Below the pieces are notes generated by a model, which did not search any database, was not told where the DNA came from, and saw nothing but the letters and a program-made list of their open reading frames with translations. The position numbers and the translations under genes are program-made. This document shows, piece after piece, positions 1-64,000 of a DNA stretch of 64,000 nt. The stretch's first letter is position 1; each line of letters opens with the position of its first letter. This DNA is from Sutcliffiella horikoshii (lineage in GTDB: Bacteria > Bacillota > Bacilli > Bacillales > Bacillaceae_I). The stretch covers positions 2,868,666 to 2,932,665 of the forward strand of contig KV440964.1 of assembly GCA_001636495.1 (NCBI GenBank), in the 5' to 3' direction.

Positions 1-1027
1 AAATGTCTTTCACTCTTTCTGCTAATTTATCCGGTTCAGAAGTATCCCCGCCAAGCATCGCAAATCCAAAACCATTCTCACCGGTGTAATCATAAGCGAA
101 AGTCTCATCAATTAACCCGTCATCATATAGTTTTTGATAATGGTCGGAACTTTTTCCAAAAAGCAGATCTAAGAGTATATTGACCGTAAGCTCATGCTTC
201 AAAAGCTCCTCGCCCTGTCTAATCGGATTGGATTCTTTGATACCGATCATGCACTTTGAAGTATGGACGTTCATCTTAAGCACTTTCTTCTTTTCACTGA
301 CAGTAACAGGTTCGTCAGCGAATTGGCGCTGAATCTCCTCCTGTTCTTTAAATGTCTTCTTTGCTTGATTGTCCTTGATGAACCACATCATCTCTTCCGT
401 ATTCATAGGGCCAACCACAAACAATAACATATTGCTTGGGTGATAGAACGTCTCATAGCAAGTATATAAAAGGTCTTTTGTTACTTTTGATATCGAATCG
501 ATGGTACCGGCAATGTCTATTTTCACGGGATGATGATGGAACATGCTTTCAATCAATCCAAAATAAGCACGCCAATCGGCATTATCCTCATACATGGTGA
601 TTTCCTGGCCGATAATACCTTTTTCCTTTTCTACCGTTTTTTCCGTAAAATATGGGGCCTGCACAAAGTCCATCAATGTTTCCAGATTCTTTTCCACATT
701 AGATGTACTTGAAAAGAGATAGGCAGTTCGTGTAAAGGAAGTGAATGCATTGGCCGATGCACCTTGCTTACTGAAATCCTGAAAAACATCACCATGTTCT
801 TTTTCAAACAGTTTATGCTCCAAAAAGTGGGCAATACCATCAGGAACTGTCAGGAAATCGTCTTCCCCAATAGGTACGAACTTATTATCAATGGAACCAT
901 ATTTGGTTGTAAACGTAGCATATGTTTTATGAAAACCATCTTTAGGCAGCAGGTACACCTCTAAACCATTATCTAGTGTCTCATGATACAGTGTTTCTGC
1001 TAGTTGGTTAAATTCAATCTTTTCCAT
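1..1027 (-). CDS. ymfH: M16 family zinc peptidase YmfH (C-terminus beyond window edge)
   Basis: This is the N-terminal 342 residues of an M16 (insulinase/processing-peptidase-like) metallopeptidase; the gene runs off the left edge. The inverted zinc motif HXXEH is present as HFLEH (residues 67-71), so the protein should be catalytically competent. The ATG has a GGAGG site just upstream and lies 3 bp past the stop of the preceding M16 gene, so the two are co-transcribed. In current family naming the pair is called EF-P 5-aminopentanol modification-associated proteins YfmF/YfmH; the role in EF-P modification is inferred from neighbourhood in other genomes. The reading was translated directly from the sequence. 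Substrate unknown. Confidence 0.9.
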   Translation of the reverse strand, partial: MEKIEFNQLAETLYHETLDNGLEVYLLPKDGFHKTYATFTTKYGSIDNKFVPIGEDDFLTVPDGIAHFLEHKLFEKEHGDVFQDFSKQGASANAFTSFTRTAYLFSSTSNVEKNLETLMDFVQAPYFTEKTVEKEKGIIGQEITMYEDNADWRAYFGLIESMFHHHPVKIDIAGTIDSISKVTKDLLYTCYETFYHPSNMLLFVVGPMNTEEMMWFIKDNQAKKTFKEQEEIQRQFADEPVTVSEKKKVLKMNVHTSKCMIGIKESNPIRQGEELLKHELTVNILLDLLFGKSSDHYQKLYDDGLIDETFAYDYTGENGFGFAMLGGDTSEPDKLAERVKDI

Positions 1028-1030
1028 CTG

Positions 1031-2311
1031 TTACGCCTCCTTTCCGGTCAAGAAATAGATAGTATCCAGTTCAACAAGCTTTGCTACTTCCTGGATCTGT
1101 TCCTTTGTGACATTCTCCACACCTTCCAAAAATGCATCAATCGGTTTATCCACTTCTGAAACCTCATTATTGTAAAGCACTTCGATTAATCCTCTTGCAG
1201 TATCAATTGTTTCTAAGATCTGGTTTTTAATGACCGCCTTTGTCTGGGATATTTCTGATTCACTATATTCTCCTTGCTTCATCGCTTCAATCTGTTGATT
1301 GATAATGGTGACCGCTTTTTCAAAATTGGAGAAATCGATACCCGACATGACAAGAAGCAGCCCTTTATGGCTCTCTACTCTTGAGGCGGCATAATAAGCC
1401 AAGCTTTCCTTTTCCCTCACATTGATAAACAATTTGGAGTGGGAGAAGCCACCGAAGATACCATTAAAGACTTGTAAGGCATAATAGAGATCGTCCTTGA
1501 ACGTTACATTCGTCCTGTAGCCTATATTTAACTTTCCTTGTTTCACATCTTGCTTCTCTATTATTTCGTTCGGTTCTTTTTGATTATTTCTTGGTTCCGA
1601 GATGCTGGATATTACCTTATTTGCCTGTTCTGGCATTTCAAAATATTTTTTGACATAACCGTCGACTTCTTTTTCCTTAATATCGCCAACAAGATAGAGG
1701 TGGATATCATTTGTTTTCAACATTTGCTGATAGTATTCAAATAAGGACTGTGCTGTAATACTGTCCACTTTGTCTTTTTCCCCGTTTGCTGGCAGACGGT
1801 AAGGCTCGGAAGCACACATCTCTTCTACAAGGCGTTGGCTGGCATAACGCATTTTATCATCATAAACGGATTGAATACGCTGTTTCAGTGCCCGTTTTTC
1901 CTTGTCTACTGTGGAAGTTTTAAAGGCGTTCCCTTCCATAACAGGATGCAGGAGCACTTCACTTAATAACTCTATCCCTTTTTCAAGCAATGGGGTGGAA
2001 TCCCTCAAGAATTTTTCGTTGGCAATTTCCAAACGGAACGTGATGATGTGGTCTTCCCCTTTTTTACTGAGGTCGACAGCAAGGCTTGCTCCATACAATT
2101 CATCCAGATAAGCCCTGAAGTGAGAGGGTTGCGGGTGTGATTTTGTACAGTTTTGGAGCACATATGGCAATAATGCCCTAACCGTAACATCCTCTTCTGA
2201 TAATGGCGCTTTTACTTTCAAAACTAATGTATTCGTCTTGAATTTTTCAGTCGGTATTGTGTGAACCGTTATTCCATTCAAACGGTACGTTCTTTCATCA
2301 ACTAGCTTCAC
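1031..2311 (-). CDS. ymfF: M16 family peptidase-like protein YmfF (zinc motif missing)
   Basis: A 426-residue protein with the M16 fold signature, partner of the next gene. Where active members carry HXXEH, this protein reads LLPYVLQN (about residues 47-54), so the zinc ligands are absent. The C-terminal half keeps the region REKESLAYYAAS, corresponding to the R/Y substrate-binding segment of M16 partners. This matches the arrangement of mitochondrial processing peptidase and PqqF/G-like pairs, in which one subunit is catalytic and the other structural. The start is GTG with an AGGAGG site 7 bp upstream. It is the first gene of a unit with ymfH; a candidate promoter lies about 120 bp upstream. 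B. subtilis has ymfD and ymfE between ymfC and ymfF; they are absent here. Confidence 0.9.
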   Translation of the reverse strand: MKLVDERTYRLNGITVHTIPTEKFKTNTLVLKVKAPLSEEDVTVRALLPYVLQNCTKSHPQPSHFRAYLDELYGASLAVDLSKKGEDHIITFRLEIANEKFLRDSTPLLEKGIELLSEVLLHPVMEGNAFKTSTVDKEKRALKQRIQSVYDDKMRYASQRLVEEMCASEPYRLPANGEKDKVDSITAQSLFEYYQQMLKTNDIHLYLVGDIKEKEVDGYVKKYFEMPEQANKVISSISEPRNNQKEPNEIIEKQDVKQGKLNIGYRTNVTFKDDLYYALQVFNGIFGGFSHSKLFINVREKESLAYYAASRVESHKGLLLVMSGIDFSNFEKAVTIINQQIEAMKQGEYSESEISQTKAVIKNQILETIDTARGLIEVLYNNEVSEVDKPIDAFLEGVENVTKEQIQEVAKLVELDTIYFLTGKEA

Positions 2312-2427
2312 GAAATCTCCTCCTTCACATCACATAAGGTTTTCAACATTTCCTCATATTATTTAAGCGTATAACAATATAGACAGTACTATTCTTTCTT
2401 TATCGCTCAAAAAATAGTCCTAAACCC

Positions 2428-2457
2428 AATATAACGCTTAATTAGTAAGTTTTTCAA
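2428..2457 (-). promoter_or_regulatory. Candidate sigma-A promoter for ymfF-ymfH
   Basis: On the minus strand a -35 TTGAAA (2452-2457) and a -10 TATATT (2428-2433) are separated by 18 bp. It lies between the ymfC terminator and the ymfF start, where a promoter is needed. Sequence match only. Confidence 0.5.
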
Positions 2458-2526
2458 GTTGGAGGGTTTGCAGAAGGCTTGATGGTGTTTACATAATAAA
2501 GTTATGGTTAATTATATTATTTTGAT

Positions 2527-2562
2527 GCAAAAAACACCACAAGCAACATGGCTCGTGGTGTT
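2527..2562 (-). terminator. Rho-independent terminator after ymfC
   Basis: On the minus strand AACACCAC (2555-2562) pairs with GTGGTGTT (2533-2540), extended inward by GAGC/GCTT, followed by a T-tract. It begins 9 bp after the ymfC stop. Confidence 0.85.
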
Positions 2563-2570
2563 CATCCAAT

Positions 2571-3296
2571 CTATGGGCGCTTTCTTAAAACATGAAAGCT
2601 GAATTTATCCGCTCTGAAATAATTGAGCGAGTACAAAATCGGTTCATCATTCTGATCGTAATGCATCTGTTTCAATACTAGCAGTGCAGTCTCCGGCTCG
2701 CATTCGAGAATCGGTGAAATTTTATCATGATATCCAATAGGTTCGATATGCGTTACCGCGTAAGAAATATACCTTCCTGCTTCCTTTTCAAGCATTTTCA
2801 ACAAGGATTCATTCTTATACGATTGATAGTCCTCCACAATGGTTGTCGGTATCTTATCGATACAATACACTACCGGCAAATCGTTCGCGGTACGTACCCT
2901 CTCGAAATGAAGCACTTCTTTAATTTCGTTGTTATTGAATTTATGAAGTTCTTCCTCCGTAGGTGTTTCTATTGTCGATGTCAAGAAAACTGTTCCGGGC
3001 TTCATACCGGCTTGTGAAATCATTTCTGTCACAGAATTCAATTGCTCGATCCCAGAAGAAAAGACCGGCTTGGAATTAACAAATGTTCCTACCCCGTGCC
3101 TTCTAACAACGATATTTTCTTCTTCTAGTACCCGTAAAGCTTCTCGTAATGTCGCTCTACTTACCCCTAAACGTCGAGACAATTCGAATTCGGAAGGTAG
3201 TTTCTCTTTTTCTTTATATACCTTGTTCTCGATATCTTGCTTCAACTTGTCTACAACCAGTAAATATAAATGCCTGCTGTCTGACCGAATCGTCAT
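2571..3296 (-). CDS. ymfC: GntR/HutC-family transcriptional regulator YmfC
   Basis: A 241-residue DNA-binding repressor of the HutC branch of the GntR superfamily. The N-terminal winged helix is clear: [27 protein letters not shown] spans about residues 34-60 and contains the recognition helix. The C-terminal UTRA ligand-binding domain (about residues 75-238) includes [20 protein letters not shown] and ends [20 protein letters not shown]. The ATG is preceded by GGGGGATC. It is a single-gene unit bounded by terminators on both sides. In B. subtilis the gene also lies directly after spoIIIE. The effector and operators cannot be read from the sequence; autoregulation is common in the family. Confidence 0.92.
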
Positions 3297-3450
3297 AACT
3301 GATCCCCCATTAACCGTTTACAAAACACTCTTCATGTTTTCCTATTAATCCAAAATAATATAACACTTTTCGAGGCTAAAATAAATAGAAAATAAAGTTT
3401 TTTGGATTATTTGTCGAAAAAAGTTGTGGAAACTGATAATGTTTGCATAC

Positions 3451-3497
3451 AAAAAGGCAGCTGCAGAGAAGCTAACAACTCGCGCTTCACTGCTGCC
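3451..3497 (-). terminator. Terminator after spoIIIE
   Basis: A long imperfect hairpin on the minus strand: GGCAGC (3492-3497) pairs with GCTGCC (3456-3461), with an inner GAAGC/GCTTC arm, followed by TTTTTG. It lies 17 bp after the spoIIIE stop. Confidence 0.8.
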
Positions 3498-3513
3498 ACC
3501 CATATTTTAAGAT

Positions 3514-5859
3514 TTATGACCCTACATCTTCGTTTGGATTCGAAGATACCAACACGGTTCGTGGTTTACTTCCTTCATAAGGTCCAACTACTCCTCTGAT
3601 TTCCATTGCATCAATAAGTCTCGCTGCCCTTGTGTACCCGATTCTGAAACGGCGCTGGAGCATGGATACGGAGGCAGTCTGCATTTCAAGCACAAGTTGC
3701 ACCGCATCATCATACAAATCATCGTCCACTTCTTCCACATCTTCATTTATATCTTGAGGAATCATTTCCTCCTGGTATTGTGCCTTTTGCTGATCAATAA
3801 CAAAATCGACAATCCGCTCTACCTCTTCATCGGATAGAAAAGCACCTTGAACTCTTATTGGTTTGGAGGAACCAACAGGAAGGAACAGCATGTCGCCTCT
3901 TCCAAGGAGCTTCTCCGCTCCACCCATGTCCAAGATGGTTCTGGAGTCTGTCTGGGAGGAAACGCTGAAAGCGATTCTTGATGGAATATTCGCTTTAATG
4001 ACTCCCGTTATGACATCAACCGATGGTCGCTGTGTAGCGATAATTAGGTGAATCCCGGCTGCACGAGCCATTTGAGCTAGCCTTGTTATGCAATCCTCGA
4101 CATCAGAAGATGCCACCATCATCAGGTCGGCAAGCTCATCGACGATAACGACTATATATGGAAGAGAAGGCTGTTTGGCTTCTTCATCCTGGTTATGCCT
4201 CTTTATGTAGTCATTATAGCCTTCAATATTTCTGGTACCGGTATGAGAAAATAGTTCATACCTACGTTCCATTTCATTGACGACTTTTTTCAAGGCTTGT
4301 GAAGCCTTTTTCGGGTCGGTAACAACAGGCGCCAAAAGATGTGGAACCCCGTTGTACATATTCAATTCCACCATCTTGGGATCAATCATCATCATTTTGA
4401 CTTCATGCGGTTTTGCACGTACCAATATACTAGTGATGATGCCATTGATACACACACTTTTTCCACTTCCTGTTGCTCCGGCAACAAGAAGATGCGGCAT
4501 TTTATTAAGTTCCGCAACCACGGAATCCCCTGAAATATCACGGCCCAAGCCAATCAACAGCTTTGCGTCCGGTTTTTCTGCTTGTTTTGTATCCAGAACT
4601 TCCCGCAGAGACACCATTGCTACTTCATTATTTGGGACTTCAATTCCGATGGCCGACTTACCTGGTATAGGGGCCTCAATACGGATATCTTTTGCTGCAA
4701 GTGCAAGTGCTAGATCATCACTGAGATTTACTATTTTACTAACCTTGACACCGACATCAGGATACACTTCATATTTTGTTACTGCTGGTCCAAGGTGCAC
4801 TTTTGTTACTTTTGCTTTCACACCGAAGCTTGCAAAAGTCTTCTCCAGCTTTCTTGCGTTCTGGTAAATATTTTCGTGTTCTGTTGTCTGATGATTGGCG
4901 ACGGGCTTGTTTAACAGGTCAAGAGAAGGAAGAACATATTCCTTGTTTTCCACTTCTGTAAACGCCATAGGGCCTGCAATGAGCTCTCCTGCGTCTTCCT
5001 GCTGCTCTCCATTTGGCGCACTCGCTGTTGCCGGTTTGTTTTCTTCTTGATTAATCCTATCTTCTCTATCATTAAAAGAAGAAATGATAGGAGGAGAAAT
5101 GATCTCTTCCACGGATGAATCTTCCACCAAAATGACTTCTTCCGTTTTTGTCTTTTTCTCTTCTTTTTGCTTCTTATCTTCCGCTTGCTTTTCTTTTTTA
5201 CGTTTGTTGCTGTCCTCTTTCCAGCCTTTCATGTCATCCATGAAAGCAAGCCACTGGTTTTTTGCAAATGTAAACAACCCGACAGTTACTTTAATGACGG
5301 TGTCATTGAGGGATTTGCCTGTCACCAAAATTATGCCGATTACAATGAAGATCATTGCTATCCATTGCGCGCCCCTTGCATCGAAAAGAAGGTGGAACAA
5401 TGCAAATAGAATGGCTCCCATCATTCCGCCACCCAGGTCTGTTGTGCTCGTTTCTCCGTTCACTTCCAACCAGAAGAGCTCCCATGTATTGCCGATAACC
5501 GAAGGATCTGCAAAGGAGCCTCCGCGAGACAACATTCTGAATAACGTAACATGACTTAGTAACAGCACAGACATCATGATGACATATACACCAACCAATT
5601 GCCTTGAGAAGAAGGTGGGCAATTCTCTCTTCCAGATGATATAGCCGGATAAAATCAACATCCCTAGCAGCATCAGCATGTACCATTCTCCACTAAAAAA
5701 GCGAAACAATAATACAAAGGTATGCCCTACCATACCAAGCTTGGCAATCGCTATACACGTAATGGCCAACAACAGTAACCCCATCACTTCAAAGGTGACC
5801 GTGCGTTTCCATTCATCCCGGTTTTTGGTTTTTCTTTGTCTCTTTTTTCGCTTTGACAT
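3514..5859 (-). CDS. spoIIIE: DNA translocase SpoIIIE (FtsK family)
   Basis: A 781-residue membrane-anchored DNA pump that moves the chromosome into the forespore and clears DNA from septa. It has four membrane-spanning segments in the first ~185 residues, then a charged Lys/Glu-rich linker (about 210-300), the FtsK alpha/beta motor and a C-terminal gamma DNA-reading domain. Walker A is GATGSGKS (about residue 464) and Walker B is VIVDELADL. The gamma winged helix ([19 protein letters not shown], near the end) reads the polar recognition sequences. I chose the ATG at 5859 because AGGTG lies 7 bp upstream; a GTG three codons earlier overlaps that site. Synteny (ylzJ upstream, ymfC downstream) identifies it as SpoIIIE rather than SftA. 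Confidence 0.95.
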
Positions 5860-5885
5860 TATTCTCACCTATCTGACCATAATGA

Positions 5886-5922
5886 GAAGAAGAAAGCAGC
5901 CAACGAATACTGGCTGCTTTTT
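5886..5922 (-). terminator. Terminator after ylzJ
   Basis: On the minus strand AAAGCAGCCA (5911-5920) pairs perfectly with TGGCTGCTTT (5893-5902) across an 8-nt loop, followed by a pyrimidine tract. It separates tepA-ylzJ from spoIIIE. Confidence 0.85.
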
Positions 5923-5969
5923 CCTCTGTTGCTTGTATTATATCATAAGCCCAATCTCTTGAAAGGGTG

Positions 5970-6182
5970 TTACTGAAAATTAATCGTCTGTCCTGGAGAG
6001 TACTCACTGTTCAGGTAATGTGCAGGATCGGTGCTTAAGTTTCGTACAATTTGGTACCCGTTCATTTCTGTTTGCTGGACCATAAGTGAAACTCCGTTAA
6101 AATCAATTACACGTTGTTTATCAAACTCTCCATTTTCCACAGGGAAAATTAATTCCTGGGGCATGGTTGTATAGAGAATCAT
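5970..6182 (-). CDS. ylzJ: YlzJ-like small protein
   Basis: A 70-residue protein of the YlzJ-like family, found beside tepA in Bacillaceae. It begins [14 protein letters not shown] and has no signal peptide, membrane segment or recognisable catalytic motif. The ATG overlaps the tepA stop by 4 bp (ATGA), so the two are translationally coupled. The function is not known; position and coupling suggest a role with the TepA protease. The assignment rests on length, N-terminal sequence and gene order. Confidence 0.85.
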
Positions 6183-6934
6183 TGTAGCATCTTCCCTTCC
6201 TCAGATTTATCATGGTTCGCTTCCACAAGTTCGTTCAGCTTCTTGATGGCTTCTCCGACCCCGCCAACCTGATCTATCAACCCATACTCCACAGCGTCCG
6301 CACCGACAACATTGGTACCGATATCCCGTGTCAGATTCCCCTTGGAAAGCATCAGCTCCTTGAATTTTTCCTCTGGTATACCAGAGTTCTTGGTGACAAA
6401 ATTTATCACACGGTCTTGCATTTTATCGAGATATTCAAACGTTTGTGGGACACCTATCACCAAACCTGTAAGGCGAACAGGATGAATGGTCATCGTGGCC
6501 GTTTCGGCAATGAAAGAATAATCGCATGACACGGCAATCGGCACACCGATGGAGTGACCTCCGCCAAGTACAAGAGAAACGGTAGGTTTAGATAAGGAAG
6601 CAAGCATTTCTGATATGGCTAATCCCGCCTCCACATCCCCTCCGACCGTATTCAAAATAACTAGCAGTCCTTCAATGTTGGGGTTTTGTTCTATCGCTAC
6701 TATTTGAGGAATAACATGTTCATATTTTGTTGTCTTGTTTTGCGGAGGCAATTGAACATGACCCTCGATCTGACCGACTATTGTTAAGCAATGTATTTTC
6801 GAATCCGAAGGCATTTGTGCTACATTCGTTTGACCGAGCTGTTGGATTTTATTTACCAAGGAATCCTTTCCTGCATCTTGCTTATTCGGTTCCTGCGGTG
6901 GTTGATCTGATGACTGGTATGTAAAATCAGGCAT
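6179..6934 (-). CDS. tepA: ClpP-like serine protease TepA
   Basis: A 251-residue cytosolic protein of the ClpP/crotonase fold, known in B. subtilis as translocation-enhancing protein TepA. The first ~45 residues form a low-complexity extension absent from true ClpP. The core shows the nucleophile segment [16 protein letters not shown], with Ser in GHSIG where ClpP has GQAAS, followed by MTIHPVRL carrying the likely catalytic His. The ATG at 6934 is preferred because AAGGAG lies 8 bp upstream; the ATG six codons earlier is too close to its only possible site. Degradation of signal peptides or spore proteins has been proposed for the family; substrates are not known here. Confidence 0.92.
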
Positions 6935-7040
6935 ATGATGAGCTCCTTCCATCCCTAACTAAATGATTTATTCTTGTCTAGTATTGACGGTGGTCCGTAT
7001 TTCATTCGTCCTCTTCTGTTCAAACTTCCATTTCAAAGTA

Positions 7041-7075
7041 AAAAACCGCAACGGGTACTATGTCCCATTGCGGTT
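7041..7075 (-). terminator. Terminator after rnjB
   Basis: On the minus strand AAACCGCAA (7067-7075 reading down) pairs with TTGCGGTTT (7043-7051); the helix extends with GGG/CCC and ends in TTTTTT. It lies 15 bp after the rnjB stop. Confidence 0.88.
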
Positions 7076-7089
7076 TACATTTTACAGTA

Positions 7090-8754
7090 TTATACCTCCA
7101 TGATAATCGGAAGTATCATTGGACGACGTCTGGTTTTCTCATACAGATGCTGATTCAAGGATTCTCTGATCTTCAGCTTTAGACTTGACCATTCAAGAAT
7201 CTGTTCCTTTACGGCATTGTCCAAAATATCTGTTACAATCAAATTTGCCTTGTCCAGAAGTTCTTCAGACTCTCTCACGTACACGAAGCCTCTTGAAAGA
7301 ATTTCTGGCCCTGCGACTAGTCGTTTTTGGCTTTTACTGATGGACACGACCACGACCATAATGCCGTCCTGGGACAGCAATCGACGGTCTCTTAATACGA
7401 TGTTACCGATGTCTCCTACACCGAGTCCATCAATCAGGACATTTCCTGCATAGACTTTCCCTGCATATTTTCCTGCACCTTTATTAAATTCAATCACTTC
7501 ACCTTTATTCAATAAAAAGATGTGATCCTTCTCTATCCCCACGCTCTCTGCCACTTTTGAAAGGGCTCTTTGCATCTTGAATTCCCCTTGAATCGGAATA
7601 AGATACTTTGGTTTAAGCAGGTTCATCATTAACTTGAGTTCTTCCTGGCAACCATGGCCGGAAGAATGGATCTTTTTCTGACCATAGATGACAACTGCTC
7701 CTGCACGATATAATTTATCTATCACTTTAGCAACCGTCACTTCAGTTCCTGGTGATGGGGATGCTGCAATCATCACGATATCCTGATGTTTGATTTGAAC
7801 ATGCTTATGTGCTCCCCTGGCCATTTTCAAAAGAGAAGACATTAGCTGAGAATGCGTCCCTATCGTGAGAACGACCACTTTATCATCATTCATGCTTCCG
7901 AGTTCATTGACAGGTACAAGGAGGTCATCAGGTATGTTCAGATACTCAAGTTCCATAGCAATACTGAAGTTGCGGTCAGTAGGGTGAGACACCACAACTA
8001 GCTTTCTATTGCTGTCAACCGTGGCTTGAACTATCTGCTGAATTCTTCCGACATTTGTAGACAAACATGCTGCAAACACCCGGCCCTTAGCATTGTAAGT
8101 AACATCTGCAATCTCCTGCCTTACTATAGATTCAGAAATGGTATAGCCTGGTTTCTCAGCATTTGTACTATCGGAAAGGACACAAAGTACACCTTTATTT
8201 CCGATTTCCGCTATTTTTCCAAGATCAGAATTCTGAGACAACTGGGACTGATCAAACTTAAAGTCTCCTGTATGTACGATTGCACCTTGTGAAGTGTGGA
8301 AGCACAATCCCACAGAATCAGGAATGCTATGGTTGGTTCTGAAAAAGGTGACAGTGGCATGATCGAGTTCAAGTACAGTATTTTCATCTATTTCCTTAAA
8401 TTCTATATGGCCGGAAGAACCAATCCCATTCACAAGCTCTTTGGCAAGTGCGAGCGTCAGCCTTGTCCCATACACAGGTGCCTTGATTTTTCTTAGGATA
8501 TATGCCAAACCGCCCATATGTTCTTCGTGTCCATGAGTGAGGAATATTCCCTTGATTTTCTCTTTGTTATCCACCAGATACGTAACATCCGGAATAACCA
8601 TATCGATACCCAGCATCCCGTCTTCTGGTATCATGACACCTGTGTCCATGATATAAATGGAATCATCGGCTTCCAACACATACATGTTCTTCCCGATTTC
8701 CCCGATCCCCCCGAGGGCAAAAACCTTTAATTTCTCTATCTGTGGTGTATTCAC
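7090..8754 (-). CDS. rnjB: Ribonuclease J2-type protein (metallo-beta-lactamase/beta-CASP)
   Basis: A 554-residue beta-CASP ribonuclease. RNase J1 and J2 form a complex that turns over and matures RNA in Bacillus. Gene order (dapA before, tepA after) fits rnjB. The metallo-beta-lactamase motif HxHxDH reads HGHEEH (residues 74-79), with Glu replacing the usual Asp. The GSQGEP segment conserved in RNase J1 reads GTHSQL (about residues 299-304). HTGDFKFD (about 161-168) and HSSGHG are kept. The C-terminal assembly domain ends KPMILPIIMEV-like (here RPMILPIIMEV). The divergence suggests weak or no catalysis, as reported for J2. The start is GTG with AGGAGG upstream; a strong promoter match lies about 120 bp further up. 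Confidence 0.93.
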   Translation of the reverse strand: MNTPQIEKLKVFALGGIGEIGKNMYVLEADDSIYIMDTGVMIPEDGMLGIDMVIPDVTYLVDNKEKIKGIFLTHGHEEHMGGLAYILRKIKAPVYGTRLTLALAKELVNGIGSSGHIEFKEIDENTVLELDHATVTFFRTNHSIPDSVGLCFHTSQGAIVHTGDFKFDQSQLSQNSDLGKIAEIGNKGVLCVLSDSTNAEKPGYTISESIVRQEIADVTYNAKGRVFAACLSTNVGRIQQIVQATVDSNRKLVVVSHPTDRNFSIAMELEYLNIPDDLLVPVNELGSMNDDKVVVLTIGTHSQLMSSLLKMARGAHKHVQIKHQDIVMIAASPSPGTEVTVAKVIDKLYRAGAVVIYGQKKIHSSGHGCQEELKLMMNLLKPKYLIPIQGEFKMQRALSKVAESVGIEKDHIFLLNKGEVIEFNKGAGKYAGKVYAGNVLIDGLGVGDIGNIVLRDRRLLSQDGIMVVVVSISKSQKRLVAGPEILSRGFVYVRESEELLDKANLIVTDILDNAVKEQILEWSSLKLKIRESLNQHLYEKTRRRPMILPIIMEV

Positions 8755-8879
8755 TTTTTTACCTCCTATATGTATGAAAAAACGAATTATGACGATAATG
8801 CACGTTTTGCATCAAGAGATCTATTAAATTATCAGCTTACTAGTGCCAAATTAATAACCGCTCCATGTCATTTGAAATA

Positions 8880-8909
8880 ATTATAACGTATGCAAGAATT
8901 GGAATACAA
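8880..8909 (-). promoter_or_regulatory. Sigma-A promoter for rnjB
   Basis: On the minus strand a perfect -10 TATAAT (8880-8885) lies 18 bp from a -35 TTGTAT (8904-8909). It sits downstream of the dapA terminator and about 125 bp upstream of the rnjB start, leaving an untranslated leader of roughly 120 nt. Confidence 0.65.
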
Positions 8910-8949
8910 GAAATATTATAATAACTGGCACTTGAAGAAAAGAGCATAC

Positions 8950-8983
8950 AAAAAGGGCCAAGCACACAAATGCACTTTGACCC
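8950..8983 (-). terminator. Terminator after dapA
   Basis: On the minus strand GGGTCAA pairs with TTGGCCC (one G-T pair) around an imperfect inner helix, followed by TTTTTG. It starts 6 bp after the dapA stop. Confidence 0.75.
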
Positions 8984-8989
8984 GAATAG

Positions 8990-9862
8990 TTATATGGTAC
9001 GTAAAAGACTTGCCAACGTATTTCTTTCTTCTTCAGTCAACGGAATCAATGGCAGTCTTACGCCACCGACATCCATCCCTTTCAACTGAAGGGCGGTTTT
9101 GACTGGTGAAGGACTTGGTGCGCTGAATAACCCCTTCATTACCGGAAGTAAACTTTGATGCTGTTTGGCAGCAATGGTGTACTCTCCAGATTCAAAAGCA
9201 CGAATCATTGCTTGCATTTCATTTCCTAGCACATGTGAAGCGACAGATACGACACCGTTCCCTCCTATAGATAATACAGGTAGTGTTAATCCGTCATCTC
9301 CACTGTACAGAACAAAGTCATCCGGAGTGTTGGCAATTATTTCTGTCATCGCATCCAGGTTACCGCTTGCTTCTTTCATTGCAATGATATTTTCCACAGC
9401 AGCCAAGCGAACAATGGTATCCACAGACATGTTTACAACCGAACGTCCCGGAATGTTATAGAGCATTACGGGCAAGGATGTTTCCGCTGCTATTGCTTTA
9501 AAATGTTGATACAGCCCTTCTTGACTAGGTTTGCTGTAATAAGGGGCGACAAGCATGATGGCGTCCACTCCCGCAGCTTCCGCTTTCTTTGTTAGGTCGA
9601 TGGATGCGCGAGTATTGTTGGTCCCTGTACCGGCAACTACCGGAATTCTCCCGTCCACCACTTTGACAACATGTGAGAAAAGTGCGAGCTTCTCCTCCGT
9701 TGAAAGAGTCGGGGACTCTCCTGTTGTACCAGCAACAACAAGGGAATCTGTACCATTTTTTATTAGATAATTGACTAATTGTGTTGTTTTCTCAAAGTCG
9801 ATATTTCCTTTATTATCGAACGGTGTCACCATAGCTGTTGACACTTTACCAAAGTTAATCAT
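8990..9862 (-). CDS. dapA: 4-hydroxy-tetrahydrodipicolinate synthase DapA
   Basis: A 290-residue TIM-barrel enzyme that condenses pyruvate with aspartate semialdehyde, the first step committed to lysine, diaminopimelate and dipicolinate. The Schiff-base lysine is in IIAMKEASGN (about residue 163) and the catalytic tyrosine in VMLYNIPGRSV (about 134). The N-terminal GTTGESPTLS pyruvate-binding segment is present. Length matches the family. The ATG overlaps the dapG stop by 8 bp, so the two are coupled. The gene ends at a terminator. Its product feeds cell-wall diaminopimelate and, through SpoVFA/SpoVFB encoded upstream, spore dipicolinic acid. Confidence 0.96.
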   Translation of the reverse strand: MINFGKVSTAMVTPFDNKGNIDFEKTTQLVNYLIKNGTDSLVVAGTTGESPTLSTEEKLALFSHVVKVVDGRIPVVAGTGTNNTRASIDLTKKAEAAGVDAIMLVAPYYSKPSQEGLYQHFKAIAAETSLPVMLYNIPGRSVVNMSVDTIVRLAAVENIIAMKEASGNLDAMTEIIANTPDDFVLYSGDDGLTLPVLSIGGNGVVSVASHVLGNEMQAMIRAFESGEYTIAAKQHQSLLPVMKGLFSAPSPSPVKTALQLKGMDVGGVRLPLIPLTEEERNTLASLLRTI

Positions 9863-11126
9863 GAACTTTTTTCTCTCCTTCTTCTGAGATTGGATGTAGG
9901 ATGGTTACTTGTTTTCTTGCCAGATTGAAGGCTTTGTGTAAAGCGTTCACTGCACGTATCATATCTTCCTGTTTGACAAGCACCCATATTGTCGTGTGAC
10001 TGTCTGCCGATTGCAGAATCTGTATACCGAGCTCCGATAAGGCCGTTACAATTTTGGATGTTACTCCGGGCACTCCAGTCATTCCCGCTCCAACAGTAGC
10101 AACTTTCGCACAGTGACGGTTTACTTTCGGCTCATATCCTAATTTCTTTAAGACACTTATTGCTTTTTCGCTCATTTCGTCTGTTACAGTATAAACAACA
10201 CTAGTCGGCGATATGTTGAAAAAGTCTACGCTTATCTGTTCATTAGCCATGGCACGAAAAACTTCCGTTTGAATCCCGTAATCCCCCTCTTTTGCAAACA
10301 CTTTTATCTGTGTCACATTAGGAACATGAGCAATTCCGGTTATCAGGCGGTCTTTGACATCAGCACCCTTCCCTATCTTATCAAGCGACGTCACAAGCGT
10401 CCCGGTTGAATTGGAATAAGTGGAGCGGATCCGAATGGGAATTTTGGATTGCATGGCAATCTCAACAGCACGAGGGTGGATGACCTTTGCACCTTGATAG
10501 GCCATATTACAGATTTCATTATAGCTGACGACAGGCAATGGGGAGGCATCTTTTACAATGCGTGGATCTGCTGTCATGACTCCCTCGACATCTGTGAAGA
10601 TATCAATCCACTCTGCTTGAATGGCAGCACCTAGTGCAGCGGCTGACGTATCGCTGCCTCCACGGCCAATTGTACATATATCCCCGTTCTTTGTTTCACC
10701 CTGGAAACCTGCAACTACAACCACTTGATATAATTTTAGCATTTCTAGAAGCCTATCACACTTCATTTCTATGATACGGGCGTTTGTGTGATCATTATTG
10801 GTCCGGAATCCTGCCTGTGGACCATTGAGCGCTGTGGCTGTAATTCCGTGCTTTTGTAAAAGACTACTGAAAACGATGGAGGAAATGATTTCCCCACAGG
10901 ATAACAGCATATCTATTTCGCGTTTTGACACATGATTTTTTCCTGACTCTACAAGGTTTAAAAGGGTATCTGTAGCATAAGGCTCCCCTTTCCTTCCCAT
11001 TGCAGAAACCACGACGACTACTTTGTATCCCTCATCGACAGCCTTTTTTATGTGTTTGATTGCAGCAAGCCTGCTTGCTTCATCCCTAACTGACGTCCCA
11101 CCAAACTTTTGAACAATTATTTTCAT
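9855..11126 (-). CDS. dapG: Aspartate kinase I DapG
   Basis: A 423-residue aspartokinase that phosphorylates aspartate, the entry step to the lysine/diaminopimelate/threonine family. It begins MKIIVQKFGGTSVRDEASRL with the conserved KFGGTS kinase motif, and the catalytic core continues through TIGRGGSDTSAAALGAA. Two C-terminal ACT domains (about 265-420) bind the feedback effector; in B. subtilis the DapG isozyme responds to diaminopimelate. I place the start at 11126 because GGGGTG lies 6 bp upstream; the longer reading adds five residues without a good site. It is coupled to dapA. The gap to asd contains a terminator, so a separate promoter is expected. Confidence 0.95.
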   Translation of the reverse strand: MKIIVQKFGGTSVRDEASRLAAIKHIKKAVDEGYKVVVVVSAMGRKGEPYATDTLLNLVESGKNHVSKREIDMLLSCGEIISSIVFSSLLQKHGITATALNGPQAGFRTNNDHTNARIIEMKCDRLLEMLKLYQVVVVAGFQGETKNGDICTIGRGGSDTSAAALGAAIQAEWIDIFTDVEGVMTADPRIVKDASPLPVVSYNEICNMAYQGAKVIHPRAVEIAMQSKIPIRIRSTYSNSTGTLVTSLDKIGKGADVKDRLITGIAHVPNVTQIKVFAKEGDYGIQTEVFRAMANEQISVDFFNISPTSVVYTVTDEMSEKAISVLKKLGYEPKVNRHCAKVATVGAGMTGVPGVTSKIVTALSELGIQILQSADSHTTIWVLVKQEDMIRAVNALHKAFNLARKQVTILHPISEEGEKKVHD

Positions 11127-11280
11127 ATATTGACACCCCATCGCGGTTTAGAAACATCCATAATACATACGAAAGACGAGATGAAAATAGTACCTGACAC
11201 GTTTAAATTGCTTACCGAGCATATGGTAGGTACCTCACTGTTCAATATAGGCGGTTAAGGAATGCCAAGCTGATATCCGA

Positions 11281-11309
11281 AAAGAAAAGGTCTTGAAGAA
11301 GACCTTTTT
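11281..11309 (-). terminator. Terminator after asd
   Basis: On the minus strand AAAAGGTCTT (11300-11309) pairs perfectly with AAGACCTTTT (11286-11295) around a CTTC loop, followed by CTTTT. It separates asd from dapG-dapA. Confidence 0.88.
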
Positions 11310-11320
11310 CTCTCAAATAA

Positions 11321-12364
11321 TTATTGGTTGATTACTCCAAGCTTTACTAAGCTCTCTGCAATTTGTACGGAATTCCATGCTGCGCCTTTTAACAGGTTAT
11401 CGGAGACCACCCAAAGGTGAAACCCTCTTTTGTTATCCAAATCCTGTCTGATTCTGCCTACAAATACGTAGTTGGAGCCTACACAATCTGCCGGCATCGG
11501 GTAGACTTGTTCTTCCGGTTTGTCTTGCAAAACGACACCTGGAGCGTTTTCCAACAATGCTTTAATATCTTGAACAGTCACATTTTCGTCTTCTACTTCA
11601 ATATATACAGACTCGGAATGTCCTGTTACAACTGGTAATCGTACACATGTCGCTGCAACCTGCAAGCTTTGGTCGTGCATGATTTTCTTCGTTTCATTAA
11701 TCATTTTCAGTTCTTCAAAAGTAAAACCGTTGTCTTCAAATTTATCAATCTGTGGAATGGCATTGAATGCAATTTGGTAATGTTTTTTATCTCCTTTTAC
11801 AGGAAGAATACTAGGAGTGAACGGTTCGTTATTCAGTATTGCCTGTGATTGAGATTCAAGTTCTTCGATTGCAGCAGCACCTGCACCTGATACTGCTTGA
11901 TACGTGCTGACAATAATTTTGTTCAGTCCGTAGGATTTACGGATTGGTTCCAACGCGACCACCATTTGGATAGTGGAGCAATTCGGATTGGCGATGATGC
12001 CATTATGGGATTTGATGTCTTCTTCATTAACTTCCGGAACCACTAACGGAACATTTGGATCCATACGGAAGAAGCTCGTGTTGTCAACGACGATAGCCCC
12101 TCGTTTCGCCGCTTCAGGTGCTAGCTCCTGAGAAACACTTCCTCCCGCACTAAATAATGCTATATGAACACCTTCAAACTTATCCGGTGTTGCAACTTCA
12201 ATTGTAACTTCCTCACCTTTAAAAAGTACCTTTTTACCTGCAGAGCGCTCCGAAGATAATAGCGTAAGCTTCTTGACCGGGAAGTTTCTTTCTTCTAACG
12301 TATGAAGCATTTGCTGTCCTACTGCTCCTGTTGCGCCTACTACAGCTACATGTAAACCACTCAT
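11321..12364 (-). CDS. asd: Aspartate-semialdehyde dehydrogenase
   Basis: A 347-residue NADPH enzyme that converts aspartyl phosphate to aspartate semialdehyde. The Rossmann motif is [18 protein letters not shown] at the N-terminus. The catalytic cysteine is in [10 protein letters not shown] (about residue 129) and the acid/base histidine in [11 protein letters not shown]. Length is normal. It lies between spoVFB and dapG as in B. subtilis, but 12-bp and 10-bp stem terminators stand on its upstream and downstream sides, so it is probably its own transcription unit. An AGGTG site precedes the ATG. It supplies the substrate of DapA. Confidence 0.96.
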
Positions 12365-12485
12365 CTATTAAGCACCTCTCCATTTTTAAAAATACTCTAT
12401 CATCTAAACTATAAAATTCTTTGACAGAGCTTTCAGAATAAATATTCATACATAATTTTTTATTTTAACATATTACTGAAATAAA

Positions 12486-12517
12486 GAAGAGAAGAAATTC
12501 TTACTTTTCTTCTCTTC
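12486..12517 (-). terminator. Terminator after spoVFB
   Basis: A perfect 12-bp inverted repeat, GAAGAGAAGAAA (12486-12497) and TTTCTTCTCTTC (12506-12517), with an 8-nt loop. The tract after it on the minus strand is T-rich but interrupted. Confidence 0.7.
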
Positions 12518-12528
12518 CGGCAATTTTA

Positions 12529-13128
12529 TTATAAATCGTCTTTGTATCTTTCCACGATAACTGGTTGGATTTGCTTGTGCTCCAATGCCTGCAGAACAGT
12601 CGGCATCAGCATACTCATTCTAGCAACCATGGAATTAGGCTTCTTCTCAGGGGCGTCCTGCCCGTATGGAATAAAGTAGATATTTTTTGTAGCCATCAGC
12701 CTCATCAAATTCAATCCGTTTAAACCAAGAGCGTCATTGGTAGAGATTCCAAGTACTACAGGATTATGATTTCTGAGTGTTGCTTTTGCAGCCATCAAAA
12801 CAGGGGAATCAGTCAAGGCATTTGCCAGCTTGCTCATCGAATTACCTGTCAAAGGTGCAATAATCATACAATCCAATGGAATTTTCGGACCAAGCGGCTC
12901 CGCTTTTACAATGGAATCAATAACTTTATGTCCTGTCATGTCTTCAATAAGCTTGATCCAGTCCTCTCCCTGACCAAATCTAGTGTTCGTGTTTTGAACG
13001 GTCGATGTCACGACAGGCCTGACTTCTGCCCCAGCATCAAGCAGCTTCTGTATCTCCGGTATGACTGCATCATAGGTACAATGAGAACCTGTTAGGCCAA
13101 AGCCTAATCGTTTACCTTTTAATTGCAT
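12529..13128 (-). CDS. spoVFB: Dipicolinate synthase subunit B
   Basis: A 199-residue flavoprotein-like subunit (DpaB) of dipicolinate synthase, which oxidises dihydrodipicolinate to dipicolinic acid in the mother cell. It has the flavodoxin-like fold of the PpcDC/UbiX group: GFGLTGSHCTYDAV at the N-terminus and IIAPLTGNSMSKLANALTDSPVLMAAKATL in the middle. The start follows the spoVFA stop by 2 bp, so the genes form one unit. Dipicolinic acid chelated to calcium fills the spore core and gives heat resistance. Transcription should be sporulation-specific from the sigma-K match upstream of spoVFA. Confidence 0.95.
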   Translation of the reverse strand: MQLKGKRLGFGLTGSHCTYDAVIPEIQKLLDAGAEVRPVVTSTVQNTNTRFGQGEDWIKLIEDMTGHKVIDSIVKAEPLGPKIPLDCMIIAPLTGNSMSKLANALTDSPVLMAAKATLRNHNPVVLGISTNDALGLNGLNLMRLMATKNIYFIPYGQDAPEKKPNSMVARMSMLMPTVLQALEHKQIQPVIVERYKDDL

Positions 13129-13130
13129 GG

Positions 13131-14027
13131 TTAAATCCCCTTTCTCCCTTCCATTTCCTCTTTAAGTAATTGTGACAAGACGTTTGCCACGATCTGTCCC
13201 GCCGTTTTCGGAGCGACAATCCCTGGAAGTCCTGGAGCTAGTAACGCTTTAATGCCTCTTTTCTCCGCATAACGGAAATCGGTACCACCTGGTTTCGATG
13301 CCAAATCAATAATCAAGGTATGAGCAGGCATTTTGGAAATAACATCAGAGGTAACGATTAAATGAGGAATCGTATTGATACAGACATCTACATCCGAAAC
13401 ATTAGAGGACAAATCGTTCAGATAAAACGGTGTGACGCCCATTTCGAATATCCGGGCAATGTGCTCAGATTTTCTTGCTCCCACCCGAACATTTGCCCCA
13501 AGTGCTGAGAATGTGCGGGCTACACTCATCCCGACTCTTCCTAGTCCAAGAACGGCCACTTTGGAATTATGGATGGTAATATCCGTATGTTGAATCACCA
13601 TCATGATGGTACCTTCCACAGTCGGGATAGCATTGTAGATCGCTACATCATCCCGTTCAAACAATTGAACTAATTTTCTATTCGTATTTGCCACCAATTG
13701 ACTCAAATAAGGATTGGTAATACCCGAATAAATCGTGCAATGTTCAGGAGTGTTTTTTACTAGCTCCTCTGTCAGCACAATTTTTTCATTAGAAAAAATC
13801 GTATCCACCTGACCTTCCAGATTCGTTCCGGGTACAGGGAGGATAATGGCACTGACTGTAGTGAAATCCACTTCATTCAACTGCTCTTTTGAAGCACCTG
13901 TAAAGCCGTGGTCTAATTGATCAAATCCTATAAGCGAAAGCTTTGCGTCAAGCTCAATAAGCTTGCGTATCACTTCCAGCTGCCTTGCATCACCGCCAAT
14001 GACAGCTATGTGCAAACCGGTCAGCAT
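13131..14027 (-). CDS. spoVFA: Dipicolinate synthase subunit A
   Basis: A 298-residue NAD(P)-dependent subunit (DpaA). An N-terminal Rossmann-like domain starts HIAVIGGDARQLEVIRKL, and a second nucleotide-binding motif VAVLGLGRVGMSVARTFSALG lies at about residues 155-175, as in D-2-hydroxyacid dehydrogenase-like folds. The C-terminal part KALLAPGLPGIVAPKTAGQIVANVL is typical of the family. AAGGTG precedes the ATG. It is first in a two-gene unit with spoVFB. Upstream there is a strong sigma-K promoter match, which fits mother-cell expression late in sporulation. Confidence 0.95.
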   Translation of the reverse strand: MLTGLHIAVIGGDARQLEVIRKLIELDAKLSLIGFDQLDHGFTGASKEQLNEVDFTTVSAIILPVPGTNLEGQVDTIFSNEKIVLTEELVKNTPEHCTIYSGITNPYLSQLVANTNRKLVQLFERDDVAIYNAIPTVEGTIMMVIQHTDITIHNSKVAVLGLGRVGMSVARTFSALGANVRVGARKSEHIARIFEMGVTPFYLNDLSSNVSDVDVCINTIPHLIVTSDVISKMPAHTLIIDLASKPGGTDFRYAEKRGIKALLAPGLPGIVAPKTAGQIVANVLSQLLKEEMEGRKGI

Positions 14028-14092
14028 ATATTGTTCACCTTCTTCTACTTCGTGAAAGTTTGTAAATCTGGCTCAAGTTTTTCTTACTTCCA

Positions 14093-14121
14093 CATCTTAT
14101 GTAACCTAGGGAAAATCTGTG
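14093..14121 (-). promoter_or_regulatory. Sigma-K promoter candidate for spoVFA-spoVFB
   Basis: On the minus strand CACA (14118-14121) is followed after 16 bp by CATAAGATG (14093-14101). The sigma-K consensus is AC at -35 and CATAnnnTA at -10 with 16-17 bp spacing, so only the last A differs. It lies 66 bp upstream of the spoVFA start. The B. subtilis spoVF operon is sigma-K dependent, which supports the call. Confidence 0.75.
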
Positions 14122-14193
14122 CTTGAATCCTGGGAGAAAGGAAGAGTTAGAGGGGATTTGTTCCACAAGAAAAACCAGGAAAATACAATAGCC

Positions 14194-14323
14194 GCTGTTC
14201 CTTTCCGCAAATAGCTTCGCTTTCCACGGGGCGACCTTGAGCCTCCTCGGCGTTCGCCTGCGGGGTCTCAAGATTGTCGCTACTCCCCCGTAGGAGTCTA
14301 CGCTATTTGCTCCAATCCACAGC
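14194..14323 (+). repeat. GC-rich intergenic repeat, copy 1
   Basis: About 130 bp bounded by GCTGT and ACAGC, sharing the core blocks CGCTTTCCACGGGGCGA, TTGAGCCTCCTC, GCGGGGTCTCAAG and CTCCCCCGTAGGAGTC with three other copies in the window. The core can fold: TTGAG...CTCAA and GCCTCC-type arms. No ORF with a credible start lies inside. It occupies the 588-bp gap between ymxH and spoVFA; outside this repeat, the sigma-K promoter, the MITE and the ymxH terminator I see nothing else in that gap. Confidence 0.85.
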
Positions 14324-14397
14324 TAGAAACCAGTCATCTCTTTGAGAGAGATTTTAGTTGTGAATGAAATTAACCGCATTTTATACTTCTAATAAAA

Positions 14398-14580
14398 GGC
14401 TGTTTCCGTAAACTTTGTTGCTTTTTCGAATTTTTAAACCAACGGTAATATTCCTTGCTATCGTGCTCTTTTCCCGGCTATCCGGATAGGGTTTTATGCC
14501 AACCTTAGAGTCTATATGCGGTAAAAAGTCCTATTGCCGACTTTTTACAAGTTAATAGCAACAATCTTTGAGAAAAGACC
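14398..14580 (+). mobile_element. MITE-like element, copy A (183 bp)
   Basis: Starts GGCTGTTTCCGTAAACTTTG and ends with the reverse of GGTCTTTTCTCAAAGATTG, giving imperfect terminal inverted repeats of about 25 bp. It aligns along its whole length with the inverted copy at 32011-32193. An internal perfect inverted repeat GTAAAAAGTC/GACTTTTTAC lies at 14521-14548. Flanks taataaaa and aattaaaa may be a decayed 8-bp target duplication. It encodes no protein. Confidence 0.75.
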
Positions 14581-14585
14581 CAATT

Positions 14586-14612
14586 AAAAAAAGACCCGGC
14601 ACACGCCAAGTC
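14586..14612 (-). terminator. Terminator after ymxH
   Basis: On the minus strand GACTTGGC pairs with GCCGGGTC (two G-T pairs) around a GTGT loop, followed by seven T. It directly follows the ymxH stop and abuts the MITE copy A. Confidence 0.85.
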
Positions 14613-14615
14613 GTT

Positions 14616-14870
14616 TTACTCTTGTTCTTCGGGAATATCGATGATGATCATATCTGTTCCTATTTTCTTTATATGGTTCCATGGGACTCGGATGTCACTG
14701 CCTTCCTTTTTCAACCCGAACCATTTTAGGGAAGGAATGATAAGCGAGCGGATTTCACCCGTATTCTCGTTGATTTCAAGATCAGTATGTCCCAAGATCC
14801 CTAAACGCTCCGCCCTTTTCACATCCACAATTTCCTTACCACTCATTTCACTTAGCCTCATAAAAAACAC
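14616..14870 (-). CDS. ymxH: YlmC/YmxH family sporulation protein (PRC-barrel)
   Basis: An 84-residue PRC-barrel protein of the YlmC/YmxH family. It reads MRLSEMSGKEIVDVKRAERLG from residue 4 or so and contains the barrel strand pattern GHTDLEINENTGEIRSLIIP. A GGGAGGTG site precedes the start region; the first ATG in MFFMRL and the internal ATG (fourth codon) are both possible. It sits between mlpA and the spoVF genes, each boundary marked by a terminator. The family is linked to sporulation, but no biochemical function is established. Confidence 0.88.
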   Translation of the reverse strand: MFFMRLSEMSGKEIVDVKRAERLGILGHTDLEINENTGEIRSLIIPSLKWFGLKKEGSDIRVPWNHIKKIGTDMIIIDIPEEQE

Positions 14871-14900
14871 CTCCCGTATTATTTATATTAAAAGGTGTCC

Positions 14901-14932
14901 AAAAAAAAACCTGCCATTGGAAAAATGGCAGG
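14901..14932 (-). terminator. Terminator after mlpA
   Basis: On the minus strand CCTGCCATT (14924-14932) pairs perfectly with AATGGCAGG (14910-14918), followed by nine T. One of the strongest terminators in the window. Confidence 0.92.
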
Positions 14933-14945
14933 CATTATCATAAAT

Positions 14946-16187
14946 TTATTCTTGTATGGATTTTGGCATTTCACCGCTTGGACTGATCAATGCCACAGAA
15001 TAGTCATCAGTAAATATCTTGGTTGCCAAGTTATTGACCGACTCCTCTGTAATAGTGTTGATTCTTTCCAGGATATCATCTAGAGAACGATGTCTGCCAA
15101 GAAGCAGCTCGTTCTTACCATTTCGGCTCATGCGACTGTTTGTACTCTCCAGACTTAACATAAGGCTTCCTTTGATTTGCTCTTTACTATTCAAGAGCTC
15201 TTTCTTAGTGATGCCGTCACGTTTAAACGTTGCAAGTGTCTGTTGGATTGTTTCAAACAAAAGGTCCAGCTGGTTGCTACCTGTACCACCATAAATGGTA
15301 AGCATACCATTGTCTTGGAAGGTGGAGTGATAGGAATAGACGGAGTATGCCAATCCCCTTTCCTCTCGCACATCCTGGAATAAACGGCTGCTCATGCTAC
15401 CACCAAGTACGTTGTTCAAAACGATTAGGTTATAGATATCTTTATCTCCAATTGGTAGTCCATCATAACCGATACATAGGTGAGCCTGTTCAGTTGTTTT
15501 CTTTTTGGCTATGCGGCCCGTTTCAAAAGAAGGTTTTACATACTCACGTTTGGAGTGGCCTGTTTCATAGTTTCCGAACAGTTCTTCGATTTCTTTGACA
15601 AAAGAGTCTTCAATATTCCCGGCAACAGAAATGACCACATTGTCGGGAGTATATGTTTCTTTCATATAATCACGCAAGGTATTCCCGTTAAACGCAGATA
15701 ATGTATCCTCTGTCCCTAAAATCGGATAACCTAATGGATGGTTTCCATAGGAAGCTCTAGCTAATACATCATGAACGATGTCATCAGGTGCATCTTCATA
15801 CATCTTGATCTCTTCGTACACAACATTTTTTTCCTTTTTTAATTCCTCTTCGTCAAACACTGAATGGAAAAACATATCCGCGAGTACTCCCAGAGCATAC
15901 GAGGAATGTTCATCCATCACTTTTGCATAATAGCAAGTGTATTCTTTTGATGTGAACGCATTCACCTGTCCTCCGATGGAATCGAAGGCTTCCGCAATTT
16001 CACGGGCATTTTTGGTTTCTGTCCCTTTAAAGAACATATGCTCAAGGAAGTGGGAGACTCCATTGTTGCGGTTGTCTTCATTTCTTGAGCCTGTTCCGAT
16101 CCAGACACCAATGGCTACCGAGCGGACATGTGGAATATTTTCCAGTACAATTCTTACTCCATTTGAACATGTATGTTTAGTAAGCAA
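14946..16187 (-). CDS. mlpA: M16 family zinc peptidase MlpA
   Basis: A 413-residue processing-peptidase-like protease (YmxG/MlpA). The inverted zinc motif is HFLEHMFFKGT (His at about residue 46), with the downstream acidic ligand in YEEIKMYEDAPDD (about 125-137). The C-terminal R/Y motif is DVREERGLAYSVYSYHS. The start is TTG with GGAGG 7 bp upstream; no ATG is usable nearby, and the N-terminus then aligns with the B. subtilis protein. In B. subtilis MlpA has been linked to control of extracellular protease production. It lies after ylxY and ends at a strong terminator. Confidence 0.93.
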   Translation of the reverse strand: MLTKHTCSNGVRIVLENIPHVRSVAIGVWIGTGSRNEDNRNNGVSHFLEHMFFKGTETKNAREIAEAFDSIGGQVNAFTSKEYTCYYAKVMDEHSSYALGVLADMFFHSVFDEEELKKEKNVVYEEIKMYEDAPDDIVHDVLARASYGNHPLGYPILGTEDTLSAFNGNTLRDYMKETYTPDNVVISVAGNIEDSFVKEIEELFGNYETGHSKREYVKPSFETGRIAKKKTTEQAHLCIGYDGLPIGDKDIYNLIVLNNVLGGSMSSRLFQDVREERGLAYSVYSYHSTFQDNGMLTIYGGTGSNQLDLLFETIQQTLATFKRDGITKKELLNSKEQIKGSLMLSLESTNSRMSRNGKNELLLGRHRSLDDILERINTITEESVNNLATKIFTDDYSVALISPSGEMPKSIQE

Positions 16188-16217
16188 CGATAATCCTCCT
16201 ATTCAAGTTTGCCAAAT

Positions 16218-17183
16218 CTAGTTGTGATGAACGATTCTTTCTTCACTCAAAAGGGTAGAAACCGTTCCTAGTTCGAGCCCTTTATCTTTAATGGAAATGA
16301 TAAGTGTTTCCAAGCTGTCTGCTGTGGATGGCGTAGGGTGCATAAGGACCATTGCCCCCGGATGGATTTTTTTCATCACCCTGTTGACAAGAACATCTGG
16401 TGTAGGCTTTTGCCAATCAATCGTGTCCACACTCCACATGATGGTACCCAACTCCAGCTCATGGGCGATATTTACAACCTCATCACGATAACTGCCACTT
16501 GGAGGGGCAAACCAGGTAACTTTATTTCCGGAAATCGCCTCTATGACTTCATTGGTTTTTATCAACTGTTCCCTGACTGCAGTACTGCCCAAAGTTTTCA
16601 TATTCGGGTGTGTATAGGAGTGGTTCCCCACTTCATGTCCTGCATCTATAATCATTTTGGCCATCGATGGATTTTCTTTCACCCATCTCCCCTCCAGGAA
16701 AAAGGTTGCCTGAACGCCGTGATTCTTTAAAGTTTCCAGCATGCCCGGAATGTGCTCATTTCCCCACGCCACATTGATTAAAAATGCTGCCATCGGCTTT
16801 TCCGGGTGTCCACGGTAGATTGGGGAGGGAGGCAGATCTTGAAGGTGAGTGTTTGGCGGAATTTGCTTCATTACAAGCTTTTTCTCATCAAAGACACCAT
16901 TCTTCTTCATATTCTTATAAGAGGCTTCCACATCCACTTCCAAGCCGTTTAATCCCGGTTGAGCCTTCCATACTTTGTCAATTTTAGCATCCTGAGGCGC
17001 AATTTCAAAATCCGAAGCTTTCTGCTCTATCTCCGTAAACAGCGCATCCCGATTTTTGGTCACTTCAGCCAAGTCACTAGACAGTGCATTCGTGATATCT
17101 CCAGGAAACGGATGATACACCGTTTTATATGTAAAAAATGCAATAATAACAAATGCCAGCAGTTGAAACGTACTTCTCTTCAT
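16218..17183 (-). CDS. ylxY: Polysaccharide deacetylase family sporulation protein YlxY
   Basis: A 321-residue exported protein with an N-terminal signal or anchor (STFQLLAFVIIAFFTYKTVY) and a C-terminal NodB/CE4 deacetylase fold (about 120-315). The family's first metal motif usually has Asp-Asp; here the equivalent segment reads AAFLINVAWGN, so the catalytic Asp is missing, while the His motif HSYTHPNM is kept. The protein may therefore not deacetylate. I chose the ATG at 17183 because AAGGAG lies 8 bp upstream; the GTG three codons earlier overlaps that site. The B. subtilis gene sits at the same place after pnp. Confidence 0.9.
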   Translation of the reverse strand: MKRSTFQLLAFVIIAFFTYKTVYHPFPGDITNALSSDLAEVTKNRDALFTEIEQKASDFEIAPQDAKIDKVWKAQPGLNGLEVDVEASYKNMKKNGVFDEKKLVMKQIPPNTHLQDLPPSPIYRGHPEKPMAAFLINVAWGNEHIPGMLETLKNHGVQATFFLEGRWVKENPSMAKMIIDAGHEVGNHSYTHPNMKTLGSTAVREQLIKTNEVIEAISGNKVTWFAPPSGSYRDEVVNIAHELELGTIMWSVDTIDWQKPTPDVLVNRVMKKIHPGAMVLMHPTPSTADSLETLIISIKDKGLELGTVSTLLSEERIVHHN

Positions 17184-17295
17184 TTTACCCACTCCTTCCT
17201 ACTTCAAATTTATGTAGGAAAGGGACAAGGTAGAACAAGGAAAGTCGCGGAAAGACACCTGCCCCACGGATCTATTATCAATGGGGAGGTACCGC

Positions 17296-17321
17296 AAAAA
17301 GCCCGGCCATAAAACCAGGCT
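17296..17321 (-). terminator. Terminator after pnp
   Basis: On the minus strand AGCCTGG pairs with CCGGGCT around a 7-nt loop, followed by TTTTT. It lies just after the pnp stop. Confidence 0.85.
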
Positions 17322-17327
17322 CCTATA

Positions 17328-19445
17328 TTAGGACATTTGCTCGTTTTTTTCTTTTTTCTCTTTAAGAAGGACTTTTCTAGAAAGATTGACTCTTCCTTGC
17401 TTGTCGATCTCCATTACTTTTACAAGAACTTCTTCTCCAAGTTTCACAACATCTTCCACTTGTTTCACGCGTTCTTCTGCAAGTTCGGAAATGTGGACTA
17501 GTCCATCTTTTCCACTGAATAGCTCAACAAATGCACCGAACTTTTCTATACGTTTTACTTTACCCATGTAAATTTCGCCCACTTGGACTTCACGTACGAT
17601 ATCCTCGATGATTTTCTTCGCTTTATCATTCATCTCCATATTAATGGAAGAAATGAAGACCGTACCATCTTGTTCGATGTCAATTTTAACTCCTGTTTCT
17701 TCAATGATCTTATTGATTTGCTTACCGCTAGGTCCAATAACATCACGGATTTTATCAGGGTTAATGCTCATCATCAAGATCTTCGGTGCATATGGAGAAA
17801 GCTCTTTACGAGACTCATCTATTGTAGCAAGCATAGAATCTAAAATATGCATACGTCCAATTTTAGCCTGTTGAAGCGCTTCTTCTAGGATAGCACGAGA
17901 AAGACCTTCAATTTTGATATCCATTTGGAGTGCAGTTACCCCTTTTGCTGTACCAGCAACTTTAAAGTCCATATCTCCAAGGTGATCTTCCATTCCTTGA
18001 ATATCGGAAAGAACCGTATAATGCTCACCTTTTTTAATTAATCCCATTGCAATACCTGCTACAGGAGCTTTAATAGGTACACCAGCATCCATCATGGCAA
18101 GTGTGCTTGCACATATACTTGCTTGAGAAGTCGAACCATTGGATTCAAGTACTTCTGACACTAGACGAACTGTGTACGGGAAGTCTTTCTCGGAAGGAAT
18201 CACTGGATCAAGGGCACGTTCTCCAAGTGCACCATGTCCGATCTCACGACGTCCAGGTCCTCTCATTGGTCCTGTTTCCCCAACACTGAACAATGGGAAA
18301 TTATAATGGTGCATAAAACGTTTCTCTTCTTCAATACCTAAACCGTCAAGGATTTGAACGTCACCAAGTGCACCTAGTGTACAGATACTCAAAGCTTGAG
18401 TTTGTCCACGCGTGAACAACCCGGAACCGTGTGTACGAGGCAACAGGCCAACTTCAGAAGCAAGCGGACGGATCTCGTCACTCTTACGTCCATCAGGGCG
18501 TACTTTATCTTCTGTAATCAAGCGTCTTACTTCTTCCTTCACAAGCATGCTAAGAATTTCGTTTACTTGCTTCAGAACATCAGCTTCCACTTCTTGCTCT
18601 TCATAGCGTGCAAGAACTTCCGTCTTCACTTCTTTAATAGCAGCTTCACGAGCGTGCTTTTCAAAGACTTGAACTGCTTTTGTCATTTTCTCTTCGGCAA
18701 GTGCACGGATTTCATGTTCAAGGTTTTTATCCACTTCATATAGAGTGATTTCTGTTTTTTCTTTACCAACAGCTTGTACAATTTCCTCTTGGAAAGCGAT
18801 TAAGCGTTTGATTTCTTCATGACCGAACATGATCGCTTCAAGCATTATTTCTTCAGGAACTTCATCTGCGCCAGCTTCCACCATGTTGATTGCATCCTTT
18901 GTTCCAGCTACAACCAAGTTGATATCACTCTTTTCAAGCTGCTCGACATTAGGATTAATCACGAACTCGTCATTAATTCTTCCAACTGTCACACCGGCAA
19001 TCGGCCCTTGGAAAGGAATATCGGATACGGAAAGTGCCAATGAGGAGCCGAACATTGCAGCCATCTCAGAAGAACAGTTTTGGTCCACACTCATGACAAT
19101 GCTGATCACTTGGACTTCGTTACGGAATCCATCTGCAAACAATGGACGAATTGGACGGTCGATCAAGCGGCTAGCCAATACTGCCTTTTCACTTGGACGT
19201 CCCTCTCTCTTGATAAATCCACCGGGAATTTTACCTACTGCATATAATCTTTCTTCATAATTCACTGTTAATGGGAAGAAATCCAGTTTCTTCGGTTCCT
19301 TTGAAGCGGTTGCAGTACTAAGAACAGCTGTATCTCCATAACGGACCATCACTGCTCCATTTGCTTGCTTCGCAAATTGTCCAACTTCTACCGTCAGGTT
19401 TCTTCCAGCCCATTCGATAGAAAAGACTTGTTTATCTTGTCCCAT
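17328..19445 (-). CDS. pnp: Polyribonucleotide nucleotidyltransferase (PNPase)
   Basis: A 705-residue phosphorolytic 3'-5' exoribonuclease, a main RNA-decay enzyme. Two RNase PH domains (about 10-230 and 310-540) flank a helical linker. The second carries the active-site region [20 protein letters not shown] and [14 protein letters not shown]. The KH domain has [19 protein letters not shown], and the S1 domain has [18 protein letters not shown]. The ATG at 19445 ([12 protein letters not shown]) gives the same length as the B. subtilis protein. A longer reading would add 17 residues from a TTG without a ribosome site. An AGGGG lies 12 bp upstream, rather far. Confidence 0.95.
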
Positions 19446-19587
19446 GAGTTCGTCTAACCCCTCTCTAGCTTTCAATATGTATTGACCTTCTTCCAATTAG
19501 GAAATAGTCTATGTGAAAAAAATTTAGTATTATGTATAGTATGAACGAAATAACTACTACATATCAATAGAATTCCAGCGTGTATAG

Positions 19588-19628
19588 GAAAAAAATTGCC
19601 GTCTTGCAAAGGATTTCAGCAATTTTTG
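19588..19628 (-). terminator. Second hairpin between rpsO and pnp
   Basis: On the minus strand AAAAATTGC (19619-19627) pairs with GCAATTTTT (19591-19599) across a 19-nt loop, continuing into a T-run. It could be a back-up terminator after rpsO or an attenuator in the pnp leader. The remaining sequence to pnp shows no convincing promoter to me. Confidence 0.5.
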
Positions 19629-19651
19629 AAAGTATCTTCTAAAATACTAAT

Positions 19652-19679
19652 AAAAAAGCGGGAATTCTCCCGCTTTTTC
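19652..19679 (-). terminator. Terminator after rpsO
   Basis: On the minus strand AAAAAGCGGGA pairs with TCCCGCTTTTT around a short loop, followed by T residues; it begins 9 bp after the rpsO stop. Confidence 0.9.
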
Positions 19680-19687
19680 TGAAAAAC

Positions 19688-20040
<353 letters not shown>

Positions 20041-20046
20041 TTTAAT

Positions 20047-20075
20047 AGCATACCTCTTTTCACGTTAAAAAGCAA
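20047..20075 (-). promoter_or_regulatory. Sigma-A promoter for rpsO
   Basis: On the minus strand -35 TTGCTT (20070-20075) and -10 TATGCT (20047-20052) are separated by exactly 17 bp. The site overlaps the last codons of ribC, so rpsO can be transcribed independently. Confidence 0.7.
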
Positions 20076-21034
20076 GTATCGTGTGTGTTTTTTTGAAAAT
20101 ACTCTTCCGCTTGCGCCTTGTCTTTCCCGATTTGTGCAACAAGGGCTTCCACTCCGGAAAACTTCTTTTCTTCCCTTATACAATTATGCCACTCTATGAT
20201 GACTTCTTCCCCATAGATCTGTTGATTAAAATCCAACAAATGCACTTCTATGGAAGGCAGGGTCTCTGTTTCCTTCTGATGGAAAGTGGGTTTATATCCG
20301 ATATTGCAAACTCCATTAACCCATCTGTCTTTCACATACATGCGTACAGTATAGACTCCTGTCTTTGGGATTACATATTCATCGTCAAGCACAACATTGG
20401 CAGTAGGAAAGCCGATTGTCCGGCCTCTTTTTTCTCCATGTCCCACTTTTCCGCGAACATAATAATATCTTCCCAGCGTATTCGGCAGCCTGTCCACTTT
20501 TCCTTCCTTCAGCTGTTCTCTTATGTATGTGGAACTTACTTTCAAATCATTAGTCGTATATTTCTCGACGACGGTTTGATCGAATTGCTGTCTGGAATGG
20601 AAAGGTAGTGTCTCCATTGTCCCTTTTCCAAGGCTGCCATAGGAATAGTCGAATCCGGCTACCACATGCTTGATATTCAAACCGATAATATATTGATCCA
20701 CAAAATCCTGCGGTACAAGGGATGCAAAGGACATATCGAATTTCACCACATAAAGAATATCCACCCCTAAAGAAGCAAGTAGCCTTTTCTTTTCGGAAAG
20801 AGGGGTGATATAGCGCACATGCTGGACGGTTTTCCTCAAAACCACTGAAGGATGGGGGTCCAGAGTCATAACTGCACTTGCCGTTCCTAATTCTTTAGCT
20901 TTGTTCAACGCACTTTTAATTACTTTTTGATGCCCAAGATGTATGCCATCGAAAAAGCCGAGAGCCGTAGTAGCAGGCATACATTCTTCTTTATTCAGGG
21001 AATGCGGGTGCTCTAAATACACAACTTTCATCAT
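20060..21034 (-). CDS. ribC: Bifunctional riboflavin kinase/FAD synthetase
   Basis: A 324-residue enzyme making FMN and FAD from riboflavin. The N-terminal nucleotidyltransferase domain has ATTALGFFDGIHLGHQKVI (GxFDGxHxGH) and a later YIREQLKEGKVD. The C-terminal flavokinase domain begins near residue 185 and carries RTIGFPTANVVLDDEYVIPK. Length and domain order match RibC/RibF. An AGGTG lies upstream of the ATG pair. It follows truB at 45 bp, as in B. subtilis, and its 3' end overlaps the rpsO promoter. Confidence 0.96.
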   Translation of the reverse strand: MMKVVYLEHPHSLNKEECMPATTALGFFDGIHLGHQKVIKSALNKAKELGTASAVMTLDPHPSVVLRKTVQHVRYITPLSEKKRLLASLGVDILYVVKFDMSFASLVPQDFVDQYIIGLNIKHVVAGFDYSYGSLGKGTMETLPFHSRQQFDQTVVEKYTTNDLKVSSTYIREQLKEGKVDRLPNTLGRYYYVRGKVGHGEKRGRTIGFPTANVVLDDEYVIPKTGVYTVRMYVKDRWVNGVCNIGYKPTFHQKETETLPSIEVHLLDFNQQIYGEEVIIEWHNCIREEKKFSGVEALVAQIGKDKAQAEEYFQKNTHDTCFLT

Positions 21035-21079
21035 TTATCACCTAAATCTAAATTAATCATGCAGACGGTATAACGCCAA

Positions 21080-21991
21080 TCAGCCGTGGAACACTTTCTT
21101 CGGTTTCATCAACCCTGGCTTTGATGGATGCTTCATATAGATGGCCAAGCAATTATCATTATGAAACACACTGAAGTATTCCTTTGAATCATCAATATTT
21201 TCTGGATACGGTAAAACCGCACCATTATACACTTTCTCTGCTACTTTATCACTAATCTCCAACTTAGGCAATGAACTTAGTGCTTTTTCCATCGGCAGTA
21301 AATAGTCATCCACAAGCCCGTTTTCTGCAAGTTCACTTAGTTGTTCTAATGTGATGGCTTGATCGATGGTAAAGTCTCCTGAAGATACTCTAGTCAAATA
21401 TGACATGTGAGCAGGATAACCGAGCAACTCTCCTATCTGTACAGCAAGGGTTCTTACATATGTACCTTTACTGCAGTTAACTTGAAATGAAAAACGGACC
21501 TGCCCTTTTTCTTCTTCATAGGTAATATCGCATGTTAGGAAGATATCATGGATGGTCACTTTTCTTGAAGGTCTGTCGATAACTTTTCCTTCTCTTGCAT
21601 ATTCATAAAGCTTTTTTCCTTTGATTTTAACAGCGGAGTACATTGGAGGTGTTTGCTCAATCTCTCCTTTTAGCTGTTGTAGGACGGATAGTATTTGTTC
21701 CTTTGATATAGGGTTGTCCACTCGCTTTTCTTCCACTACTTCTCCAGTTTGATCTTCTGTGGTAGTTGCGGTGCCAATTGTGACTTCGGCAACATACGTT
21801 TTTTGTTCAGCCGTCAGGAATTCCACTACTTTTGTTGCTCTGCCGATGCAGATGGGAAGGACTCCGGTTACTTCTGGATCTAGTGTGCCGGTGTGTCCGA
21901 CCTTTTTTGTTTTTAGTATTTTTCGCACTTTAAAAACGCAGTCATGTGAAGTGAAGCCTTTTGGTTTGTTTAAAATTAGAATACCATCCAT
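21080..21991 (-). CDS. truB: tRNA pseudouridine(55) synthase TruB
   Basis: A 303-residue enzyme that makes pseudouridine 55 in the T-loop of tRNAs. The catalytic aspartate is in VGHTGTLDPEVTGVLPICIG (about residue 39). PPMYSAVKIKGKKLYEYAREG (about 117-137) and GTYVRTLAVQIGELLG (about 177-192) are the other family motifs. AGGGGTGG precedes the ATG. It is followed by ribC and separated from rbfA by a terminator and a repeat element, so expression with the infB operon would need read-through. Confidence 0.96.
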   Translation of the reverse strand: MDGILILNKPKGFTSHDCVFKVRKILKTKKVGHTGTLDPEVTGVLPICIGRATKVVEFLTAEQKTYVAEVTIGTATTTEDQTGEVVEEKRVDNPISKEQILSVLQQLKGEIEQTPPMYSAVKIKGKKLYEYAREGKVIDRPSRKVTIHDIFLTCDITYEEEKGQVRFSFQVNCSKGTYVRTLAVQIGELLGYPAHMSYLTRVSSGDFTIDQAITLEQLSELAENGLVDDYLLPMEKALSSLPKLEISDKVAEKVYNGAVLPYPENIDDSKEYFSVFHNDNCLAIYMKHPSKPGLMKPKKVFHG

Positions 21992-22030
21992 TTAGGCCAC
22001 CCCTTTCATAAAGATTATGTTCTGTTAACT

Positions 22031-22161
22031 CTCTGTAGATTTCCGTTCCAGGTGTTCGCTTTCCGCGGGACGATGCTTGAGCCTCCTCACTTCGTTGCGG
22101 GGTCTCAACCAACCGTTATTCCCCCGCTGGAGTCTCACACCTTACACTCCAATCTACAGAG
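22031..22161 (+). repeat. GC-rich intergenic repeat, copy 2
   Basis: 131 bp bounded by a perfect 11-bp inverted repeat, CTCTGTAGATT (22031-22041) and AATCTACAGAG (22151-22161). The interior is nearly identical to copy 3 (34019-34147). It fills most of the 243-bp gap between rbfA and truB, downstream of the rbfA terminator. Confidence 0.88.
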
Positions 22162-22195
22162 GAAAAATTCATTTCACCAATTCTTACTTTGGAGT

Positions 22196-22231
22196 CAACA
22201 AAAAGGATAGACAACTATTGCCTATCCTTTT
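22196..22231 (-). terminator. Terminator after rbfA
   Basis: On the minus strand AAAAGGATAG (22222-22231) pairs with CTATCCTTTT (22201-22210), with a further short inner helix, followed by TGTTG. It ends the rimP-rbfA unit. Confidence 0.8.
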
Positions 22232-22234
22232 CTT

Positions 22235-22600
22235 TTACTCTTCTTCATCAGAATCAGAGTCTTTTCTATTCAATTCGTGTATTAGGCTATTGATGTGGTT
22301 ACCGTATGCGATGGATTCGTCAAATTCAAAGAAAAGCTCTGGAGTTTTTCTTAGGCGAATTCTACGTCCAATCTCACTGCGGATGAAGCCTTTAGCTTTT
22401 GCCAAGCCGATCAAAGTGTCTTGTCTCTTCTCATCGTCTCCAAGCACAGAGATGAAAACCTTAGCTTGTTGAAGATCTCCTGTAACCTGAACATCTGTTA
22501 CAGTAACAAAACCTACACGAGGATCTTTAATTTTACGACCAATGATATCGGAAAGCTCTTTTTTCATTTGCTCTCCAACTCGGTTTGATCTGAGTGTCAT
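22235..22600 (-). CDS. rbfA: 30S ribosome-binding factor RbfA
   Basis: A 121-residue single KH-like domain protein required for late 30S maturation and cold adaptation. It reads [20 protein letters not shown] and continues with [29 protein letters not shown], typical of the family; an acidic tail (DSDSDEEE) ends it. I start at 22600, where GGGGTG lies 6 bp upstream; the longer frame runs into the ylxP end. It is the last gene of the rimP-nusA-infB operon before a terminator. Confidence 0.95.
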
Positions 22601-22613
22601 ACCTTTCACCCCT

Positions 22614-22892
22614 TTAAAGCCAATCAAGCGAAGTTTCTGCCCGCTCTATCTCAGGAAATGAATCCAGGTAGTCGAGCACTTTTTGCAATTCTTTTTCGGT
22701 GATGGATTTAGATGACGATACGGATACGATTCCGACCTTCGTCCGTTGCCATACGTCTTGATGATCAATCTCTGCAATGGAGATATTGAACCTTTGCTTC
22801 AAACGTGTCATAACTCGCTTTAGAACGGCTCTTTTTTCCTTTAGAGATTGAGCATCATAGATCATACAGTCACACTCTAAATATCCAATCAT
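22614..22892 (-). CDS. ylxP: YlxP family protein (DUF503)
   Basis: A 92-residue DUF503 protein: ferredoxin-like fold with [39 protein letters not shown], the most conserved stretch of the family. It lies between infB and rbfA, overlapping the infB stop by 4 bp. The family is linked to ribosome assembly, inferred from this constant position and from RbfA-like size. No catalytic motif is visible. Confidence 0.93.
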
Positions 22893-25033
22893 TTTCTTTC
22901 GATTTCTTGCATTACGTACGCTTCGATGATGTCGCCTTCTTTAATATCGTTAAAGTTCTTGATTGTTACACCACATTCGTAGTTTGTCGCAACTTCTTTC
23001 ACATCATCTTTGAAGCGCTTGAGAGTATCAAGTTCTCCTTCAAAAATAACAATTCCGTCACGGATCAGACGAATGCTGGAATCACGAGTGATTTTACCTT
23101 CTGTTACATATGCACCTGCGATTGTACCGACTTTAGAAACTTTGAATGTCTGGCGAACTTCTACTTGACCGATAACTTTTTCTTCAAATTCAGGGTCAAG
23201 CATACCTTTCATTGCAGCTTCAATTTCTTCAATCACTTTATAGATGATACGGTGAAGACGAATATCAACATTTTCAACATCTGCAGTACGTTTCGCACCT
23301 GCGTCAGGACGAACGTTGAAACCAATGACAATCGCATTAGATGCCGAAGCAAGGATAATATCAGATTCTGTGATAGCACCAACGCCAGTATGAATGATCT
23401 TCACTTTCGCGCCTTCTACATCAATTTTCTGCAGGGAAGCAGCCATTGCTTCTACAGAACCTTGAACGTCTGCTTTCACAATAAGGTTGATTTCTTTCAT
23501 TTCACCCTGCTTGATTTGTTCGAACAAGTCATCAAGTGTCACACGTGTTTTTTCACTGCGTTGTTCTTGAAGTTGTTTTTGAGCACGGGCTTCCCCAACA
23601 TTACGGGCTGTTTTCTCATCAGAGAATACCATAAAGTTGTCTCCAGCCTGTGGCACTTCATTAAGACCAGTGATTTCAACTGGTGTCGACGGGCCAGCTT
23701 CTTTAACGCGTCGTCCAAGATCGTTGACCATTGCACGAACACGACCGAATGTGTTACCAACTACGATTGGGTCTCCAACACGCAGTGTCCCTTTTTGCAC
23801 AAGAAGGGTTGCTACAGAACCTCTGCCTTTGTCAAGCTGTGCTTCAATAACCGTACCTGATGCCGCACGTTTAGAGTTCGCTTTGTATTCTTCCACTTCA
23901 GATACAAGTAGGATCATTTCTAGAAGAGTATCGATGCCTTCCCCTTTGATTGCAGAAATTGGTACAAAGATAGTATCTCCACCCCAAGCTTCTGACACTA
24001 ATCCGTGTTCTGTTAATTCTTGCATAACACGGTCAGGATTGGCACCTTCTTTATCCATTTTGTTTACCGCAACAATGATTGGAACCTCTGCTGCTTTGGC
24101 ATGGTTGATTGCTTCAACAGTTTGAGGCATAACACCGTCATCTGCAGCCACAACAAGGATTGTAATGTCTGTAACTTGTGCTCCGCGGGAACGCATTGTT
24201 GTAAACGCAGCATGTCCAGGAGTATCAAGGAAGGTGATTTTCTTGCCTTGATCCACTTCTACTTGGTACGCACCGATGTGCTGAGTGATACCACCAGCTT
24301 CACCTGCGGTAACCTTGGTATTACGGATAGAGTCAAGAAGTGTTGTTTTACCGTGGTCAACGTGACCCATGATAGTAACAACTGGTGGACGCTCTTCCAT
24401 TACTTCTTCTGTATCTTCAGAGTCATAACCCTCAAAGTCAGTTACTTCAAAGATGATTTCTTCTTCCACTTCCACATTATACTCGCCAGCGATCAACTCG
24501 ATGGAGTCTTTATCTAAATCCTGGTTGATCGTTGCCATTACACCAAGCATCAAAAGCTTTTTGATGATTTCAGAAGGCTCTTTGTTTAGCTTGTTAGCCA
24601 ATTCTCCAACTGTTAGAGAACCAGTGAATGTAATTTTGGAAGGTGTTTCTTTTTTCTTCACAGGTTGTGGCGGAGTTTGTTGTTGTCCGCGGTTTTGGTG
24701 TTGTTTATTGTTCTGTTTCTTTTTTCCTTTGGAAAAATTGTTATTGTTATTATTGTTAAAAGGTTTTTTGGCAGAAGGATTGGTTTTCCCTTTACCTTGG
24801 CCGCCTTGGCCTTGCGTGTTGTTTTGCTTTTTAGGTGCAGAACCGGTGTTAGGTGCTGCTGCTTTCTTTGGTGCTTCTTTTTTATCTGGGCCGTTCAGTT
24901 TTTGGATAGTGTCTTCGTCTAATGTTGCCATATGGTTTGATACCTCAATATTCATTTCTTTTAGTTTTGTAATGACATCTTTACTTGATACGTTCTTTTG
25001 TTTAGCGTATTCGTACACGCGTAATTTCGTCAT
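22889..25033 (-). CDS. infB: Translation initiation factor IF-2
   Basis: A 714-residue GTPase that brings initiator tRNA to the 30S subunit. An IF2-N domain (about 1-55) is followed by a variable linker rich in Asn, Lys and Gln (about 55-130, including a run of Asn) and a second IF2-N domain ([10 protein letters not shown]). The G domain has [23 protein letters not shown] and NKMD. Domains II-IV complete the protein. Length is close to the B. subtilis protein. It is coupled to ylxP by a 4-bp overlap and preceded by ylxQ. Confidence 0.97.
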
Positions 25034-25050
25034 ACATTCACCCCCAAAGA

Positions 25051-25350
25051 TTAATCGAGCAAATTGAGCAGTTTTTTTGCAAACCCTTCATCTAGGATGG
25101 CAACCGACACTCGCGCATCCTTTCCTATTGCTCGACCTAACTCATACCGATCGTCTACCGTTCTGATCGGTACATTATAGTACGTACATTTATCTTGTAA
25201 TTTTTTCATCGTGTTAGCAGAAGCATCGCTGGCCAATAACACCAACTTCGCCTTCCCTGCCCTCACTTCTTTAATGACAAGTTCTTCCCCTGTTATGGTC
25301 TTTCTTGCCCTAGTGGCAAGACCGACAATGGATAGCCATTGATTATTCAT
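25051..25350 (-). CDS. ylxQ: YlxQ, L7Ae-family RNA-binding protein
   Basis: A 99-residue protein of the L7Ae/L30e/S12e family, which binds kink-turn RNA. It shows [42 protein letters not shown], with the central ASD segment that ends in the RNA-binding loop. Unlike ribosomal L7Ae it is not essential in relatives. The ATG overlaps the rnpM stop by 8 bp. It is part of the nusA-infB operon. Confidence 0.94.
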
Positions 25351-25639
25351 GTGTTGACTCTTTCTCCGTTTCTACCAGCTGAAGCAATTCATCATACAAT
25401 GAATCATCAATCGCTACTTCCAAGTGACGGGCTAGGATGTTTTTCTTTTTTGCAAGGAGGATACTGTCCTTGTTCTTTGCAAGATATGCCCCTCTACCCG
25501 ATTTTTTTCCGGTAGTGTCAATCGAAACTTCGCCTTCTTTAGAACGGACGATACGTATCAATTCTTTTTTGGGCTTCAGTTCTTGACTTGCCACACATTT
25601 ACGCATAGGAACTTTTTTGCGATTGTTCACCTGGTTCAC
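25343..25639 (-). CDS. rnpM: YlxR/RnpM family RNase P modulator (DUF448)
   Basis: A 98-residue DUF448 protein. It contains [23 protein letters not shown] and [13 protein letters not shown], the conserved basic RNA-binding face. The B. subtilis homologue YlxR was renamed RnpM because it binds and modulates RNase P RNA. It lies between nusA and ylxQ with an 8-bp overlap onto ylxQ. Only one Cys of the presumed zinc/nucleotide site is seen at the N-terminus. Confidence 0.93.
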
Positions 25640-25652
25640 CTTCTTTTAAATA

Positions 25653-26777
25653 TCACTCTTCGGAATTGTCTTCATCATAGAAATCATCTTCCATCTCATC
25701 TGTATCGTTTTTCGATAAAGACAGACTTGGGTAGATTCCTAGCTCTTCTGCTTCCGACTCGCTCTTGATATCAATCTTCCAGCCTGTAAGCTTAGCCGCA
25801 AGTCGTGCATTCTGACCGCGTTTACCTATTGCTAGGGATAGCTGATAGTCAGGAACAATTACTGTCGTAGCCTTTTCTTCTTCATTAACTTGAACTTCCA
25901 GTACTTTAGAAGGACTTAATGCATTAGCCACGAATTCTACAGGATCTTTAGACCAACGTACGATGTCGATCTTTTCCCCTTTCAGTTCGTTAACAATGGC
26001 TTGAACCCTTTGTCCCTTTGGTCCGACACATGCTCCGACAGGATCGACTTCCGGATTCTCACAATGTACGGAGATTTTGGAACGGTCCCCGGCTTCACGT
26101 GCAACGGATTTTATTTCAACCGTACCATCATAAATTTCTGGAACTTCAAGTTCAAAAAGACGCTTTAAAAGTCCTGGGTGAGAACGGGAAACAAAAATTT
26201 GTGGACCTTTCGTGGTTTTCTCCACTTTTGTGAGGAACACTTTAATTCTATCATGAGGCTTGTAATGTTCATTAGGCATTTGCTCATTCACTGGAAGCAA
26301 TGCTTCAATTTTCCCAAGGCTCACATAGATGAACTTGGAATCCAGGCGTTGGACAATACCTGTCATGATATCTTCTTCGCGTTCGATATATTCCGAGTAA
26401 ATCACTCCACGCTCGGCTTCTCTTACACGCTGTGTTACTACTTGTTTTGCAGTCTGTGCAGCAATTCGACCAAAGTCCTTAGGAGTCACTTCGATTTCTA
26501 CTACATCATTTTCTTGATAATTCGGATTGATTTGACGCGCTTCCTGAACGGAAATCTCAAGACGGGAATCAAAAACTTCATCCACTACATCTTTTCTTGC
26601 AAATACGCGCATTGTACCTGTATCGAGGTTCATATCCACTCGTACATTTTGTGCTTGATTAAAATTTCGTTTGTAAGCAGATATAAGGGCAGCCTCAATC
26701 GCTTCAATAATTACATCTTTGCTAATGCCCTTTTCCTTTTCCATCAGGGTTAAAGCATCAAATAACTCGCTGCTCAT
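25653..26777 (-). CDS. nusA: Transcription termination/antitermination protein NusA
   Basis: A 374-residue RNA polymerase factor that slows elongation and stimulates intrinsic termination. Domains: N-terminal RNAP-binding (1-130), S1 (GIVQRLDSKFIYVSLGKIEALLP-like, about 135-200), KH1 (DPVGACVGPKGQRVQAIVNEL) and KH2 (VPDYQLSLAIGKRGQNARLAAKL), then a short acidic tail; there are no C-terminal acidic repeats, as in other Firmicutes. It follows rimP. NusA autoregulation by attenuation in the rimP leader has been described in B. subtilis, and the leader here has a matching hairpin. Confidence 0.96.
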   Translation of the reverse strand: MSSELFDALTLMEKEKGISKDVIIEAIEAALISAYKRNFNQAQNVRVDMNLDTGTMRVFARKDVVDEVFDSRLEISVQEARQINPNYQENDVVEIEVTPKDFGRIAAQTAKQVVTQRVREAERGVIYSEYIEREEDIMTGIVQRLDSKFIYVSLGKIEALLPVNEQMPNEHYKPHDRIKVFLTKVEKTTKGPQIFVSRSHPGLLKRLFELEVPEIYDGTVEIKSVAREAGDRSKISVHCENPEVDPVGACVGPKGQRVQAIVNELKGEKIDIVRWSKDPVEFVANALSPSKVLEVQVNEEEKATTVIVPDYQLSLAIGKRGQNARLAAKLTGWKIDIKSESEAEELGIYPSLSLSKNDTDEMEDDFYDEDNSEE

Positions 26778-26870
26778 ACAACCTTGTCCCCCTTAATATA
26801 CCTATACTTCATATTTTATTAACCACTCTCCATCATGATGGATGGGGCGGTCTGTCAGGTGAATAATTTA

Positions 26871-27341
26871 TCAGAACCTGACTGCCAAACGTGCTTTCGC
26901 AACCTTTGGATATGGAATGGAAACTTCTTTTTTACGTGTTTTTATTGTCATGGAGAGTTTAATTGTATCTCCATCGAAGTCCAGAAGATCTCCTTCAAAA
27001 GACTTTAGTCCGTCAATCGGTTCGTAGGTTTTGATATTCACATATTTACCGACAGCTTTTTCAAGGTCTTCCTTCTTCTTTAGAGGGCGTTCTGCACCTG
27101 GAGAGGAGACTTCGAGAAAATAGTTGTGAGGGATCGGGTCTAATTCATCAAGCTTTTCGCTTAATTTCTCACTTACAGTCCCGCAATCCTCAATGTCGAT
27201 ACCACCTTCTTTATCGACGAATACACGTAAAAACCATGAGGATCCTTCTTTTACATATTCAATATCCACTAATTCAACATTCATTTCTTTTACGATAGGA
27301 AGAGCAAGTTCTTCCACCGTTTCTGTCACATTTTTGCTCAT
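26871..27341 (-). CDS. rimP: Ribosome maturation factor RimP
   Basis: A 156-residue 30S assembly factor. N-terminal domain: [31 protein letters not shown]-terminal Sm-like barrel: [33 protein letters not shown] (about 85-100) is the family signature. The ATG at 27341 ([12 protein letters not shown]) has AGGAGG 7 bp upstream; the longer open frame is untranslated leader. It is first in the operon rimP-nusA-rnpM-ylxQ-infB-ylxP-rbfA. Confidence 0.95.
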
Positions 27342-27390
27342 CATTTTCCTCCTTCGCAAGCGCGAGACGATGTGTTTAAAATCTGAACAA

Positions 27391-27412
27391 AAGACCCTGC
27401 CAATAAGCAGGG
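27391..27412 (-). promoter_or_regulatory. Possible attenuator in the rimP leader
   Basis: On the minus strand CCCTGC (27407-27412) pairs with GCAGGG (27395-27400) across 6 nt, followed by TCTTTTGTTC. It is a short, weak intrinsic terminator between the operon promoter and the rimP start, positioned to act as a NusA-responsive attenuator. Confidence 0.55.
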
Positions 27413-27456
27413 AATCATAAACAAGCAAGCTTATGTACAGCTGATAACAATACGAA

Positions 27457-27476
27457 AGAGTGGGTTTCCCCACTCT
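27457..27476 (-). promoter_or_regulatory. GAAA-capped hairpin at 5' end of rimP leader
   Basis: AGAGTGGG pairs with CCCACTCT around a GAAA tetraloop, about 25 nt from the predicted transcription start. The following TTTCGTATT is a poor U-tract. It could be a weak polC terminator or a 5' stabilising or regulatory stem of the rimP leader. Confidence 0.5.
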
Positions 27477-27508
27477 CTGCTAATTACCTATATAGCATTT
27501 CCAATGTA

Positions 27509-27537
27509 AATATATCATATCCATAGGGAATATGCAA
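27509..27537 (-). promoter_or_regulatory. Sigma-A promoter for the rimP-nusA-infB operon
   Basis: On the minus strand -35 TTGCAT (27532-27537) is 17 bp from -10 TATATT (27509-27514), with TG one base before the -10 (extended -10). The predicted start near 27502 gives a leader of about 160 nt carrying two hairpins. It lies in the 301-bp gap between polC and rimP, which otherwise holds only a possible repeat fragment at 27588-27608. Confidence 0.72.
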
Positions 27538-27587
27538 ATCTTTCTAGTGTTTTCAGGGGTTTCCGGCACTCTTTTCCCTTTTAACTC

Positions 27588-27608
27588 CCTGTTAACTTCC
27601 GTTCCAGG
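27588..27608 (+). repeat. Possible truncated end of the GC-rich repeat
   Basis: CCTGTTAACTTCCGTTCCAG closely resembles the outer end of copies 2 and 3 (CTGTAGATTTCCGTTCCAGG in copy 2), but the core blocks do not follow. It may be a deletion remnant; 21 bp is short enough for chance. Confidence 0.3.
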
Positions 27609-27642
27609 GTGGTTTGGATGAACCAAACTTTTCTCTTAAACA

Positions 27643-30600
27643 TTAGAATAGAGAAAGTTGGTTTTGATCTGGCATTCCTTCGAGACAGCCGTGATTATCC
27701 AGATACTCCAAAATCGTTTTGGAGATTCTTCCTCTTTGCTGAAGGTCCTCTTTGGATAGAAATTCGCCATCTTTCCTTGAATTTACAATGTTGATGGCGG
27801 CATTTGTCCCTAACCCAGGTATGGAGTTGAATGGCGGGATTAGGGAATCACCTTCAATAAGGAAATCAGTTGCGCTGGATTTATATAAGTCGACCTTTTT
27901 AAAGGAAAAGCCGCGCTCACTCATCTCAAGAGCTAATTCCATCACTGTTAGCAAGGATTTTTCCTTTGGGGAAGCTTCCAAGCCCTTTGCATTGATTTCT
28001 TCTACTACTTTACGGATCGCGGCAGAACCTTTAACCATTGTATCAATATCAAAGTCATCTGCTCGTACTGTAAAATACGCTGCATAGTACATAAGCGGGA
28101 AATGCACTTTGAAATATGCGATCCGAACAGCCATCAGCACATAAGCTGCTGCGTGGGCTTTCGGGAACATGTATTTTATTTTTAAACAGGAGTCGATATA
28201 CCATGCTGGTACATCGTTTTTAATCATTTCCTCTTTAAATTCATCTGATAGCCCTTTCCCTTTACGGACAGATTCCATAATCTTAAAGGCCATCGAAGGG
28301 TCAAGGCCTTTATAGATGAGATAAACCATGATGTCATCACGGCAACCGATTACTTCGCTAAGAGTACAAGTCTTATTATGAATAAGCTCTTGTGCATTCC
28401 CAAGCCAAACGTCGGTGCCATGGGATAATCCGGATATCTGTACTAATTCAGAGAAAGTTGACGGTTTTGTATCTTCAAGCATCTGTCTAACAAACCTAGT
28501 ACCAAACTCCGGAATCCCTAGTGTTCCTGTTTTACACATAATCTGTTCTTCTGTCACGCCAAGGGATTCTGTACCACTGAATATCTTCATCACATACGGA
28601 TCATCCGTCGGTATGGTCTTAGGATCTATACCACTAAGATCCTGGAGCATTCTGATTACGGTCGGGTCATCGTGGCCCAGGATATCGAGCTTAAGCAAGT
28701 TATCATGGATAGAGTGGAAATCAAAATGGGTCGTTTTCCACTCTGAATTCTGGTCATCTGCTGGATACTGGATAGGAGAGAAATCAAAAATATCCATATA
28801 ATCCGGTACCACGATGATTCCCCCGGGATGTTGCCCGGTCGACCTTCTAACACCCGTACAACCTGAAGACAGCCTGTCTATTTCTGCCCCACGCAGGATG
28901 AGGTTCCGATCATTGGCATATCCTTTCACATAACCATAGGCGGTTTTATCAGCAACCGTTCCAATGGTCCCAGCTCGAAATACATACTCCTCGCCGAACA
29001 GAACCTTCGTATAGTTATGGGCTCTCGGCTGATACTCACCAGAGAAGTTCAAATCGATATCAGGAACCTTGTCCCCTTTGAAGCCAAGGAACGTTTCAAA
29101 CGGGATGTCATGCCCATCCTTTGTGAATGCTTCCCCACAATTCGGGCAGTCTTTGTCCGGCAAGTCAAACCCGGAACCAACTGATCCATCATCGAAGAAT
29201 TCGGACAGTTTACAAGATGGACAAACATAATGCGGCGGTAATGGGTTAACCTCTGTAATCTCCGTCATCGTTGCAACAAAAGAGGAACCAACTGACCCAC
29301 GGGAACCTACCAGGTAACCATCATCAAGTGATTTCTTAACAAGCTTCTGGGAAATCAGATAAATAACGGCAAATCCATGGCCGATAATGCTCTTCAATTC
29401 TTTTTCAATCCGCTTTTCCACAATCTCGGGAAGATCTTCCCCGTAGATGCTCCTAGCTCTTGAATAGCTCATCTCCCTGATTTCTTCATCAGCACCCTCG
29501 ATCTTCGGGGTGTAAAGGTCGTCTTTGATTGGTTTGATTTCCTCTACCATCCCTGCAATCTTTTGCGTGTTGGTGACCACGATCTCCTTCGCCTTTTCTT
29601 CACCTAGAAACGAAAAAGCTGCAAGCATTTCATCCGTCGTCTTAAAATGGACATCTGGAAGCTGATGCCTGTTCAACGGATTTGCCCCTGATTGAGAACG
29701 CACAAGGATCTCACGATGGATTTTATCGGTTTCTTTCAAGTAATGGACATTTCCTGTTGCCACTACTGGTTTGTCCATTTTTTCACCAAGTTTGACAATG
29801 TTGGTGATAATCTCTTTAAGGGCCTTTTCATCTCTGACTAGTTCCAGCTCTAACAAATGGGCATAATTGCTTGGAGGTTGCACTTCGATATAATCATAGA
29901 ATTCCGCGATGCCTTCTACTTCATCCGGTGATTTCTGCATCATGCCTTCAAAAACCTCACCCTTATCGCAGGCAGTTCCCACAATGATTCCTTCTCGCAA
30001 CTTCTGAAGTTGTGATCGCGGAATCCTTGGAACGCGGAAAAAGTAATTCATATGTGAGATAGAGACTATTTTAAATATGTTTTTCAACCCTATATCATTT
30101 ATAGCAAGCAATGTCACATGGGATGGTCTTGCTCGTTTATAGGCATCTGTCGTCCCGGAATGTTCATTCAGTTCATCATGATAGGTGATTCCCTTTTCCA
30201 TAGCGTCCTTAAGCATTTTCACCAAAAGGTATCCTGTTGCTTCCGCATCATAAATTGCCCGGTGATGCTGAGTCAATTCGATATCAAACTTTTTACAAAG
30301 GGTATTCAACCGGTGATTTTTCAGTGACGGAAAGAGCAGACGACCCAGTTCCAATGTATCAATGACAGGATTTTTGGCTTTACCAAGGCCTATCCGTTGA
30401 AAACCGATATTTAAGAATCCCATATCAAAACTTGCATTATGCGCCACAAGAATATCATCTTGCATCCACTCGGAAAAATCTTTTAAGACATCGCCTACTT
30501 CAGGGGCGTTCCTTACCATATCATCAGTAATGCCTGTCAGGTTGATAGTCGTGGCAGATAGTGAGTGGTGTGGATTTGCGAACGATTCGAACCTATCAAT

Positions 30601-31980
30601 GATCTCTCCACCTTTTATCTTCACTGCCGCAAGCTCGATGATGGTATCGTACATGGCGGATAACCCTGTTGTCTCAACGTCAAATACAACATATGTATCC
30701 TCTGCAAGATTACGGTGGGCGGGATTGTATGCAATTGGCACACCATCATCTACCAGGTTGACTTCTAAGCCATAGAGAATTTTCACACCGTTCTTCTTCC
30801 CTGCTGCATACGCTTCAGGATAGGCTTGTGCAACGGCGTGGTCTGTGACTGCGATGGCTTCATGTCCCCACTTTTTGGCTTGAGCGACTAAAGAAGAAAT
30901 GGAACTCACTGCATCCATGGTGCTCATTGGGGTGTGCAAATGCAGCTCGACCCTTTTTTCTCCCTCTGGGGCTGTATCCACTATTTCCTTCCCCTTAAAT
31001 TCATTGATGTCATTGGCCATCATCACAAGGTCACGTACGAAAGTATCATTCTGGATGCTTCCCCTTACCTTTAGCCACATTCCTTTTTTGACTGCTTGTA
31101 AAAGTGGTATATCCTCTTTATCTCTAGAGAACATTTTCACCATGATGGAATTCGTGTAGTCAGTGATTTTGAATGTCAACAATGTTCTTCCACTACGCAA
31201 CTCTTTCGTCTCTGCGTCAAAGACGTATCCTTGTACCGCTACACGTCTTTCCTCTTCCACAATTTCTGCTAATGTCTTTATTTCTGCATCATCTTTAATG
31301 TTATAACCAATCATGACCGGACCACTTACAGCATTTTCGTCCTTGGAACTATCCTTTTTCTGCATTTCTGTAACTGCAGCCATAGCTTTCTGTTTATCTT
31401 CTTGTTGCTTTTGCTCTACAAACTGCTGATACTCCTCTTCTGAGTGAGAAAGGGTTGTATCAAGCATGAATGTTGGGAAACCAAATCCTTCGTAGGTGGA
31501 ACAGATGGTAGTACTGAGCTTTTTCTTCACCGCGATAGCTTCCGCTTCATTTCTGGCTTTCAGCATCAGCTTGTTCCCTTGCAGGGTCGGAACTTGTCCA
31601 TTTAAAAGCATTAATAATGGCGGGGAGCATGCTTGCAGCTCTTTCAGGCAGATTGGCCAATAATCCGCTATATAGGAATTTTCAAATGAGCGGTCCTGTA
31701 CGGACAATGAAAAGGATACATTTGCAATATGTGCAAAGCTTTTTGTCAGTTTCTCATAAAATAGGTCATATACTTTCGCTGGCAATATTCGTCCCAACAC
31801 AAAGTGGAAGTGCCATCTTTTCGTGTTCTTTTCAACTGTCAGTTTTTCAATTCCAGCCTCTGCAAAGTAAGGAAAAATATCATCACTTGTTAATTCGAGC
31901 TGCTGGAGGAGTAAACGGAATCTATCTTTTTTCTCTTGAGACATCTGGTCAAGCAAAGTTCGGTCCCCTTTCCCTTGCAT
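27643..31980 (-). CDS. polC: DNA polymerase III alpha subunit, PolC type
   Basis: A 1445-residue replicative polymerase with built-in proofreading, the main leading-strand enzyme of Firmicutes. Order: N-terminal domains (1-210), OB fold ([20 protein letters not shown]), split PHP domain ([18 protein letters not shown]), DEDDh exonuclease inserted in it ([20 protein letters not shown]), a zinc-binding segment ([10 protein letters not shown]...CPNCG) and the polymerase domain with [12 protein letters not shown]. It ends DQNQLSLF, the beta-clamp-binding tail QLSLF. The ATG at 31980 has no good ribosome site; a TTG at 31956 has AAGGGG 8 bp upstream and is a strong alternative. Confidence 0.97.
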
Positions 31981-32010
31981 AGTTGATCATCAATGGTCGT
32001 TTTTCTATAT

Positions 32011-32193
32011 GGCTCTTTTCTCAAAGATTGTTGCTATTTATAGTAAAAAGTCGGCAATTGGACTTTTTATTGCTTATCTATTCTTAATTAGGCATGCAGT
32101 CTATCCCGTATAGCTACGAAAAGAGCACGATAACAAAGAAAATAACGGTTGATTTATAAATACGAAAAAGCAACAAAGTTTACGAAAACAGCC
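32011..32193 (-). mobile_element. MITE-like element, copy B (183 bp) with 8-bp target duplication
   Basis: On the plus strand it starts GGCTCTTTTCTCAAAGATTG and ends with the reverse complement of GGCTGTTTTCGTAAACTTTG, giving about 25-bp terminal inverted repeats (20 of 25 matching). It is flanked by perfect direct repeats ttctatat (32003-32010 and 32194-32201). It is in inverse orientation to copy A, has the same length and no ORF. An inner inverted repeat GTAAAAAGTC/GACTTTTTAT lies at 32043-32070. It sits between proS and polC, 30 bp upstream of the polC ATG. Confidence 0.88.
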
Positions 32194-32210
32194 TTCTATA
32201 TGGACATAAT

Positions 32211-32242
32211 GGAAGGTACCGCCATGATGGGGGTACCTTCTT
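32211..32242 (-). terminator. Hairpin after proS
   Basis: A perfect 9-bp inverted repeat GAAGGTACC/GGTACCTTC around an 11-nt loop, just past the proS stop. The minus-strand sequence after it has no T-run (CATTATG), so as a proS terminator it is weak. Confidence 0.4.
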
Positions 32243-32270
32243 TTAGTATTCAATTCTATTGTACTACATT

Positions 32271-33959
32271 TTATCGTAGCTTTTGTAATAATTGGTCCAC
32301 AGTTAACTCTTCTTTGTCTCCTGTTTTTCTCCATTTGACTTCTACCACTTTTTCATATGCTCTTTTACCCACAGTTACACGAACCGGCAACCCGATTAAG
32401 TCTGAGTCGGTGAATTTTACACCTGGACGTTCTTGACGGTCGTCCATCAGGACAGAAAAACGAGCATTTTTTAACTCTCCATAGATCTCTTCTGCCAAGG
32501 TAGCTTGTGCTTCATTTTTCATATTTACAGGAATGACATGAACATCAAAAGGTGTAACTGCCTGAGGCCATACAATCCCATTTTCATCATGATATTGTTC
32601 CACGATGGCTGCAAGAACACGGGAAACCCCAATGCCATAGCAACCCATGATCATCGGCTGGTTTCTGCCATTCTCATCTAAGAAGTTCGCTCCCATCGCT
32701 TCACTGTAACGAGTACCGAGCTTAAAAATATGCCCTACTTCAATCCCTTTTGCAAACTGGATGACACCCTGTCCATCAGGGGAAAGGTCTCCTTCCTCGA
32801 TAAAGCGAAGATCTGTGAACTGAGCAACTTCAAAGTCCCTAGATGGATTTACGTTCTTATAGTGAACTCCTTCTTCGTTGGCACCTGTTACTGCATTTAC
32901 CAGATATTCTACAGCTGTATCTGCAACAATTTCCACAGATTCCGGTACACCGATAGGTCCCAAGGAACCAATGGAACAGCCCATAACCTTTTGAACTTCT
33001 TCTGCTGTAGCCATTTCTACAACGGATGCCTGGTAAAGATTTTTTACTTTTACGTCATTTATTTCGTGGTCTCCTCTTGCAAGCACCAAAATAAACTTCT
33101 CATCCACTTTAAAGATAATGGATTTAATTAAATCTGATTTTTCCATCTGCAAGAAGCTGGCCACTTCTTCAATCGTTTTTTGGCCAGGAGTGCTTACTTT
33201 TTCCTTTTCCAAAGCAGCCTCCGATTTCTTTTCATAGTTGGCAACAACCGGAGCCATCTCAATATTAGCTGCAAAAGAGGATTCATTGGAGTATGCAATG
33301 GTGTCTTCCCCGATTTCAGAAAGTACCATGAACTCATGGGTATCCTTTCCACCCATTGCACCAGAATCGGCGATGACTGCACGGAAATTCAAGCCTAACC
33401 TTGTGAAGATATTGGAATAAGCTGTAAACATCTTTTCGTATGTATCATCCAAGGATTCCGCATTGGCGTGGAAGGAATAGGCATCTTTCATGAGGAATTC
33501 TCGTCCTCTTAACAATCCAAAGCGTGGACGTTTCTCGTCACGAAATTTGGTTTGGATCTGATAAAGGGATAAAGGAAGCTTTTTATAGGATTTCACTTCA
33601 TCTCTTACAAGTGTGGTGATCACTTCCTCGTGAGTGGCACCAAGTGCAAATTCACGATTGTGTCGGTCATTCAGTCTCATCAATTCTGGACCGTAGGAAT
33701 ACCATCTTCCTGATTCCTGCCATAATTCTGCTGCTTGCATCGCTGGCATAAGCAATTCAACGGCACCGGCATTATCCATTTCTTCTCTTACTATGTCCTC
33801 CACTTTTTTAAGTACTTTTTTCCCAAGTGGCAGAAAACTATAGATACCGCTCGTGTTTTGGCGGATATATCCTGCTCTAAGCAGTAGTTGATGACTTTTA
33901 ACCTCAGCGTCAGCTGGTACTTCTCGTAGTGTTGGAATAAGCATGTTACTTTGTTTCAT
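32271..33959 (-). CDS. proS: Prolyl-tRNA synthetase
   Basis: A 562-residue class II synthetase of the bacterial type, attaching proline to tRNA. Motif 2 ([23 protein letters not shown]) and motif 3 ([20 protein letters not shown]) are clear. The insertion between them (about 225-385) is the YbaK-like editing domain that removes misacylated alanine. The anticodon domain ends the protein. I start at 33959 ([13 protein letters not shown]) where GGGGTG lies 5 bp upstream. It follows rasP, separated by a 431-bp gap with two repeat elements; I see no T-box leader there. Confidence 0.96.
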
Positions 33960-34018
33960 TTCTACACCCCATAACCATTTCAATAGTATTTATGTATTTT
34001 TAGTATTACATTTAACAT

Positions 34019-34147
34019 CCTGTTTCCTTTCGTTCCAGGTGTTCGCTTTCCGCGGGACGGTGCTTGAGCCTCCTCACTTCGTTGCGGGGTCTCAACCAAC
34101 CGTTACTCCCCCGCTGGAGTCTCACACCTTGCACTTCAGTCAACAGG
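34019..34147 (+). repeat. GC-rich intergenic repeat, copy 3
   Basis: 129 bp bounded by CCTGTT and AACAGG. Almost identical to copy 2 over CGTTCCAGGTGTTCGC, TTGAGCCTCCTCACTTCG, GGGGTCTCAACCAACCG and CCCGCTGGAGTCTCACACC. It lies between rasP and proS, facing copy 4 with a 38-bp spacer. Confidence 0.88.
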
Positions 34148-34185
34148 GGAAATCTTTTTTGACTAAAGGAGCTAATTAAACCATA

Positions 34186-34312
34186 GCTGTTGCTTGGAGC
34201 ACAGGGCGAAAACTCCAACGGGAGATAGCGCTTAGGGGAGACCCCGCAGGCTTGCCGAGGAGGCTCCGCAAGCGCCCCGTGGAAAGCGAAGCCCAGTGCG
34301 TAAATCAACAGC
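34186..34312 (-). repeat. GC-rich intergenic repeat, copy 4 (inverted)
   Basis: 127 bp bounded by GCTGTTG (34186-34192) and CAACAGC (34306-34312). It carries the same core in the opposite orientation (GGGGAGACCCCGCAGG, GCCGAGGAGGCTC, CCCCGTGGAAAGCG). With copy 3 it forms a large inverted pair. The rest of the 431-bp rasP-proS gap holds the rasP terminator and the proS ribosome site; I see no clear promoter. Confidence 0.86.
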
Positions 34313-34336
34313 GGTGTAAGACCGATTCCAAAATGA

Positions 34337-34370
34337 AAGAAAACTTGCACCACATTTCATGATGCAAGTC
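34337..34370 (-). terminator. Terminator after rasP
   Basis: On the minus strand ACTTGCA (34363-34369) pairs with TGCAAGT (34343-34349) around an imperfect loop, followed by TTTTCTTTC. It begins about 20 bp after the rasP stop. Confidence 0.78.
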
Positions 34371-34390
34371 CATGTGCTTATGTTTCTATT

Positions 34391-35650
34391 TTACAGGAAG
34401 AATTTCTGAATGTCATTCCATGTTACAACAAGCATTAGTAGCATAAGTAAAGCAAATCCAATAAAGTGGACAAGCCCTTCCTTATGACGGTCGACAGGTT
34501 TCCCTCTGACCGCTTCTGCAGCGAAGAACATAAGTCTTCCACCATCTAAAGCAGGTATTGGCAGAAGATTGATGATCCCCAAGTTGATGCTAAGGACAGC
34601 TGCCCATCTCATCAGCAAGAACACCCCAGATTCTGCCACCACTTCCGTCGATTTATAAATTCCAACCGGACCGGATAACATGTCTAGAGAGAACTGTCCT
34701 GTGATCAGTTTTCCTAACCCTATCACGATCTCTTTGGACCAGTTATAGGTTTCAGAGGCTGCTTTAGGGAAAGAGCCCAAGAATGACTTTTCCATTGGCA
34801 TGTAGACACCGATGATCCCGCGGGTTTCACCTTCAATTGTCTCTGCTTTGGGCGTAATTGGAATGTTTACAGATTGGCCGTCTCTCTCCACCATGAATTG
34901 AAGTTCCTCACCCGGATTGACTTGGATGATTTTCACCACTTCTTCCCAGGTTGATACTCCTGTATCATTGATAGCGACAACTTTGTCCCCTTGTTGCAGT
35001 CCAGCCGCCTGTGCTGCACCATCGGGTGTCAATTCACCAATTACTGATTCATTCACAGGATAGCCCTGCACCATACCTAGGAACGTAAAAATAAGGAAGG
35101 CTAAAATGAAGTTCATCATTGGTCCTGCAAAAATTGCCATCGTACGCTGGCCAAGTGTTTTAGAACCAAATTGCCTGTTATATGGAGCGTTTTGAATTTC
35201 TTGACCGTCCATGACAAAATATGATTCTTCACTTACTTTGAACTCTTTCAATATTTCATCTTCATTCAATTCATAACCTCTGATAAGGAGGTCTTTTTCA
35301 AGATCTGCGTGCTCGACCTCGATGATTTTTGCATCCGGGTGCTTGTCTTTGTTATTGACAACCACTTTGTTGACTTCCCCTTTGGAATTGAACAAAAGCC
35401 CGATATGATAGCCTGGTTTGATTTCAATGGTTTCCGGGTCTTCACCGGCCATCCGTACAAAGCCGCCTATCGGAAGAAGCCTTATTGTGTAAACTGTTTC
35501 ATTCTTTTTGAAAGAGAATACTTTGGGACCAAACCCGATAGCGAATTCTCTGCAAAGGATGCCGGCTCTTTTGGCAAATACAAGGTGCCCAAGTTCATGA
35601 ACAAAAACGAGCACTCCAAAAATGATTATAAAAGCGATAACAGTATTCAC
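34391..35650 (-). CDS. rasP: Site-2 intramembrane protease RasP (RseP family)
   Basis: A 419-residue membrane zinc protease that cleaves anti-sigma factors such as RsiW and remnant signal peptides within the membrane. HEXXH is HELGH at residues 18-22 in the first membrane segment; the third ligand lies in PALDGGRLMFF (about 370). A PDZ domain (about 200-270, VIGELTPDGAAQAAGLQQGDKVVAIN) precedes the C-terminal membrane segments. Compared with E. coli RseP it has a single PDZ region but a long periplasmic-type insert (about 65-165). The start is GTG with AGAGGTGG upstream. Follows dxr. Confidence 0.95.
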   Translation of the reverse strand: MNTVIAFIIIFGVLVFVHELGHLVFAKRAGILCREFAIGFGPKVFSFKKNETVYTIRLLPIGGFVRMAGEDPETIEIKPGYHIGLLFNSKGEVNKVVVNNKDKHPDAKIIEVEHADLEKDLLIRGYELNEDEILKEFKVSEESYFVMDGQEIQNAPYNRQFGSKTLGQRTMAIFAGPMMNFILAFLIFTFLGMVQGYPVNESVIGELTPDGAAQAAGLQQGDKVVAINDTGVSTWEEVVKIIQVNPGEELQFMVERDGQSVNIPITPKAETIEGETRGIIGVYMPMEKSFLGSFPKAASETYNWSKEIVIGLGKLITGQFSLDMLSGPVGIYKSTEVVAESGVFLLMRWAAVLSINLGIINLLPIPALDGGRLMFFAAEAVRGKPVDRHKEGLVHFIGFALLMLLMLVVTWNDIQKFFL

Positions 35651-35663
35651 TAGATTTCCACCT

Positions 35664-36815
35664 CTAATCTATTAGTGAACGAACATATTGCCTTGTTTCC
35701 AAGTCCACTTCTTTAATGGTTTCCAAATCAGGATTCATTTGAAGTGAATGTTTTGACATAGCATTTTCAATTATTGTTTCAATGGTCAGAAAATCGATTC
35801 TTCCTTTTAGAAAGGCATCTACCGCAACTTCATTTGCTGCATTCAGTACGGTCGTCATGGTACCGCCAGCTTTCCCTGCCTCATAGGCATATTGTAGGCA
35901 CCGGAAACGATCAAAGTCCATCTTTTCAAAGTGCAGCTTTCCCATCTCCATGAAGTTCAGCCTTTTACCTGTAGGATGGGGCAACCTGTCCGGATACGTC
36001 AGTGCATACTGGATGGGAACCCTCATATCAGGTGTTCCAAGCTGGGCAATGACACTTGTATCATGAAATTCTACCATGGAGTGGATAACGCTTTCCCTAT
36101 GAAGAACCACTTGGATATCATCATAAGGGATAGCAAACAACCAATGGGCTTCAATTACCTCTAACCCCTTATTCATCATAGTGGCAGAGTCTATCGTGAT
36201 TTTAGCTCCCATGGACCAGTTTGGGTGATTGAGGGCATCTTCCCTTGTTACCCCTTTCAGCTGTTCCCTGGTCCGATCGCGAAAACTTCCGCCTGATGCT
36301 GTCAAGATGATAGTTTCGATATTTTTTTCCTTTTCCCCTTGCAGACATTGGTAAATTGCGGAATGCTCACTGTCCACCGGTAGTATTGGAACTTGATGCT
36401 TTCTGGCAGCTTCCATCACAATATGGCCAGCTGTAACAAGGGTTTCCTTGTTGGCCAGGGCAATTACCTTTTTATTTTCAATGGCATGCAATGTAGGAAC
36501 TAGTCCGACACTCCCCATTACGGCATTTACCAGGACATCTGCCTCTTTTAGGGTAGCCACTTCAATCAACCCTTCTTCCCCATAAACAAAGCGGGTTTCA
36601 GTGGAAGCGAATTGCAGTTTCAATGCCTCACAGTCCTCCTTAGTTTGCACGGAGACTACTAGAGGAGAAAATTCATGAATTAATTCTTGTGCTACTTTAA
36701 CATTCCCACCTACACTGAAAGCGAGTAGCTGAAATTGATCATTATGCTGTCGGATAACCTCTATTGTTTGTATCCCTATCGATCCTGATGCTCCCAATAA
36801 ACTGATATTTCTCAC
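35664..36815 (-). CDS. dxr: 1-deoxy-D-xylulose-5-phosphate reductoisomerase
   Basis: A 383-residue NADPH enzyme making MEP, the second step of non-mevalonate isoprenoid synthesis. NADPH motif: [17 protein letters not shown]. Metal/substrate motifs: [16 protein letters not shown] (about 147) and [14 protein letters not shown], then [26 protein letters not shown]. Starts possible are GTG (36821), TTG (36818) and GTG (36815), all within reach of AGAGGTG; I prefer 36815 because it gives the family N-terminus and an 8-9 bp spacing. It lies between cdsA and rasP. Confidence 0.95.
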
Positions 36816-36859
36816 CAACACTCACCTCTCCAAACAAAAACCTTCTCCTGCCGAATGTG

Positions 36860-37651
36860 TCAGAAAAGAAAGATATGTATAAAATGTAAAAGCGGCAATA
36901 CGAAAAGAAGGCTGTCAAAGCGATCTAATATACCACCGTGACCAGGTAAAATGGAACCCGAGTCTTTAATTTTGTAATGTCTTTTTAAAGCAGACTCTAC
37001 CAAATCTCCAATTTGTCCAAAAATAGATAACAGGCATGCGATAAATATTGTTACAAGCAAGGAATGTTCGAAATCGACAATGAACTGAAAAGCAATTGCC
37101 ACAATGACCGCACATATTACCCCGCCAAGAGAACCCTCTACCGTCTTGTTAGGACTGATATCAGGCCACAACTTTGTTTTCCCCATTGACTTACCAATGA
37201 AATATGCCCCTGAATCTGTTGTCCAAATTACCAACAAGGCAAAAAACACGTACGCTAGTGCAAGTTCCCTGATTTCTATGAAATAGTAGAACCCTAACCC
37301 TACGTATAATGTTGATATCAACAAAAAGCCAACATCATCAAACGTGAACTTATTCTTAGATAGTACTGTATAGGACAGTAACATCAGCAAGATAAGAAGC
37401 AAAAACTCCATTTTGGATAAAAACAACACTTCTTGTGATACCATCTCTGAAGGTACCATAAGAAACCATAATAATAGCAACGATAGTACACCAGGCACAC
37501 TTGCCATGGACATCTGTTTCATTCTCATCGCTTCAAATAGACCGACAGATGCCAAGATATAGATGAAAATGACGAAGGGGAATTCCCCGTAGATTACGAT
37601 TGGTAAAAAGACTGCCGCTGCTATCGCAGCTGTAATGATTCTTTGTTTCAT
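36860..37651 (-). CDS. cdsA: Phosphatidate cytidylyltransferase
   Basis: A 263-residue membrane enzyme making CDP-diacylglycerol for phospholipid synthesis. It has about seven or eight membrane segments. The C-terminal signature is GQIGDLVESALKRHYKIKDSGSILPGHGGILDRFDS, with the catalytic acidic residues; SPNKTVEGSLGGVICA precedes it. AAGGTG precedes the ATG. It sits between uppS and dxr as in most Bacilli, joining phospholipid, undecaprenyl and isoprenoid steps in one cluster. Confidence 0.95.
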   Translation of the reverse strand: MKQRIITAAIAAAVFLPIVIYGEFPFVIFIYILASVGLFEAMRMKQMSMASVPGVLSLLLLWFLMVPSEMVSQEVLFLSKMEFLLLILLMLLSYTVLSKNKFTFDDVGFLLISTLYVGLGFYYFIEIRELALAYVFFALLVIWTTDSGAYFIGKSMGKTKLWPDISPNKTVEGSLGGVICAVIVAIAFQFIVDFEHSLLVTIFIACLLSIFGQIGDLVESALKRHYKIKDSGSILPGHGGILDRFDSLLFVLPLLHFIHIFLF

Positions 37652-37669
37652 TGTATGTCCAACACCTTC

Positions 37670-38443
37670 TTATATACCACCAAATCTTCGCCCGCGCATT
37701 TGAAAACTGTTAATTGCTTCATATAAGTTGTTTTCATTAAAATCAGGCCATAATACATCTGTAAAATAAAATTCCGCATATGCCAGTTGCCATAGCATAA
37801 AATTGCTTAATCGTATTTCACCGCTTGTACGTATTAGAAGATCTGGATCAGGTAATAAATTGCTGAAAAGATATTCCGAGAACATCTCTTCTGTTAATTG
37901 TTCGGTTGTAAGCGCGTTATCTTTGATATCGGCAGCTACATCCTTAACAGCTCGTAGAATTTCATCACGGCCCCCATAATTCAATGCAAAGTTGAGAATA
38001 AGTCCAGTATTATCCTTTGTCTTCTCCATCGCATTTTCCACCGCACGTAATGTGTGCTCAGGAAGGTCGGATTTGTTCCCCATAAGCCTTACTTGTACAT
38101 TTTCCTCCATTAATTCAGGAAGGAATGTCCCTAAGAACTCCTCTGGCAGTTTCATCAGAAAATCCACTTCCAGTTTCGGTCTCTTCCAATTTTCAGTCGA
38201 GAAAGCATACATTGTCAGAACTTTAACACCTAGGCTATTGGCAGCCTTAGTGATTTTCCTTACGGTTTTCATTCCTTCGTGATGTCCGGCTACTCTCGGG
38301 AGTGCCCGCTTTTTCGCCCATCTACCGTTACCGTCCATAATGACGGCGATATGCTCCGGTATGGGGTGCTTCATGATTTCTTCCTTCAAGCTAAGCGATT
38401 TAGAGGTTTCTTTGCCTCTCCACTCTTGTATTTTCTTCAGCAT
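37670..38443 (-). CDS. uppS: Isoprenyl transferase (undecaprenyl diphosphate synthase)
   Basis: A 257-residue cis-prenyltransferase that builds the undecaprenyl carrier for cell-wall precursors. AVIMDGNGRWAKKR with the catalytic Asp (about residue 37) and RVAGHHEGM are near the N-terminus; LLIRTSGEIRLSNFMLWQ and AYAEFYFTDVLWPDF near the C-terminus bind diphosphate and magnesium. TGGAGGA precedes the ATG. It follows frr, but a terminator lies in the gap, so uppS-cdsA-dxr-rasP probably also uses its own promoter. Confidence 0.96.
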   Translation of the reverse strand: MLKKIQEWRGKETSKSLSLKEEIMKHPIPEHIAVIMDGNGRWAKKRALPRVAGHHEGMKTVRKITKAANSLGVKVLTMYAFSTENWKRPKLEVDFLMKLPEEFLGTFLPELMEENVQVRLMGNKSDLPEHTLRAVENAMEKTKDNTGLILNFALNYGGRDEILRAVKDVAADIKDNALTTEQLTEEMFSEYLFSNLLPDPDLLIRTSGEIRLSNFMLWQLAYAEFYFTDVLWPDFNENNLYEAINSFQMRGRRFGGI

Positions 38444-38513
38444 AAAAATCCTCCATTAAAAATAAACAGATGTGCCAAAATGGCTTCTACCCATTTATAG
38501 TAACAGTATTAAC

Positions 38514-38542
38514 AAAAAAACCCCCTGTAAACATTAGAGGGT
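38514..38542 (-). terminator. Terminator after frr
   Basis: On the minus strand ACCCTCT pairs with AGGGGGT (one G-T pair) around a 9-nt loop, followed by seven T. It separates pyrH-frr from uppS. Confidence 0.82.
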
Positions 38543-38574
38543 CTTTCCATCTTTCTATTTTACATGTAAATCGC

Positions 38575-39132
38575 TTATACTTCCATGATTTCTTTTTCTT
38601 TTTCTTTTGTAACGGATTCAACCTTAGCAATATACGCGTCTGTTTGCTTCTGGATGTCATCCGTATAGCCGCGTAACTCGTCCTCCGTGATCTCACCGTT
38701 CTTTTCTAGTTTCTTCAAATCATCGTTACCGTCACGACGAATATTGCGGATTCCCACTTTAGCTTCTTCGGATATTTTCTTGATCTGCTTTACTAATTCC
38801 TTACGTCTTTCTTCTGTTAACGCAGGAATGGAAATGCGGATCACTGAACCATCATTGGAAGGATTTAAACCAAGGTCCGCTTTAATGATTGCTTTTTCGA
38901 TGTCACCTAATGAAGATTTATCATAAGGTTGAACTACAAGAAGTCTTGCTTCCGGTACATTCAAAGAAGCCAATTGGTTAACAGGTGTTGGAGCACCGTA
39001 ATACTCAACTGTCACTTTGTCCAATAATGCCGCACTAGCACGACCTGCACGGATTGTTGCTAATTCTCTGGAGTAAGCTTGTACCGCTTTTTCCATTCTG
39101 TCTTTAGTTTGAGTAATAACTTGAGTCGTCAT
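38575..39132 (-). CDS. frr: Ribosome recycling factor
   Basis: A 185-residue two-domain tRNA mimic that, with EF-G, splits post-termination ribosomes. A three-helix bundle (about 1-30 and 105-185) surrounds the small beta domain; [22 protein letters not shown] and [20 protein letters not shown] are family signatures. It starts [17 protein letters not shown] and lies 2 bp after the pyrH stop, so pyrH-frr form a coupled pair. Confidence 0.97.
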
Positions 39133-39134
39133 AA

Positions 39135-39857
39135 TTATTTCCCCCTCACAATCGTTCCGATATTTTCACCTAACACTACTCGCTTAATGTTCCCTTCTTC
39201 CATGATGGAGAAAACAATGATTGGAATATCGTTGTCCATACATAAGGAAGAGGCAGTGGAGTCCATCACAGCTAGACCTTCGCGTAAAACATCTAGATAA
39301 GATAAAGTATCATACTTAGTTGCTGTTGCGTCAATGGTAGGATCTGCGCTGTACACTCCATCCACATTGTTCTTCGCCATCAAGATAACATCCGCTTCAA
39401 TTTCAGCAGCGCGTAATGCTGCTGTTGTATCAGTAGAGAAATAAGGATTCCCTGTTCCTGCTGCGAAGATGACTACACGCTTTTTCTCTAAATGGCGGAT
39501 TGCTTTTCTTCTGATGTAAGGTTCAGCAACCTGGCGCATTTCGATGGATGTTTGAACGCGTGTCTGAACACCGGAGTTTTCAAGGCTGTCTTGAAGCGCT
39601 AAGGAGTTCATAACAGTTGCAAGCATGCCCATGTAATCAGCTGATGCACGGTCCATACCCATTTCACTGCCGACTTTCCCTCTCCAGATGTTACCGCCGC
39701 CTACGACAACTGCTACTTCCACACCTAGTTCTGTTAGTTCTTTGACTTGTTTGGAAACTGATTTGATGACAGTTGGGTTGATGCCGAAGCCTTGTTCACC
39801 TGCAAGTGCTTCTCCGCTTAGTTTTAGTACGATACGTTGAAATTTAGCTTGAGCCAT
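39135..39857 (-). CDS. pyrH: UMP kinase
   Basis: A 240-residue amino-acid-kinase-fold enzyme that makes UDP from UMP, a step specific to bacteria and inhibited by UTP and activated by [12 protein letters not shown] (about 11-19), [13 protein letters not shown] (about 52) and the [20 protein letters not shown] segment are characteristic, as is [19 protein letters not shown] start at 39857 because GGAGG lies 5 bp upstream; the longer frame has no such site. It lies between the tsf terminator and frr. Confidence 0.96.
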
Positions 39858-39885
39858 AGTAACCTCCAATAAAAATAATTTTCCT

Positions 39886-39916
39886 AAAAAGAGGAACACA
39901 ATTTGTGTTCCCCTCT
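39886..39916 (-). terminator. Terminator after tsf
   Basis: A long helix on the minus strand, GGAACACA with TGTGTTCC extended by GAGG/CTC, followed by TTTTT. It falls between tsf and pyrH. Confidence 0.85.
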
Positions 39917-39933
39917 TATATATGTTGTTACTC

Positions 39934-40815
39934 TTATTTTTTAACTTGGCTCATTACTTCTTCAGCAAAGTTGTCTTGACGTTTTTCGATTCCTTCTCCT
40001 ACTTCATAACGGATGAAGGATTTTACAGTAGCGCCTTTGCTTTCTACGAATTGACGTACTTTCATATCAGGATTCTTAACGAAAGTTTGGTCAAGTAGGC
40101 AGATATCTTCGAAGTACTTTCCAAGACGACCTTCTACCATTTTCGCTACGATGTTTTCTGGCTTACCTTCGTTTAGAGCTTGTTCAGTTAATACTTTGCG
40201 CTCGCGGTCAGCTTCTTCTTGAGAAACTTCGTCACGAGAGATGTATTTAGGGTTGATTGCTGCGATGTGCATAGCAACATCTTTAGCAGCAGCTTCATCA
40301 GTTGTACCTTCAAGAAGAGTCAATACACCGATACGTCCGCCCATGTGCAAGTATGCACCGAATGCATCAGCGTCCGTTTTTGTTACGATAGTGTAGCGAC
40401 GAAGAGTCAATTTCTCACCGATTTTAGCGATTGCAGAGTTGATGTGTTCAGAAACTGCAACACCGTTGTCCATTTTAGTTTCAAGAGCAACTTCTACAGA
40501 CTCAGGTTTGTTAGCGATTAGGAATTCACCTAATTCTTTTACAAGCGTTTTGAAGCCTTCGTTTTTCGCCACGAAGTCAGTCTCGGAGTTCACTTCAAGA
40601 ATAACCGCTTCGTTTCCTTTAGTTACGATTGCAGTTAACCCTTCAGCAGCGATACGATCTGTTTTCTTAGCAGCTTTAGCAATACCTTTTTCACGCAAGA
40701 AATCGATTGCTTTTTCCATGTCTCCGTTTGTTTCCGTTAACGCTTTTTTGCAATCCATCATGCCAGCGCCAGTTTTTTCACGTAATTCTTTTACCATTTG
40801 AGCAGTAACAGCCAT
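39934..40815 (-). CDS. tsf: Elongation factor Ts
   Basis: A 293-residue guanine-nucleotide exchange factor for EF-Tu. The N-terminal UBA-like domain ([25 protein letters not shown]) carries the family signature. The core includes [15 protein letters not shown], whose TDFV residues contact EF-Tu. AGGAGG precedes the ATG. rpsB-tsf order is universal; here a terminator stands between the two, so tsf expression likely depends on partial read-through from the rpsB promoters. Confidence 0.97.
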
Positions 40816-40871
40816 TGTTCATTTCCTCCTTAGAATATGTAAATAGTTTCATTGAGAATGTCATATTTTCC

Positions 40872-40907
40872 AAAAAAAAGTGATAAAAGGCTTTCCCCTC
40901 TTATCAC
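40872..40907 (-). terminator. Terminator/attenuator between rpsB and tsf
   Basis: On the minus strand GTGATAA (40901-40907) pairs with TTATCAC (40880-40886), with inner AGGGG/GCCTT pairing, followed by eight T. No separate tsf promoter is evident, so it probably lowers tsf relative to rpsB. Confidence 0.82.
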
Positions 40908-40924
40908 CTTTTTCTTCAATCAAA

Positions 40925-41647
<723 letters not shown>

Positions 41648-41732
41648 CTAATGGTTTTTTTTCCTCCGTCAACGTCATCTCCAAGCAAAACTGACGAATC
41701 AGCACCAATGCTCAGATCGGCAAACGTGTGAA

Positions 41733-41762
41733 TTTATAACACCGAAAATAAATATATCACAA
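41733..41762 (-). promoter_or_regulatory. Sigma-A promoter for rpsB (proximal)
   Basis: On the minus strand -35 TTGTGA (41757-41762) and -10 TATAAA (41733-41738) are 18 bp apart, with TG one base before the -10. Predicted start near 41726. Confidence 0.65.
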
Positions 41763-41779
41763 TCACTTTTCACAATCAA
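41751..41779 (-). promoter_or_regulatory. Sigma-A promoter for rpsB (distal)
   Basis: On the minus strand -35 TTGATT (41774-41779) and -10 TATATT (41751-41756) are 17 bp apart, also with an extended-10 TG. It overlaps the proximal promoter, so the two must compete or alternate. Confidence 0.6.
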
Positions 41780-41793
41780 GTTTTAAATGAATT

Positions 41794-42276
41794 TCACTGT
41801 CGAAATTTCAATAGTAATTCTATTTCCGTTTTTCCTTTGTTGAGTTTTCTTGCAATTTCTTCATATGTTAACCCCTCATCTCTCAAAAAGTGCACCTGAT
41901 CTTTTATGCTCCATTCTTCAAATGCTTTCTGTTTAAGGGTGGGTTCTTCTATAGCGTCCTGCATGTATTCTTGTGCGAGTAGTTCCTTAACATCCAAATC
42001 AGATAGATCATTTTCTCGCTCATCAAAATTTTCAGAGCGTTTGCTATCTATCTGAGGATTGTTTTCATTCAACCTTTTCAAGAAAACACTGTTTTCTTCC
42101 TTCAGTTCCATTACATAGCTATTGATTGTATCTTCCGCTTCCTTAAGCAGACGTCGATAATCTCGCTCCAATTGCTGCACTTTTGAGAATTTGGTATAAA
42201 GTAAAATAATAAAAAAAATCGCAAGAAGTGTTAATGCGAAATTTAGAACTAAAAAAATTATTAACATTTTTTTCAC
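41794..42276 (-). CDS. swrB: Swarming motility protein SwrB (YlxL)
   Basis: A 160-residue membrane-anchored protein. A single N-terminal membrane segment (LIIFLVLNFALTLLAIFFIILL) is followed by a coiled coil (about 35-75), an acidic linker and a C-terminal helix-turn-helix-like block (LRDEGLTYEEIARKLNKGKTEIELLLKF). In B. subtilis SwrB helps activate flagellar export and hence sigma-D. Last gene of the fla/che operon, 60 bp after sigD. Sequence is poorly conserved; the call rests on position, size, membrane segment and C-terminal motif. Confidence 0.88.
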   Translation of the reverse strand: MKKMLIIFLVLNFALTLLAIFFIILLYTKFSKVQQLERDYRRLLKEAEDTINSYVMELKEENSVFLKRLNENNPQIDSKRSENFDERENDLSDLDVKELLAQEYMQDAIEEPTLKQKAFEEWSIKDQVHFLRDEGLTYEEIARKLNKGKTEIELLLKFRQ

Positions 42277-42336
42277 AACCCTTTTTTACAATTGCCGGCT
42301 GTATAAATGGGACAACAGCCGACTACGGTTCTAAGT

Positions 42337-43101
42337 TTACCATACGGGATTGAGTTGCTTCCTTAACTTGAAGATCGCTTTGGAATGAATCTGGGAGATA
42401 CGGGATGTGGTAAGTCCCAATACCTGTCCAATTTCTGTAAGTGTCAGTTCTTCCTTATAAAACAAACTAATGACTATTTGTTCATTCTCTGTCAAACTTT
42501 CAATGTGATGGATGAGCTGGTTGATGGCTTCAGATTTGATCAGTTCATCTTCAGGGGAGATAGTCTTTTCGTCCTTGAGAACATAGGCTCCATGCGAAAC
42601 CTCATCATTCTCTTTAGGCATTTCATCCATGGAAAGAATATTAGAGTAGAATACCTCGTGCAGGACTGCAGCCACTTCTTCTTCAGGCATGTTGAGGGTT
42701 GCTGCCACTTCCTCTATAGTAGCGTTTCTCATGAGGCTCTGTTCAAGCTTCTCCAAAGTGGACTCGATTCGTTTCGCTTTTTCCCTAACACTCCTTGGAA
42801 GCCAATCTTCTTTTCTTAACCCATCAATAATGGATCCTCTGATTCTGAAAGAAGCATATGTATCAAATTTCAAATCCCGGGAAGGATCGAATTTTTCGAT
42901 AGCATCAAACAGCCCCATAAACGCCAAGCTCTTCAACTCCTCCCTTTTCACACTTTTGGGAAGACCTGTTGAGATCCGTTGCACATGGTAATGAACGAGA
43001 GGCATATATTTTCTAACAAGAAAGTCTCCTGCATCGGGATCTTTTTTTGTTTTCCATAGATTCCAATAGACGGAATCATTCGTTGAAGTGGAAATAGTCA
43101 T
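42337..43101 (-). CDS. sigD: RNA polymerase sigma-D factor (FliA type)
   Basis: A 254-residue sigma-28 that transcribes late flagellar, chemotaxis and autolysin genes after the hook is complete. Region 2 is LKSLAFMGLFDAIEKFDPSRDLKFDTYASFRIRGSIIDGLR, and region 4 is LTLTEIGQVLGLTTSRISQIHSKAIFKLRKQL. The anti-sigma factor FlgM is encoded elsewhere. It is near the end of the long operon, 38 bp after cheD, a position that in B. subtilis makes its level depend on operon read-through. Confidence 0.96.
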   Translation of the reverse strand: MTISTSTNDSVYWNLWKTKKDPDAGDFLVRKYMPLVHYHVQRISTGLPKSVKREELKSLAFMGLFDAIEKFDPSRDLKFDTYASFRIRGSIIDGLRKEDWLPRSVREKAKRIESTLEKLEQSLMRNATIEEVAATLNMPEEEVAAVLHEVFYSNILSMDEMPKENDEVSHGAYVLKDEKTISPEDELIKSEAINQLIHHIESLTENEQIVISLFYKEELTLTEIGQVLGLTTSRISQIHSKAIFKLRKQLNPVW

Positions 43102-43138
43102 GGCTTTCCTCCTTATATATTCCTAAGACCGAAAGCAG

Positions 43139-43639
43139 TTAGATGTATCGAATACCTTTATTTACTGTTTTAATCATTAATTTACCATTCTCCGGATTAA
43201 ACTCTATGGTTCTTCCGTTGTTACCCCCGCAATCTTCGCTGATAAGAGGGATTTGCAAGGTTGTCAATTTTTCTTTTACCGCTTCCACATTTCTCGGTCC
43301 AATTCTCATCATCTCACTGCTTGCACTACTGAACTGGAACATCTGTGCTCCACCTGCAATTTTAGCCTTCATGCTGTAGGGCTTCATTCCCTTCAAAAGG
43401 AGGTTATCCACTAGATGTACAATTCCCGTATCTGCATACTTGGCTGGATTTATAGGTGACAGTCGGGACAGACTTGAATTCGGTAGCATCACATGTACCA
43501 TTCCGGCAATTTTAGTAGTGGTATCATAAATGACCACCCCAACACACGAGCCCAGACCAGAAGTGCGAATAAGTTGCGGAGACTTCACAATACCCATTTC
43601 TGCAATACCGACTTTAATGACAGTTTCTAGTCCGAGCAT
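43139..43639 (-). CDS. cheD: Chemoreceptor glutamine deamidase CheD
   Basis: A 166-residue enzyme that deamidates receptor glutamines and stimulates CheC phosphatase. The catalytic cysteine is in LIRTSGLGSCVGVVIYD (about 33) and the histidine in AGMVHVMLP (about 50); KAKIAGGAQMF follows. Its start overlaps the cheC stop by 1 bp (TAATG), reflecting the CheC-CheD partnership. Confidence 0.96.
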   Translation of the reverse strand: MLGLETVIKVGIAEMGIVKSPQLIRTSGLGSCVGVVIYDTTTKIAGMVHVMLPNSSLSRLSPINPAKYADTGIVHLVDNLLLKGMKPYSMKAKIAGGAQMFQFSSASSEMMRIGPRNVEAVKEKLTTLQIPLISEDCGGNNGRTIEFNPENGKLMIKTVNKGIRYI

Positions 43640-44265
43640 TATTTCTCACCCAGTGCTGCCAGTATTTTCTCGAACGAATCAGGATATGGAATAAGGAAAA
43701 AATGGCCTTTTGTCTTCTCAACCAATATATCGGTCGTTTCAGTCAATTCCGTATCGATAAAAATAGATTGGTCACTAACCTGTGAGATTTCCAAGAGGCC
43801 TGTTACAACAATGGCCCCTACCATATCGATGGTAACCTCTGGAACGGAAGGTGTTACGGCTATCCCGATACATTCTGATAACGCAGTCAAATAGTGAGCT
43901 GATATGATATTTCCAACCTCCTGAAGAGCAGAAAGGCCTAGTTCGTGGGAGGCAAGATTTTTCTCGCTCAATTCATTGTCCTGTATCAGTTGGTGGACCA
44001 GCCTTGTGGCATCCTCAATAGATAGAACAAAAAACAAACTTCCCGACAACTCTCCTTCCATTCGTAAAAAAACAGCGGCAACAGGTCTATCTGAGCCTCC
44101 CATAAGATCCATCATCTCGTTGAACGAAACGATCTTGGCGAGTGGAACATTCATATTGATCTCTTTATCTAGTAGTTGGGATAATGCGGTTGCAGCATTC
44201 CCAGCCCCTATGTTTCCCAATTCTTTAAGGAGATCCAATTCATTCAATTTTTCTTTATTTTCCAT
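43639..44265 (-). CDS. cheC: CheY-P phosphatase CheC
   Basis: A 208-residue phosphatase that, bound to CheD, dephosphorylates CheY-P in adaptation. It has the two pseudo-symmetric active sites of the family, LKELGNIGAGNAATALSQLL near the N-terminus and LQEVGNIISAHYLTALSE (about 112-130), each with Glu and Asn in ExxxN. I start at 44265 (MENKEKLNELDLL), with GAGGG 7 bp upstream; the longer frame overlaps cheW. Confidence 0.95.
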   Translation of the reverse strand: MENKEKLNELDLLKELGNIGAGNAATALSQLLDKEINMNVPLAKIVSFNEMMDLMGGSDRPVAAVFLRMEGELSGSLFFVLSIEDATRLVHQLIQDNELSEKNLASHELGLSALQEVGNIISAHYLTALSECIGIAVTPSVPEVTIDMVGAIVVTGLLEISQVSDQSIFIDTELTETTDILVEKTKGHFFLIPYPDSFEKILAALGEK

Positions 44266-44275
44266 TATTTTGCCC

Positions 44276-44725
44276 TCATCCCTTGAGCTGTTCCAACTGG
44301 AGGACTTCATTTAGATCAAGACATACGAAGAGCCTCTTATCGATTTTCACAACACCTTTTACATATTTATTCTCCACAGTGCCAACGACATCCGGTGCAG
44401 GCTCTATATCTATCTCTGCAATGTCCACTACATCATTTGCTGCATCGACAATAAATCCAACCTCCAGATCTTCTACAACAGTAATAATCATTCGGGAAGA
44501 TTCTGTTGGGGGTTTTTCCTCCAAATCAAAGCGAGAACGTAAATCCACTATTGGCGTGATAACCCCTCTAAGATTAATGACACCTTTAATATATGGAGCA
44601 ACATTTGGTACACGTGTTATCGGCATCATTTTTTCAATGGAACGAACTTGCTGAACAGGGATAGCGTATTCTTCCCCCTTGAGTTCAAAAATGATAAGCT
44701 TCATTTTCTGTGCGGTTTCCTGCAT
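44276..44725 (-). CDS. cheW: Chemotaxis coupling protein CheW
   Basis: A 149-residue SH3-like scaffold linking receptors to CheA. It contains FELKGEEYAIPVQQVRSIEKM, ITRVPNVAPYIKGVINLRGVITPIVDLR and VEDLEVGFIVDAANDVVDI. The ATG at 44725 lies 8 bp from GGAGG; the ATG two codons earlier is too close. It is between cheA and cheC in the fla/che operon. Confidence 0.96.
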   Translation of the reverse strand: MQETAQKMKLIIFELKGEEYAIPVQQVRSIEKMMPITRVPNVAPYIKGVINLRGVITPIVDLRSRFDLEEKPPTESSRMIITVVEDLEVGFIVDAANDVVDIAEIDIEPAPDVVGTVENKYVKGVVKIDKRLFVCLDLNEVLQLEQLKG

Positions 44726-44751
44726 CTTCATTGCCTCCTATCTTCTGCAAA

Positions 44752-46782
44752 TTATTTAATTAAAGCGTTACAATCAACAATAAGAGCCACTTGGCCATCC
44801 CCGAGGATTGTGGCCCCGCTAATAGCAAAAGTAGAGTTCAGGTAGTGCCCTAATGCCTTTAGGACAACTTCCTGCTGACCAATAAAGGAGTCCACTACCA
44901 ACGCTGCAATTTTCTCTCCTTTTTTCACTAGAACAAGTGAATATAAATCAGGTTGGTTCTTTGCCTCTTTTTCTACTTGGAAGACCTTATCCAAACGGAT
45001 GACCGGTACAATTTTACCTCTAAAATCAATTACTTCCTGATTATGTGCCGTCAAAATCTCGTCCTTCTTTATGATAGCTGTTTCAATGATAGATGATAGA
45101 GGAATGGCATATTTTTCTTTTTCAATCTCTGTTAACAAAACGGAAATAATGGAAAGGGTCAATGGGAGTTGGATGGAAAATGTCGTTCCCACACCTTCTT
45201 CTGAATCAATGGTGATTCTTCCTCCCAGTGACTCGATCGTATTCTTCACTACATCAAGACCAACTCCCCGACCGGAAATGTCTGAAATAACTTCTGCAGT
45301 GGAGAAACCGGACGATAGAATTAATTGATAAACTTCCTGGTCACTCAGCCTTTCTGCGTCCTGTTGGGAAATGACCCCTTTACTGATGGCCTTATTCAGC
45401 ACCCTCACTCGGGATATACCTGCACCATTATCCATGATTTCAATAAAGACATGGTTCCCGCTATGATATGCCTTTAGCGTGATTTTCCCTTCCTCGGGCT
45501 TGCCCTTTTCATTTCGCACTTTCGGCGTTTCAATGCCATGATCTATGGCGTTACGCAGAAGATGGACCAAAGGATCACCTATTTCATCCATCACTGTTCT
45601 GTCAAGCTCCGTTTCCGCGCCAATAATATCAATATCCACTTTTTTACCCAAGTCCCTAGCTAATTGCCTTACCATTCTAGGGAACCTGTTAAACACCGTT
45701 TCGATCGGGACCATCCGCATGTTCAGAATGATATTCTGAAGGTCATTGGAAATTCGCGACATTCGTTCCACCGTTTCGATCAATTCCGTTTCATTAAGGT
45801 CCTTGGAAATTTGTTCAAGCCTACCTCTGTCAATGACAAGTTCTTCAAAAAGGTTCATTAATCCGTCCAGACGATCAATGCTCACCCTGATAGTTTTATT
45901 AGAAACGGCATTTCCTTTGGATGGGGCTGTTTTTTCTTCCTTTTGTATGTGAGCAACAGCTGGAGCCGCTTCTTTCTGTGCAGACAAAACCTCTTGGACA
46001 GCTATTTCCGTTTGGCTTTCCGATTCGGAAGTGGAAAGTGATTTAGTATCGAGCTTGATAATTTTCACTTGATCAAGTTCTGAAACCTTCATAATTTTAG
46101 CTTCAATGCTGTTTGCATCTTCTTTTGCCACCATCGTAATTTGAAAGCTGTGGTCAAATTTCTCCTCTTCCAGCATTTCCACGGACGGATTGCTTTTGAT
46201 CACTTCCCCTATTCCTTCCACCACTTCAAACACCATGAATACTCTAGCGGCCTTTAGAAGGCAGTCCTGCCTGAGTGTAATAGTCAACTCGTATGGAAAA
46301 TAGCCCTGTTCCTCCGATTGCTGCAAGATAGTAAGTTCATAGGAGTCATACATATGTTCAAAAGCATCTTTTCCATGAGAGGATTCAGCGGGAGAATAAT
46401 CTTCCCCTTTTTCAATTTTGACAAGAAGGTCAACCACGTCCTTCACATCTTTCTTCCCGTCTCCTCCTTGCGAAATGGAAATCACCATTTCTTCCAGATA
46501 TTCAACGGAACGAAAAATAATATCCAACAGATTTGCTGAAACACTCAATTTGCTATTGCGTATAAGATCCAACACATTTTCCATTTGATGAGTCAAACTG
46601 GCAAGGTCCTCATACCCCATTGTTGCGGACATCCCTTTAAGGGTATGCGCTGATCGGAAGATTTCGTTTACAATTTCCGTGCTTTCCGGTTGTTTCTCCA
46701 ATTCCAATAGCTGATTATTGATTGTTTGCAAATGCTCTTTGCTCTCTTCTAGAAAAATATCTAAATATTGATTTAAGTCCAT
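44752..46782 (-). CDS. cheA: Chemotaxis histidine kinase CheA
   Basis: A 676-residue kinase that phosphorylates CheY and CheB. P1 HPt domain: phospho-His in RSAHTLKGMSATMGYEDL (about residue 46). P2 (about 150-240) binds CheY. P3 dimerisation: RLDGLMNLFEELVIDRGRL. P4 kinase: HLLRNAIDHGIETPKVR (N-box), DNGAGI and GRGVGLDVVKNTIESLGG (G-boxes). P5 CheW-like regulatory domain ends the protein. I place the start at 46782 (MDLNQYLDIF) because GGGG lies 8 bp upstream. It follows cheB by about 10 bp. Confidence 0.97.
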   Translation of the reverse strand: MDLNQYLDIFLEESKEHLQTINNQLLELEKQPESTEIVNEIFRSAHTLKGMSATMGYEDLASLTHQMENVLDLIRNSKLSVSANLLDIIFRSVEYLEEMVISISQGGDGKKDVKDVVDLLVKIEKGEDYSPAESSHGKDAFEHMYDSYELTILQQSEEQGYFPYELTITLRQDCLLKAARVFMVFEVVEGIGEVIKSNPSVEMLEEEKFDHSFQITMVAKEDANSIEAKIMKVSELDQVKIIKLDTKSLSTSESESQTEIAVQEVLSAQKEAAPAVAHIQKEEKTAPSKGNAVSNKTIRVSIDRLDGLMNLFEELVIDRGRLEQISKDLNETELIETVERMSRISNDLQNIILNMRMVPIETVFNRFPRMVRQLARDLGKKVDIDIIGAETELDRTVMDEIGDPLVHLLRNAIDHGIETPKVRNEKGKPEEGKITLKAYHSGNHVFIEIMDNGAGISRVRVLNKAISKGVISQQDAERLSDQEVYQLILSSGFSTAEVISDISGRGVGLDVVKNTIESLGGRITIDSEEGVGTTFSIQLPLTLSIISVLLTEIEKEKYAIPLSSIIETAIIKKDEILTAHNQEVIDFRGKIVPVIRLDKVFQVEKEAKNQPDLYSLVLVKKGEKIAALVVDSFIGQQEVVLKALGHYLNSTFAISGATILGDGQVALIVDCNALIK

Positions 46783-46793
46783 TCCTTGCACCC

Positions 46794-47876
46794 CTATGAA
46801 AATATGTATTGTTGAATCCTTTGCGCAACATCGTCCAAATGCAGGACTTCGTCTATAAAACCAGTCTGGATTGCCGCTTTCGGCATTCCGAACACTATCG
46901 AAGAGTCCTCCGATTCTGCAATTGCCAGAGTAGATTCCATCCCCTTTAACTTAATTTGTTTAAGACCGTCAGAGCCATCATTGCCCATGCCTGTAAGAAT
47001 CACCGCAACTTTTTGATAGTTCTCTAACCTGCTGATCGAGGCAAACAGAGTATCCACTGAAGGGCGATGACCTTTAAGCGGTGGAGAATCAAGAAGTTGT
47101 ATGATCATATTCCCTCTTCGTTTTATTACTTCCATGTGGTAATCACCGGGTGCAATGTATGCTGTTCCCGCTTCCACTTTTTGATTATGTGCTGCTTCCA
47201 CTACTGCCATCTCACTCATAGAGTCAAGCCGGCTTGCCAAGGATTTGGTAAAATGCTTTGGCATATGCTGCACAATAAAAACTGGGGCCGGAAAAGATTT
47301 GGGTAGTTTCGTCAAAATTGTTTGTAAAGCTCTTGGTCCACCAGTAGAAGTTCCGATACATACCAATGGTTCCAAAGTGGTTCCCGGTATTTCAAATAGG
47401 TCTATTTTACTATACGCCTCTTTAGTAGACAGTACTTTCTCCTCTTTTTTAAAATGTGGTTTCAAAGATTTCGGATTTGTCTTGGATGCGAGAAGGATCT
47501 TCTTTATCAATTCTTCTTTCACTTTGTGGATGTCCAATGATATGGAACCGGATGGTTTGGCTACAAAATCCACCGCGCCTTGTTCCATGGCAATGATCGT
47601 GTTCAACGACCCTTCTGATGTGGTACTCGAAAGCATAATGGTTGGCACCGGATAATCTTTCATTATTTTTTCCAACGCCTGCAATCCGTTCATTTGAGGC
47701 ATCTCTACATCCAAAGTGACGACATCAGGAGAACACTCACGGATCTTTCCTAATGCTTCTATTCCATTTTTCGCAGTTGCCACTACTTCAATGAGTGGAT
47801 GCTTGTCCAATAGGTCCGACAATAACTTACGCATGAAGATGGAATCATCTGTTATTAGAACTTTCACTTTTTTCAT
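46794..47876 (-). CDS. cheB: Protein-glutamate methylesterase CheB
   Basis: A 360-residue response regulator with a C-terminal esterase that removes receptor methyl groups. Receiver domain: VLITDDSIFMRKLLSDLL, phospho-Asp in VVTLDVEMPQMNGL (about 56), Lys in FVAKPSGS. Catalytic Ser in CIGTSTGGPRALQTIL, His in VQHMPKHFTKSLA, Asp in ILTGMGNDGSDGL. Start at 47876 (MKKVKVLITDD); the only upstream Shine-Dalgarno-like run, GAGAGG, is about 12 bp away, so the start is less certain than the gene. Confidence 0.95.
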   Translation of the reverse strand: MKKVKVLITDDSIFMRKLLSDLLDKHPLIEVVATAKNGIEALGKIRECSPDVVTLDVEMPQMNGLQALEKIMKDYPVPTIMLSSTTSEGSLNTIIAMEQGAVDFVAKPSGSISLDIHKVKEELIKKILLASKTNPKSLKPHFKKEEKVLSTKEAYSKIDLFEIPGTTLEPLVCIGTSTGGPRALQTILTKLPKSFPAPVFIVQHMPKHFTKSLASRLDSMSEMAVVEAAHNQKVEAGTAYIAPGDYHMEVIKRRGNMIIQLLDSPPLKGHRPSVDTLFASISRLENYQKVAVILTGMGNDGSDGLKQIKLKGMESTLAIAESEDSSIVFGMPKAAIQTGFIDEVLHLDDVAQRIQQYIFS

Positions 47877-47902
47877 AGTAAATCTTTTCCTCTCCATTGA
47901 AG

Positions 47903-48778
47903 CTAACGAAACAATCGGCGCAGCTTTGTCATAAATGTGTGGGTGTTCTTGGTGGCAGAAGAGGTACGTTCATTCAAATATCTGGAAGTCAGACCCTCGA
48001 TCCCTCTACTTGCCAGGCATGAAGGGTATTTAATAAGAAAGGGCGTCTGTTCCATGACAGCCATAGAGACAAACTTATCGTCCGGCACAGATCCCAAATG
48101 GATAAGTTCTTTTTTCAGGAATTGTTTGGTGACAGATTGAAGCCTCCCGGCAGTTTTATTCGCATGTTCCCTATTAATCGCTCGATTGATGATCAGTTGA
48201 AAAGGGATGCCCTGATCATGGTTGTGGATGAACTTCAGGGCGGAGTATGCATCCGTCATTGCGGTAGGCTCACAAGTTGTAACAAGAAAAATTTCATTAC
48301 AGGATAAAATCATTTGAAGGCTATCATTTGTTATGCCTGCTCCCATATCAAAGATTATATAGTCATAGTTAAAGGCAAGCTCCTGGAGTTGGGACAGGAA
48401 GTGATTCCGCTTCTGTTCATTGAAATGGAAAATATCCTTTAGTCCAGATCCCCCTGCAATATAGGAAAGGCCTTCTGGTCCACTTTGAATGATTTGATCC
48501 ATGGAGATACTTGATTCAAACATATGGATGATAGTATACCTTTGCGTATTGCCTAGTAATATATCAATATTGGCCATCCCGATATCCATATCAAACAATA
48601 AGACCTTATAGCCTTTTTTCTGAAGACTTAAAGAAAAGTTAAGGGAGAAATTTGATTTTCCCACCCCGCCTTTTCCGCTCATGACCGCAATCGCCTTTGC
48701 TTCTTTTTTGCTTGTGGAGGGATGGTTTTTCCTCGCTTGAATCACTTGTTCTCTTAGTATCCTAGCCTGATCATTCAT
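47903..48778 (-). CDS. flhG: Flagellar number regulator FlhG (MinD-like ATPase)
   Basis: A 291-residue ParA/MinD-type ATPase (YlxH) that works with FlhF to set flagellar placement and number. Deviant Walker A: AVMSGKGGVGKSNFSLNFS (about 32-50). Walker B and switch: LLFDMDIGMANIDILLG. The N-terminal ~25 residues (RILREQVIQARK) resemble the FlhF-activating helix known in this family. Its start overlaps the flhF stop by 4 bp. Confidence 0.95.
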   Translation of the reverse strand: MNDQARILREQVIQARKNHPSTSKKEAKAIAVMSGKGGVGKSNFSLNFSLSLQKKGYKVLLFDMDIGMANIDILLGNTQRYTIIHMFESSISMDQIIQSGPEGLSYIAGGSGLKDIFHFNEQKRNHFLSQLQELAFNYDYIIFDMGAGITNDSLQMILSCNEIFLVTTCEPTAMTDAYSALKFIHNHDQGIPFQLIINRAINREHANKTAGRLQSVTKQFLKKELIHLGSVPDDKFVSMAVMEQTPFLIKYPSCLASRGIEGLTSRYLNERTSSATKNTHTFMTKLRRLFR

Positions 48779-49920
48779 TCTTGTATTTCCTCAATAACAG
48801 ACCGCACCAACATTTCTTTTGTAAAAGGAATAAGGTCCTCTGGAACATTTTGGCCATTCGTCACAAATGCAGCGCCTTTGTTATAGAACTTTGTGAGGCC
48901 GAACATAGCACTGCTAGAAGTCGTTTCATCTTTTTTGGTGAAAATGAATTGATGTATTCCCACACTCCAGAACTGGTCGGTGATTTTCTTCATATCAAAC
49001 ATTTTGGATGTCAAGGCTAACACAAGATACGTTGTCATTTCCTCTTGAAAATCTAGAATTTCCTTCAATTCGTTCACAAACGATTCATTAAGGAAATTAC
49101 GACCGGCAGTATCAATAAATACGACATCCAGGTGGGAAAGGTTGGCTTTGGCCATTTTAAAATCCTCCGCCGAGTAACATACCTCAATAGGCGCCTCCAA
49201 AATATTTGCGTACGTCTTCAACTGATCGATCGCGGCAATTCGATAAGTATCCGTTGTAATAAATCCGATCGATTTACCATGCTTCAAAGAGGCATTTGCG
49301 GCAAGCTTTGCCAGTGTTGTTGTTTTTCCCACACCAGTCGGGCCAACAAGACAGACGAATTTTTTCTGATACGGATCTCCTTCAAAGCTGATAGCTTCTA
49401 ATGACTGAAGTAATTCATGCTCAATCAGCCCGATCATCGATTCAACATTCAAAGATTTACTTTCCAGCCATCTGAGGTAGACACTTTCCATGCTTTCTTC
49501 TGCAAACTCAGCACCAACATCGCTTCGTGTCAATTTATCTTCTAACTGATGAAAAAAGTCCGGAAGAGAAGCGTCGCGATTCTTGCCCTTTGTAATGCTT
49601 TTCATCATATTCTTCATATCCCGGATACTGTCCAATAGCTGGACCTGTTCCAGATTCTGATTAGTACTATTATTCTCTACAGAAAGAACTTGTATGGAGT
49701 TACTGTTAGGCGAAACTATGTTTTTTGTTTTTACGATTGGTTTTGGCGTATCTTCATCAACAGCAGCAATTACTTCTACACTCTTTTTGGAAAAAAGACC
49801 GAAGAACCTAGTTGTTTTCACCGCTTTTGAATTAAGAATGACCGCTTCATCCCCTAATTCCAGCCGAACCAGCTGCATGGCTTCGTTCATATTTTCCGCC
49901 TTGTATTTTTTCACCTTCAT
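48775..49920 (-). CDS. flhF: Flagellar biosynthesis GTPase FlhF (SRP family)
   Basis: A 381-residue SRP-type GTPase that fixes flagellum positions. It has an N-terminal basic B domain (1-110), N domain and G domain: VCLVGPTGVGKTTTLAKLAANAS (G1), FITTDTYRIAAIDQLKTYA, VVFIDTAGRNFLNESF and QFIFTKKDET. A membrane segment is absent, as expected. The start overlaps the flhA stop by 4 bp (ATGA) and its end overlaps flhG, so the three are translationally coupled. Confidence 0.96.
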   Translation of the reverse strand: MKVKKYKAENMNEAMQLVRLELGDEAVILNSKAVKTTRFFGLFSKKSVEVIAAVDEDTPKPIVKTKNIVSPNSNSIQVLSVENNSTNQNLEQVQLLDSIRDMKNMMKSITKGKNRDASLPDFFHQLEDKLTRSDVGAEFAEESMESVYLRWLESKSLNVESMIGLIEHELLQSLEAISFEGDPYQKKFVCLVGPTGVGKTTTLAKLAANASLKHGKSIGFITTDTYRIAAIDQLKTYANILEAPIEVCYSAEDFKMAKANLSHLDVVFIDTAGRNFLNESFVNELKEILDFQEEMTTYLVLALTSKMFDMKKITDQFWSVGIHQFIFTKKDETTSSSAMFGLTKFYNKGAAFVTNGQNVPEDLIPFTKEMLVRSVIEEIQE

Positions 49921-51956
49921 CCTTCCACATTCACCACCCCTATGCTCTGTACTTCTATACTTGCTTCCAATTCATTGTAGGAAAGGACCGGGATTTGTGG
50001 CAGATACCTCTCTAGCAACTGTTTAACATACATCCTTACAGCCGGAGAGCATAAAAGGATGGGTGTCTGTTCATAAACCGAGAACTGTTCCATCTGTTCT
50101 CCCACTTTTTGGACAATCTCCATGGACACATTCGGATCAAGGGATAAAAAGTTCCCATGGTCGGTTTGTTGGATATGATCGGCGATAAGCTTTTCCACTC
50201 TTCCGGATAAAGTAACAACCTTTAAGGATTCATTTCCCACCACATATTGATTAGTGATTTGTTTGCTTAGAGCCTGCCTCACATATTCTGTCAACAGGTC
50301 GGTATCCGCCGACATTTTTCCGTAATCAGCTAAAGTTTCAAATATAATTGGTAGATTACGTATCGACACATTTTCCTTTAACAGCTTGGCCAGCACTTTT
50401 TGCACGTCCCCAATTGTTAGTGGAGATGGTGTGACTTCCTCCACAAGGATTGGGGTGCTTTCTTTGAGATGATCTACCAGCTGCTTCGTTTCCTGTCTTC
50501 CCAAAAGTTCATAAGCATGTTGTTTCATTTTCTCTGTTATATGTGTTGAAACGACAGATGGAGGATCCACCACCGTATATCCATACATTTCCGCTTCGTC
50601 TTTCATATCATCACTGATCCATTTGGCAGGCAATCCAAAGGAAGGTTCAATTGTATCAATACCCTCAATACTGTCTTCATCCATCCCTGGGCTCATAGCC
50701 AGATAGTGATCTAGCAGAAGTTCTCCCCTTGCCACTTCATTGCCTTTAATCTTCAAACGGTATTCGTTAGGCTGAAGCTGAATATTATCACGGATGCGTA
50801 CGACCGGGATGACCAACCCAAGCTCTAGTGCAAATTGACGTCTGATCATCACAATCCTGTCTAGCAAGTCGCCTCCTTGCTTGGAGTCAGCCAGTGGTAT
50901 CAACCCGTACCCGAATTCGAATTCAACCGGATCTACCGATAATAAGTTTACGACACTGTCCGGACTACGGAGTTCATCGGTAACCACTTCCTCCTCCGTC
51001 TCCTCCTCGACATACACATCCTCTTTTTGCTTCTTGCCGATCATGTACGCACCAACAATGATGAGAGTAGCAACCGGTGCGGTGAGCAATGGTCCAATTG
51101 GAGTGGCAATTCCCAATAGCAGAATGGTGATCCCTGCGACATAAAGCATTTGCGGATAGGCAAAAAGCTGTCTTGTGATATCTCCGCCAAGATTACCTTC
51201 TGACGCCGCTCTGGTAACAACGATACCTGTTGCCGTAGCGATCAATAAAGCCGGAATTTGTGAAACGATACCGTCCCCTACTGTAAGTAGAGTGAACTTC
51301 TGAGCTGACTCCCCAAAGCTCAATCCCATCTGTGCCATTCCGATGACAATACCAAAAATGACATTGATGAACACGATGATGATTCCTGCGATGGCATCCC
51401 CTTTTACAAATTTACTGGCACCATCCATGGCTCCGTAGAAGTCCGCTTCTTTGGAAATCTTCTCGCGCCTTTCTTTTGCAACCTGTTCGGAAATCATTCC
51501 TGCGTTCAGATCTGCATCAATACTCATCTGTTTCCCTGGCATGGCATCCAATGTAAAGCGGGCAGCAACCTCGGAAACACGTTCAGCACCCTTGGTGATA
51601 ACTACGAACTGAATAACCACTAATATGATAAAGACCACAAGTCCAACTACCACATTTCCGCCAACTACAAATGTTCCAAACGTTTCTACAACAGTACCCG
51701 CAGTACCTTCACTAAGAATGGATCTTGTCGTAGAAACGTTTAGACCTAATCGATACAGTGTCAGTAGTAAAAGCAAGGAAGGGAATATGGCGAATTGCAA
51801 TGGCTCCTGAATATTCATGGTTGTCAAAAGGACGATCAGTGCAAGGGAGATATTGATAATGATAAAAATACTTAGCATCCAAGGATAAAAAGGAATGATT
51901 AGCATGGCAATAATGAGGATGACACTAAGTAATACGGATAAATCTCTAGCTGACAT
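49917..51956 (-). CDS. flhA: Flagellar export gate protein FlhA
   Basis: A 679-residue inner-membrane export gate. Eight membrane segments fill the first ~310 residues, with the FHIPEP-family signature region MQFAIFPSLLLLLTLYRLGLNVSTTR-type sequence (here LQFAIFPSLLLLLTLYRLGLN, about 53) and the cytoplasmic loop DAMPGKQMSIDADLNAGMIS. The C-terminal cytoplasmic ring (about 340-679) docks substrates and chaperones. It follows flhB by 30 bp and overlaps flhF. Confidence 0.96.
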   Translation of the reverse strand: MSARDLSVLLSVILIIAMLIIPFYPWMLSIFIIINISLALIVLLTTMNIQEPLQFAIFPSLLLLLTLYRLGLNVSTTRSILSEGTAGTVVETFGTFVVGGNVVVGLVVFIILVVIQFVVITKGAERVSEVAARFTLDAMPGKQMSIDADLNAGMISEQVAKERREKISKEADFYGAMDGASKFVKGDAIAGIIIVFINVIFGIVIGMAQMGLSFGESAQKFTLLTVGDGIVSQIPALLIATATGIVVTRAASEGNLGGDITRQLFAYPQMLYVAGITILLLGIATPIGPLLTAPVATLIIVGAYMIGKKQKEDVYVEEETEEEVVTDELRSPDSVVNLLSVDPVEFEFGYGLIPLADSKQGGDLLDRIVMIRRQFALELGLVIPVVRIRDNIQLQPNEYRLKIKGNEVARGELLLDHYLAMSPGMDEDSIEGIDTIEPSFGLPAKWISDDMKDEAEMYGYTVVDPPSVVSTHITEKMKQHAYELLGRQETKQLVDHLKESTPILVEEVTPSPLTIGDVQKVLAKLLKENVSIRNLPIIFETLADYGKMSADTDLLTEYVRQALSKQITNQYVVGNESLKVVTLSGRVEKLIADHIQQTDHGNFLSLDPNVSMEIVQKVGEQMEQFSVYEQTPILLCSPAVRMYVKQLLERYLPQIPVLSYNELEASIEVQSIGVVNVEG

Positions 51957-51986
51957 AGATTACTATCTCTCCTTTTCTTTCACCTA

Positions 51987-53075
51987 TCATTTCACTTGAT
52001 TTTGTAACCGATAGACATATGCCAAAATTTCTGCAACCGCCTGGAAGAATTCTTCCGGAATGGCGTCTCCTATTTCAGCCTGGCTATAAAGTGCTCTGGC
52101 AAGCGGTTTATTTTCCACTGTAACGACGTTATGTTCTTGTGCCTTTTCTTTGATTTTCTTTGCAATAAAATCTACACCTTTTGCAAGCACAATCGGGGCA
52201 TCCCCTTTTTTTTCATCGTATTTCAACGCAATGGCATAGTGGGTTGGATTTGTAATGATGACATCTGCATGTGGCACATCCTGCATCATGCGCTGCATCG
52301 ACATTTCACGTTGTTTCTGCTTGATTTTGGATTTGATAAGCGGGTCCCCTTCCGCTTTTTTGTATTCATCCTTAACATCATGTTTGGACATTCTGATGTT
52401 TTTCTCATAGTCGAATTTCTGATAAAAGTAATCAAAAATGGACAAAAAGAGTAATGCTCCACCTGCAAAGAGACCCATTCTGACCGTTAATGTCCCTAAA
52501 AAAGCAAGCGCTTCATGAAGGTTCTTTTGAGAAAGTATCAGAACCTCTTCCAGGCTCAACCACAAAATCGAAAATGTAATGATGCCAACAAACACAATTT
52601 TCAGCATCGACTTTACAAATTCAACAATGGCACGAACCGAATAGATTCGTTTGAAACCTTGAATCGGGTCGAGTTTGTTCAATTTCATATGAATGGCTTC
52701 TGTTGAAAACAAAGGTCCTACTTGCAGATAGTTAGATATGATAGCACCTAACATCGCAGCAAGCATGATTGGTCCAATTACCCAAATCAGTTGCATGATC
52801 AGTTCCAAAAAGATCATATGCACTCTATCAATCGTCACTTCCTCCAACAAATAGATTTGGAAGGACTGCACAAAAAGGATTGTTATCTGATCTTTCATCC
52901 AAGGTCCGATTGCCAACAGGCACAGGAAGACGGCTATTAACACAAAGGCGGTATTTACATCCGCACTTTTTGCAACCTGCCCTTTCTTTCTTGTGTCCTG
53001 CCTTTTTTTCGGTGTGGCTTTCTCTGTTTTTTCACCGCTGAAATATTGTAAATCCAACCTCACCCATTGAGTCAT
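51987..53075 (-). CDS. flhB: Flagellar export switch protein FlhB
   Basis: A 362-residue membrane protein that switches export from hook to filament proteins. Four membrane segments (about 30-215) follow the family start GEKTEKATPKKRQDTRKKGQ. The autocleavage motif NPTH is in IITNPTHYAIALKYD (about residue 270). I start at the ATG 53075 because GGAGG lies 8 bp upstream, inside the end of fliR; the longer reading begins at a TTG overlapping that site. Confidence 0.96.
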   Translation of the reverse strand: MTQWVRLDLQYFSGEKTEKATPKKRQDTRKKGQVAKSADVNTAFVLIAVFLCLLAIGPWMKDQITILFVQSFQIYLLEEVTIDRVHMIFLELIMQLIWVIGPIMLAAMLGAIISNYLQVGPLFSTEAIHMKLNKLDPIQGFKRIYSVRAIVEFVKSMLKIVFVGIITFSILWLSLEEVLILSQKNLHEALAFLGTLTVRMGLFAGGALLFLSIFDYFYQKFDYEKNIRMSKHDVKDEYKKAEGDPLIKSKIKQKQREMSMQRMMQDVPHADVIITNPTHYAIALKYDEKKGDAPIVLAKGVDFIAKKIKEKAQEHNVVTVENKPLARALYSQAEIGDAIPEEFFQAVAEILAYVYRLQNQVK

Positions 53076-53076
53076 C

Positions 53077-53853
53077 CTAGAAACCTCCAAGCAATTCCAT
53101 TAAACCTCTCATCGTATGAAGCATCAGTTCAAAGAGCTTATAAAAAAGCGTAAATAATATTGTCAGGGAAAATATAATCGTAATAAAACTTACGCCGATT
53201 TTTAAAGGAAGCCCGACAACAAAAACATTGAGCTGTGGAACTGTTCTGGCGACGATCCCGAGTGCCACATCGACCAGAAAAAGGACCCCGACAATCGGGA
53301 TGGCTAGTTGCAAGGCAATGATGAACATCATATTAACCGTCTTCAATACTAGTTCGAACACACCCGCATCCCCGAGAGGAATCCATGCCTGTGTAATGGA
53401 TATTAGTTCATAACTGAAAAATATCCCATCCAACATCATGTGATGGCCGTTCACCGCTAATAGCAGCAACATGGCGAACATGTAAAAAAATTGTCCGATA
53501 ATAGGACTCTGCACTCCTGTTTGCGGATCGATGACATTGGCAATCGCAAAGCCCATCTGAAAATCGATGAAGCCACCTGCGATCTGAATGGCTGCTAGTA
53601 CCATATATGCAACAAGGCCAATCAGCAGCCCCACCATAAGCTCTTTCAGCACGAGGAGGATAAAGGCCCCGTCAATGCCTATAATCGGAAGCTCCATGGA
53701 AAAGGACATCACCAGTGCAAAGAAAAATCCGAAACCCACTTTAAAAGTGGAAGGGACATTCCGATAAGAAAAGAGTGGGAGCGTCACAAAAAAAGCAGTC
53801 ACTCTCGTTAAAACCAATAAAAACGCGGGGAAATAGTTCAACCATTCAAGCAT
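53077..53853 (-). CDS. fliR: Flagellar export protein FliR
   Basis: A 258-residue export-gate component with about six membrane segments. It starts MLEWLNYFPAFLLVLTRVTAFFVTLPLFSYRNVP and includes GGFIDFQMGFAIANVIDPQTGVQSP, the family signature. With FliP and FliQ it builds the helical pore. The stop lies 1-2 bp before the flhB start. Confidence 0.96.
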   Translation of the reverse strand: MLEWLNYFPAFLLVLTRVTAFFVTLPLFSYRNVPSTFKVGFGFFFALVMSFSMELPIIGIDGAFILLVLKELMVGLLIGLVAYMVLAAIQIAGGFIDFQMGFAIANVIDPQTGVQSPIIGQFFYMFAMLLLLAVNGHHMMLDGIFFSYELISITQAWIPLGDAGVFELVLKTVNMMFIIALQLAIPIVGVLFLVDVALGIVARTVPQLNVFVVGLPLKIGVSFITIIFSLTILFTLFYKLFELMLHTMRGLMELLGGF

Positions 53854-53857
53854 CAGC

Positions 53858-54127
53858 CTAACTCACAAATCGATGAATGTTAGTGAATATTTCCAATGCG
53901 TAAGAAAGCATATTGGACAACATCCATGGACCAAAAACGACCAATCCCACCAACACTGCTACTATTTTCGGGATAAATGCAAGAGTTTGCTCTTGAATCT
54001 GGGTTGTTGCTTGAAAAATACTGACGATTAAGCCCACAACTAAAGCCAGTATCAGAAGAGGCGCGCTGATCAAAAGGATGGTAAATACTCCTCGTTCTGC
54101 CATTGATATTACAAATTCCGGGCTCAT
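53858..54127 (-). CDS. fliQ: Flagellar export protein FliQ
   Basis: An 89-residue two-segment membrane protein of the export pore (four copies per gate). It reads LLISAPLLILALVVGLIVSIFQATTQIQEQTLAFIPKIVAV, with the conserved QATTQI/QEQTL turn between the helices. An AGGTG site precedes the ATG. It lies between fliP and fliR. Confidence 0.96.
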   Translation of the reverse strand: MSPEFVISMAERGVFTILLISAPLLILALVVGLIVSIFQATTQIQEQTLAFIPKIVAVLVGLVVFGPWMLSNMLSYALEIFTNIHRFVS

Positions 54128-54140
54128 TTTTACACCTCAT

Positions 54141-54806
54141 TCAAAATGTTTGCAATAAAGATTTTACAATTAGATACCAACCATCCACCAAGACGAACAA
54201 CAGGATCTTAAACGGCAAGGAAATCATAACAGGAGGAAGCATCATCATCCCCATACTCATAAGCACACTTGCCACGACCATATCAATGACCAGGAAAGGA
54301 ATAAAGATCATAAATCCAATCTGAAAAGCCGTTTTCAACTCACTAATGGCAAATGCGGGAACTAGGACTGTCAGCGGAATATCCTCTATACTTTCTGGCC
54401 GTTCCATTTGTGCATAATCTAGAAAAAGTGCCAGGTCCTTCTGTCGTGTATGCTTACTCATGAATTCTTTCAAAGGGATACTTGCCCGTTCATATGCCTC
54501 ATCCAATGTAATTTCTTCGTTGAACAAAGGTTGAAGGGCCTGATCATTCACTTGTGCAAAGGTTGGTGCCATGATAAAGAAAGTCAAAAACAATGCCAGC
54601 CCGATAAGAACCTGGTTTGGAGGCATTGATTGAGTTGCCAGGGACGTTCTGACAAAGGAAAGAACAATGATGATCCGAGTAAAACTCGTCATCAAGATCA
54701 GAATCGCTGGTGCCAGGGAGAAAACAGTCAACAATAAAAGAAGCTGAACAGAGGTCGAGACGGTGGAGGCTTCATTTCCACTGAATAATTCCATGAATTC
54801 CGTCAT
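54141..54806 (-). CDS. fliP: Flagellar export protein FliP
   Basis: A 221-residue pore-forming export protein. It shows [33 protein letters not shown], and ends with [31 protein letters not shown]. The N-terminal segment appears too uncharged for a classic cleaved signal peptide. Its start overlaps the fliO stop by 4 bp. Confidence 0.96.
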
Positions 54807-55483
54807 TGGCCGAGCTCCTTTTTATCATCCAGTTCATCCATTTTCTTTTTCCTATCTTTCGATAATTGACCTAACTGATCTTGTAAAAGAGTGGAGAATG
54901 CTGACTGATTCTTTGTGTTTTTTGATTCCTTGAGTTTTTCGATCCACCCTGATATCTTATCGGAATGAAGGGGGGCGTTTTCTGTCCGTTCTATATAGGA
55001 CTGTATCAACTGCTCCCGTTCCTCCTCATCCGTAATTTCTTTCAGAAGATTGATGGAGTCCCCCACACCGACTACCAATATACTGTTACCAACTTTAACA
55101 AGTTGAAGAGATTTATTGTTTCCGAGGTTTGTCCCTCCGAGGTTCTCAACCGATCGTCCATTCCCCAATTTATTTTTACTATTTATTAGTTTCAATGCAC
55201 CATATAGTAAGGCCAAAACAAAGAGTAATGCAAAGACCATTTTGATAAAATCAAAAATGGAAACCGAAGGCGGTTTTTGCTCTAACATACCTTGTTGTTC
55301 AGCAGAAGGTGTTTCTACTTGTTCTGCAGGCTGTTCTGATTGTGCTTCTGGATCTTTATATTGGTTGAAGACACTATCATCTATGCCCTCTTTCTGTACT
55401 TTCTGGTTGGCAGAGCCATGGGACGGCAGAACAAAAAGAAAAACCGCCACCATTAAAATAGGTAATATCTTGTTAGCATACAA
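54803..55483 (-). CDS. fliZ: Flagellar export protein FliO/FliZ
   Basis: A 226-residue protein with a signal peptide ([20 protein letters not shown]), an extracytoplasmic acidic stretch, one membrane segment ([21 protein letters not shown], about 85-105) and a cytoplasmic domain with [25 protein letters not shown], typical of FliO. FliO assists FliP complex assembly. No ATG is usable: a TTG at 55483 has AGAGGTG 6 bp upstream; the GTG at 55492 lies inside that site. The start is therefore inferred. Confidence 0.9.
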
Positions 55484-55494
55484 TACAGACACCT

Positions 55495-55857
55495 CTATGA
55501 CAGAGTCTTGTGGATAGCTTCAATCACTCGATCCGCTTGGAACGGTTTGACGATGAAATCTTTCGCACCTGCTTGGATTGCATCAATGACCATTGCCTGC
55601 TGCCCCATCGCTGAGCACATAATAACCTTCGCATTTGGATTAATCGCCTTTATTTCTTTCAAAGCAGTTATTCCATCCATCTCAGGCATGGTGATGTCCA
55701 TCGTTACAAGGTCAGGGTGGTGTTCTTTATATTTCTCCACTGCTTGTACCCCATCGGCCGCTTCGCCTACTACATCGTATCCATTTTTTGTCAGGATATC
55801 CTTGATCATCATTCTCATAAATGCCGCATCGTCCACAATTAAAATTCTTTTACTCAT
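55495..55857 (-). CDS. cheY: Chemotaxis response regulator CheY
   Basis: A 120-residue single-domain receiver that binds the switch when phosphorylated. Acidic pocket IVDDAAFMRMMI, phospho-Asp in LVTMDITMPEMDGI (about 54), Thr/Ser in VIMCSAMGQ and Lys in FIVKPFQ are all present. AGGAGG precedes the ATG. It lies between fliY and fliZ as in B. subtilis. Confidence 0.97.
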   Translation of the reverse strand: MSKRILIVDDAAFMRMMIKDILTKNGYDVVGEAADGVQAVEKYKEHHPDLVTMDITMPEMDGITALKEIKAINPNAKVIMCSAMGQQAMVIDAIQAGAKDFIVKPFQADRVIEAIHKTLS

Positions 55858-55875
55858 GTCGTTTCCTCCTAAGAT

Positions 55876-57099
55876 CTATCGAAGTTTTCTTATTCTATCT
55901 GTTTGACTTACAATATCTGTTACCCTTACTCCAAAACTCTCGTCGATGACCACCACTTCGCCTTGTGCGATCAGTTTGTTGTTGACTAGAATATCAACAG
56001 GCTCCCCTGCAAGCTTGTCTAGTTCAATAATCGAACCTGTAGACAATTCCAAGATGTCTTTGACAGAGCGTTTTGTTCTTCCAAGTTCAACCGTGACTTG
56101 AAGAGGGATATCCAAGAGCATGTTTAAATTATTTGGTTCAGATTCTTCGACTGTCGTCGTTTCGAAATTCGAGAAAACTGCTGGCTGTACATTCACAGAC
56201 GGTTGCGGTCTTGTCGGAATAGTGGAACTTGCTTGTCCACCTGCATAGGCATGCTCCCTTGGTTTGGCACCCGCATGAATCAGGGGTTCCTCTTCTTGAT
56301 AGTATGGAGCCTGTGCGGTCACTTGTTGCGGCTCTTCATAACTAATAGGAACATTGTTTTTGCCCCCATTCACCTCTTGCGATTCAGCATTTGTTACCTG
56401 CGTGGAATAGTCATCACGGTACAATAGCTCTTCCACAAGATTTTTTGCAAATGGATATGGTAGGATCTGCATAATGGAAGAGTCAATCAACTTTCCGATT
56501 TTGATGGAAAATGCGACCTTTATCAATAATTCCTCTTCAGGCATTTCCGCAGCACCATCGCCACCCTTAAAATCAAGCAACATCACCGACGGAGGGGAAA
56601 TGTCTATTTTCTTAGCAAAGACAGTCGACATGGAAGTGGCAGCAGAGCCCATCATTTGATTCATCGCTTCATGAACTGCACTCAAATGGATTTCATCAAA
56701 TTCGGATTGAGGATTCTCCCCTGTTCCACCAAGCATCAAATCCGCAATGATTGCTGCATCCTTCTGTTCCACCACCAAAATATTCGAACCTGAAAACCCT
56801 TCTGTATAACTGACACGTATGGCAACATAAGGCTCAGGAAACTCACTTTCCAACCGTTTCTTTTCCACTAAGGAAACCTTAGGTGTTGTAATCTCGACTT
56901 TTTGATTTAATAAAGTGGATAGGGCAGTTGCCGAACTCCCAAAAGAGATATTCCCTATTTCACCAAGCGCATCCTGTTCCATCGTAGATAGATATTCTTC
57001 TATGTTAAGATCAACAAAGAGGGGTTCATCATTGTTGGTATCTGTTCCTCGAAGCAACGCATCTATCTCATCTTGAGATAACATCCCATCACTCATCAT
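55876..57099 (-). CDS. fliY: Flagellar switch protein and CheY-P phosphatase FliY
   Basis: A 407-residue switch protein combining an N-terminal CheC-like phosphatase with a C-terminal FliN domain. It starts with the CheY-binding-type motif MLSQDEIDALLRGTD. Active sites: LGEIGNISFGSSATALS and HLSAVHEAMNQMMGSAATS. FliN part (about 325-405): LLDIPLQVTVELGRTKRSVKDIL. A variable Pro/Gln-rich linker joins them. I prefer the ATG at 57099, 9 bp from AGGAGG; neighbouring ATGs at 57105 and 57096 are possible. It overlaps the end of fliM. Confidence 0.95.
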   Translation of the reverse strand: MMSDGMLSQDEIDALLRGTDTNNDEPLFVDLNIEEYLSTMEQDALGEIGNISFGSSATALSTLLNQKVEITTPKVSLVEKKRLESEFPEPYVAIRVSYTEGFSGSNILVVEQKDAAIIADLMLGGTGENPQSEFDEIHLSAVHEAMNQMMGSAATSMSTVFAKKIDISPPSVMLLDFKGGDGAAEMPEEELLIKVAFSIKIGKLIDSSIMQILPYPFAKNLVEELLYRDDYSTQVTNAESQEVNGGKNNVPISYEEPQQVTAQAPYYQEEEPLIHAGAKPREHAYAGGQASSTIPTRPQPSVNVQPAVFSNFETTTVEESEPNNLNMLLDIPLQVTVELGRTKRSVKDILELSTGSIIELDKLAGEPVDILVNNKLIAQGEVVVIDESFGVRVTDIVSQTDRIRKLR

Positions 57100-58087
57100 C
57101 TTCATATCCCTCCTTGACTTTATCCATAATCTGTACTGCCATATTTCTCTTCACCTGACCAACCTGAGCATAAAAGCTCGGCTTGTTATCCACCTTGACA
57201 CATATCGGTTCGTCTATCTTCTGGTGGAGCGTAAGGACATCTCCAATATTGATGTTCAATAGGTCTGAAAATGTAATTTCCGAATTTCCAAGCTCTGCTG
57301 TTACCGTCAATGGGGTGGTCCGGATAACTTTTTCCAATGTAGCGATTTCGTGTTCTTGGCGAACCTTGTTTTTCTCCTCCATCCAGTAATGGGCGGAGAG
57401 TTTAGGGATGACAGGCTCGAGCACTACATGTGGAATACATATATTAATCATGCCTGTCACTTCACCAATCGTGATATTCATTGAAATTACAATGACCGTT
57501 TCATTAGGTGATACCAGCTGCAGGAATTGAGGATTCACTTCCAAATCTGACAAAAATGGTTGAATTTCAGAAACGGTTTCCCACGCTTCCCCGAAATTCT
57601 CAATGGCGCCTTCAAACAAGGTCGTCATCAATCTTGTTTCAATTTCCGTTAAACTGTCTACTTTGTTGACACCCGAACCTCTCCCGCCCAGTTGCCTGTC
57701 CAACATGGCATAAGCGATGGTTGGATTGACTTCGAGCACTACCCTACCTTCAAGGGGAGTAACCTCAAATACATTCAAGATGGTCATTTTCGGTATCGAC
57801 CTGATAAATTCCTCATATGGAAGCTGATCGACGGATGCAACACTTATTTGTATGTAGGTTCGGAGCTGGGCAGAAAAATAAGTGGTCAGAAGCCTTGCAA
57901 AATTTTCATGAATCCTGGTTAAATTTCTAATCTGATCCTTTGAAAACCTAAGCGCCCGTTTAAAATCATACACTTTCACTTTCTTTTCCTGGTTTTCTTT
58001 CTTTAGTTCTTCGGCATTCATCTCCCCTGTTGAAAGAGCAGAGAGAAGCGCATCTATTTCGCTTTGTGACATTACTTCTGTTGACAA
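57089..58087 (-). CDS. fliM: Flagellar switch protein FliM
   Basis: A 332-residue switch protein that binds CheY-P. The N-terminal CheY-binding motif is SQSEIDALLSAL. The middle CheC-like domain contains the conserved GGxG-type segment DRQLGGRGSG, and the C-terminal FliN-like domain TVTAELGNSEITFSDLLNI. I propose a TTG start at 58087: it lies 8 bp from AGGAGG and gives MSTEVMSQSEIDALL, which matches the B. subtilis N-terminus in length. The ATG at 58093 is only 2 bp from the same site. It overlaps fliY by about 11 bp. Confidence 0.95.
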   Translation of the reverse strand: MSTEVMSQSEIDALLSALSTGEMNAEELKKENQEKKVKVYDFKRALRFSKDQIRNLTRIHENFARLLTTYFSAQLRTYIQISVASVDQLPYEEFIRSIPKMTILNVFEVTPLEGRVVLEVNPTIAYAMLDRQLGGRGSGVNKVDSLTEIETRLMTTLFEGAIENFGEAWETVSEIQPFLSDLEVNPQFLQLVSPNETVIVISMNITIGEVTGMINICIPHVVLEPVIPKLSAHYWMEEKNKVRQEHEIATLEKVIRTTPLTVTAELGNSEITFSDLLNINIGDVLTLHQKIDEPICVKVDNKPSFYAQVGQVKRNMAVQIMDKVKEGYEDDE

Positions 58088-58120
58088 ATCCATCACCTCC
58101 TAATTTAGATCTCTTGGTGA

Positions 58121-58552
58121 TTAGTTTTGAAGGAGAAAGGAGGTTGTATAGACTTTCACGATTTCTCCATCCTGCATCACTTCATTGATTTTCTTTTGGA
58201 TATCCTGTTCCAGCTGTGTCAGTCCATTTTCACCTTCAAAATCGGAAGCCGACTTGTTTGCAATTTCGTGTATAACGATGTTCTGAACCTGGAAGTCCCT
58301 TTTCAGCAATTCCGATGTCGCTTTTTTGCTATCCGTTTGCACCTTCATTTTCAAACGAATATAGCCACCGCTCTTGAGATTAGTTGTAATTTCATCGAAA
58401 TCCACAGAGTATTTTATAATTTCATCAATGGTAGGCTCTTCTGTTGTTTCATCTGCATATAATTCATCCACAGCAACCAGGGCTACCACACCTAAAAGTG
58501 AAATGACCAGAAGGATAATTATCATGGCATTCAATAATTTATTGCGAAACAT
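58121..58552 (-). CDS. fliL: Flagellar basal body-associated protein FliL
   Basis: A 143-residue protein with an N-terminal membrane helix (LLNAMIIILLVISLLGVVALVAV) and an extracellular stomatin-like domain that encircles stators and boosts torque. GGYIRLKMKVQTDSKKATSEL is typical, and the C-terminus ends EIVKVYTTSFLLQN. I start at 58552 with GGAGG 9 bp upstream, inside the swrD end; the longer frame lacks a site. Confidence 0.94.
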   Translation of the reverse strand: MFRNKLLNAMIIILLVISLLGVVALVAVDELYADETTEEPTIDEIIKYSVDFDEITTNLKSGGYIRLKMKVQTDSKKATSELLKRDFQVQNIVIHEIANKSASDFEGENGLTQLEQDIQKKINEVMQDGEIVKVYTTSFLLQN

Positions 58553-58757
58553 CTTTTTTAGCCTCCAAATGTGTTCCATGATGCATCTGAGCATAAAACT
58601 CTTTGCATAGAAGAATCACTTCTTGCATTCTTTCTTTAACAATTACTTTTTTTCCATTACTAAGTGTAATCATAGTATCAGGTGTCTCTTCCACCTGCTC
58701 AATCAGCCAAACATTGACTGCAAATGACTTCCCGTTTAGCTTAGTCAGCTTTATCAT
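58539..58757 (-). CDS. swrD: FlbD family flagellar protein SwrD
   Basis: A 72-residue FlbD/YlzI-family protein. It reads MIKLTKLNGKSFAVNVWLIE and EETPDTMITLSNGKKVIVKE. In B. subtilis SwrD increases flagellar power, needed for swarming. It lies between flgE and fliL and its end overlaps the fliL start by 14 bp. Confidence 0.94.
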   Translation of the reverse strand: MIKLTKLNGKSFAVNVWLIEQVEETPDTMITLSNGKKVIVKERMQEVILLCKEFYAQMHHGTHLEAKKDVSQ

Positions 58758-58795
58758 TATAGATGGGCTAAGCAGTGATACTTAGCCCTCCCCCC

Positions 58796-60277
58796 TTAAC
58801 GCTTCAAATTGACAAGCTCCTGTAAAATCTCATCTGATGTCGTGATGATTCTGGTATTTGCCTGGAATCCCCTTTGGGCTGTAATCATCTCTGTGAATTC
58901 TTCTGATAAGTCGACATTGGACATTTCAAGTGTACCGGAAATGATAGCCGCAGCTCCGTTGTCACCAGGTCTGAACATTTCCTCTAGCTGTATGCCATCA
59001 CCGTTCTTATCCATTGTCCCGGAGTTGTTCGATTGCTGAAACAGGTTTTCCCCGATTCTTTCTAACCCTGCATCATTCGGGAATTTCGCCAACATCAGTT
59101 GTCCAGCCACTTTCAGATTCCCGAACTGGTCAATGAAGTTTACTTTTCCATCACCGGAAATACTGAAGCTACGTGCATTTGGCGGTATTTGGATAAGTCC
59201 CGGACTTCCGCTTAAGGAGTCAGTCCATGTAGGCTGTTGAATCATTTCTGCCTTTGCGACAAAGTTTTCGAATGTCTTGAACGCTGTGTCTAAACTTGTT
59301 TTTACTGATTGTGCATAGCTTACAAGATTTGAAAGATCATTGATATTAGCTGTGGCACCATTAGGTATAGTGATAGTAGGGTTTTGAACAACCGGGTCAA
59401 TCATTCTATATGCTATCTCACCAGTTGAACCTATGAAACTATCAATACTTTGGTTCATATTCTGGGCAGAAGTAATAAATGCCGCTCTTTCATTCTGGTA
59501 GATATCTGTATTGAAATCATTGAACTGAGTTGCTGCGTTATCTCTGGCAGTTTGGGCTGCTGTCGCTGCAGCCGACAGTTGCGGATCGATACCGCCTGAT
59601 TCCAAATTCGCTTTTTCTGCATCTTCGAAAGTCCTTTGCGCTTCTAAGAATTTCATTGCAAGATCAAGGAACTTGTTCGTATCATTTCTAAAATCTCTAT
59701 ATTCATCAAAGAAAATCTCTCCGGCATTCAATGCTGCATTGGATGCTGCCATAATGTTATCGTTAGGGATTCTCTTTTCCCCTGTCTCACCAATCAAGTA
59801 CATCCCATTTGAATTGACAACGTAACCATTGTTATCAAGGTAGAAGTTCCCAGAACGTGTGTAATTCATGGAAACAGCGTTGTTGATAGCCCCACCAAGT
59901 ATGCGATTGTCTCCATAAGATGTGTTGGTATCCACATTTACCCTTGTAATATCAGCAATAGAGGCCACTGCGAAGAATCCATCCCCTGATAATGCCAAAT
60001 CCAGCGGCCTTGCAGTTGTTTGAAGTGAGCCTTGCGTCTGAATCGTATCAATCGAACTGATCATAGATCCAAGACCGATCTGTTTCGCATTGACTCCCCC
60101 TTTTCCTGCTGCCGGCCCACTTGCGCCTGATAATTGCTGTACCATCATTTCCTGGAAGGTTGCTCTTCCTTTCTTAAACCCGTACGTATTGACATTGGCG
60201 ATGTTATTCCCTATGACATCTAATTTTGTTTGAAAGTTTCTCAGTGCACCGATACTTGAATACATGGAACGTAGCAT
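58796..60277 (-). CDS. flgE: Flagellar hook protein FlgE with long central insertion
   Basis: A 493-residue hook protein; the B. subtilis protein is about 264. The N-terminal helix/rod motif MLRSMYSSIGALRNFQTKLDVIGNNIANVNTYGFKK and C-terminal FTEMITAQRGFQANTRIITTSDEILQELVNLKR are standard and form the hook core. Between RSGNFYLDNNGYVV and IPPNARSFSISGDGKVNF lie about 190 extra residues (172-361) rich in Ala, Asn, Asp and Gln with helical character, plus about 30 near 105-138. TMDKNGDGIQLEEM (422-434) resembles a calcium loop. AGGGGG precedes the ATG. The frame is continuous, so it is not a fusion artefact. Could be annotated FlgG; position after flgD argues for hook. Confidence 0.93.
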   Translation of the reverse strand: MLRSMYSSIGALRNFQTKLDVIGNNIANVNTYGFKKGRATFQEMMVQQLSGASGPAAGKGGVNAKQIGLGSMISSIDTIQTQGSLQTTARPLDLALSGDGFFAVASIADITRVNVDTNTSYGDNRILGGAINNAVSMNYTRSGNFYLDNNGYVVNSNGMYLIGETGEKRIPNDNIMAASNAALNAGEIFFDEYRDFRNDTNKFLDLAMKFLEAQRTFEDAEKANLESGGIDPQLSAAATAAQTARDNAATQFNDFNTDIYQNERAAFITSAQNMNQSIDSFIGSTGEIAYRMIDPVVQNPTITIPNGATANINDLSNLVSYAQSVKTSLDTAFKTFENFVAKAEMIQQPTWTDSLSGSPGLIQIPPNARSFSISGDGKVNFIDQFGNLKVAGQLMLAKFPNDAGLERIGENLFQQSNNSGTMDKNGDGIQLEEMFRPGDNGAAAIISGTLEMSNVDLSEEFTEMITAQRGFQANTRIITTSDEILQELVNLKR

Positions 60278-60306
60278 GCTTTTTCCCCCTCTTATAAAAC
60301 AAAGTG

Positions 60307-60960
60307 TTACTGTGTAATTTTTGTAATGGCATCCATAGGTATCTTTTCATCTGTTAATCTTGCATCCGTGACTGTGAGGTGCGCTTTGCCATCCTTCATC
60401 AGAACGGACTGGACAGTGACGTCCTCATAATCATCCCCACCAAAGCCAAACGAGATTTTCTTTCCGATAAGATGACTTGCGGTAAGTAAGGTAGTATTTC
60501 CTGGCTGCGAATGATCACCTGACTGATTCACTTTTGTGATTTGCTCCACCGCTATTTCACTTCCATCATCCATGACAAGCCTTGCTTTTCCATCTTGCAT
60601 GGAGATGCTGGCCACCGTTCCGTTCTTCATTTCCACAAATGGTTCCTCGTCCACATAATAGATATGCTGCCATGTAAGGTTAGAACCCAGATACTGCTGA
60701 AGAGAAAGTACGTTCATTTTGTTTTGTGTTTCAATGAAGCCTTCCATACTTTTATTCAAATTGGCCATCTGTTCCAATGAGGAGAAGTTTGCCATCTGTG
60801 AAATGAACTCCTTATCCTCCATGGGGTTAAGCGGATCCTGATTTTGCAGTTGTGCAATCAAAAGGCGAAGGAAATCATCCTTCCCCATAACATTGTTCTG
60901 CTTGGACGTATTAACAGGCCTATTTTGTATATAAAGATCAGATGAGATATTGTTTGTCAT
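60307..60960 (-). CDS. flgD: Flagellar hook capping protein FlgD
   Basis: A 217-residue scaffold that sits on the growing hook and inserts FlgE. The N-terminal signature is [41 protein letters not shown]. The C-terminal half holds the tudor-like/FlgD domain (about 90-215). Its start overlaps the fliK stop by 4 bp (ATGA). Downstream is flgE. Confidence 0.95.
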
Positions 60961-62168
60961 TCTCCGTCACCTACAGCTTTTCTTATTTCCAATTCTTCCA
61001 ATAGTACATCTTCAAAGGATGATGTGTTGTCCTCATCGTTTGTTTCATTTTTGGAAGAATGTTTTGGATGGGACTCATCATCCCCAGTGCCTTTATGTTG
61101 TTGTGTGAATTTTTGCTCCTGATCCTGGAAAATAACCTCGAGCTTTTCTATGTTCACATTTGATTGAGCCAAGGTTTGCTTCAAGTTTATCAAACCACTT
61201 TCTAACAGGGAGGAGGCCGCTTTGGAATGCACGATGAGTTTCGCGACTAAACCATGTTGTGTTTCCTGCAGTTTAATATGCAATGTTCCAAGATGTTCCG
61301 GTGCCAATCTTATTGTCATGGATTGATTTCCGTTGACAAATCTAGTTTGGGTTTTTGCAAGTATTCCCTCTAGTTTTTGAAGCAACTGTTCTCGTGCAGC
61401 CTCATGGGATGTTGTATCAATAACCCATTGGATCGTTGCCTGCTTTGGAAGTTGAAGCAGGTTCATGGTTACAGGTCCGCTTTGGAAGACATTTTCAGAA
61501 ACAGGTACAAAGGTTGCATGTTTTGATGGTGCATCCTTTGCTAGTGGCGAAACCTGTGTCCGTGCACTCTCAGGAAGCAAAAGTTTTCCAAGTCTAGTCT
61601 CGATCATACTCATAAGTTCCTTCAGGTTTGACTGCTCCTTGACAGAGACTGGCGCACCTTCTGCCTTTTCCTCTTTTGCTTCAAGATAGCCCTTCATAAA
61701 CATCATCACTTTTTCTGATAGACGTGTGAATGATTCAATCATCTTTTCTCCTTCACCTTGCGTAGACTGCTTCAAGGTGGTGAGTACATTCATCATGTCC
61801 ATCACATCCTCAAGCAAATCATAATACCCTTCAGGAATATCCTCTGTTTGTGATGAGATAGATGGATTATTTTCCATCTCCTGTACTTCATTTAACATCG
61901 AAAGTTGCATGGACAGGAGCTCATCCATTTCCTGATTGAGGCCTTCTAGAATTTCCTCATCATTTGAAGTTTCTAACCCCACTTTTCCGTTTTCAGGTGA
62001 GGATGTCGCAAGTAAGGAAGCAAGAAGGCTTTTTGATAAGGCGGAGCCGAAGCTCTCCACTGCTTCTTTGGAAAACTGCTCCGGTTTTCCCTTTCCCTCC
62101 GCTTTCGTTGTTTGTCCTGAATGAGCGGCAGCGATATCTCCGGTAACAAAAAAGTTCACTTCGTTCAT
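60957..62168 (-). CDS. fliK: Flagellar hook-length control protein FliK
   Basis: A 403-residue secreted ruler that stops hook growth by switching FlhB. The N-terminal two thirds are variable and low complexity. The C-terminal domain carries the family core [32 protein letters not shown] and ends in an acidic, charged tail. The first ATG is 1 bp from AAAGGA; a GTG three codons in (62159) has better 8-9 bp spacing, so the start is uncertain. Hook length here must accommodate a longer FlgE. Confidence 0.92.
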
Positions 62169-62182
62169 TCCTTTCTGGGAAC

Positions 62183-62761
62183 CTATTGATTATTGGCTAA
62201 TAATTCCGTGAACCTTGCCGCCTGTTCCGGTTCAAATTGCCCTAAAATAGAGGATGTTTTGGAAGCACTTAACTCTTTAAGAATTAAAAGGGCCATTTCT
62301 TCCTCCAGTTCCAATATAATTTGGGCAGCTTTCTTCGTTGACATCCCTTCATATAGCTTTGCCAACTCACGTGTGGAGGTTTTCACCTCCTGTTGTTGCT
62401 GTTCTAGGTTCTCAATCCGTTTATTTGCTTGATCAAGCTGGGAAACAAGCTTGGTTATTTCCCTTTGCTTTTCACTGATCTGTCGTTCAAGAAGGATGAC
62501 CTCTTGAGAGGACCTCTCTTGGTCATTTCCGTCTCGGGGGGGTGTCTCCTTTTCCTCTTCGTCTTCTTCGGAGGAGCTCACTTCTACCTTTGCCGACGGT
62601 AGGAAGGATTGGGCAACTTCAAACACATTCTTGCCTTCGTATGTCAGGTACCCCAGCACTACTACCACTGTAAAAAGAAGCGGTATGATAAAAAGGTATA
62701 GCAGTTTCTGCATGAAGGAATATTTCCCTTCTACTTCTTCGGTTTGATAGTCTTTTTTCAT
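62183..62761 (-). CDS. ylxF: MotE/YlxF family flagellar chaperone-like protein
   Basis: A 192-residue protein with an N-terminal membrane anchor (LLYLFIIPLLFTVVVVLGYL), an acidic linker (EEDEEEKE), a long coiled coil (about 90-135) and the MgtE-N/MotE-like C-terminal domain LAKLYEGMSTKKAAQIILELEEEMALLILKELSASKTSSIL. In relatives such proteins associate with the MotAB or rod machinery. It lies between fliJ and fliK; RBS AGGTG precedes the ATG. Confidence 0.9.
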   Translation of the reverse strand: MKKDYQTEEVEGKYSFMQKLLYLFIIPLLFTVVVVLGYLTYEGKNVFEVAQSFLPSAKVEVSSSEEDEEEKETPPRDGNDQERSSQEVILLERQISEKQREITKLVSQLDQANKRIENLEQQQQEVKTSTRELAKLYEGMSTKKAAQIILELEEEMALLILKELSASKTSSILGQFEPEQAARFTELLANNQ

Positions 62762-62768
62762 GTTTTTT

Positions 62769-63218
62769 TCACCTATTTGCGTGTTGCGAATATTGAATAA
62801 TGGAGAGTTCGTCTATATATGTTGACTCCACTTTGAGGTCATTTTGCTTCCAGAAAAGCTTCTCTTTATCATCCAATACTTCATATTTTTTGCATTCCAC
62901 GGACTGCTCCTTAAGTTTTTCCTCCTTAAGGTTCATAAATGCTCTGGCATGGCTTACTTTTTTTTGTTGATGAAAGACGTTTTTTTCCAAGTTTCCCATA
63001 AAGAATTGCTGTTGTTTCAGCGTTTCGATAGGGATTCCTATCTGCAGCTTCTTTTGCAGTGCCTCTTCTAACTTTTCCTTTTTCTTTAATAGGTCATATA
63101 ACGCCTGTCCCTCGGATTCGAATAAGGAAATCGCTTGTTGATACTCCGAGCTTGCCTGATCTTTTTCTGCTTTCTTGACAACCAATATTTTCTCTAGGCG
63201 ACCTTTTCTTACTGCCAT
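62769..63218 (-). CDS. fliJ: Flagellar export protein FliJ
   Basis: A 149-residue coiled-coil protein that sits in the centre of the FliI hexamer like the gamma subunit of F-ATPase. The sequence is almost entirely helical with heptads (KKEKLEEALQKKLQIGIPIETLKQQQFFMG). I start at 63218 (MAVRKGRLEKILVVKK) with AGGTG 6 bp upstream; a GTG three codons earlier overlaps that site. It lies 14 bp after fliI. Confidence 0.93.
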   Translation of the reverse strand: MAVRKGRLEKILVVKKAEKDQASSEYQQAISLFESEGQALYDLLKKKEKLEEALQKKLQIGIPIETLKQQQFFMGNLEKNVFHQQKKVSHARAFMNLKEEKLKEQSVECKKYEVLDDKEKLFWKQNDLKVESTYIDELSIIQYSQHANR

Positions 63219-63232
63219 GCCTTTCACCTACT

Positions 63233-64000
63233 CTACTTCATTAATTTCGTAAGTTCTGCCAATGTATTCGCATATGTCCATTTGTCATCCACTTCCTGCT
63301 TCAGATAATGAATGATGGCAGGATAAGACTGAATGGCCTCGTCAATCTCCCTTGAACTCCCCCGTTTATAAGCACCAATATTAATTAGATCCTCCGCCTG
63401 ATAATACTTTGAAAGTTTTTCGCGCATGGCTTCTGCAGCTTTCTTATGTTCGTACTCCACAATGTTGTTCATTACGCGGCTCACACTCTTCAGGACATTT
63501 ATCGCTGGGTATTGCCCCTTATTGGCCAAGTCCCTATCCAAAACAAAATGGCCATCCAAAATCCCGCGAACCGTATCGGCAATCGGTTCATTCATGTCAT
63601 CCCCATCTACAAGAACCGTATAAAAAGCGGTAATGGAGCCATGTTGGTTCGTTCCTGTTCTTTCCAATAATTTAGGTAACATGGAAAAGACGGAGGGGGT
63701 GTAACCTTTAGTTGTCGGAGGTTCGCCTACAGCTAACCCAATCTCCCGTTGCGCCATTGCAACCCTTGTCACTGAGTCCATCATCAGCATCACGTTATAT
63801 CCTAAGTCACGAAAATATTCAGAAATGGCAGTTGCAGTATAAGCTCCCTTGATGCGCATAAGGGCTGGCTGGTCAGAAGTTGCAACAATGACGATGGACC
63901 GCTTTAGCCCTTCCGGCCCTAAATCCCGTTCCAGAAAATCGCGTACCTCTCTGCCACGTTCGCCTATGAGGGCAATGACGTTGATATCAGCATGAGTATT
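63233..64000 (-). CDS. fliI: Flagellar export ATPase FliI (N-terminus beyond window)
   Basis: The C-terminal 255 residues of the FliI ATPase, continuing past the right edge. Visible are NVIALIGERGREVRDFLERDL (catalytic Glu region), RSIVIVATSDQPALMRIKGAYTA, VMLMMDSVTRVAMAQREIGLAVGEPP (Walker B Asp) and the C-terminal helical domain. Walker A lies outside. The frame was read through to the window edge; the internal Met at 63859 is not the start. It powers substrate unfolding at the export gate, with FliJ downstream. Confidence 0.95.
   Translation of the reverse strand, partial: NTHADINVIALIGERGREVRDFLERDLGPEGLKRSIVIVATSDQPALMRIKGAYTATAISEYFRDLGYNVMLMMDSVTRVAMAQREIGLAVGEPPTTKGYTPSVFSMLPKLLERTGTNQHGSITAFYTVLVDGDDMNEPIADTVRGILDGHFVLDRDLANKGQYPAINVLKSVSRVMNNIVEYEHKKAAEAMREKLSKYYQAEDLINIGAYKRGSSREIDEAIQSYPAIIHYLKQEVDDKWTYANTLAELTKLMK

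Follow-up and report, generated by a model that had tools for sequence, protein, structure and literature searches.

A multi-copy miniature element next to polC in Sutcliffiella horikoshii has IS1595-type ends and carries a hairpin that keeps its pairing

The window, a 64,000-nucleotide stretch of the Sutcliffiella horikoshii genome, carries a 183-bp non-coding insert at positions 32011-32193 with an exact TTCTATAT on either side. It lies between two reverse-strand genes, one of which we take to be polC from its label in a preliminary description of this DNA and its likeness to Bacillus PolC, while the other is an ORF whose name, proS, comes from the same description. The features of the element and its surroundings, in window coordinates, are as follows.

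27643-31956, reverse strand: polC, with a probable TTG start at 31956
32003-32010: target-site duplication, left copy, TTCTATAT
32011-32193, forward strand: MITE-like element of 183 bp, from A-type end to B-type end
32011-32037, forward strand: A-type end, beginning GGCTCTTTTCTCAAAGATTGTTGC
32043-32070: conserved hairpin with a 10-bp stem and an 8-nt loop, GGCAATTG (CAATTGCC on the opposite strand)
32118-32130, forward strand: conserved internal motif GAAAAGAGCACGA, which includes the element-tip sequence inverted
32167-32193, reverse strand: B-type end, beginning GGCTGTTTTCGTAAACTTTGTTGC
32194-32201: target-site duplication, right copy, TTCTATAT
32271-33983, reverse strand: proS-labelled ORF
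14398-14581, reverse strand: second family copy, 184 bp, duplication matching at 6 of 8 positions

The two ends of the insert are inverted repeats of each other, identical at 20 of 25 positions (24 of 34 over a longer span), and the longest stop-free stretch between them is 33 codons. The preliminary description had reported 183 bp between exact 8-bp repeats, ends matched at 20 of 25 positions and no coding capacity, all of which we reproduced; the inverted relative that it placed at 14398-14580 is also present, except that this copy ends at 14581 and measures 184 bp.

The distance of 30 bp that it gave between the insertion and the polC ATG is counted from the ATG at 31980 and has to be revised. 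Because a Shine-Dalgarno-like GGAAAGGGGA, kept with local alterations among relatives, is located downstream of that ATG (31964-31973, reverse strand), the TTG at 31956 is likelier to be the polC start, which would put the insertion about 47 bp away. We compared the gap, from the polC ribosome site to the GGTACC that follows proS, in all 16 genomes of the genus and found it free of any family member in 14 of the 15 relatives. In one of these (G002) the sequence TTTTCTCTATATCGACATAATGG stands at the place that in the window is taken up by the element and its two flanking copies of TTCTATAT, so that the empty site for which the preliminary description had proposed to look in close relatives does exist. 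The fifteenth relative (G009) harbours a different family member at another position in the same gap (L101 / L271), an independent insertion. That the insertion in the window is recent, as had been suggested, is plausible, given its exact duplication and a nearest copy with differences at 4 of 183 positions. The GGTACC itself, present in 16/16 genomes, forms part of a palindromic stem after proS (window 32207-32245) that was legible in 15; the window's version has no T run after it in the direction of proS.

Since the element sits between the stem that follows proS and the polC ribosome site, and G009 has acquired its own relative there, the insert might be regarded as a polC-specific regulatory insertion under selection. 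We consider this very improbable, as at least 39 further copies are found elsewhere in the genome, 14 of the 15 relatives manage without the insert, and neither outward promoters nor intrinsic terminators occur in the element above chance. No Rfam 15 covariance model reached its gathering threshold in the whole window, and nothing up to E 1 was found for window positions 31950-32260 and 14100-14700. Known RNA families were likewise missing over the element and over the relatives' copies in the loci scanned, where the three Rfam matches (riboswitches and a leader) fall outside the element copies. Folding of the whole element as RNA gave mean z-scores of -2.6 and -4.1 on the two strands (15 copies from the same genome), values that are partly due to the inverted ends and were therefore not counted as evidence. 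Plasmid records contained no match to window positions 31700-32500.

Searching the 4.26-Mb genome of the strain (3 contigs, 99.89% complete) revealed at least 40 copies of the element, all with E <= 3e-25 (77 first-look candidates, 40 scored), of which 39, spanning nearly the full element, bear out the preliminary description's proposal to search for full-length copies; identity ranges from 75 to 100%, the window copy included. When up to three mismatches were allowed, the A-type end was detected at 43 places and the B-type end at 45, a few of them counted as both, and the reversed-pattern control gave 0 for either end. Family matches were obtained in 25 of 41 genomes (this one and 40 relatives), including 16/16 of the genus. 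Within the genome 35 of the 40 copies break no ORF of at least 100 aa and 5 lie inside one; of 1000 positions drawn at random from these loci, 795 fall within such an ORF. No long autonomous copy was found in this genome: lone ends at 1021479, 1733214, 2403147 and 4041513 have no convincing partner, the sole candidate (for the end at 4041513) showing 7 mismatches and no duplication, and the ends at 3062983, 699896 and 397702 are parts of short copies of 163, 137 and 124 bp. One copy (L025, genome positions 3681894-3682075, duplication TTTCTCAA) sits in sequence resembling the end of another copy and is perhaps a nested insertion.

A second, GC-rich repeat of about 131 bp is located at window positions 14195-14325. 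Searching the genome for it gave 48 matches from 244 first-look candidates, with 40 strong copies, and no Rfam model matched it at E values up to 1. At several places it lies roughly 50-240 bp from MITE copies or lone ends.

Target-site duplications accompany many of the copies. Exact 8-bp duplications flank 19 of the 40 copies in the genome, 28 agree at 7 or more of the 8 positions and 12 fall below that, whereas mismatched flank pairs taken from different copies are exact in 4 of 1560 cases and reach 7/8 in 44 of 1560; mean agreement is 6.7 of 8 in the 40 copies versus 4.0 in the mismatched pairs. Among relatives' copies 31 of 77 have an exact duplication (18 of 5852 in the mismatched-pair control). 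Copy boundaries had initially been chosen partly by flank agreement, and with boundaries set by the ends only the exact counts are still 19/40 and 31/77. The 50 exact duplications yield the AT-rich consensus TTTNNAAA.

ISL3 elements create 8-bp duplications and have ends starting GGCTCTTT, and on such grounds the preliminary description had likened the ends to ISL3 and envisaged a transposase of that family acting from elsewhere in the genome. To identify the family that shares these ends, we looked on both sides of the transposase in 41 fetched loci (11 IS1595 and 30 ISL3) for the two best-matching 24-base ends, leaving out short NF033547 fragments in G005 and G010. In five of the 11 IS1595 loci, from four other genomes, neither end exceeds 6 mismatches and the duplication matches at 6-8 of 8 positions:

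L079: end mismatches 4 and 3 of 24, duplication 7/8
L081: end mismatches 3 and 3 of 24, duplication 8/8
L082 and L085: end mismatches 6 and 5 of 24, duplication 8/8
L083 (broken): end mismatches 2 and 5 of 24, duplication 6/8

The other six IS1595 loci, several of which are fragments, have no matching ends within 6 mismatches; one relic (L285, in G009) has ends with 7 and 5 mismatches and flanks agreeing at 4/8. By comparison, none of the 30 ISL3 loci fetched from relatives, some of them fragmentary or at contig ends, has both ends, the nearest (L347) showing 9 and 5 mismatches with an unrelated left end. The ISL3 domain PF01610 is also missing from this genome, where no ISL3-type transposase with the same ends was thus detected; 21 of the 61 genomes searched carry the domain. 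We therefore rejected ISL3 as the source family: that the insert is an ISL3-family MITE is almost certainly wrong.

Against NF033547, the NCBI model for IS1595 with its cut-off of 75, the L079, L081 and L082 transposases reach 195-211 bits. At E <= 0.1 this model matches in 6 of the 16 genus genomes and exceeds its cut-off only in G014, at the places of L082, L085 and L086, and the ends in G014 are more diverged (6 and 5 mismatches). PF12762, the IS1595 domain, was found in 6 of 41 genomes. In the genome of the window no IS1595 transposase was detected with PF12762, NF033547 or the L079 protein; the two models do match in control genomes, and the L079 search had no positive control of its own. 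A transposase acting from elsewhere in this genome thus finds no support, as neither an ISL3 nor an IS1595 enzyme was detected. In the L081 element (987-2796, about 1.8 kb), which is bounded by the exact duplication ATAAAAAA, the transposase is accompanied by a frame of 197 codons that is lipoprotein-like by eye.

The many copies, the 8-bp duplications and the site left empty in 14 of 15 relatives support the reading of the insert as a MITE, and the comparison of ends points to the family of its transposase. Judging from sequence, we consider it probable (at about 0.87) that we are dealing with a non-autonomous MITE whose movement depends on an IS1595-family DDE transposase acting in trans: the insert is short, multi-copy and non-coding, has AT-rich 8-bp duplications and shares its ends with IS1595 elements, although the autonomous IS1595 partner that is usual for such elements, and not required, had 0 matches in this genome. 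An IS1595-family transposase supplied in trans would recognise the two slightly different ends and insert the element, with an 8-base stagger, at an AT-rich site near TTTNNAAA, where repair would then leave the 8-bp duplication. Since none is found now, this transposase would have come and gone from the genome.

The ends have spread well beyond the genus. Scanning named genomes for exact occurrences of the B-type end returned at least 119 stretches with at least 120 matches; the 80 stretches listed come from Bacillus and related genera, among them Rossellomorea, Mesobacillus, Metabacillus, Alkalihalobacillus, Niallia, Fictibacillus, Gottfriedia and Peribacillus, with a few from S. horikoshii. 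Of the 120 listed matches, 74 have a partner end and a duplication of 7/8 or better, with element lengths of 107-1105 bp, and the remaining 46, which have no such pairing, were set aside. Among the matches listed, elements with common ends carry differing interiors across genera, with types of about 160 bp, about 190 bp and about 185 bp with long hairpins, and a type in which a GC-rich repeat, similar to that at window positions 14195-14325, lies inside IS1595-type ends (13 of the 74 elements). The longest, a 1105-bp element with the same ends (L050, 1501-2605, the place of L144), contains a nucleotidyltransferase gene (PF06042) and is perhaps a passenger-gene form; it also has a transposase-like fragment that is IS1595-like by eye, where Pfam found nothing.

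Within the genus the interior is far from uniform in its conservation. In an alignment of 110 of the 117 genus copies (7 were excluded by a length or end filter), the ends, the hairpin GTAAAAAGTC-8 nt-GACTTTTTAC and the motif GAAAAGAGCACGA are conserved, hairpin columns being kept at about 70-99% and most of the element middle at about 30-80%. A stem with an 8-nt loop occurs anywhere in the element in 115 of the 117 copies and near the A-type end in 114, and in the genome of the window the stem pattern was detected at 46 places (2 with unrelated loops) against 1 in the control. The pairing of this hairpin is kept through compensatory changes: in the 110 copies, unselected for pairing, 1075 of 1097 stem cells are paired, compared with 354-667 for slid partners, and 22 cells, at 4 of the 10 pairs, have changed on both sides. 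None of 1000 shuffles reached either the paired or the double-change count. These figures are not probabilities, given the kinship among the copies and a stem that was itself derived from their consensus.

Outside the genus the hairpin is patchier. Among the matches listed, 26 of the 68 short scan elements (the 6 of 74 longer than 260 bp were omitted) have a stem with an 8-nt loop, including two with unrelated loops (L128, L185) and two from S. horikoshii (L122, L177), and 29 of the 68 have no hairpin by the criterion used. Stems of other subfamilies read GGAAAAATCC/GGATTTTTCC, CGTAAATGTC/GACATTTACG and GTAAAAATC/GATTTTTAC, and CANNNGCC describes most of the loops, the window's copies having it in reverse orientation; this listing was preselected for pairing and loop and is descriptive only.

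Could such conservation be merely neutral, produced by the youth of the copies and by template switching that perfects palindromic stems? The stem changes do preserve the palindrome, as template-switch repair would, the shuffles overstate the signal because the copies are related, and in the 21 Rossellomorea-type copies alone the pairing signal, attained by 56 of 1000 shuffles, is weak. Against it, the letters of stem and loop are kept as well, at about 70-99% per column compared with about 30-80% in the middle, and the 8-nt loop length and its motif stay constant across differing subfamily stems, with the caveat that one listing was preselected for both. We regard the neutral account as a real possibility that falls short of even odds.

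Copies inherited in place bear on a different explanation, namely that the hairpin serves transposition only, as a site for the transposase or a host factor within the element. Comparison of 162 copies revealed nine insertion sites common to more than one species of the genus with both flanks matching; none of the 40 copies of the window's genome is among them (its copy L002 has a flank match on one side only), and relatives' copies were sampled in part. At these sites variable columns number 11/248 in the hairpin, 9/135 in the internal motif, 20/226 in the A-type end, 24/238 in the B-type end, 89/760 in the rest of the element and 85/1054 in the flanks, after 56 gapped columns had been dropped. 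The hairpin is less variable than the rest of the element (p 0.0005), with p 0.06 against the A-type end and p 0.02 against the B-type end (Fisher) and p 0.06 against the flanks, columns at shared sites being not fully independent. This suggests less change in the hairpin than in the remainder of the element where a copy has been inherited in place, and perhaps less than in ends and flanks, which speaks against a role in transposition only. So do the 29 short scan elements without a hairpin, and the four IS1595 loci examined, none of which has a hairpin of the element's kind: L079 has a single 8-bp stem, 460 bases inside, whose 8-nt loop differs in sequence, and the stems of L082 have loops of 7 and 9. 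On the other hand, among 30 paralogues of the genome the hairpin and the A-type end differ equally (0.056 versus 0.058 differences per site), as a transposition site would. Overall, a purely transpositional role appears rather unlikely.

The interior is more than filler, with a hairpin and an internal motif resisting change; the hairpin would most likely, as a guess, work as a folded nucleic acid, either RNA or single-stranded DNA. An even bolder proposal, which we consider improbable, is that selection maintains the hairpin as a folded site, in RNA or single-stranded DNA, that does a transposition-independent job for the host at dozens of intergenic places per genome, carried in structured non-coding modules that IS1595-type ends, as a delivery frame, have dispersed in Bacillus and related genera.

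IS1595-type MITEs are an already known kind of element. A MITE of Haloquadratum walsbyi assigned to the putative IS ISHwa6 (IS1595) has 165 bp, 7 copies, 25-bp inverted repeats and 8-bp direct repeats (PMC3852290), and thus resembles the element described here in size, inverted ends, duplications and IS1595-type parent. It differs in its archaeal host and its 7 copies, the likeness is one of description rather than of sequence, and the passage of that paper that presents it mentions neither a hairpin nor an order-wide spread. Similarly, ISApl4, of the IS1016 subgroup of IS1595, has AT-rich 8-bp direct repeats (for example TTTTATAA) and an IS1595-type transposase, but is described there as autonomous, 712 bp long and with ends GGGGCTGTACTAGA (PMC12561309). 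The bcr1 repeat of the Bacillus cereus group is, from its description, also short, multi-copy and structured (PMC2267715), and we take it as a different family, set apart by that description and not by sequence. A yeast paper that prints one of the four 13-letter end cores was taken as a chance match. The literature searched, which ISfinder and most subscription journals lay outside, yielded no description of such repeats, which are apparently undescribed, and no paper joining miniature inverted-repeat elements with Bacillaceae. What seems new is a set spanning many genera, with exchangeable structured interiors and a hairpin conserved in its pairing.

Direct comparison of ends and duplications ties repeats that are widespread in Bacillus and related genera to one transposase family, and brings to light a small hairpin whose letters change while the pairing persists. 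If this hairpin has a function for the host, the repeats would constitute a natural dispersed regulatory set.
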